This document shows, piece after piece, positions 1-37,119 of a stretch of 37,119 nucleotides of DNA; positions within the stretch are counted from its first letter, which is position 1, and every line of letters begins with the position of its first letter. Made by a program: the position numbers and the translations under genes. Source of the stretch: Bacteroidota bacterium (GTDB lineage Bacteria; Bacteroidota; Bacteroidia; Chitinophagales; Chitinophagaceae); NCBI GenBank assembly GCA_025352905.1, contig JANXRX010000028.1:1-37119 (forward strand), in the 5' to 3' direction. The notes below the pieces were generated by a model. The model was not told the origin of the DNA. It made no database searches and was given only the letters and a program-made list of their open reading frames with translations.

Positions 1-64
1 TCCCTTCACCCAGCATGCTCCACTTGAATCCCTTATAGCGGGGGCTCGAAAGGGTGGTCTTCAC
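1..64 (-). CDS. Possible partial CDS (N-terminus only), GTG start overlapping the stop of the MFS gene
   Basis: Minus-strand frame open to the window edge: M(GTG)KTTLSSPRYKGFKWSMLGEG; the GTG (62-64) overlaps the transporter TGA (61-63) as GTGA. Confidence 0.35.
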   Translation of the reverse strand, partial: MKTTLSSPRYKGFKWSMLGEG

Positions 65-1317
65 ACTGCCCAGCTTGGATGGGGTTTGTAGCCTTTCAGC
101 CCGAAAAAAAGTACGACCACGAAACAAATAAGCGGGATCACATAACCGTATTGGATATTATGGGTCAGATCCGTAATATAACCCAACAAAGGAGGCAATA
201 AAGCGCCACCCACGATCGACATAACAATCAGGCTGCTGCCCATTTCGGTATCTGTGCCAAGGTTCCGTATCCCCAGAGAAAATATAGTAGGGAACATGAT
301 CGACATAAAGAAAGCGATACCGATCACTGCATATACCGTTATCATCCCCGTGAGGGTAATGGCCGCTATGCATAACAATATATTCATGAATGCATACAAG
401 GCCAGTAATTTTGGAGGAGAGATGAACCGCATAAAGAACGTGCCTGCAAAACGGCCCACCATAAAAGCCATTCCACAACCCCAGCCTAAATAATCGGCGG
501 CTTTGATTTTATCAATACCTGCCGATTTTATCGCGAACAGGATAAAAAAACTAAACACACAAACCTGTGCCCCTACATAAAAAAATTGTGCGGTTACGGC
601 CCAAACCAGGTGTTTATGCCGTAGTGCATGCATGATACCCCGCCCACTATCGGCCGCAGTATCCTCCTTTATATCCGGCAGGTGAATAAATGCAAAAATC
701 AGGGCGATCAATACGATCACACATCCCAGGATAAAATAAGGCGTTTTTACAGATGCTGCCTCCGAGGCAAGCGCCATTTGCCGTGCACCCGCATCCATCG
801 CATTCAATGCTTCATCAGAAAACCCTTTGGTAAGGATCATCCTTGCACCAATGATCGGGGCCAATGTTGCCGCGAGCCCGTTAAAGGACTGAGCAAAATT
901 AAGACGTTGCGTGGAAGTAGCCGGATCACCCAATAAAGAAGCATACGGGTTGGCGGCGGTTTCGAGTATGGTTAATCCACAGGCGATGATGAACAGCGCC
1001 ATCAGGAAATAGGTATATTGTTGCGTATTGGCAGCGGGTATAAATAAAAAAGAACCGATCGCAAATAAGATAAGTCCCGAAATGATCCCACGCCGGTAAC
1101 CATATCGTTTCATAATATATCCCGCGGGCAGGGCCATCAAAAAATAAGCAATAAAAACGGATGAATCAACCAGCGATGATTGTAAAGTGGAAAGACTAAA
1201 AGATTTTTTGAGATGCGGTATCAGTATCGGGTCGAGATTATGCACAAACCCCCACATAAAGAAAAGAGAGGTAACCATGATAAAAGCAAACCGGGTATTA
1301 TTCTTAGCAGCAGCCAT
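61..1317 (-). CDS. MFS sugar transporter, FucP (L-fucose:H+ symporter)-like
   Basis: 418 aa; FMWGFVHNLDPILIPHLKKSF N-terminus, ETAANPYASLLGD and RLNFAQSFNG motifs typical of the FucP group; many TM segments. Confidence 0.9.
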   Translation of the reverse strand: MAAAKNNTRFAFIMVTSLFFMWGFVHNLDPILIPHLKKSFSLSTLQSSLVDSSVFIAYFLMALPAGYIMKRYGYRRGIISGLILFAIGSFLFIPAANTQQYTYFLMALFIIACGLTILETAANPYASLLGDPATSTQRLNFAQSFNGLAATLAPIIGARMILTKGFSDEALNAMDAGARQMALASEAASVKTPYFILGCVIVLIALIFAFIHLPDIKEDTAADSGRGIMHALRHKHLVWAVTAQFFYVGAQVCVFSFFILFAIKSAGIDKIKAADYLGWGCGMAFMVGRFAGTFFMRFISPPKLLALYAFMNILLCIAAITLTGMITVYAVIGIAFFMSIMFPTIFSLGIRNLGTDTEMGSSLIVMSIVGGALLPPLLGYITDLTHNIQYGYVIPLICFVVVLFFGLKGYKPHPSWAV

Positions 1318-1370
1318 CGCATGTATTTGAGGGCATTAAGATAATTGAAGTTTTTTACTTTCTGAGATTT

Positions 1371-1473
1371 ACTCACCCCCCGGCCCCCTCTCTACAAGTA
1401 GAGAGGGGGAGGTTTAATTCACTTCTCTACTTGTAGAGAGGGGTGGCAAACGAAGTGAAGCCGGGGTGAGTTA
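1371..1473. repeat. Palindromic intergenic element with nested hairpins
   Basis: Ends ACTCACCCCCCGGC (1371-1384) and GCCGGGGTGAGT (1460-1471) are inverted; inner perfect 12-bp stem CCCCCTCTCTAC-AA-GTAGAGAGGGGG (1384-1409) and second stem TCTCTAC-TT-GTAGAGA (1424-1439). Confidence 0.85.
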
Positions 1474-2634
1474 CTTTCTTTTGGTTCCCGCATACAACTC
1501 ATATTCCAGCAGCCGGCAATCGATCGTTGCATTAAAAAATTCAATTCTCCGGGAAGGTTTTAATCGTATTTTTTTTGCAAGATCCAGGTTTCCTGTAAAA
1601 ATATACCCTGTATAACCCTTACAGCTATTCTTTAAAAAATCGCCGATCCTTGCATAGGTAACATTCAGTTCGATCTCATCCCCCAGCCTTTCCCCGTATT
1701 CAGGGTTGAACATAATGATACCGCCGGCTTCTTCAGGTACAGTTGTCTTTTCAAAATCGCCCGTCTCAAAACGGATCAGTTTGTCAACACCTGCGGCAGC
1801 AGCATTTATTTTAGCGATGTTGATAGCCTGTTCACTGATATCAGATGCAATGATCTGTATGCCCGCTACCTCCTGTACCTGCTCATCTATCCGTTGTTTT
1901 TCTGTTGTGTACATGGCTTCCGCATACCCTTTTATACTCATAAAAGCATAACGGGTACGTAACAGTCCCGGCACCCGGCGGGTAGCGATCAGTGCTGCTT
2001 CAATAGCAAGGGTACCCGAACCGCACATGGGGTTGATAAAAGGCGCTTGCCTGTTCCATTTAGTAGATAAAATAGTAGCGGCAGCAAGCGCTTCGAGCAT
2101 CGGCGCCTTTCCTGGCAGTTTGCGATAACCATGTTTGGCAAGCGTTTCGCCTGAAGTATCTATGAATATCTCGGCCTCTTCGTGTTTCCAGTACAGGTAG
2201 ATCACTGCGCCTGTTTGTTCAGAGCCGGTAGATGGACGCTTACCCGTTTCATTACGCATATGGTCAACGATCGCGTCTTTTACCCGCAGGTTGGCAAACA
2301 GGTTGGTTTGTATGGTTGGATGAAAAACATTACTGGTAACCGAAAAATAACCATCGGGTTCAATGATCGTTTCCCAGGGAAGTGTAACCAACTGTTGGTA
2401 CAATTCATCCGGGTGATCGCAGGCAAACGCTTTGAGTGAATACATGACCTGGCTGGCACACCGCAAATTAAGGTTCAGCCGTATGCAATCCGTAACCGTT
2501 CCATATAGCTCCACTCCTGTCTGAAAAGAACGCACGACTGTAAAACCCAGCTCCGTAACTTCTGATTGTAATGCGGGCGCCAGCCATTTATGACAGGTGA
2601 TGATGATCCGGCCGGGATTGGTGAAGACTTGCAT
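1471..2634 (-). CDS. THUMP-domain class I SAM-dependent RNA methyltransferase (RlmL/Trm14-like)
   Basis: NPMCGSGTLAIEAALIA SAM motif and FNPEYGERLG motif IV. The ORF opens at 2703 but upstream codons lie in a repeat tract; MQVFTNPG (2634) or MFAAMQVF (2646) is the likelier start. Confidence 0.88.
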   Translation of the reverse strand: MQVFTNPGRIIITCHKWLAPALQSEVTELGFTVVRSFQTGVELYGTVTDCIRLNLNLRCASQVMYSLKAFACDHPDELYQQLVTLPWETIIEPDGYFSVTSNVFHPTIQTNLFANLRVKDAIVDHMRNETGKRPSTGSEQTGAVIYLYWKHEEAEIFIDTSGETLAKHGYRKLPGKAPMLEALAAATILSTKWNRQAPFINPMCGSGTLAIEAALIATRRVPGLLRTRYAFMSIKGYAEAMYTTEKQRIDEQVQEVAGIQIIASDISEQAINIAKINAAAAGVDKLIRFETGDFEKTTVPEEAGGIIMFNPEYGERLGDEIELNVTYARIGDFLKNSCKGYTGYIFTGNLDLAKKIRLKPSRRIEFFNATIDCRLLEYELYAGTKRK

Positions 2635-2661
2635 AGCTGCAAACATAAGCAATAAGGGATC

Positions 2662-2730
2662 GTGAGGCGTCAGTCGTGAGGCGTGAGTATTTTTTAGCCT
2701 CACAACTCATGTCTCACACCTCACGGACTC
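2662..2730. repeat. Heptad-word tandem/inverted repeat, GTGAGNC family (element A)
   Basis: Left GTGAGGC|GTCAGTC|GTGAGGC|GTGAGTA (2662-2689), T-run, right GCCTCAC|AACTCAT|GTCTCAC|ACCTCAC (2697-2724); exact 7-nt register, inverted arms. Confidence 0.85.
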
Positions 2731-2787
2731 TATTATTCGTATTTTCAATTTTTATTCGCAAAACCCGATCTCTTTAATCGTATTAAT

Positions 2788-3228
2788 ATGGACAGTTACA
2801 GTAAACAAATGCAGATCCGATGGAGTGATATGGACCCGAATTTTCATTTACGGCATTCCGTATATTATGACCTCGGGGCCACACTGCGCACTTTTTTTCT
2901 TACAGAACATGGGATCACGCCTGCGGTGATGATGGAAAAACAGATTGGGCCGATATTGTTCAGGGAAGAATGTGTGTTTAAAAGAGAGATCCATTTCGGC
3001 GATCCGGTTGAGATCAATGTAAAACTGGTGAAATGTACAGAAGATATGGGTCGCTGGACGATGCGGCACGAGGTATGGAAAAACAGTGACACCCTCAGCG
3101 CTATTATCACCATTGATGGCGCATGGATGCATACGGGCCTGCGAAAACTGATTTTACCACCGCCGGAGTTCCACAAACTATTTGAAGAATTTCCGCGCGC
3201 AGATGATTTCGAATGGACCCGGCGTTAA
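2788..3228 (+). CDS. Acyl-CoA thioesterase, 4HBT hotdog-fold family
   Basis: 146 aa; IRWSDMDPNFHLRHSVYYD resembles the 4HBT 'D-x-N-x-H' region. Confidence 0.8.
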   Translation: MDSYSKQMQIRWSDMDPNFHLRHSVYYDLGATLRTFFLTEHGITPAVMMEKQIGPILFREECVFKREIHFGDPVEINVKLVKCTEDMGRWTMRHEVWKNSDTLSAIITIDGAWMHTGLRKLILPPPEFHKLFEEFPRADDFEWTRR

Positions 3229-3253
3229 GGAAACTACTTACAGCATAAAAAAA

Positions 3254-3276
3254 ATCCCCCGTGGATAACGGGGGAT
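3254..3276. terminator. Bidirectional intrinsic terminator
   Basis: ATCCCCCGT-GGATA-ACGGGGGAT perfect 9-bp stem, A-run upstream and T-run downstream, between convergent genes. Confidence 0.85.
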
Positions 3277-3303
3277 GGGTTTTTCATGGATAAATAAAAT
3301 AAG

Positions 3304-3513
3304 TTACAGTACACTCTGCCATCCCAGGTGGGCACTCTTGCTTTTCCGGTGGATGTTCCACAGATCTATTACACCAAAACTGGGTGCTTTTTTGCTTTTT
3401 GAGTTGTTTACTTTGATGACACCAGTTGCAACAGTTTCTTTTACTTCATTTACCAGTTGTTTCAGTTGATTCGCTTCTATTTGGACAATAGAAGGCATGA
3501 CATTACTTTTCAT
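3304..3513 (-). CDS. Small hypothetical protein (69 aa)
   Basis: Complete ORF between a consensus promoter and a terminator; C-terminal DLWNIHRKSKSA segment. Confidence 0.7.
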   Translation of the reverse strand: MKSNVMPSIVQIEANQLKQLVNEVKETVATGVIKVNNSKSKKAPSFGVIDLWNIHRKSKSAHLGWQSVL

Positions 3514-3645
3514 AATATTCTAATTTTATTATTTCGTTTTTACTGAGCGGAACGGGAGAAAAAACCAATTCAATCGTTAGAAGAATTCCTTCAAAATATC
3601 ACCCCAGGGAAACTTGATATATAGGTATCGCTCAGTTTCTGGGTG

Positions 3646-3677
3646 CAAAAGTACTACTTAGTAAATTACTAAACAAA
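3646..3677 (-). promoter_or_regulatory. Bacteroidetes-type promoter with an operator-like palindrome in the spacer
   Basis: On minus strand: TTTG-N20-TACTTTTG. Spacer contains perfect 7-1-7 palindrome TTAGTAA-A-TTACTAA at 3658-3672. Confidence 0.75.
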
Positions 3678-3725
3678 TAAAAGTGTAAATACAATGTTAA
3701 TGTGGGATTTAGTTCCTTACAAATA

Positions 3726-3775
3726 GATCATGGTTCATAGTATTTATTTCTTACCATGATCTATAGGCTATGAAC
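3726..3775. repeat. Heptad-word inverted repeat, GATCATG/GTTCATA family (element B)
   Basis: Left GATCATG|GTTCATA|GTATTTA; right CATGATC|TATAGGC|TATGAAC (3755-3775); AGATCATGG/CCATGATCT perfect 9-bp inverted repeat. Confidence 0.8.
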
Positions 3776-4786
3776 GCTGTTGTTCGAGATTACTTCCACG
3801 TCGGGCTTTGATTCATCTGTAAGCGGAACCTTTCCCCTGTTGCTTCTGATGACGCGGGAGAACAAAGAGATTTCCTTATCAAAAAGAAACCGGAAAAAAA
3901 GTTTTGTCCAGGAAGTATGGTAAGAAAGTGTATCGTAAAATTCGGGTGCATCTTTCCGGATCTGTGGCAATTTATTCCAGGGTATAGATGGAAAATCGTG
4001 GTGCTCATTGTGGTAACCCACATTAAAAGATATTTTATTCAGCGGACCATAATAACTATAGGTTTCCTGTTCGCCATGTGTTAAATAATGTTCCTGTATC
4101 CATCTGGCACCAAGCGGGTGCAAACCTACTGAAAAGAAAAAACTGGCTACCAGGAATACGGTTGCTTTAGGACCAAAGAAAAAGGCAATGGCAGAAATAG
4201 CAATAATCTGTACCGCCCAGTTCAACGCGATCCATTTGTCAAAAGGTTTGATCTCTTTTAAACGGGAAATCCTGAACAACTGGAAGAATGGGTAGAATAA
4301 GAGCCAGATCATCTTACCGATAAAATAATTATCGATCAGTTTCGCTTCCCAGTAATTGGGCAGGTCGCCATCCAGTTCATGGATCCCCTGGAAAGAATGG
4401 TGCTTGATATGGTATTTCTCAAAAGAAACGGAACTCGGAAAGATCAAAGGTATATTGGCAAGGATACCGGACAGCCGGTTTGCGGCCGGGTTTTTAAAAA
4501 GCAAGCGGTGCGCACATTCATGGATCATCACAAACAGGGAATGGTCGGCAAATGCCCCCAGTAAATAAGCCGCGCCAAACACGATCCACCAGGATTGATC
4601 GGTCACCAGCATAGATACAACAAATTGAAAAGCAACCAACCCCAGAATGGCCCAGAAAGTATATGGGTTCTTACCGATCAGTTTCCGCATATCCGGGAAC
4701 TGCTTTAGTATTTCTTTTGTTCTCCCACGATGCGGCTCCGCTACGTTACTGTACACAAAATCTTTCTTTACACTCTTTACTTCCAT
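3761..4786 (-). CDS. Fatty acid desaturase of the sphingolipid delta-4 desaturase (DES/DEGS1) type
   Basis: His boxes HECAH, HIKHH, NEHHD; block HYLTHGEQETYSYYGPLNKISFNVGYHNEHHDFPSIPW and N-terminal PHRGRTKEILKQFPDMRKLIGKNP closely resemble recalled animal DEGS1. Start at internal MEVKSVKKDF (4786) preferred over ORF start 4843. Confidence 0.88.
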   Translation of the reverse strand: MEVKSVKKDFVYSNVAEPHRGRTKEILKQFPDMRKLIGKNPYTFWAILGLVAFQFVVSMLVTDQSWWIVFGAAYLLGAFADHSLFVMIHECAHRLLFKNPAANRLSGILANIPLIFPSSVSFEKYHIKHHSFQGIHELDGDLPNYWEAKLIDNYFIGKMIWLLFYPFFQLFRISRLKEIKPFDKWIALNWAVQIIAISAIAFFFGPKATVFLVASFFFSVGLHPLGARWIQEHYLTHGEQETYSYYGPLNKISFNVGYHNEHHDFPSIPWNKLPQIRKDAPEFYDTLSYHTSWTKLFFRFLFDKEISLFSRVIRSNRGKVPLTDESKPDVEVISNNSVHSL

Positions 4787-4948
4787 AAATGATCGTTTAA
4801 GGCTTCCCGGGATATACAGGAAGACTGCTTTTAATGACGGCAAAAATACTCATTATCCCCCGAACATCCATAAACAACCGGTTTTGCCGTACCTGTCCCA
4901 TAAAATCCCCAAATAAATACAAAAAAATAATATATCCACAATTTAAAC

Positions 4949-4969
4949 GACCAATGACCAATGACCCTC
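4949..4969. repeat. Short heptad tandem GACCAAT|GACCAAT|GACCCTC (element C, single arm)
   Basis: Two perfect 7-bp copies plus one degenerate copy upstream of the S9 peptidase gene. Confidence 0.5.
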
Positions 4970-5008
4970 ATTTATACATTTTTCCTATCTTGTCGCAAAC
5001 TACTGTTT

Positions 5009-7807
5009 ATGAAACAACGGATACTTTTTTCCCTGTTACTGGTGATGGCATGCACCTGTCTGACCCATGCACAGCAAAAGAAAAACCTGGGCACCGAGGA
5101 TTATGGTAAATGGCAAACCCTGGCCGCAACAGAACTCTCACCGGATGGCGCATGGGTGGCTTACCTGGTAACGGTACTGGAAGACAATGATACCCTGTAC
5201 GTGGTGAACCGGGCCACACACAAGACCTATAAAGTTGAATTTGCGGCCACCCCCGAATTTTCAAAAGACAATAAATGGATCGCCTACCGCATCGGTGTCC
5301 CTTTTAAAGAAGCGGAAAAACTGCGCGACCAAAGCAAACCCATTGAATATAAAATGGGACTGCTTAATTTAGAAACCGGTAAAAAAGAAGTGATCCAGAA
5401 TATTTCCCGTTTCAGTTTCTCCCGTAATGGTAAATTTCTCGCTGCCTACCTCGCCCCGCCAAAAGAGAACAAGGACAAGGGCAGTGTATTGTTATTAAAG
5501 AACCTTACCGACAATACAACACATACCATCGGAAATGTGACGGAGTTTTCTTTTAATAAAAAAAGCGACTACCTATCTTATATTGTAGAATCTGCCAATA
5601 CTGCAGGTAATTCTGTTGAGTTATTGAACCTGGGCAATTATTCTCTGAAAATTATTGCGAGCGATACGCTTAAATTCTCAAAACTTACCTGGCAGAAAGA
5701 AGGAGAAGGCTTTTCATTCTATAAGACCTTCAAAAAAGACACGTATGAAGAAGAGAATGCCGTTGTATATACCTACACCAGCCTGTATCAAACACCTTCT
5801 TTAAAAGTATTCGACCCGGTAGAAAACGCTTCTTTTCCTAAGAATATGCGTGTGTATAATAGCTCCGGCCTGCAGGTAAGCGATGATATGAGTTCCGTTT
5901 TCTTTGGCCTGAAACCATGGACCCCAAAACCTAAAAAAGAAGATAAAAAAACTACTGATTCTTCCAAAATGAAAATGGCAGACAGTACGAAAACAAAAAC
6001 AGATTCGAGTAAGACACAACTGGCAAAAAAAGACCCTGCTGAAAAATCCGCCGCAGTGGATATCTGGCACTGGAAAGATGTGGAAGTACAACCCAGCCAG
6101 AAAGTGACCTATGCACGTGATAAAGAAGCCAGTTTTCTTTCTGTGTGGAATCTTGATAATAACAGTTTTTTCCAGCTTGCCAAAGAAGCCACGCCGGATG
6201 CGTTGGTAACCGGTAACCAGAAATACGTGATCACCTCAACCGATAAAAAATACAAACCTGCCTTCAAGGAAGATTTTGCAGATTACCATCTCCTGAATGT
6301 GAAAACAGGGGAAGACAAAGTATTGTTTGAGAAAATGCTGGATGGTTTTTATACGGGCCCACGCTCCTCGCCTGATGGCAGGTACCTGTACTATTTTAAG
6401 GACAAAAACTGGTGGACATACACGATCGCCACACAGCAAAGCACCAACATCACGCAATCCATCAAAACAGATTTCTGGAACACGCGCGATGATCATCCGG
6501 CTACCAAACCACCTGTTGGGTTAGGCGGATGGCTGAAGGATGATAAAGCGGTACTGGTATATGATGAATACAATGTATGGTCGGTAAAACCCGATGGCAG
6601 CGGCGCCACAAAGATCACCAATGGTGAAAAGGAAGAGATCGTATCGCGTGTAACCAGACTTGATTTTGAAGATCCTTTTTTAGACGACAGCAAACCTATT
6701 TACTTCGCTAACTATGGCGATAAGACCAAAAAATATGGGTATTCAAAATTAGAGAACGGTAAATTGGATAACCTGATCTTCGAGGACCTTTCTGTTAGCC
6801 GTCTTGCCAAAGCAAAAGATGCAAACACTTACACATTTGTAAAACAGGATTACCACCTCTCTCCCGAATTGTATGTAACCGATAATTTTACCAACAATAC
6901 CAAAGTAGCCGGTACCAACCTGCAGCAGGCGAATTATTACTGGGGTAAGAGCCAGTTGATCAGCTTTACCAATAAGAATGGTAAAAAAATGCAGGGTGCG
7001 CTCTATTACCCTGCCAATTACGAACCGGGCAAACAGTACCCGATGATCGTTTATATTTATGAGATCCTCACCAATGGCGTACATAACTATATCAGGCCCG
7101 GTGTCCGCAGCCCTTATAACACCACCAACTTTACCACCAATGGATATTTTATCTTTCAACCGGATATTGTGTATGAGACCAACGACCCGGGTATGAGCGC
7201 CGTTAACTGCGTGGTACCTGCCGTAAAAGAAGTGTTGAAGACCGGGATGATCGATAAAGACAAGGTAGGCATCATGGGTCATAGCTGGGGCGCTTACCAG
7301 ACATCTTTCCTGATAACACAAACAGATATATTTAAAGCCGCAAGCGCCGGTGCACCCCTGACCGACCTCGTGAGTATGTCGCTCTCCATTTACTGGAACA
7401 GCGGTACCCCGGATCAGAAAATATTTGAAACCAGCCAGGGAAGATTTGACGGTCCCTGGTATGAAAGAACCGAGGCGCATATCCGTAACTCGCCAATGTT
7501 CAATGCTTCCAAAATCAAAGCGCCTTTACTGGTGGCTTTTGGCGATAAGGATGGTGCGGTTGACTGGCACCAGGGTATAGAAATGTATGGCACGATGCGC
7601 AGGATGGAAAAACCGCATGTGATGCTGGTCTACGCAGATGAGAACCATAGCCTGGCTAAAAAAGAGAACCAGATAGATTACCAGAAACGCCAGAAAGAGT
7701 GGTTCGACCATTACCTCCTGGGCAAGCCAGCTGAAAAATGGATCACAGAGGGTATCAGCTACCTCGATAAAATGAAAGAAAAAGACAAACAGGCGGAACT
7801 AAAGTAA
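5009..7807 (+). CDS. S9 family peptidase (prolyl oligopeptidase-type alpha/beta hydrolase), secreted
   Basis: Signal peptide MKQRILFSLLLVMACTCLTHAQ; GHSWGAYQ nucleophile elbow; GDKDGAVDW Asp; ENHSL His. Start at M17 of the tracked ORF. Confidence 0.9.
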   Translation: MKQRILFSLLLVMACTCLTHAQQKKNLGTEDYGKWQTLAATELSPDGAWVAYLVTVLEDNDTLYVVNRATHKTYKVEFAATPEFSKDNKWIAYRIGVPFKEAEKLRDQSKPIEYKMGLLNLETGKKEVIQNISRFSFSRNGKFLAAYLAPPKENKDKGSVLLLKNLTDNTTHTIGNVTEFSFNKKSDYLSYIVESANTAGNSVELLNLGNYSLKIIASDTLKFSKLTWQKEGEGFSFYKTFKKDTYEEENAVVYTYTSLYQTPSLKVFDPVENASFPKNMRVYNSSGLQVSDDMSSVFFGLKPWTPKPKKEDKKTTDSSKMKMADSTKTKTDSSKTQLAKKDPAEKSAAVDIWHWKDVEVQPSQKVTYARDKEASFLSVWNLDNNSFFQLAKEATPDALVTGNQKYVITSTDKKYKPAFKEDFADYHLLNVKTGEDKVLFEKMLDGFYTGPRSSPDGRYLYYFKDKNWWTYTIATQQSTNITQSIKTDFWNTRDDHPATKPPVGLGGWLKDDKAVLVYDEYNVWSVKPDGSGATKITNGEKEEIVSRVTRLDFEDPFLDDSKPIYFANYGDKTKKYGYSKLENGKLDNLIFEDLSVSRLAKAKDANTYTFVKQDYHLSPELYVTDNFTNNTKVAGTNLQQANYYWGKSQLISFTNKNGKKMQGALYYPANYEPGKQYPMIVYIYEILTNGVHNYIRPGVRSPYNTTNFTTNGYFIFQPDIVYETNDPGMSAVNCVVPAVKEVLKTGMIDKDKVGIMGHSWGAYQTSFLITQTDIFKAASAGAPLTDLVSMSLSIYWNSGTPDQKIFETSQGRFDGPWYERTEAHIRNSPMFNASKIKAPLLVAFGDKDGAVDWHQGIEMYGTMRRMEKPHVMLVYADENHSLAKKENQIDYQKRQKEWFDHYLLGKPAEKWITEGISYLDKMKEKDKQAELK

Positions 7808-7813
7808 AAACAA

Positions 7814-7892
7814 GGGATAAGGGATAAGAGGTAAGTTTTTTTATTAAAAGAAACTATGCAATCTTTGTTCCTTATCCCTTACCACCTACCCC
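7814..7892. repeat. Heptad-word inverted repeat, GGGATAA family (element D)
   Basis: Left GGGATAA|GGGATAA|GAGGTAA (7814-7834); right TTGTTCC|TTATCCC|TTACCAC|CTACCCC (7865-7892); exact 7-nt register. Confidence 0.8.
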
Positions 7893-7898
7893 TACGCT

Positions 7899-8951
7899 AT
7901 GCCTATTAAAACAGCCATCCTCTCCTTCGGTATGTCGGGAAGAGTTTTTCATGCGCCTTTTATTCACCTGCACCCGGGTTTTGAACTGGTGGGTATCTGG
8001 GAAAGAACAAAGTCGGAATCGACGGCGTTTTATCCGGGTATAAAGATCTACCGCTCGCTCGAAGAGATCCTGGCAGATGAGTCGGTTGAACTGGTGATCG
8101 TAAATACGCCAACGGCTACCCATTTTGAATACACGAAAAAAGTACTGGAGGCGGGCAAGCACGCGGTTGTGGAAAAAGCATTTACCACAACGGTGGCAGA
8201 AGCCATTGAACTGAAAGAACTGGCGGAGAAAAAACATAAACAATTGTCGGTTTTCCAGAACAGGCGCTGGGACAGCGATTTTAAAACCGTACGGAAAATA
8301 GTGGAAGAGGGCTGGCTGGGAGAAGTAGTGGAAGCCGAGATCCATTTTGATCGCTTTAAAGAAGAGCTAAGCCCAAAACCGCATAAAGAAGTACCTGGGC
8401 CGGGGGCCGGTATTTTAAATGATCTGAGTCCGCACCTGATAGACCAGGCGCTGGTATTATTTGGGGCGCCACAGATGGTGTTTGCCGATCTGCGTATTAC
8501 CCGGCCGGGTTCTAAAGTGGACGATTATTTCGAGATCTTATTATACTATCCCGGTTTGCGTGTACGGCTTAAGGCGGGGTACCAGGTAAGGGAACCCTTT
8601 CCCGCTTATGTGATACATGGCCGGAAGGGATCTTTCCTGAAAAGCCGGGGAGATGTACAGGAAGCACTGTTACTGAAGGATACCCAACCCAATACTACCG
8701 ACTGGGCCATGGAGCCGGAATCAGAACAGGGTCTGCTGCATACAGAAAAAGACGGAGAAATAATCCGTAAAAGGATCCCTACCCTGCCGGGTAATTATTA
8801 TGATTATTACGATGGGATATATAAAGCCATTACTAACCATACAGCTATGCCCGTAACCGCCGCAGATGGCATCAGGGTCATGCAGATCATCAATGCCGCT
8901 TTACAAAGCAGCGAAGAAAAAAAAGTGATCGATTTATATTCCCTAATTTGA
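7899..8951 (+). CDS. Gfo/Idh/MocA family oxidoreductase
   Basis: AILSFGMSGRVFHAPFI Rossmann start; VEKAFTTTVAEA (EKP-like) motif; FQNRRWDSDF. Confidence 0.9.
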   Translation: MPIKTAILSFGMSGRVFHAPFIHLHPGFELVGIWERTKSESTAFYPGIKIYRSLEEILADESVELVIVNTPTATHFEYTKKVLEAGKHAVVEKAFTTTVAEAIELKELAEKKHKQLSVFQNRRWDSDFKTVRKIVEEGWLGEVVEAEIHFDRFKEELSPKPHKEVPGPGAGILNDLSPHLIDQALVLFGAPQMVFADLRITRPGSKVDDYFEILLYYPGLRVRLKAGYQVREPFPAYVIHGRKGSFLKSRGDVQEALLLKDTQPNTTDWAMEPESEQGLLHTEKDGEIIRKRIPTLPGNYYDYYDGIYKAITNHTAMPVTAADGIRVMQIINAALQSSEEKKVIDLYSLI

Positions 8952-8969
8952 ACTGCCAAATTAACTGCT

Positions 8970-11105
8970 ATGAAATATACATTCTTGCTAATTGTTACAG
9001 TATCTGCATTTGCTTCCTGCAAACCGGGTGCGGAAAAAATTGACTTTAAACCCATCTCAGTGAAATACCCGGTAGCGCAAAAAGACACGACTGTTAAAGA
9101 TGTTTATTTCGGAACCACGGTTGCCGATCCTTACCGCTGGATGGAAAATGATACGGCTGCGAATACAAAAGCCTGGGTAAAAGCGGAAAATGCGGTAACA
9201 CAGGATTACCTGGCACAAATACCGTTTCGTGATAAGATCCGGAAAAGACTGGAAGAACTGTGGAACTACGATTCGTACTCGGCTCCTTTTAAAGAAGGCG
9301 CTTATGTTTATTTTTATAAGAAGGCGGGGTTACAGAACCAGGCAATCGTGTATCGCCAGAAAGACGGCGATAAAGAGCCAGAGGTTTTTCTCGATCCGAA
9401 TACCTTCTCCGAAAAAGGCACTACTTCATTAGCTGGCCTTCACTTTACAAAAGACGGTTCATTAGCGGCTTACCAGGTGTCGGAAGGCGGCAGCGACTGG
9501 CACAAACTGATCATTCTTGATGCGGTTACTAAAAAACAAATGGGTGATACCCTGCAGGATGTAAAATTCAGCGGCATCGCCTGGAAACTGAACGAGGGTT
9601 TTTATTACAGTAGTTATGATAAACCGAAAGAAGGCAGTCAGTTAGCAGGCAAAACAGATCAGCATAAATTATTCTACCACAAACTTGGCCAGCCGCAGAG
9701 CCAGGATAAACTGGTATTTGGCGGCAGTACTACCCCGCGCAGGTATCTTGGCGGCGAGGTAACAGAGAATGGAAAATGGTTATTGATCTATGCGGCCAAC
9801 AGCACGTATGGCGGCGAGATCTACGCACAGGATCTTACCAAACCCGATGCGCCCATTATAACCATCGTGGATAATATGAATAACCAGTCCAATGTAATGG
9901 ATGTTGATGACCAGTACTTTTATATTCAAACGGATAAGGATGCACCCAAAGGCAAAGTAGTGATCGCCCCGGTTAGTAACCCAAACCCGGCCAACTGGAA
10001 GACACTGATTCCTGAGCAGCCCGAAGTACTTTCTGCAAGTATGGCGGGTGAATATCTCTTTTGCAGTTATTTAAAAGATGCCATCACTCAGGTGGTGCAA
10101 TATGATATGAAAGGCAAAAAGATCAGGGATGTAGCGCTGCCCGGTCTGGGCAGCGCCAATGGTTTCTCGGCTAAAAAAGAAGAAAAGGAAACCTATTACC
10201 AATTCGCCTCTTATACCACACCGTACACCATCTATAAAATGGATATTGCTTCCGGAAAAGCAGAAGTATACAAAAAACCGGAAGTAAAATTTATAAGTGA
10301 CAACTACGAATCCAAACAGGTTTTTTATCCGTCAAAAGACGGTACCAAAATTCCGATGATCATTACCTATAAGAAAGGCATCAAATTAGACGGCAGCAAC
10401 CCTACCCTTTTATATGCTTATGGCGGTTTCAGCATCAGTATTACCCCTTATTTCAGTACCAGCAATATCCTGTTGCTTGAAAATGGCGGTGTCTTTGCCG
10501 TGGCTAATTTGCGCGGTGGCGGTGAATATGGAGAAGACTGGCACCTGGCCGGTGTAAAAACAAAAAAACAGAATGTATTTGATGATTTTAGTTCAGCGGC
10601 AAAATACCTGGTCGACAATCAATATACCTCAACCGCTAAACTGGCCATACAGGGAGAATCGAATGGTGGGTTACTGATCGGCGCAACCATTACGCAGCAC
10701 CCGGGTATCTGTAAGGTAGCGTTCCCTTTTGTGGGTGTGATGGATATGTTGCGCTACCATAAATTTACCGCCGGCGCTGGCTGGGCCTATGATTACGGCA
10801 CTTCAGAAGAATCCAAAGAAATGTTTGACTACCTGAAAAGCTATTCGCCGGTACATAATATCAAAGACACGGCTTATCCTGCTACACTGATCATGACCGC
10901 AGATCATGATGACCGCGTAGTACCTGCCCACTCTTTTAAATTCGCCGCAACCATGCAGGAAAAAGACAAAGGCCATAACCCTGTATTGATACGCATTGAA
11001 ACAAAAGCAGGTCATGGTTCCGGTCGCTCCACCCAGCAGGTGATCGGTGCGGAAACCGATAAGTGGTCGTTCATGTTTTACAATATGCAGATTCAGCCTC
11101 AATAA
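8970..11105 (+). CDS. Prolyl oligopeptidase (S9A), lipoprotein-like N-terminus
   Basis: N-terminal ...SAFASCKPG lipobox; DPYRWMEND; GESNGGLLIGA serine motif; DDRVVPAHSFKFAA; ETKAGHGSGR. Confidence 0.93.
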   Translation: MKYTFLLIVTVSAFASCKPGAEKIDFKPISVKYPVAQKDTTVKDVYFGTTVADPYRWMENDTAANTKAWVKAENAVTQDYLAQIPFRDKIRKRLEELWNYDSYSAPFKEGAYVYFYKKAGLQNQAIVYRQKDGDKEPEVFLDPNTFSEKGTTSLAGLHFTKDGSLAAYQVSEGGSDWHKLIILDAVTKKQMGDTLQDVKFSGIAWKLNEGFYYSSYDKPKEGSQLAGKTDQHKLFYHKLGQPQSQDKLVFGGSTTPRRYLGGEVTENGKWLLIYAANSTYGGEIYAQDLTKPDAPIITIVDNMNNQSNVMDVDDQYFYIQTDKDAPKGKVVIAPVSNPNPANWKTLIPEQPEVLSASMAGEYLFCSYLKDAITQVVQYDMKGKKIRDVALPGLGSANGFSAKKEEKETYYQFASYTTPYTIYKMDIASGKAEVYKKPEVKFISDNYESKQVFYPSKDGTKIPMIITYKKGIKLDGSNPTLLYAYGGFSISITPYFSTSNILLLENGGVFAVANLRGGGEYGEDWHLAGVKTKKQNVFDDFSSAAKYLVDNQYTSTAKLAIQGESNGGLLIGATITQHPGICKVAFPFVGVMDMLRYHKFTAGAGWAYDYGTSEESKEMFDYLKSYSPVHNIKDTAYPATLIMTADHDDRVVPAHSFKFAATMQEKDKGHNPVLIRIETKAGHGSGRSTQQVIGAETDKWSFMFYNMQIQPQ

Positions 11106-11132
11106 AAGATTGTATCATTCGCCCAAACAACA

Positions 11133-11156
11133 ATGCCACACTTCTCAGTGTGGCAT
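11133..11156. terminator. Hairpin terminator between convergent genes
   Basis: ATGCCACACT-TCTC-AGTGTGGCAT, perfect 10-bp stem. Confidence 0.8.
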
Positions 11157-11181
11157 CATCTATATCATCAAATATTTTTGC

Positions 11182-11832
11182 TTACATTTTTTTTGCGTCT
11201 TCCAGGAATTTAGCCAGGCCGATATCGGTTAACGGATGTTTTAACAATCCCAGGATCGAATCCAGCGGGCAGGTACACACATCGGCGCCGAGCTCGGCCG
11301 CTTTAATAATATGCAATGCGTTACGGATAGAAGCGGCAAGGATCTCTGTTTTGTATCCCTGTATATCATAGATATGACGCATCTGTCCTATCAGTTCCAT
11401 TCCATCCCATCCACTATCGTCGATGCGGCCGATAAAAGGCGAAACATAACTGGCGCCTGCCTTAGCTGCAAGGATGGCCTGGCCGGCTGAGAATACAAGC
11501 GTACAATTGGTACGTATGCCATTATCTGTAAACCATTTGATCGCTTTTACACCATCTTTGATCATTGGCACCTTCACAACAATATTCGGGTGAATGGCGG
11601 CTAATTTCTTTCCCTCCTCCACCATCGTGGCAAAATCGGTAGACAATACTTCCGCACTAATATCGCCATCTACCAGTTCACAAATCGCTTTATAATGCTG
11701 CGCAATGGCGGCTTCTCCCTTGACTCCCTCTTTGGCCATCAGGGATGGATTGGTCGTAACACCATCCAAAATACCCAGTTCGTTTGCTTCCCTAATTTGA
11801 GCGAGATTGCCCGTGTCAATAAAAAATTTCAT
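11182..11832 (-). CDS. fsa: Fructose-6-phosphate aldolase / small transaldolase family
   Basis: [42 protein letters not shown] Schiff-base lysine region; 216 aa. Confidence 0.9.
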
Positions 11833-11860
11833 ACTAAGAGTTTAGTCCCCCGACCATAAC

Positions 11861-11887
11861 ACCCCCCTTCTAAGGGGGCAGGGGGGT
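11861..11887. repeat. GC-rich palindrome/hairpin
   Basis: ACCCCCC...GGGGGGT enclosing CCCCCTT-CT-AAGGGGG (11863-11878). Confidence 0.7.
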
Positions 11888-11894
11888 AAAAAGT

Positions 11895-11989
11895 GGCAGG
11901 CTACTCACATCGCACCGCTACAACCGCCTATCCTTGCTGTATTCCTACCCTGGGGAGGTTCAGCAGGAGCTGGCCGTGTAAGACCTGCC
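11895..11989 (-). ncRNA. ffs: Bacterial small signal recognition particle RNA (4.5S / SRP RNA)
   Basis: Minus strand: GGCAGGTCTTAC...CCTGCTGAACCTCCCCAGGGTAGGAATACAGCAAGGATAGG...GTGAGTAGCCTGCC then CTTTTT. Ends pair (GGCAGG/CCTGCC, CTTAC/GTGAG); CAGG-GUA-GGAA-UAC-AGCA matches the SRP domain IV apical hairpin. Confidence 0.88.
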
Positions 11990-11993
11990 GGGG

Positions 11994-12025
11994 CAAAAGT
12001 AATTAATAATTGCTAATTAGTCATT
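11994..12025 (-). promoter_or_regulatory. Putative SRP RNA promoter
   Basis: TACTTTTG (-7 box) at 11994-12001 on minus strand just upstream of the RNA; the -33 position 20 nt upstream is weak (AATG). Confidence 0.6.
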
Positions 12026-12035
12026 AATAATTGCT
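12001..12035. repeat. Heptad-word tandem repeat, AATTAAT/AATTAGT family (element E)
   Basis: AATTAAT|AATTGCT|AATTAGT|CATTAAT|AATTGCT in exact 7-nt register. Confidence 0.8.
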
Positions 12036-13304
12036 CCCGAGGTTCCGCGAGTTAATAGTAGTTATCCCAATGAGCTCATCATGCCGGCCGCTGAAAGAGT
12101 GATAATAAAACAGGATCGTATATTCATTCTCTGTTTCCCAGTAGCTGCCTTCAGTTGTGACAGGATCTGCTTTTGCAGTTTCATTTTTGTCATCCTTAGT
12201 TACATAGATATAACTATAGTAACCTTGTTTTAAAAGCAGGCTCCTGGTATAAACCCCTTTTTGTGCATCGTATACCATTTTTGAGGTTTCACCAACCTGG
12301 TTACCCGTCAATTCACCTAAAAGATATATGCTTTTACCCGCGTAAGGCTGGTTATTGGCTGGCGTAAACGTAAACTGCACATTGGCATAATCACTTTGCC
12401 ACCAGGGATTGATGTACTCTGTGGTACCTATCTCCTCCCAGCCATTACGGTCTTTGTAATAGGCATAACGCAGCCGGCCTCTTTCAGGATCTGGTTTAAT
12501 ATATATGTTGATCGGTTGCGTGGTTCTTTCTATCCTTTCAATACGGTCCGATTCGAAGCGGAAACTCTGCAGGTCGGCCCAGCGGTATTCTTTTCCTGCA
12601 GGAAACAAACAATCCTGCTCCCCGTTATATTCCATGACACTTCCTCTTATAAAGGAAGGCTGGATACCTGTAGTTGCATTATCCCAGCGGTTATTCTGTA
12701 GTATCACAACTGTTACCTGCTGCGGGCTGAGTATATTCAGCTGTTGCGTATTTACTGAGAACTGGATCTTCTGATGCGAGTATAAAAGTTCAGGATCGAA
12801 GGGTTGCTGCACACGCGCAGCGATACTCACTTTGTTTTCAATCACCATCATCCGTTTGGTGAACGCCAGTTTAGAGGTATCCGCATCCAGGAAAACCTTT
12901 AACAGATAATTACCGCTTTTGGCGGGCATACAGTTCCTTTCAGGCAGCAGGGCCTGGTAATGCACATACTTGGTGGCCGCAATAGTTGATACCCGGTATT
13001 GATTCAACCGGTTCTGTATAAAGCCTTTGATATAGTCAAACACGTTTACATCAGCCGGCGTCCAGTCGGCATTACATAACTGAATGGTATAATAATAATT
13101 CTTCGGTGAACCGCCCAGGTCATCAAAATGAAGTTCCAGCTGGTCAGAAGAACCAAGAATCAGCAATGCCGGACTTTGCTGGTTGTTTTCACGGAACAGT
13201 TTTACCGAGTGTATATCCGGAATATAAATATGATCCGGCAGCCGCTGCGCAAAACAAGTACCCGATACAATAAAAAACAATAGCAATAGCAATGATCTTG
13301 ACAT
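12024..13304 (-). CDS. Type IX secretion system plug protein-domain (DUF5103) protein
   Basis: Signal peptide; DHIYIPDIHSVKLFRENNQQSPALLILGSSDQLELHFDDL and YYTIQLCNADWTPADV typical of the DUF5103 family. Confidence 0.85.
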   Translation of the reverse strand: MSRSLLLLLFFIVSGTCFAQRLPDHIYIPDIHSVKLFRENNQQSPALLILGSSDQLELHFDDLGGSPKNYYYTIQLCNADWTPADVNVFDYIKGFIQNRLNQYRVSTIAATKYVHYQALLPERNCMPAKSGNYLLKVFLDADTSKLAFTKRMMVIENKVSIAARVQQPFDPELLYSHQKIQFSVNTQQLNILSPQQVTVVILQNNRWDNATTGIQPSFIRGSVMEYNGEQDCLFPAGKEYRWADLQSFRFESDRIERIERTTQPINIYIKPDPERGRLRYAYYKDRNGWEEIGTTEYINPWWQSDYANVQFTFTPANNQPYAGKSIYLLGELTGNQVGETSKMVYDAQKGVYTRSLLLKQGYYSYIYVTKDDKNETAKADPVTTEGSYWETENEYTILFYYHSFSGRHDELIGITTINSRNLGSNY

Positions 13305-13427
13305 AAGTTTCTTTATGCTTTAAACATACAACATTCTTCCATATCGAAAATGGTTTTACCCTATGCACAATACCCGTATCTTAAAATAGTAATAAAGCCA
13401 CGCACTGTAGTAACTCTTCCAATCCTA

Positions 13428-13459
13428 TTTGTTGCATTGGCATGGGCTATGTAGTTTTG
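13428..13459 (+). promoter_or_regulatory. Consensus Bacteroidetes promoter
   Basis: TTTG (13428-13431)-N20-TAGTTTTG (13452-13459), full match to TTTG/TAnnTTTG. Confidence 0.75.
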
Positions 13460-13472
13460 ACCCACTAAACCT

Positions 13473-14711
13473 TTGTTTTTGAATCTTGCGTTTACCATCG
13501 CCAAACGTGTTGCCTTTAACCGGCAGAGATCCTTTTCGGGTTTTATCATCCGTTTATCCATTGCCGCCACGGCATTAAGCGTGATGGCCATGATCATTAC
13601 ACTGGCCTTTGTAAACGGGTTCCAGCAAAAAGTATCGCAAAAGGTTTTTAGTTTCTGGGGACATGTACGGGTACAGAAATATGAAGCCAACCGTTCACTG
13701 GTGGCCGAAGAAAGCCCCGTTTCAAAAAACGATACCATCGAATTGCTGATCAGGCAGGATCCGGGTATAAAGCAGGTACAAAGCTTTGCCACTAAATCGG
13801 CAGTGATCGAAAAGAACAAGGAAATAGAAGGTGTATTGCTGAAAGGGATCGAAAAAGCATACGACAGCAGCATGCTGAAACCTTATCTCCTTGAGGGCCG
13901 CTGGCTGCAGTTTGATGATTCATTGTATAGCCGGGAGATCCTTGTATCGGCACAACTGGCAGCACAATTGAGGATCAGGCTCAATGATACCGTCACTGTC
14001 TATTTTATTTCCGTACTGGATGGAACCCGTACTTACCGCAAACTGAAAGTGGCAGGCATTTATAAAACAGGGATCGAGGAATACGATAAACTTTTTATCC
14101 TTGGCGACTTGCGGCTTGTGAGAAGAGTGAACAACTGGAATACTGACAAGGTTGGCGGGTATGAACTCTTCCTCAAAAACTACCATGATATTGATACGGT
14201 TACAGCCCGGCTGGCAGATAAACTTCCACCAGAATGGGCAAGCAGGAGTATCCGTGAAGTATATCCCAATATTTTTGACTGGCTCAATATCCAGGATGTG
14301 AACCGCAACGTGGTCTTTACAGTAATGGCGATAGTGGCCATCATCAACCTGGTTACCTGCCTGCTGGTACTGATACTGGAAAGAACACGAATGATAGGCA
14401 TCCTCAAAGCCCTGGGTGCAACCGACGGACTCATACGGCGTGTGTTCCTGTACCATGCTTCGCTGATTACACTGGCAGGCATTGGCATCGGCTTTATCGG
14501 CGGTATCGGTATTTGCTTACTGCAACAATTTAGCGGGTTCATCCGCATGGATGAATCTGCTTATTATGTATCCACAGCGCCGGTAGATATTATCTGGTGG
14601 CAGGTGATCCTGGTGTGTGTTGCAACGGCCTGTGTATGCTATCTTTCACTTTTGATACCCACCTGGCTCATTAAAAAGATCAACCCGGTAAAAGCTATAC
14701 AGTTCAGGTGA
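13473..14711 (+). CDS. FtsX-like ABC transporter permease (LolC/LolE type)
   Basis: AKRVAFNRQRSFSGFIIRLSIAATALSVMAMIITLAFVNGFQ; C-terminal ERTRMIGILKALGATDGLIRRVFLYHA. Non-ATG start (TTG at 13473 or 13479). Confidence 0.9.
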   Translation: MFLNLAFTIAKRVAFNRQRSFSGFIIRLSIAATALSVMAMIITLAFVNGFQQKVSQKVFSFWGHVRVQKYEANRSLVAEESPVSKNDTIELLIRQDPGIKQVQSFATKSAVIEKNKEIEGVLLKGIEKAYDSSMLKPYLLEGRWLQFDDSLYSREILVSAQLAAQLRIRLNDTVTVYFISVLDGTRTYRKLKVAGIYKTGIEEYDKLFILGDLRLVRRVNNWNTDKVGGYELFLKNYHDIDTVTARLADKLPPEWASRSIREVYPNIFDWLNIQDVNRNVVFTVMAIVAIINLVTCLLVLILERTRMIGILKALGATDGLIRRVFLYHASLITLAGIGIGFIGGIGICLLQQFSGFIRMDESAYYVSTAPVDIIWWQVILVCVATACVCYLSLLIPTWLIKKINPVKAIQFR

Positions 14712-14714
14712 TGT

Positions 14715-14766
14715 TGTTGGTCATAAGACTAACAACGGCGTGTTGGTCATAAGACTAATAACGGCG
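14715..14766. repeat. 26-bp direct tandem repeat x2, each copy with a hairpin
   Basis: TGTTGGTCATAAGACTAACAACGGCG / TGTTGGTCATAAGACTAATAACGGCG (one mismatch); each contains GTTGGTC-ATAA-GACTAAC. Confidence 0.9.
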
Positions 14767-14773
14767 CACGGCA

Positions 14774-15502
14774 CTATATCGTTTTCAAATGTGAAACGAT
14801 GATCCCTGCCGCCACTGCAGCATTTAATGATTCAGCACCGCCGATACGGGGGATGGTAACAGGATGTGTGATCATGGATAAAAGAGGTTCACGTATACCT
14901 TTGGCTTCATTGCCTATCACCAGTACGGCTTCCTGCACAGCTTCCTGCTGATACAGGCTTTTGCCATCCAATACAGCGCCGAAAATGGGTAATCCGCAGT
15001 TTTGCAGGTACCCTGTAAGCGGGCCATAATACATATTCACGCGGAGAAAACTGCCCATCGTGGCCTGTATCACTTTCGGATTATAACGTTCTACCGTATC
15101 CTCACTGGCTACAATCTGCCGGATACCGAACCAATCAGCAATACGGATAATCGTGCCCAGGTTACCGGGATCCTGCACACCATCCAGCGCCAGCGTAAAA
15201 TTATGGTGGGTAAGAGCTAACGCCTCGGGCGGTTGCTGCTCCGCAATGATCAATACACGGTTAGGTGTTTGCAGCAGGCTTATCTTTTTCAATTCCGCTT
15301 CCGTAACAGTGTGCAGGTCTTCTGTTAACCCCGGATGTGCTGCCACCCATTCTGCCAGGGCATATATCTTTTTAACCCGGTAATTGCTTTGTAACAACTC
15401 TTCCGCTAATTTGGCGCCTTCGGCGATAAACAGGCCCTCTGCCTCTCTTTGTTTTTTGTGGCATAAACTTTGAATATATTTGAGCTCATTCTTGCTTAAC
15501 AT
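14774..15502 (-). CDS. TrmH/SpoU family RNA methyltransferase
   Basis: GLFIAEGAKLAEELL; LALDGVQDPGNLGTIIRIADWFG; NEAKGI; IPRIGGAESLNAAVAAGI motifs. Confidence 0.93.
   Translation of the reverse strand: MLSKNELKYIQSLCHKKQREAEGLFIAEGAKLAEELLQSNYRVKKIYALAEWVAAHPGLTEDLHTVTEAELKKISLLQTPNRVLIIAEQQPPEALALTHHNFTLALDGVQDPGNLGTIIRIADWFGIRQIVASEDTVERYNPKVIQATMGSFLRVNMYYGPLTGYLQNCGLPIFGAVLDGKSLYQQEAVQEAVLVIGNEAKGIREPLLSMITHPVTIPRIGGAESLNAAVAAGIIVSHLKTI
15475..15482 (+). promoter_or_regulatory. Putative -7 box for the BamA/TamA-like gene inside the SpoU CDS
   Basis: TATATTTG matches TAnnTTTG; ends 25 nt before the ATG at 15508; -33 region only T-rich. Confidence 0.45.
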
Positions 15503-15507
15503 TCTCT

Positions 15508-17865
15508 ATGCGTTTACCGGTTAAAAAAGCAACTGCTGTTTATTTCTTCCTGTTCCTGCTGGTGATATGTAGCTCCTGTGGTACCGTTGTGAAAGACTTT
15601 TCCACCACCAAACCTTTTGTTTACGACAATAAAATAACACTAAACGGCAATATCACCAAAGATGAAAAAAACCGGTTACAGTCTGATCTTGATAATTACT
15701 GGGACGCCAGTTTAAAAGTACGTAAAGTAGAGAAGTTCTTCGGGATCAAATATGTGATCACCAACCCGCCGGTATTTGATTCCAACAATATCAGCCGCAC
15801 CATTACTTTTATGAATGCGTATCTCAACTCACAGGGATATTATTATGGGGTGTTTACAGATTCGGTAAAAATTGATACGGTAAATAACCAGATGAGAACC
15901 CGGGTGGCCGTTGTGATCAATGTTGGTAAGAATATTACCATTGATTCTGTTTCTTTTGATCTTTCAGACAGCAGCCTGCAAAAATTAACGGTAGAGGGAG
16001 AAAAGAATACCCTGTTAAAAAAAGGGATTCCCTATACCAAACAGGTGATCAGCTCAGAGTTGGACCGGCTCGTGACCCTATACAGGCAGAATGGTTATTA
16101 CAATTTTACGCGCGAGAATATTCTTGCGTATGTAGACAGTACCGACAAACGTTTACTGGAGCTTACGCTGGATCCTTTTAAACAGGCGCAGCTGATTGCA
16201 GAAGCTTCAAAAAGCAGGAAAGAAAATCCTGCCTGGGATATTGCTGTAGAAAGAAAACCCAGCTTTGATTCATCTATTCTTTACCAGTATCATATCGGCA
16301 AACTCTATTATTACCCGGAAACAAAGATTTATGATCTGACCGACAGTCTTATTGAGCAGAAAGGATTTCTTGAATACCAGAGACGCGAACTGGTGATGCG
16401 GTACCGGAAGGGCCTTTTCAACTACCGGCCGCTTCGTGAACATACTTACCTGCGGAGGGGGCAATTGTATAATGAAGACAACTATTATAAATCGCTCAAT
16501 ACCCTTGGCCGGATCGGCGCCTGGCAACAGGTAGACGGTAAGCCGGTGATCAGGGGTAAGGACAGCCTGGATATTTATTTCTTCCTGGTGCCTGCTGTCA
16601 AACAGAGCTATGATGTGAACCTGGAAGGGAGCCTGAATACATCGGATATCGGCACCGGAAATCTTTGGGGGATCTCAACCAGCCTTTCGTATACCAACCG
16701 GAATGTATGGAAAAGCGCCATTCAGTCCATTGCCACTTTCCGTACGGGTGTGGAACTGAATATCCTTAGCGATAACCAGGACCGGTTACTGCAAACCTTC
16801 CTGATCAGCCTTGGACATACCTATGTATTTCCCGGGCTTGTGCAACCTTTCCGTAACTGGAAGATTTTAAATAGGGCCGATAATAAACGGACACTGTTCA
16901 ATGTAACGGGTTCATATGTTGACAGGAGGGACTATTACCGTTTGCGTTCATTGGTAACGAGTTGGGGGTATGAATGGAAAAAAGGAAATAATGTATGGTT
17001 ATATAAACCCCTGAATATTGAATTGTACTCGATCGATAAATTATACAAGCTGGATAGCCTGATCCTGAAAAATCCTTTTTTAAAAGCATCGTTTAATGAA
17101 GGAAAGATCGTGAGCCAGAGTTTATCCTTCATAAAAACTTTCAATGCTTTACACAATCCGAACAAAAGTCATTATATCCGTCTTGGGATTGAAGAAGCCG
17201 GGGGAATCTGGGGATTTTTTGATGCTTTCAAGAACCAGATTTACCGCTATGTAAAACTGGAAGCGGAATACAGGCAGAGTATCAAGATGCGTAAATCAGA
17301 ACTCGCTTACCGTGCTTTTGCAGGTGTAGGTTATAATTACGGTACCGATCCTGTTATCGGTACAACCCTTCCTTTTTTCAAACAATTCTCAGCCGGGGGG
17401 CCCTACAGTATGCGGGCATGGGGGTTACGGCAACTGGGTATGGGCAGTTCTATCCAGAGTGATACGATCTCCACTTCCAATTACCGCGACCGTTTTGGAG
17501 ATATGCAGTTAGAGGCCAATGTAGAATACCGTTTCCCGCTTACTACTATTGCCGGTATCAAAATAGCGAGTGCACTCTTTGCAGATATGGGGAATGTGTG
17601 GAACGTAAAAAAGATCGCTTCCGACCCCGAGGCACAATTTGCGTTTAAAAATCTGATCCATGACCTCGCTATAGGCGTAGGTACGGGCGTAAGGATCGAT
17701 TTTAATTACTTCCTCATCCGGCTCGATCTTGCCTATAAAGTAAAAGACCCCGCACGCAGGTATAATGACGGATGGATGAAAGGATTTTCGTTTACGGAAA
17801 CAAGACAGAACGGGCTTGAAGTAAATAACCTCGCCTTGCAATTGGGGATCGGCTTACCGTTTTAA
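15508..17865 (+). CDS. BamA/TamA family outer membrane protein (lipoprotein N-terminus, POTRA-like region, C-terminal barrel)
   Basis: LVICSSCGTVVKDF lipobox; FSAGGPYSMRAWGLRQLG; FGDMQLEANVEYRFPL; terminal aromatic F. Confidence 0.9.
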   Translation: MRLPVKKATAVYFFLFLLVICSSCGTVVKDFSTTKPFVYDNKITLNGNITKDEKNRLQSDLDNYWDASLKVRKVEKFFGIKYVITNPPVFDSNNISRTITFMNAYLNSQGYYYGVFTDSVKIDTVNNQMRTRVAVVINVGKNITIDSVSFDLSDSSLQKLTVEGEKNTLLKKGIPYTKQVISSELDRLVTLYRQNGYYNFTRENILAYVDSTDKRLLELTLDPFKQAQLIAEASKSRKENPAWDIAVERKPSFDSSILYQYHIGKLYYYPETKIYDLTDSLIEQKGFLEYQRRELVMRYRKGLFNYRPLREHTYLRRGQLYNEDNYYKSLNTLGRIGAWQQVDGKPVIRGKDSLDIYFFLVPAVKQSYDVNLEGSLNTSDIGTGNLWGISTSLSYTNRNVWKSAIQSIATFRTGVELNILSDNQDRLLQTFLISLGHTYVFPGLVQPFRNWKILNRADNKRTLFNVTGSYVDRRDYYRLRSLVTSWGYEWKKGNNVWLYKPLNIELYSIDKLYKLDSLILKNPFLKASFNEGKIVSQSLSFIKTFNALHNPNKSHYIRLGIEEAGGIWGFFDAFKNQIYRYVKLEAEYRQSIKMRKSELAYRAFAGVGYNYGTDPVIGTTLPFFKQFSAGGPYSMRAWGLRQLGMGSSIQSDTISTSNYRDRFGDMQLEANVEYRFPLTTIAGIKIASALFADMGNVWNVKKIASDPEAQFAFKNLIHDLAIGVGTGVRIDFNYFLIRLDLAYKVKDPARRYNDGWMKGFSFTETRQNGLEVNNLALQLGIGLPF

Positions 17866-18555
17866 AAAGGTTATCTCTTTTTCGAGTTCATCCATTTCCT
17901 GTGCATCAGATAGTTTGAATTCGCCGATCCTTGTTCTGCATAAGCTGCTCATATACCCGCCTACACCTAATGCGGCGCCAAAATCGTTGGCAAGGCTCCT
18001 GATATAAGTGCCGGTAGAACAGATCACCCGGAAATGAACAAGGGGTAACTCAATCTTTTCGATCTCGAATGCGTAAATGGTTACGGGTCTTGGTTCCAGC
18101 TTTACTTCAATCCCTTTCCTGGCCGACAAATAAACAGGCTTACCGTCTTTTTTGATAGCCGAATGTTGGGGAGGTGTCTGCATGATCGGGCCTGTAAATT
18201 CTTTGGTGGCTGCATATACCGCATCACTGGTGAGTTGCGAAAGATCGGTCTGTTCTCCCGGTTCGCTCTCAAGATCATAGGTAGCTGTGGTGGCGCCGAG
18301 GGTGAATGTGCCGGTATATTCTTTTTCCATCCCCATATACTCATTGATCTTCTTGGTGAATTTACCGGTACAAACGATTAGTAATCCTGTTGCCAGCGGA
18401 TCAAGCGTACCTGCGTGACCCACTTTGTTTACCCTTGTGAGGTTACGCACTTTTCTTACCACATCGAATGAGGTCCAACGCATGGGTTTATCTAACAGCA
18501 AAACCTTACCGTCTAAGTAAGGGAGCATTGCAGGATGAAGTTCTTTTTGCTTCAT
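17854..18555 (-). CDS. truB: tRNA pseudouridine(55) synthase TruB
   Basis: LLLDKPMRWTSFDVVRKVR and VGHAGTLDPLATGLLIVCTGKFTK. Start MKQKELHPAM at 18555. Confidence 0.95.
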   Translation of the reverse strand: MKQKELHPAMLPYLDGKVLLLDKPMRWTSFDVVRKVRNLTRVNKVGHAGTLDPLATGLLIVCTGKFTKKINEYMGMEKEYTGTFTLGATTATYDLESEPGEQTDLSQLTSDAVYAATKEFTGPIMQTPPQHSAIKKDGKPVYLSARKGIEVKLEPRPVTIYAFEIEKIELPLVHFRVICSTGTYIRSLANDFGAALGVGGYMSSLCRTRIGEFKLSDAQEMDELEKEITFLKR

Positions 18556-18559
18556 GAAT

Positions 18560-20038
18560 TTAATACGCTCTTGCAAATAAAACGCGTTGCGTGGAGGGTT
18601 TGCCGCTAAGGATGCATTTGCCATCTTCCAGGGGGTTATCCAAAGGAATACAGCGTATGGTTGCTTTACTCAGTTCCTTGATCTTATCTTCTGTTTCGGC
18701 GGTACCATCCCAATGGGCAGAAACAAAACCGCCTTTTGTGTCGAGCAACTGTAAGAACTCATCCCAGCTATCTGTTTGTGATATATGTGTTTCGCGGAAT
18801 TGTTTTGCCTTGTTGTACATGGCCAGCTGAATATCTTCCAGCAATGTTTTGATATACTCCGCAATGCCTTCGATAGGCACACTGGTTTTTTCTTTTGTAT
18901 CTCTCCGCGCGATCTCCACCACTTTATTTTCAAGGTCCCTTGCACCCACGGCCATCCTTACCGGTACGCCTTTTAATTCGTATTCTGCAAATTTCCATCC
19001 GGGTCTTGCATTGTCTGAGTCGTCGTACTTAACAGAGATGCCCAGGGCTTTTAGTTGGGTAACGATACCCGAAACCGTTGCATCAAGCAATGCTTTTTGT
19101 TCCTCTCCTTTATAAATCGGAACGATCACCACCTGTACCGGGGCGATCCTTGGCGGCAAGATCAATCCATCATCATCACTATGCGCCATTACCAGCGCCC
19201 CAATCAGCCGGGTACTTACACCCCAGCTGGTGGCCCATACATAGTCTAACTTATTTTCTTTATCACTGAACTTTACATCAAATGCTTTGGCAAAATTCTG
19301 GCCGAGAAAATGCGAGGTCCCCGCCTGTAATGCTTTTCCATCTTGCATCATGGCCTCGATACAATAGGTGTCTTCTGCGCCGGCAAACCGTTCGTTCGGG
19401 CTCTTTACTCCTTTGATCACTGGCAGCGCCATCCAGTTCTCTGCGAAATCTGCATACACATCCAGCATCTGCCTGGTTTCTGCTATTGCCTCCACCGCTG
19501 TTGCATGTGCCGTGTGTCCCTCCTGCCATAAAAATTCAGCGGTACGCAGAAACAAGCGGGTTCTCATCTCCCATCTTACCACGTTGGCCCATTGGTTAAC
19601 GAGTATGGGCAGGTCGCGGTAAGACTGGATCCATCCTTTATAGGTACTCCAGATAATGGCTTCGCTGGTGGGCCTCACAACGAGTTCCTCTTCCAGTTTT
19701 GCTTCCGGGTCAACGATCAGTTTTCCTTTATTGTCGGGATCTGCTTTCAAACGGTAATGGGTAACCACTGCACATTCTTTGGCAAAGCCCTCGGCATTCT
19801 TTTCTTCGGCCTCAAACAGGCTCTTGGGAACGAAGAGGGGAAAGTAAGCATTCTGATGACCAGTGTCTTTGAACATCTTGTCCAGCACATCACGCATATT
19901 CTCCCATAAAGCGAATCCGTATGGTTTGATCACCATACAACCCCGTACCGCACTATAATCTGCTAAATTACCTTTGATAACCAAGTCGTTATACCACTGG
20001 TTGTAATCCTGTTCCCTGGAAGTGATCTCCTTACCCAT
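18560..20038 (-). CDS. proS: Proline--tRNA ligase (archaeal/eukaryote-like type)
   Basis: [41 protein letters not shown]; 492 aa. Confidence 0.96.
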
Positions 20039-20177
20039 ATTTTTTTATGATTCTGTTAACATATTAACATGAATACTAACAACTGTTGGCAAAATTTTTG
20101 CTCTTAGAATCATGATCGCTTTTACAGCATCGCAAATGTATGTAACTTAGCCATACCTAACCTCTAATACTGCCGCT

Positions 20178-21023
20178 ATGAACCGTTTACTTCTCTTATC
20201 AGTACTGGCAACCGGTCTTTTATCTTCCTGTTCTACGGCCTTCAGATCGGGCCAGACACCGGACGATCTTTATTATTCGCCAGGCGGTGAACAGATCGCT
20301 GCCAAAGAAGAAGTAAAAAAACAAAAAGCCGATAAAGAGGACCAGGATAAGTATGACGAATATATCAGCAGCCAGGACGATCGTTACCTCCACATGAAAG
20401 TAGCTAACCGTGAACGCTGGAACACTTTGGATAATAATGATTACTGGTATGACAGCCGCTACGATTTTGCGGCTTACAACAGTTACAGTTATTCGGCTTA
20501 CTCGGGCTATTCAGGCTTCATGAATCCATACTATAATTATTACTCCGCCCTTAACCCGTATTATTTAGGGCCCGGATGGCAGTTTGGCCTTGGCTTGGGT
20601 TATACGAGCATGATCCCCGGATACTATGGTATGGGCGGTTATTACGGCGGCGGGCTTGGCTGGAGCAGCCCTTTATATACTGTTGTTGCTTACAGCACGC
20701 CAAAAGCGATCAGCGGTAGTGCTTCTACCAGTAATGTCAGCGCTTATTATAACAGAAGCTATAGTAATGCGAATGGCGCCTATACCCCCTACAAACCGGC
20801 CGGGTATGCAGGCCAGAACAGTTTTGGCGACTTGGTAAAAAGAGTGTTTAACGGGTCCTCATCCAACAATACTTCGTCCAGTTACGACAGGCCTGTGAGG
20901 TCATATTCTCCATCAAGCGGTTCCAACAGTTCCTCCACGCCCAGCAGTTCAGCGGGTGGAAGCAGCGGCGGTTTCAGAAGTACAGGTACTACCACCAGCA
21001 CCGGTCGTGGCGGTAAAAATTAA
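20178..21023 (+). CDS. Hypothetical lipoprotein, Tyr/Ser/Gly-rich
   Basis: MNRLLLLSVLATGLLSSCSTAF lipobox; Y/S/G-rich low-complexity body and tail. Confidence 0.75.
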   Translation: MNRLLLLSVLATGLLSSCSTAFRSGQTPDDLYYSPGGEQIAAKEEVKKQKADKEDQDKYDEYISSQDDRYLHMKVANRERWNTLDNNDYWYDSRYDFAAYNSYSYSAYSGYSGFMNPYYNYYSALNPYYLGPGWQFGLGLGYTSMIPGYYGMGGYYGGGLGWSSPLYTVVAYSTPKAISGSASTSNVSAYYNRSYSNANGAYTPYKPAGYAGQNSFGDLVKRVFNGSSSNNTSSSYDRPVRSYSPSSGSNSSSTPSSSAGGSSGGFRSTGTTTSTGRGGKN

Positions 21024-21053
21024 ACTGATCATTATTTGAATTCGAAGGTTACT

Positions 21054-21077
21054 GTAAGGCAGTGTATCACTGCTTAC
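21054..21077 (+). terminator. Hairpin between the lipoprotein and OMP genes
   Basis: GTAAGGCAGTG-TAT-CACTGCTTAC with one bulged G; no strong T-run. Confidence 0.5.
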
Positions 21078-21109
21078 CTATAATCGTGTACCCCAACTAA
21101 CTGTTTTGT

Positions 21110-22642
21110 ATGAAATCATTCCTTCCCTATATTCTTATTTTCATTTCAGCATCCCTCGCTGCACAAAGTCCGGAAGATGCTTTGCGCACAGCCTGGTTTA
21201 CACAGAACGGTACAGCGCGGTTTATGGGAACCGGTGGTGTCATGGGTTCATTAGGCGGTGATATTACGGCTAACCATATCAACCCGGCCGGTATTGGTTT
21301 ATATAAGACCAATGAATTTGTACTTACGCCCGGATTTGGTTTTAACCATAACAAATTCAATTACCGGGGAACGGATACGCTCAGTAACAAAAGCAATTTC
21401 AATTACGGTACCACCGGTCTTATTATGGGTTCTGTAAACAAAGGCGGGAACCGGAACTGGAACAGCAGCGCATTTGCCATTTCGGTAAACCAGGTAGCTA
21501 ATTACAATAACCATATACAATTCAAAGGCTTTAATAACTTCAGTTCTTTTACAGAACAGTACCTGGAAGAATTGACCAAAGACAGGGCGGATACCAATGC
21601 AGCGCTGAGTAACTATATTTTTGGATCCTCGCTTGCCTTCAGAACTTTTTTGATAGATACCACCAGCGGCCCGGGAAATACAGTTACCGGTTACCAGAGC
21701 CTGGTACCCATATCAACCGGTGTTAACCAGTTATATGATGCCAATACACGCGGGGGGTTTCATGAGATAGCCATCGGGTTTGCCGGAAATATGGAAGACA
21801 GGTTATATCTCGGCGGCAGTCTTACCATTCCCATCATACACTATGAACGGGATCTTACCTATAGTGAAACCGATGCAACCGCCAGTACTACCAATCAATT
21901 CAAATCGTTTGAGTATAAAGAAAGCTTTACTTCCAATGCAGTGGGTGTAGGACTTAAATTAGGCATGATCTTTAAACCGGTGGGGTCTTTGCGACTGGGC
22001 CTGGCTATCCATACACCGCAATGGCTCAGTTACACAGACCGTATCAGTTCATCGCTTACTGCAAACACCGAAACCTATGCAGGTATTAAGAATGCCAGCA
22101 GCAATGCCCTCAATGGCGGAAGTGCAGGCGAGCGGAAATATGGGATGATCACTCCCTGGAAAGCGATCGCCAGCGCCAGTTATGTGCTCAGGGAAGTAAA
22201 TGATATACGCCAGCAAAAAGGCTTTATCAGCGCCGATCTTGAATTCGTAGATTATCGCGGTGCCAGGTATTTTGCATCCGACAACAGCACCCAGGCTTTG
22301 CAGGATTACTATAGCGTGCTTAACACAACTATAAAGAATACGTATAAAGGCAATATCAACCTGCGGGTAGGTGGTGAACTGAAATTCCATACGTTCATGT
22401 TCCGTTTGGGCGGCGCCTTTTATGGAAGCCCTTATGAAGACGATGCGCTCAAAGCCAGCCGGGTACTCGCAACAGGCGGCATCGGCTACCGCGATCATGG
22501 TATGTTCATCGACCTGGCTTACGTACACGCATTCAATAAAGATGTACAGTTCGCCTACCGCCTCAATGATAAACCCAACACCTTTGCCGAACAAAGCGGC
22601 AACCGGGGGAACCTGGTGTTGAGTGTGGGTTTTAAATTCTGA
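21110..22642 (+). CDS. Outer membrane protein, OmpP1/FadL/TodX-like
   Basis: Signal peptide; GTARFMGTGGVMGSLGGDITANHINPAGIGLYKTNEFVLTPGFGF; C-terminal NRGNLVLSVGFKF. Confidence 0.85.
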   Translation: MKSFLPYILIFISASLAAQSPEDALRTAWFTQNGTARFMGTGGVMGSLGGDITANHINPAGIGLYKTNEFVLTPGFGFNHNKFNYRGTDTLSNKSNFNYGTTGLIMGSVNKGGNRNWNSSAFAISVNQVANYNNHIQFKGFNNFSSFTEQYLEELTKDRADTNAALSNYIFGSSLAFRTFLIDTTSGPGNTVTGYQSLVPISTGVNQLYDANTRGGFHEIAIGFAGNMEDRLYLGGSLTIPIIHYERDLTYSETDATASTTNQFKSFEYKESFTSNAVGVGLKLGMIFKPVGSLRLGLAIHTPQWLSYTDRISSSLTANTETYAGIKNASSNALNGGSAGERKYGMITPWKAIASASYVLREVNDIRQQKGFISADLEFVDYRGARYFASDNSTQALQDYYSVLNTTIKNTYKGNINLRVGGELKFHTFMFRLGGAFYGSPYEDDALKASRVLATGGIGYRDHGMFIDLAYVHAFNKDVQFAYRLNDKPNTFAEQSGNRGNLVLSVGFKF

Positions 22643-22678
22643 AGTCTTTTTTCCTAACTTTAGTTACCAAAACTAACC

Positions 22679-24583
22679 ATGTACAAAAATAATCTCCCCG
22701 CAGGCATTCTTATGCTACTGCTGCTTGGCACGACAAGCGTTTACGCCCAAATCACTAACCCGTTACGGGGAAGGATCGAAGATTTTATACGCTCGAAAAA
22801 TGCAACGATCGGTGTGGCTATCGGCGGCCCGGATGACCGGGATACACTTACGGTGAACGGAGCCGGCCACTATCCTATGCATAGCGTTTATAAGTTTCAC
22901 CTGGCAGTAGCCATACTTGACCAGGTGGATAAAGGCAAATTCAAGCTGGATCAGAAAATACTGGTCAAAAAAACAGACCTGCTACCCGGTAACTGGAGCC
23001 CCTTAAGAGATGCTTACCCTGAAGCTGAGATAACAATGACGATAAAGGACCTCTTAAGCTATGCTGTTTCGCAAAGTGATAACAATGCCTGTGATATACT
23101 GTTCAGGCTGATAGGCGGGCCCAAAGAAGTAAATAAATATATTCATTCAATAGCTGTCAGGGACGTGAACATAGTAGCTACAGAAGAGGAAACGGCCAAA
23201 AGCTGGGATGTTCAGTATACCGACTGGAGCACACCTTTTGCAGCCGTGCTGTTGCTCAAAAAATTTAATGAAAAAGGAATACTCTCCCCAAAAAACCATG
23301 ATCTGTTGTGGGATCTGATGGTGAATTCTCTTAACAACAACCGCATCAAAGGATCATTACCTGCAGGTACTATCGTTGCGCACAAGACCGGCACATCCGG
23401 AACAAATGCACAAAACATAATGGCCGCCACCAATGACATTGGTATTGTGAATCTGCCGGATGGCAAACATTTTTCCATCGCGGTATTTGTTTCCGATTCA
23501 AAAGATAATGACAGCCTGAATTCAAGAACGATCGCGGGCATTACCCAACTGGCCTGGGAATATTATGCCGAAAAATCGCTGGCTTTAGCGAGACAAAAAT
23601 TTGATGTATCTGCCGGCGTTGACTCGCTCATAAATGCGGGTATCAAAGCAAAAAAACCGTTTAACGGAACCATTCTTATCTCGCAAAATGGCAAAAAGAT
23701 ATATTCAAAGGTGTTCGGGTTCTCGGATATTGATAAAAAAATTGCTTTATTACCCAATGATCAATATGTGATCGGTTCGATCAGCAAGCAGGTAACGGCG
23801 GTGCTGGTGCTGCAGGAAGTTGAAAAGGGACATATCGTACTTCAATTGCCGATACACACTTACCTGCCCGATTTGCCCGCTAAATGGGCCGATACGGTAA
23901 CGGTGCACCAGTTGCTCACGCATACACATGGCATAACTGCACTTGACCAACCGCTTGCTTTCAGACCGGGAATGGATTTTCAATATTCACAGATAGGATA
24001 CGACCTGTTAGCGAAAATCGTTGAAAAGACAAGCAAGAAAAGCTTTGCCGCTCTTTCTGCCGAACTGTTTGAGAAATGCAATATGCGGAGTACGTTCCAT
24101 CCCGACCTGCACAAAAGCAAGGGATTGGTAAAGGGATATACAGAACAACCTGATGGCAAACCCGAACTGGCCACAGGAAGCGGCGTGAATTATGTTGCTG
24201 CGGGCGGTTTTATTTCAACACCTAACGACCTGCTTACCTGGAACACCTGCCTGCACGGCGGAAAATTTTTTGCAGACAGTAACAACTATAAACTGATGAC
24301 CACCGGTTATGCCACAAGCAACCATCCTGTTTTTGGGCCGGTAGACTATGGCTATGGCATCACTACTTCGAACCAGGATAATATTCTTCAATTGGGACAG
24401 AGCGGTTATACACCAGGCTATGTTTCGCTTGATTTTTATTTTCCCGCTTCCAAAACAAGTGTGATCATCCTGTCGAACCTTGCGCGTGAACCCGACAATC
24501 TAACCAATACGTTTTTAACGGAGACACAGATACTAGCTATGATCAAACAACAAAGCAACCTTATCACAAAGACCTACAAATAA
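22679..24583 (+). CDS. Fusion: N-terminal class A (subclass A2, PER/CfxA-like) beta-lactamase + C-terminal class C-like serine hydrolase
   Basis: Class [10 protein letters not shown] (SxxK), [19 protein letters not shown] (SDN), [25 protein letters not shown] (KTG). Class C-like: [11 protein letters not shown] (SxxK), YSQIGYDLL (YxN-like), GQSGYTPGY. One uninterrupted 634-aa ORF with signal peptide. Confidence 0.9.
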
Positions 24584-24594
24584 TATCTATGCTA

Positions 24595-25170
24595 ATGAAT
24601 GATATCAATATCCTGGAAACAAAGATCCTATCCGATAACTGGTACATACTGAAAAAGGTAACCTACGAATATGTAAAGAATAATGGTGTTCGTGAAACAC
24701 AGACCAGGGAAGCCTATGACCGCGGAAACGGTGCAACCATCCTGCTGTATAATAAAGCACAGCGAACCGTTATCCTTACCAAACAGTTTCGGCTGCCCAC
24801 CTATATCAATGGCAATACTTCCGGTATGCTGATAGAGGCATGCGCCGGTTTGCTCGATAAAGACAATCCCGAGGATTGTATCCGCCGGGAAACAGAAGAA
24901 GAAACGGGTTACCAGGTAAAAGATGTGCGCAAGATATTTGAAGCGTATATGTCGCCCGGCTCTGTAACAGAGATCCTGTATTTTTTCGTTGCTGAGTATT
25001 CAAAAGAAATGAAAGTTAACGCCGGTGGCGGGCTGGAAGACGAAGAAGAAAATATAGAAGTGCTGGAACCCGGTTTTGACAAAGCCATTGAGATGATGCA
25101 TAACGGAGAGATCAAAGATGCCAAAACCATTATGCTGTTGCAGTATGCGATGATCCATCAGCTATTATGA
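24595..25170 (+). CDS. nudK: NUDIX hydrolase, GDP-mannose pyrophosphatase NudK-like
   Basis: Nudix box [42 protein letters not shown]. Start at 24589 or 24595. Confidence 0.85.
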
Positions 25171-25991
25171 TACCCGTAACCCATCTTTTTGCCATTCTTG
25201 ACCAAAAACTGGTAGAACTGCTTCGTTCTTTAGAGCCGGATGACTGGAACAAACGGACACTGGCCAAACAATGGAGCGTGAAGGATGTGGCTGCTCATTT
25301 ACTGGATGGAAATTTACGTGCCCTGTCCTTTTCGAGAGATCAGCATACCATGCCACCAGTCGGTGGTGATATCCATTCGTATGATAGCCTGGTAGGCTTC
25401 CTCAACCGCTTAAATGCAGAATGGGTACTGGCTGCCAAAAGACTTAGCCCGCAGGTACTCACAGACTTGTTGGAAACCAGCGGTAAAGAATATACGTCCC
25501 ATATGCAAACGCAGGATCTTACTGCACAGGCTGTATTCGCAGTTGGCTGGGCCGGTGAAACCGTTTCTCAAAACTGGTTTCATATAGCGCGTGAATACAC
25601 GGAAAAATGGCACCACCAGCAACAGATAAGGGAAGCGGTTGATAAACCAGGTATTATTACCAAAGAATTGTTCTACCCTGTTATGGATACTTTTATGTGC
25701 GGCCTGCCGCATACTTACCGGAACACGCTTGCAGAAGATGGGACCGTGTTGCAGATCACTATAGATACAGAGAATGGCGGCAACTGGTATTTGGTTCGTA
25801 AGCAAACTGCCTGGCAATTATCCAAACAACCGGAAGCCGGTATCCACGCTTCGCTGCTGATGCAACCAGGTACCGCATGGAAATTATTTACCAAGGGTAT
25901 TTCTCCCGCAGAAGCGCGTAAAGAGGTTGTTATCCATGGAGATGAATCCTTAGCAAGTGTGGCGCTTTCACTGGTTGCGGTGATGGCGTGA
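25167..25991 (+). CDS. Maleylpyruvate isomerase N-terminal / DinB-like domain protein
   Basis: [42 protein letters not shown] metal-binding-type pattern; ATGA overlap with nudK. Confidence 0.8.
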
Positions 25992-26032
25992 AACGTGAGC
26001 CGTGAGAATATAACTGACGACTCTCGACAATC
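25987..26032. repeat. Heptad-word inverted repeat, CGTGAGN family (element G)
   Basis: CGTGAAA|CGTGAGC|CGTGAGA (25987-26007) and AACTGAC|GACTCTC|GACAATC (26012-26032), filling the gap between convergent stop codons. Confidence 0.75.
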
Positions 26033-28106
26033 ATTTCAGATCATCCACCTTCAATCCCTGGTTCACTTTCACATCTGTTATCTCAATATTTAACTTGTAC
26101 TGTCCGGCATCAAATATTTGTTTAACGGGTATTTGCACGCCATTATATTCTTTCATGACAAGATTGGTGATCGTTACAGTCGTTTTTCCGGCGGGAGTTT
26201 CCTCGCTGCGTGCCTCTTTTACACGCTGACCTGAAACAAGATCGTAATAGTAGTTAAAGGTTCTTCCTTTGGGCGAATGGATCTCAACATTGTAAGCGTC
26301 TTTTCCTTCCACCGCTTCGATACCTTTTACGGTATAGTTATAACCGCCTTTAGCCAGTATGTACCATTCGGGGAAAAGCGAAGCAAATTCATCGATCTCT
26401 TCTTTGTCATCATCTTTTAAAGGCTGAGCCATACCCTGCTGAACTACCGAGTAACTGCCATTCTTTAAAAGAAACTTAGAAATAGACATGCTATTCATAC
26501 TCATCTCCTGCATATAACCGCCCGGAAATATATATTTAAGGGTATACCCCAGATTCTGTCCCATTACACTTGCTGTACCGGTCATAGTCACATCCTGCAG
26601 CGCCTTAATAGCAGTTTCGCCACCCTGCGCCTGGATACTTTTTTTGAGGATACTTTCAGCAGATACAGAAGGATCCAGTTTTTTGTCTGACGGGGCCGCA
26701 ATTTCATTTCCGTATATATCAAAGTATTTTACTTCTCCATATTTTTCGAGGCCCTTGGAAATCTGTTTGGCATTTCCAACGATCACAATATGCATATTGC
26801 CGGGGAGCACATATTTATCAGCCATCGCTTTTACGGTAGCATTGTCTACCGCGGCAAGGTTTTGCAGGTAATTCTGGTAGTAATCCCTGGGCAGGTTATA
26901 CCTCGCTACATTCAGTGCAAAATTGGCGATGGTCTGCGGGTTTTCCAGCGAGCGGGCAAAACTGCCATTGAGTTCGTTCTTTGTCTGGCTTAATTCCGGC
27001 AGCTCCACTACCTGTGAGCGGATCCGGTTAAATTCAACCAGGAACTGGCCGATAGCACTGTCGGTTTTTTCATTCCTGACAGAAGCGCTGGCGGTAAAAT
27101 TACCCACCAGTTTATCAGTATTGATCCGGGAATAAGCGCCATAGGTAAACCCATGATTTTCGCGAAGATTTTTGTACAGTCTTCCCGAAGAACCGTTACC
27201 TAAAAGATTATTCATAACGGATGCGGGTATCACATCAGCTGTTCCGGGTTTTAACTGGAAAGGGGTTATGATATTGATCACGCTTTGTACAGAGCTTGGC
27301 CTGTCAACTATCGCGATATAGGTTTTGGCAGGCAGCGGTTTAATGGCATAAACCGGTGATGGTACCGTGGCCCTGGCCCAGCCGGCAAAATTTGCTTCGG
27401 CCAGTTTCCGCGCCTCTTCTATGGTAATATCTCCTACAAAGATCAGGTAGGCAATATTTGGTTTCCAATAAGTGTTATAATAATCCCTGATATCATCTAC
27501 GGTAACTCTTTTTACCGTTTCTTCCGTTTCCACTTCTCCATAGGGATGGTCTTTGCCGTATACCAATTTGCTAACTACATTCTGTGCGATCGCATTTGCA
27601 TCTTCTTTGTTCTGGGCCAGTCCCGACAATTCCTGTTTACGGATCTTCTCCAGCTCATCAGCAGGAAAAGAGGGGCGCAGAGCGATATCGGCCATTAAGC
27701 CAAACACTTTGGTAAAATTATTCTTTAACGATGATCCGCTCACACTTCTTGCAGATGCGGTGATGGTTGCGCCGAGATAATCGATCTCTTCATCCAGTAC
27801 GGCCTTAGACATTTTAACCGTGCCTCTCCTGAACAGTTCACCAGCCATACTTAGCATACCAACCTTATCGCCTTCTAATAAGGCCTCCCTGTCAATCGTT
27901 AAGGTAGCCGATACACGCGGCAGTTTTGTATTTTGTACCACGAATACTTTTAAGCCATTAGGCAAAGTGAAAGTGGCGGGCTCTCCTACCTTGATTACCG
28001 GAGCGGGGCCCGGTTTAGGAGCATGGATCCTGTCTACCTGGCCCTGTGCCATCGTAGCAAAAGACAGTGATATCAATAATGAAAGAATTATTTTTTTCAT
28101 GTTCAT
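26031..28106 (-). CDS. M16 family peptidase-like protein lacking HxxEH, with C-terminal LolA-like extension
   Basis: FTLPNGLKVFVVQNTKLPRVSATLTID M16 start; LLGNGSSGRLYKNLRENHGFTYGAYS; HxxEH replaced (SMAGELFRRGT); extra ~200 aa C-terminal domain. Confidence 0.88.
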   Translation of the reverse strand: MNMKKIILSLLISLSFATMAQGQVDRIHAPKPGPAPVIKVGEPATFTLPNGLKVFVVQNTKLPRVSATLTIDREALLEGDKVGMLSMAGELFRRGTVKMSKAVLDEEIDYLGATITASARSVSGSSLKNNFTKVFGLMADIALRPSFPADELEKIRKQELSGLAQNKEDANAIAQNVVSKLVYGKDHPYGEVETEETVKRVTVDDIRDYYNTYWKPNIAYLIFVGDITIEEARKLAEANFAGWARATVPSPVYAIKPLPAKTYIAIVDRPSSVQSVINIITPFQLKPGTADVIPASVMNNLLGNGSSGRLYKNLRENHGFTYGAYSRINTDKLVGNFTASASVRNEKTDSAIGQFLVEFNRIRSQVVELPELSQTKNELNGSFARSLENPQTIANFALNVARYNLPRDYYQNYLQNLAAVDNATVKAMADKYVLPGNMHIVIVGNAKQISKGLEKYGEVKYFDIYGNEIAAPSDKKLDPSVSAESILKKSIQAQGGETAIKALQDVTMTGTASVMGQNLGYTLKYIFPGGYMQEMSMNSMSISKFLLKNGSYSVVQQGMAQPLKDDDKEEIDEFASLFPEWYILAKGGYNYTVKGIEAVEGKDAYNVEIHSPKGRTFNYYYDLVSGQRVKEARSEETPAGKTTVTITNLVMKEYNGVQIPVKQIFDAGQYKLNIEITDVKVNQGLKVDDLK

Positions 28107-28146
28107 TGTGTTTGAAATAAATTAGATGATCATTTACCAGCTACTG

Positions 28147-29475
28147 TTATGGTTTCTTTGTGCCCTTGGGTACATAATACAATACCACACGGTTATCTCT
28201 ATTCAGGTATTTTGCCGCAGCATGTAACAGATCCTCCCGGGTAACTTTATTATACCGGTTGATCTCTGTATTGATCAGGTTGGCATCTCCAAAATATACC
28301 TGGTAATTGGCTAATGTTTCTGCAATACCCGCCATTGTTGAATTTCGGGTAACAAATTCTGTGGTGATCTGGTTCTTTACTTTCACAAATTCTCTTTCAT
28401 CCACCAGTTTATTCTTAACCCCATCTATCACAACCTGTATCTCTTTTTCAAGGTCTTCCGGTTTTATATTCATATTGGCAATACCGTAGGTGATAAACAG
28501 GCCCGCATCTTCCAGTGCATAATTGAATGCCCCTGCCGCAACAGCGAGTTGTTTTTCGTCTACGATGGCTTTGTTCAGGCGCGACGAATTGCCGCCCGAT
28601 AAAAGGGTCGACAATACATTGAACGCATAATACTCATCACTACCCTGTTTAGGCGAACGGTAAGCCATTACAACAGCGGGTAATTGTATATTGTCTTCTA
28701 TCACATCCCTCACTTCGCCGCCCAGTGCGGGCTCGGTAACTGTGGGGCGCGGTATGGGTTTCACTCCCCGGGGTATCCCTGAAAAATAGGCATCGATCTG
28801 TTTTTTTACTTCGGGGATATCAATATCACCCGCCAGGCTCAGTACACAATTGTTGGGTACATAAAAGGTTTTGTAAAAATCTTTGAAATCCTGCAGTTTG
28901 GCGCGGCTCAGATGCTCGAGGCTGCCGATGGGCTGCCAGCGGTAAGGATGTACTTTAAATGCCCTTTTAAAGATCTCCCCTATCAAACTGCCATATGGCT
29001 GGTTGTCTATGCGCTGGCGCTTTTCTTCTTTCACTACTTCTTTTTGTGTATTCACCCCCACATCCTCGATCTTGGCGTGGAGCATACGCTCGCTCTCCAG
29101 CCACAATCCCAGTGCGAACTGGTTGCTCGGGAAAAGTTCAAAATAATAGGTCCTGTCCTGCGTGGTATTGGCATTATTATACCCACCTGCGTTAGACGTA
29201 TATTTATCAAAATCACCGCGCTTTACATTATCACTTCCTTCGAACATCAGGTGCTCAAAAAAGTGCGCAAAGCCTGTGTGGGCAGTATCTTCATTCTTCG
29301 AGCCCACATGGTACAGCGCTGATACGGCTACAACCGGCGCCGACCTGTCCTGGTGCAGGATCACCGTAAGCCCATTGGGCAGGGTATATTTTTCAAACAC
29401 GATCTTCGGCGCCTGTGCGCTTAAACCGCCACTGATCAATAAAGCGGCAGGCGCTGCCAATAACCATTTTCTCAT
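28147..29475 (-). CDS. M16 family zinc metallopeptidase, catalytic subunit
   Basis: HTGFAHFFEHLMFEGSDN (HxxEH); TLPNGLTVILHQDRSAPVVAV. Confidence 0.92.
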   Translation of the reverse strand: MRKWLLAAPAALLISGGLSAQAPKIVFEKYTLPNGLTVILHQDRSAPVVAVSALYHVGSKNEDTAHTGFAHFFEHLMFEGSDNVKRGDFDKYTSNAGGYNNANTTQDRTYYFELFPSNQFALGLWLESERMLHAKIEDVGVNTQKEVVKEEKRQRIDNQPYGSLIGEIFKRAFKVHPYRWQPIGSLEHLSRAKLQDFKDFYKTFYVPNNCVLSLAGDIDIPEVKKQIDAYFSGIPRGVKPIPRPTVTEPALGGEVRDVIEDNIQLPAVVMAYRSPKQGSDEYYAFNVLSTLLSGGNSSRLNKAIVDEKQLAVAAGAFNYALEDAGLFITYGIANMNIKPEDLEKEIQVVIDGVKNKLVDEREFVKVKNQITTEFVTRNSTMAGIAETLANYQVYFGDANLINTEINRYNKVTREDLLHAAAKYLNRDNRVVLYYVPKGTKKP

Positions 29476-29492
29476 ACTATCATTTTTTAAGT

Positions 29493-30401
29493 TCAGGAAT
29501 GCAATATCGGAAAGAAAAATGAAGGTGGCAATTTCTCAAACGGCTTAATCCATACTGTTTCTGTGTCTTTGGTGAACCAGGTCATTTGCCGTTTTGCGTA
29601 GTGCCGCGTATTTGCTTTTATATTGGCGATAGCCTGTGCCAGGTCGTTTTTACCATCGAGATGATCAAACAACTCTTTATACCCCACGGTTTGCAATGCA
29701 TTGTGTGACCGGTACGGTAAAAGGCTTCTTACCTCGTTGAGCAGCCCGGAATCCATCATCTGATCCACCCGCTGGTGAATGCGGTCGTGCAAGACTTCTT
29801 TGGGTAGCTGTAGCCCTATTTTGATGATCCGGAAAGGTCTTTGTACTTTTTTTTCTGTCCGGAAATCCATGATAGACTGACCCGTTGCGTATAACACCTC
29901 CAATGCCCGCATAAGGCGCTGCGGGTTCTGCTGTTCGGCAACTTTCCAGAATGCAGGGTCTTTTTCCTGCAATTCTTTCTGTAGCCAGATCAGTCCTTTC
30001 TGTTCATAGCCTGCGATTACACGGCTACGCACTTCAGCAGGCACCACCGGCATGGGGTCTATCCCTTCGCAGAAGGCTTTACTATACAAACCGGTGCCGC
30101 CCACCATAACGGCGACTTTGTTTTTTTGAAAGATCTCATCAGCCGCAGCCAATGCATATTTTTCAAAACTGCCGGCATTCAGATCCTCCGTTACAGCATG
30201 TGTGGCAATAAAATAATGTTTAACAGAAGCCAGCTCTTCTTCCGTTGGCCTGGCCACACCGATACACATTTCCCGGTAACACTGACGCGAGTCCGCTGAA
30301 ATGATCTGCGTATCAAATTGCTTCGCCAACGCTATCGCAAAAGCAGTTTTACCAACAGCAGTGGGACCTGAAATGAGGATGATAGTATTTTTTTCTTCCA
30401 T
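29493..30401 (-). CDS. miaA: tRNA dimethylallyltransferase MiaA
   Basis: ISGPTAVGKTAFAIALA P-loop; ISADSRQCYREMCIG; VGGTGLY; TRHYAKRQMTWF. Start MEEKNT at 30401. Confidence 0.95.
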   Translation of the reverse strand: MEEKNTIILISGPTAVGKTAFAIALAKQFDTQIISADSRQCYREMCIGVARPTEEELASVKHYFIATHAVTEDLNAGSFEKYALAAADEIFQKNKVAVMVGGTGLYSKAFCEGIDPMPVVPAEVRSRVIAGYEQKGLIWLQKELQEKDPAFWKVAEQQNPQRLMRALEVLYATGQSIMDFRTEKKVQRPFRIIKIGLQLPKEVLHDRIHQRVDQMMDSGLLNEVRSLLPYRSHNALQTVGYKELFDHLDGKNDLAQAIANIKANTRHYAKRQMTWFTKDTETVWIKPFEKLPPSFFFPILHS

Positions 30402-30414
30402 GGAAATCTCCTTC

Positions 30415-30981
30415 CTAAAATTCTTCCTGTGCCTCCTCTCCCGCTCCCGATACTTCATCGGGATCGGTTTCGGTTTCTTCGCCTTCTGTTCCAAAACCTT
30501 CTGCTGCTTCAGCGAGATCGTATTTTTCTTCGATGTCTGCGAATTTATCGCCTAATAAACTCTTAGTGCCATATTGCTGCGGCCCAATGCCTTCTGTGCG
30601 GGAAGTAGATGGATATACTGTTTTGCTGCTTTCTTCCTTACTTACGTTGATCAGTTCAACAAGGAACAACCAGTGCTTTTCAAAATCGTATTCGTAAATG
30701 AATTTCTGGTTGGTATCTTTTATTTCCGTTCCAATGCCCACTTCAGACATAATCAGTGGTTCTACCACATAAGGTTTATCATATCGCTCAAAACTGATCT
30801 CCCTTCCGCGTTGCCAGTGGTCATTGCTCCTGTAAAAAGTTGCCTTGTGTTTAGAATCGAACTCATATGATTTTAAGATCGCGAAATGCAGCTCGTCGAA
30901 ATTCTGCGTATGCCTGATCACTATGTCCCGGTAAACAGCGTCGTCTTCTTCGAGATATATCCTGAATTTTAATATCGCCAT
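30415..30981 (-). CDS. Plasmid pRiA4b ORF-3 / IS1096 passenger TnpR-like family protein
   Basis: IYLEEDDAVYRDIVIRHTQNFDELHFAILKSYEFDSKHKATFYRSNDHW; YEYDFEKHWLFLVEL; acidic C-terminal tail. Confidence 0.75.
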   Translation of the reverse strand: MAILKFRIYLEEDDAVYRDIVIRHTQNFDELHFAILKSYEFDSKHKATFYRSNDHWQRGREISFERYDKPYVVEPLIMSEVGIGTEIKDTNQKFIYEYDFEKHWLFLVELINVSKEESSKTVYPSTSRTEGIGPQQYGTKSLLGDKFADIEEKYDLAEAAEGFGTEGEETETDPDEVSGAGEEAQEEF

Positions 30982-31009
30982 TCTTTTTGGTTTACTGTTG
31001 TGTTAGCTG

Positions 31010-31040
31010 CAAAAATACAAATTATTCAATCGCCTGCAAG
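31010..31040 (-). promoter_or_regulatory. Putative promoter for the pRiA4b-like/miaA operon
   Basis: CTTG-N19-TATTTTTG on minus strand, overlapping the 3' end of cca. Confidence 0.5.
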
Positions 31041-32440
31041 TTCAGTTCTGCGGCTTTTTGCAACATAAAATCATAGGCGGCTTGATACTCATTGGGTATC
31101 AGGCCGTCTAAAATGGCTTCGCGGATGGCATCCTTGATCAGACCTACCGGCCGGCCGGGTGTGAGCCCGAATTTTTCCATGATCAGTTCCCCTGATATAG
31201 GCGGTTGCCAGTTGCGGATCTTATCGCTTTCTTCCACTTCCAGTAAACGCCTGCGTACAAGTTCAAAGTTCTGCAGGTAACGCTTTACTTTCAAAGGGTT
31301 CTTGCTGGTAATATCTGCCTCGCAAAGCATCATGAGGCTCTCAATATCTTCGCCGGCATCAAATAACAAGCGCCGGATAGCGCTGTCGGTAATATTTTCT
31401 TTGGTAAGACCGATGGGCCGCAGGTGAAGCATGACCAATTTCTGCACCCATCTCATTTTTTCGTTCAGCGGCAGTTTTAACCTGGCAAATAATTTGGGCA
31501 CCATCTTCGCCCCCACCATCTCATGGCCATGAAAGGTCCAGCCATGCCCTTCCTCAAATCTTTTCGTGGCGGGTTTGCCGATATCATGCAGTAAAGCGGC
31601 CCAGCGCAGCCAGATATCGCTTGTATGCACAGAAATATTATCCAGCACCTGTAGGGTATGGTAAAAATTATCTTTATGCCCCTTCCCATCAATATATTCT
31701 GCGCCATAGAGGTCGGCCAGCTGCGGAAATATTTCATGCAACAACTTACTCCTGAATAAAAGATCCCAGCCAACTGAAGGTTTATCACACAGCATGATCT
31801 TGTTCAATTCATCTGTGATCCTTTCCTGCGATACGATCCGGATCCGGTGTACATTATCAATAATGGCCTGGAAGGTTTCCGGCGAAATGGTAAAACCCAG
31901 TTGGGTCGCAAAGCGAATGGCACGCATCATCCGCAAAGGGTCATCACTAAAGGTTTGCAAAGGTGCCAGCGGTGTGCGGATGATCTTTGCTTCGATATCC
32001 TTTACCCCATCAAAAGGATCTATCAGGGCGCCCCTGTCTTCCTTATTCAGGCTGATCGCCAGCGCATTGATAGTAAAATCCCTGCGGTCCTGGTCGTTTT
32101 CGATCGTGCCGGGTTCTACATCGGGTTTGCGGCTGCTAAGCTGGTAACTTTCTTTACGGGCACCCACAAATTCCACTTCCATTTCCGGTAATTTGATCTG
32201 TGCCGTACCGAAATTTTTAAAATACGCAACAACCGGTTTTGGCCGGAAGAATGAGGCCGCTTCCTGTGCAAGGGCTATCCCGTCTCCCATACAAACAATA
32301 TCCGCGTCTTTGGTGGGCCGGCCTATGATCTTATCACGTACAAAGCCGCCTATCAGGTAACAGGGCAGGCCAAGATTACCGGCAGCCGTTGCTATCTTAT
32401 CAAAAATAAAGGACTCCTTATCTGTAAAGGGGATCTGCAT
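31022..32440 (-). CDS. cca: HD-domain CCA tRNA nucleotidyltransferase / poly(A) polymerase family
   Basis: [66 protein letters not shown] motif. ATG (MQIPFTDK) at 32440 preferred over TTG at 32449. Confidence 0.93.
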
Positions 32441-32446
32441 ACTTAG

Positions 32447-32477
32447 CAAATGTAGGTTGTTTGATTTTGAGTGTCAA
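32447..32477 (-). promoter_or_regulatory. Putative promoter abutting the cca start codon
   Basis: TTGA-N19-TACATTTG on minus strand; the -7 box ends 6 nt before the ATG. Confidence 0.55.
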
Positions 32478-33472
32478 CGGGGCAGCACTTCCAGCAGCTG
32501 TTCATTTTTTATGAGCCGGGCGCAATGGAAATGTGTGAGCGGACATTTGGGCCGTCCATGCAGCCCGCAGGGCCTGCACAATAGTGGTTGGCCGATTTCA
32601 ACGATATGGCTATTATCGGATAAAGGACCAAATCCAAATGCCGGGATGGTGGAGCAGTAAACAGCGGTAACCGGCGCATTTACACTCGAAGCAAAATGCA
32701 TGGGCGCGGAATCATTAACATAATTCATCACGGCATCTTTCAGTAAAGCGGCGGATTGTAAAAAAGTTAATTGTCCGGCCAGGTTGTTTACATTGGCACG
32801 TCCCGACCGCATTTGTATATCGCTGCACAATGCCTGGTCGCCGGGCGCACCCAACAGGTGTATGGTAAAATGATGCGGTAAGGATTGTACCAGGTTCACC
32901 CACTTATCTGCGGGGAACTGTTTGGTGAACCATACGGAAGCAGGTGCGATACAGAGATAAGGCTGCTGTTTCAACCGCGCAACACTGGTAAGATCTGCGG
33001 CCGATGGATACAATTTGGGTTTCTCCGCCTTAGTATCCGTAAACGGGATGATCAACTGGTGATTCCGTTCAAATTCATGAAGCGCCTGATCCTTTTCTGC
33101 AACCGCGTGGGGAATTACATCCGAAAATAAAAAACTAAAGGGGTTCTTATCAAATCCAACGGTTTGTTTGCCACGTGAAAACGCAGTAAGCAACCCGGTT
33201 GCTGCAAAACGCTGCACATTCACTACCAGGTCATAACGGGTTTGCCTGATCTGTTTAAGCAGGGTAAACAGGTTGCGGTACTTATCCTGTTTTTTGTTCC
33301 AAACCAGTACGGTATGCAGAAAAGGATGTTGCGTGAAGAGGGTTTCATTGCCTTTGCGCACCAGGATATCAATAGAAGCACCCGGAAACTGCCCGTGCAA
33401 TTTTTCAAGCAGTCCTGTTGCCAGCACTACATCGCCTATAAAGGCGGTTTGAATGACGAGTATCCGTTGCAT
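32474..33472 (-). CDS. Glycosyltransferase family 9 (heptosyltransferase-like)
   Basis: ILVIQTAFIGDVVLATGLLEKL; YLCIAPASVWFTKQFPADKW; LAGQLTFLQSAALLKDAVMNYVNDSAPMHFASSV. Confidence 0.9.
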   Translation of the reverse strand: MQRILVIQTAFIGDVVLATGLLEKLHGQFPGASIDILVRKGNETLFTQHPFLHTVLVWNKKQDKYRNLFTLLKQIRQTRYDLVVNVQRFAATGLLTAFSRGKQTVGFDKNPFSFLFSDVIPHAVAEKDQALHEFERNHQLIIPFTDTKAEKPKLYPSAADLTSVARLKQQPYLCIAPASVWFTKQFPADKWVNLVQSLPHHFTIHLLGAPGDQALCSDIQMRSGRANVNNLAGQLTFLQSAALLKDAVMNYVNDSAPMHFASSVNAPVTAVYCSTIPAFGFGPLSDNSHIVEIGQPLLCRPCGLHGRPKCPLTHFHCARLIKNEQLLEVLPR

Positions 33473-33482
33473 GGCGCAAAAT

Positions 33483-33517
33483 AATTATTAATTAATAATT
33501 AGTAATTAATAATTAGC
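33483..33517. repeat. Heptad-word tandem repeat, AATTAAT/AATTAGT family (element H, left arm)
   Basis: AATTATT|AATTAAT|AATTAGT|AATTAAT|AATTAGC in exact 7-nt register; partner arm at 33601-33614. Confidence 0.8.
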
Positions 33518-33600
33518 AATCGCAGGTAATAAAGAATGGTGGGAGTAAGAGAGTACCTGAATATTTTCCAGCAGGAACAGGTAGCAGCAGAAAAATCGAC

Positions 33601-33614
33601 AATTATTAATTATT
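33601..33614. repeat. Heptad-word repeat (element H, right arm)
   Basis: AATTATT|AATTATT; complementary to part of the left arm. Confidence 0.55.
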
Positions 33615-33825
33615 CATACTCCAGTTGATTACTGAAAAATTCCCAGTCGAAAAGAATAAAACTGGACGAGATCTTTTTCAAAGAGGCAGAAAGTGATTTT
33701 TCTCCTGAAAAAGTTTTCCGGCTGTGTTCCCCGGTAACGATGCGGGTATTGATACCCATTGGTACCAATACATCGAGCAGTGTCTGGAGCTTGCTCTTGG
33801 GAATATCTAAAATAACTCTTGCCAT
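33610..33825 (-). CDS. Small hypothetical protein (71 aa)
   Basis: Complete ORF MARVILDIPKSKLQTLLDVLVPMGINTRIVTGEHSRK...; no competing ORF. Confidence 0.6.
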   Translation of the reverse strand: MARVILDIPKSKLQTLLDVLVPMGINTRIVTGEHSRKTFSGEKSLSASLKKISSSFILFDWEFFSNQLEYE

Positions 33826-33991
33826 AGGTGTTTTAGCTAACTTAAGTTACAAAAAGAATACCGAAAAGCGAATTAATAAGAATCAGTAGAAACGGGTTTC
33901 ACAGAACCCTATTTATAAATCATTCTTTTACAATGAATTAACAAAAACTGGCATTTTTACACAGGTTTATGCACAATTTGGATGGGGAATA

Positions 33992-34564
33992 TTATGGACG
34001 GATGATACTTAATGTCCCGTCTTTTTCCCATTTAATTATGGAGGAGGGTTTCCGGTATTCGGTATCGTCCTGGCGGTAATTAACCACATAATCAACCCCG
34101 TTTACAATAACGGGTTCTATGTCTTTAAAACATTGTGGCGCCGGGTACCCGCTGATATTGGCGGAGGTACTGATCAGGGGTTTGCGGAAACGTTTGAGCA
34201 GGTGTTTACAAAATTCATCTTCGCAAATGCGGATGGCTACCGAACCGTCTTCGGCCATCAGGTTATCGGCGAGACCTATGGCGCCTTCATAAATAACGGT
34301 GGTGGGCCGGTTAATGCCTTTGATATAATCGAAGATCTGTAATTCGGCCTGGGTAACATAATGGAGGATTTCGCGTTCATCAGCCACCAGCACGATCATG
34401 GCGTGGTTATCCGACCGCTTTTTTAACTGGTATATTTTGGCTACGGCTTCTTTGTTGGTGGCATCGCAGCCAATACCCCAGACCGTATCCGTAGGATATA
34501 AGATCAGGCCCCCTTGCTGAAGCTTTTCCAAACAGGATTCAATATCGTTATTGAAGGGCAACAT
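33992..34564 (-). CDS. L-threonylcarbamoyladenylate synthase (Sua5/YciO/YrdC family)
   Basis: GGLILYPTDTVWGIGCDATN; IYQLKKRSDNHAMIVLV; LISTSANISGYPAP. Start MLPFNND at 34564. Confidence 0.93.
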   Translation of the reverse strand: MLPFNNDIESCLEKLQQGGLILYPTDTVWGIGCDATNKEAVAKIYQLKKRSDNHAMIVLVADEREILHYVTQAELQIFDYIKGINRPTTVIYEGAIGLADNLMAEDGSVAIRICEDEFCKHLLKRFRKPLISTSANISGYPAPQCFKDIEPVIVNGVDYVVNYRQDDTEYRKPSSIIKWEKDGTLSIIRP

Positions 34565-34617
34565 AAGCCTGCATGTGAATGAGTTACAGAAGCAAATTAC
34601 AGAATGTACCAGAACTA

Positions 34618-34648
34618 TTTCTGATAATCTTTTGATACTGTATGTTTG
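34618..34648 (+). promoter_or_regulatory. Putative dapD promoter
   Basis: TTTC-N19-TATGTTTG; the -7 box ends 12 nt before the ATG at 34661. Confidence 0.65.
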
Positions 34649-34660
34649 CAAAAAAAACAC

Positions 34661-35473
34661 ATGTCCTTACAGAAACAGATACAGGAAGCCTGGCAGAACA
34701 GGGAACTATTAAAAGAACCTGGGTATACCGATGCGGTAAGATCCGTGATAGAACAGGTTGATAAGGGGCATTTGCGTGTGGCCTCACCCGGAGAGAAGGG
34801 CTGGGTTGTGAATGAATGGGTAAAACAGGCCATCCTGCTTTATTTTGGTATTCAGCAGATGCAGACCTGGGATACGCCCCCATTTGAGTTCTATGATAAG
34901 ATGCTGCTGAAATCTGATTATAAAGAACTGGGCGTACGCGCGGTACCTCCCGCAACCGCCCGTTATGGCGCGTATATAGCCCGTAATGTGGTACTGATGC
35001 CCAGTTACGTAAATATCGGGGCGTATGTAGATGAGGGTTCGATGGTGGATACCTGGGCCACCGTAGGCAGTTGCGCACAGATTGGCAAACACGTTCATTT
35101 GAGTGGCGGAGTAGGTATCGGCGGGGTGCTGGAACCACTGCAGGCCAGCCCGGTGATCATTGAAGACGGTTGTTTTATCGGTAGCCGCTGTATTGTAGTG
35201 GAAGGGGTGATCATTGAAAAAGAAGCCGTACTCGGGGCCAATGTAGTACTTACCCAGTCTACCAAGATCATTGATGTAAGCGGCGCCGAACCCATTGAAT
35301 ATAAGGGACGCGTTCCCGCCCGCAGCGTGGTAATACCCGGCAGTTATACCAAGAAGTTCCCTGCCGGCGATTACCAGGTCAGTTGCGCCCTGATCATCGG
35401 CCAGCGTAAGGCCAGTACCGACCTGAAGACGAGCTTGAATGATGCACTGCGGGATTTCAATGTTAGCGCTTAG
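34661..35473 (+). CDS. dapD: 2,3,4,5-tetrahydropyridine-2,6-dicarboxylate N-succinyltransferase
   Basis: Left-handed beta-helix hexapeptides NIGAYVDEGSMVDTWATVGSCAQIGKHVHLSGGVGIGGVLEPLQASPVIIEDGCFIGSRCIVVEGV; start at MSLQKQI. Confidence 0.96.
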   Translation: MSLQKQIQEAWQNRELLKEPGYTDAVRSVIEQVDKGHLRVASPGEKGWVVNEWVKQAILLYFGIQQMQTWDTPPFEFYDKMLLKSDYKELGVRAVPPATARYGAYIARNVVLMPSYVNIGAYVDEGSMVDTWATVGSCAQIGKHVHLSGGVGIGGVLEPLQASPVIIEDGCFIGSRCIVVEGVIIEKEAVLGANVVLTQSTKIIDVSGAEPIEYKGRVPARSVVIPGSYTKKFPAGDYQVSCALIIGQRKASTDLKTSLNDALRDFNVSA

Positions 35474-35477
35474 CAAA

Positions 35478-35548
35478 GATCATGGATCATAGTTCATAGG
35501 TCATAGCAAGCCCGTCCGACTATGATCTATGAACTATGATCCATGAAC
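35478..35548. repeat. Heptad-word tandem/inverted repeat, GATCATA/GTTCATA family (element I)
   Basis: GATCATG|GATCATA|GTTCATA|GGTCATA (35478-35505), ~15-nt loop, TATGATC|TATGAAC|TATGATC|CATGAAC (35521-35548). Confidence 0.92.
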
Positions 35549-35555
35549 TTCTTCT

Positions 35556-36485
35556 ATGAATAAGAATCATACAATTACTTTTGCCGGTTTCCTCATCTCC
35601 CTCACCGGTGCGATCTTGTTTTCTACCAAGGCAATTTTTGTAAAACTTGCTTTCCGGTCAACACAGGTAGATGCGGTTACTTTGCTGAGCCTGCGGATGC
35701 TGTTCTCATTACCATTTTACCTGGTGGCGGCCTGGATGGTGTCGAAAAAGGAAAATAAAAAGGTGATGAGCCTCCGCGATTGGATCCTGATTATCATGCT
35801 GGGGATCCTCGGGTATTACCTGAGCAGTTTGTTTGATTTTATCGGGTTGCAATATGTATCTGCAGGGCTGGAACGGTTGATATTATTCCTGTATCCAACA
35901 TTTGCCGTTCTGATCAATACTTTTTTCTTTAAAGCAAAACTCAGCCGGGTACAGTTGATAGCGCTGGCACTTACCTATCTCGGTATCGGGATCGCTTATT
36001 TTGGCGAGTTGCAGGTGGATACATCCAATCCCAAATTTTTTTTTGGTTCCTTCATGATCTTTCTTTGTGCGGTTACCTATTCATTTTACCTGGTGGGAAC
36101 CGGCAGGATGGTAGAAAAAGTTGGGGTAACCCGCTATACAGCCTATGCCATGCTGGCCGCTACGGTGGGTATCTTCCTCAATTTCCTGTTTACGCACCGG
36201 GTCCAAAACATTCCTTTTACGCCCGCGCTTACCGGCTATGCCATCGCCCTGGCCATTATCGCCACTGTTTTACCTTCTTTTATGATGAGCAATGGAATGA
36301 AACGAATCGGCAGCAATAACGTGTCCATCATCACCAGTATCGGCCCTGTTTCCACTATTATACAGGCGCATTTTTTCCTGGGTGAGCAGATCATTGCCGC
36401 CCAGGTATTTGGAACCACGCTGGTCATCGCAGGCGTGATACTGATAGGCTGGCAATCAAAATACGGAACGGCGGAAAGCAATTGA
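35556..36485 (+). CDS. EamA/DMT family transporter
   Basis: 10-TM pattern; GAILFSTKAIFVKLAFR; LGIGIAYFGE; GPVSTIIQAHFFLGEQI. Confidence 0.9.
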   Translation: MNKNHTITFAGFLISLTGAILFSTKAIFVKLAFRSTQVDAVTLLSLRMLFSLPFYLVAAWMVSKKENKKVMSLRDWILIIMLGILGYYLSSLFDFIGLQYVSAGLERLILFLYPTFAVLINTFFFKAKLSRVQLIALALTYLGIGIAYFGELQVDTSNPKFFFGSFMIFLCAVTYSFYLVGTGRMVEKVGVTRYTAYAMLAATVGIFLNFLFTHRVQNIPFTPALTGYAIALAIIATVLPSFMMSNGMKRIGSNNVSIITSIGPVSTIIQAHFFLGEQIIAAQVFGTTLVIAGVILIGWQSKYGTAESN

Positions 36486-36537
36486 ATATCGAATGTCGAG
36501 GTATAACGCAGTTGCTCATTTCGACATTCGGTGTTAC
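36483..36537. repeat. Heptad-word inverted repeat, CGAATGT family (element J)
   Basis: TGAATAT|CGAATGT|CGAGGTA (36483-36503); CATTTCG|ACATTCG|GTGTTAC (36517-36537). Confidence 0.7.
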
Positions 36538-36636
36538 ACATGGCATATGTGTACCCAAGACACAAAATGCTATGTGGATAAATAATTCAACCCTTAAAAG
36601 CTAATTTATATCTTTAGGACAATCAAAACTAAAGCT

Positions 36637-36984
36637 GTGAGTAAAGCGAACAAACGGTGGTTAATTGTGGGGCTTGTTATCCTGCTTTTTATATTAACTA
36701 ATCCTACACCGAAGGATTTTCAAGAGTCACATGGTAAATCAGAATGGCTGAGAAGGCAAAATAACTTCTTAGTTTTTTCGATTTATCAAAACGAGGCAGA
36801 TAAATATTTAGGAATACTCAAAAACTTCATTGATATTTCAAAACAACCATCCTATCAAGAAGCTGATAGCAAAAGAGTTGCCGATAGCGTACGAGCAGAT
36901 ATGATGGACACAATACGAGTACCGGCGGGGTTTAAATTAGATACTCCAAAGAATGGGTTACCAATTTTTAAAAAGAAAAATTAA
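36637..36984 (+). CDS. Hypothetical membrane-anchored protein (115 aa)
   Basis: GTG start; single N-terminal TM helix WLIVGLVILLFILTN; TATCTTTA -7-like box upstream. Confidence 0.6.
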   Translation: MSKANKRWLIVGLVILLFILTNPTPKDFQESHGKSEWLRRQNNFLVFSIYQNEADKYLGILKNFIDISKQPSYQEADSKRVADSVRADMMDTIRVPAGFKLDTPKNGLPIFKKKN

Positions 36985-37026
36985 GCAGTATAAAGCAAGT
37001 GGAATAATTCAGTACCTTTAGGGCAT

Positions 37027-37052
37027 AAAAAAAGAGTAGTTCTCAGCTACCC
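37027..37052 (-). terminator. Possible intrinsic terminator on the minus strand
   Basis: Minus strand GGGTAG-CTGAGAA-CTACTC followed by TTTTTTT. Confidence 0.45.
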
Positions 37053-37119
37053 TTTTAATCATATCGTGATAAAAAGCTATTTCCCACAAGCTTTGTTTGC
37101 TTAAATCTACTAAGCGAAG

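Follow-up and report, generated by a model that had tools for sequence, protein, structure and literature searches.

Positions 22679-24583 on the forward strand of the window (the whole 37,119-nt stretch of DNA that was analyzed) form one uninterrupted open reading frame of 634 aa, running from ATG to TAA, in which a class A beta-lactamase domain is followed by a serine-hydrolase domain of the S12 (PF00144) type. The features of the gene, together with the upstream gene that marks its slot, are listed below.

21110..22642, +, OmpP1-like gene upstream of and outside the fusion, conserved marker of the slot (synteny)
22679..24583, +, fused gene, 634 aa (ORF; orthologues in other genomes)
22679..22747, +, predicted Sec/SPI signal peptide, residues 1-23, predicted cleavage VYA|Q24 (sequence; Gln after the predicted site)
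22763..23569, +, class A (subclass A2) beta-lactamase domain, residues 29-297 (PF13354; NF012099)
22883..22894, +, SVYK, residues 69-72, with S69/K72 (Ambler S70/K73; motif alignment)
23075..23083, +, SDN, residues 133-135 (Ambler 130-132; motif alignment)
23183..23185, +, E169, by inference the equivalent of Ambler E166 (motif alignment)
23384..23392, +, KTG, residues 236-238 (Ambler 234-236; motif alignment)
23570..23659, +, interdomain linker, residues 298-327 (no indel across the five fused proteins)
23660..24532, +, S12/PF00144 serine-hydrolase domain, residues about 328-618 (PF00144 match; comparison with solved sequences)
23777..23788, +, SISK, residues 367-370, with S367/K370 (A367/T370 in G782 and G783, Q/D in G766 and G709; alignment)
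23984..23992, +, YSQ, residues 436-438, at the position of the class C YxN (alignment)
24398..24406, +, QSG, residues 574-576, at the position of the class C KTG and aligned with HSG of Pab87, 2qmi (alignment)

One frame joins two domains at a housekeeping locus

Pfam matched Beta-lactamase2 at residues 51-271 (136 bits; cut-off, 22) and PF00144 at residues 331-606 (190.7 bits; cut-off, 27). The initial annotation had described a single polypeptide with two fused domains and proposed a search for these two families; both were found far above their cut-offs in an unbroken frame, and all of the motifs that it had named were present (SVYK, SDN, and KTG in the N-terminal half; SISK, YSQ, and QSG in the C-terminal half). 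Its division of the protein into two halves held for the domains themselves, but the signal peptide and the linker belong to neither. A misassembly or frameshift joining two genes was ruled out by full-length orthologues in other MAGs, and we conclude that the 634-aa ORF is genuine and results from the fusion of two genes.

The gene is chromosomal and lies among housekeeping genes (ProS, TruB, NudK, and M16 peptidases), with no resistance cassette in the window neighborhood and no mobile-element context among the genes read. None of the plasmid records, among at least 5000 listed, matched the fused protein over at least 80% of its length. Given this setting and the lack of such a plasmid match, the present resistance concern is low.

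All five fused proteins that we found begin with a hydrophobic N-terminus that ends in a small residue and is followed by Gln, in keeping with the rule that Bacteroidetes substrates of signal peptidase I carry Gln after the cleavage site (PMC5837995). No lipobox cysteine was seen in these N-termini. We infer a periplasmic or outer destination for the fused protein.

The N-terminal half is a subclass A2 beta-lactamase domain

The N-terminal half scored 360.2 bits against NF012099, the NCBIfam equivalog model for subclass A2 class A beta-lactamases (cut-off, 320), and the models ranking after it were those for TLA, CGA/CIA, PER, and VEB. Its best match among solved sequences was 6pq8, a 299-residue beta-lactamase (E = 5e-91). 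Every element of the class A motif set (SxxK, SDN, Glu166, and K[TS]G) was present, as SVYK, SDN, E169, and KTG. The earlier assignment to the PER-type A2 enzymes therefore stands, and these scores and motifs mark the half as a genuine class A domain of subclass A2. We also considered an M169/H170-type substitution as a mark of a dead A domain; it was not decisive, as the relatives L028 and L034 likewise have Ala at the second of these positions. The same genome encodes two more Beta-lactamase2-family proteins (L001 and L002, on contigs C150 and C59 of G000), which share 19-23% identity with the fused A domain.

The C-terminal half is an S12 hydrolase domain distinct from class C

The C-terminal half belongs to the PF00144/S12-type fold by its Pfam gathering score. 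It reached only 54.2 bits against the class C beta-lactamase model NF033085 (cut-off, 415), and of the class C motif set of SxSK, YxN, and KTG (PMC11112869) it has SISK, with YSQ and QSG in place of the other two. The description of this half as class C-like thus holds for the fold, but its identity as a class C beta-lactamase was rejected on both score and motifs. The nearest solved sequences were Pab87 (2qmi), LACTB, alkaline D-peptidase, and the R61 carboxypeptidase, with AmpC ranking behind them. An AlphaFold2 prediction made from three sequences only had a pLDDT of 35.

Free-standing relatives in the Bacteroidota (L038, L041, L098, and L100) are about 340-360 aa long, have their own signal peptide, and carry SxSK and YSQ with QTG or HTG. 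The set of SISK, YSQ, and Q/HTG recurs in S12 relatives fused to other domains (L099). Because free-standing and otherwise-fused relatives share the motif set, YSQ and QSG are a trait of the S12 family rather than damage to the window copy, and the suggestion that this half is degenerate was rejected for that copy (compare L038, L098, L099, and L100).

In three other genomes (L010, 910-2523; L050, 904-2475; L099, 820-2493), the same S12 family is found C-terminal to an alpha/beta-hydrolase-like domain (GxSKGG) that is exported, so the family has become linked to other exported domains on more than one occasion. In L010, SISE replaces SISK, so that the SxxK lysine is lost.

The fusion occupies a fixed slot in five genomes of one genus

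The host genus is a group of freshwater Bacteroidota, and five of its 147 genomes carry the fusion: that of the window species (G000) and four others of the genus (G782, G783, G766, and G709). Since so few genomes have the gene, its role is dispensable. Full-length orthologues of 630 aa with 68-70% identity to the window protein are present in two lake MAGs of an uncultured Bacteroidetes bacterium (L006 and L007); the G782 and G783 loci (70% and 69% identity) match these and were treated as the same two MAGs. The G766 orthologue is full length and 38% identical over residues 10-604, and the G709 copy, its close kin, is split over two contig ends.

In all five carriers, the same OmpP1-like gene stands immediately upstream of the fusion. 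The upstream block of ProS, a small exported protein, and OmpP1 is also kept in fusion-free genomes, where the slot after OmpP1 is filled by MiaA, an M16 peptidase, a conserved 436-aa gene, or another gene. The exported protein at window positions 20178-21023 is Tyr/Ser/Gly-rich, has no Pfam match, and is conserved at 37-50% identity upstream of the OmpP1-like gene across the whole genus sample. On the far side, an MDMPI_N/DinB-type gene (25167-25991) follows NudK in the window; L006 and L007 have a different protein there, possibly DinB-like by eye.

No other class A plus S12 fusion was seen in partly overlapping samples of about 400 genomes at each of the family, order, class, and phylum levels; these searches scored only the top candidates in each genome, so that a fusion that had diverged strongly or was cut by a contig end would have escaped them. 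Nor did the fetched loci contain an unfused A2-then-S12 gene pair that might serve as a precursor. The only tandem, L036, has the reverse order, with a free-standing S12 gene (1441-2490) followed after 5 bases by an A2-like gene (2496-3389) in which RSG replaces KTG; this arrangement suggests that the A2 and S12 families work together.

In the domain trees, support for the group of five fused A domains was 100/100, and that for the group of five fused C domains was 87/82; this grouping of both halves is consistent with a single fusion event. The two trees disagree inside the fused group as to whether G766/G709 or the window copy is nearer kin of G782/G783, and a long branch leads to G766/G709. 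In the OmpP1 tree, the carriers fell into two well-supported host groups with no clear branching order between them, which would fit either an ancestral fusion followed by losses or a single transfer into that slot.

Active sites are lost while purifying selection persists

G782 and G783 retain an intact A domain, but SISK of their C domain has become AIST, so that both nucleophile and lysine are gone. Losses in G766 and G709 extend to both domains: the A domain has SALP, TGD, and no KTG, and the C domain has QLSD, with Q and D at the Ser and Lys positions, and has lost YSQ. The G766 copy (L057, 1432-3279) also lacks about 10 residues in the LPDGRT region that G709 (L052/L054) retains. Among the 34 A2 relatives that lie outside the fused group, departures from the class A motifs are limited to single letters (SVYQ in L088, RSG in L036, and KSG in L089), which makes the wholesale loss specific to G766/G709.

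We compared Nei-Gojobori estimates of dN/dS for the two close genome pairs. Between G782 and G783, the value was 0.046 for the A domain and 0.066 (0.040-0.100) for the dead C domain, which is somewhat faster than the neighboring OmpP1 (0.031) and NudK (0.028) genes. Between G766 and G709, the dead A domain gave 0.132 (0.078-0.210) and the dead C domain 0.111 (0.060-0.191), against 0.123 for the MiaA control in the same pair. Over both pairs, the values of 0.05-0.13 are close to those of neighboring genes, with upper bounds of at most 0.21. Such low ratios in the dead domains indicate that these domains are probably functional as proteins.

The initial annotation had proposed a dual-activity resistance enzyme. 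As a conserved function, this is not supported: the C-domain Ser and Lys are lost in G782/G783 and the motifs of both domains in G766/G709 while purifying selection stays in force, and the neighborhood is one of housekeeping genes. Judged by these substitutions and ratios, catalysis is not what the lineage conserves.

Interpretation

On balance, we favor the view that this is an exported two-domain SxxK protein, born of an A2 and S12 gene fusion in one Bacteroidota genus, whose lineage-wide role needs no catalysis. A single ORF with one N-terminal signal peptide encodes two complete domains and a linker of fixed length, and the product would be exported by the Sec/SPI route to the periplasm or beyond. 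With its complete A2 motifs, the window N-terminal half would hydrolyze beta-lactams by acylation of Ser69 and Glu169-assisted deacylation. The C-terminal half could be acylated through Ser367, Lys370, and Tyr436, and its substrates would more likely be D-peptides or esters than beta-lactams. Because orthologues missing one or both active sites remain under purifying selection, selection appears to maintain a non-catalytic role in them, and presumably in the window copy as well; this role could be to bind cell-wall peptides or a partner protein.

Its sequence makes it most likely that the window copy works as an exported A2 beta-lactamase; the S12 domain tethered to it may remain open to acylation but is unlikely to be a beta-lactamase itself. 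The fused protein probably also serves a purpose other than breaking down drugs, and the lineage would retain a binding or scaffold role, with cell-wall peptides or a partner as the ligand, that outlives catalysis. More tentatively, and with slightly less confidence than doubt, we propose that an active beta-lactamase fusion has passed within one genus to a double pseudoenzyme still under selection, with the window copy, G782/G783, and G766/G709 as successive stages.

Alternatively, the window species may use both an A2 beta-lactamase and an active S12 peptidase or esterase acting on cell-wall D-peptides or esters, the losses in its relatives being lineage-specific decay. The window C domain does keep SISK and Tyr within the motif set of its free-standing relatives, and the S12 family is widespread as single exported enzymes, but orthologues without these residues are strongly constrained, so that catalysis cannot be the sole selected trait; we regard this account as rather unlikely. 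A bifunctional beta-lactamase like LRA-13, in which both halves hydrolyze beta-lactams with complementary spectra, has a natural precedent (PMC5967600) and would fit the complete SxxK in each window half. It is improbable given the low class C score, the absence of YxN and KTG, a closer likeness to Pab87, LACTB, D-peptidase, and R61 than to AmpC, and the loss of the C-domain nucleophile in the nearest orthologues. That the fusion is a decaying relic, drifting and being lost across the genus, is highly improbable despite its patchy presence, its motif losses, and the long branch to G766/G709, as frames of 615-634 aa are open in all four copies without a contig break and the dN/dS values are low.

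If the non-catalytic role and the staged series that we favor are correct, beta-lactamase folds would have a non-catalytic periplasmic function. The occurrence of intact/intact, intact/dead, and dead/dead forms in one genus offers a natural test of whether such folds can be kept for binding alone. Domain-based annotation of these proteins as bifunctional resistance enzymes would mislead for most members.

Comparison with known systems

To our knowledge, all of the named A2 enzymes (PER, VEB, TLA, CGA/CIA, CfxA, and CepA) are single-domain proteins. The fused N-terminal half resembles them in passing the A2 model and keeping the catalytic motifs, and it is 45-55% identical to chromosomal A2 members of the Bacteroidota; it differs in having T172/A173 where A2 relatives mostly carry M and H/Q/S/A. 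The C-terminal half shares its fold by sequence, the SxxK, and the Tyr with S12/PF00144 hydrolases (Pab87, LACTB, D-Ala-D-Ala carboxypeptidase R61, FmtA, and EstB), but has YSQ for YxN and QSG for HxG or KTG, and bears a class A domain at its N-terminus. The alpha/beta-hydrolase-like fusions (L010, L050, and L099) have the same C-terminal S12 family behind another exported domain, one that is unrelated to class A and gives weak Pfam matches only.

In the literature searched, we found no class A/class C or A2 plus S12 tandem protein and no passage of such a fusion to a constrained double pseudoenzyme. The precedent cited in the initial annotation is borne out: LRA-13 is a natural bifunctional serine beta-lactamase of class C plus class D (PMC5967600), and further class C/D fusions have been described (PMC9045261). 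LRA-13 and its homologues likewise place two serine beta-lactamase-fold domains on one polypeptide in environmental bacteria. Their type is defined by class C and class D domains with active-site patterns in both, whereas the window pairing joins an A2 domain to a non-class-C S12 domain, occurs in Bacteroidota rather than Oxalobacteraceae, has no BlaR/MecR-type neighbor, and belongs to a group of orthologues among which the active sites are not conserved.
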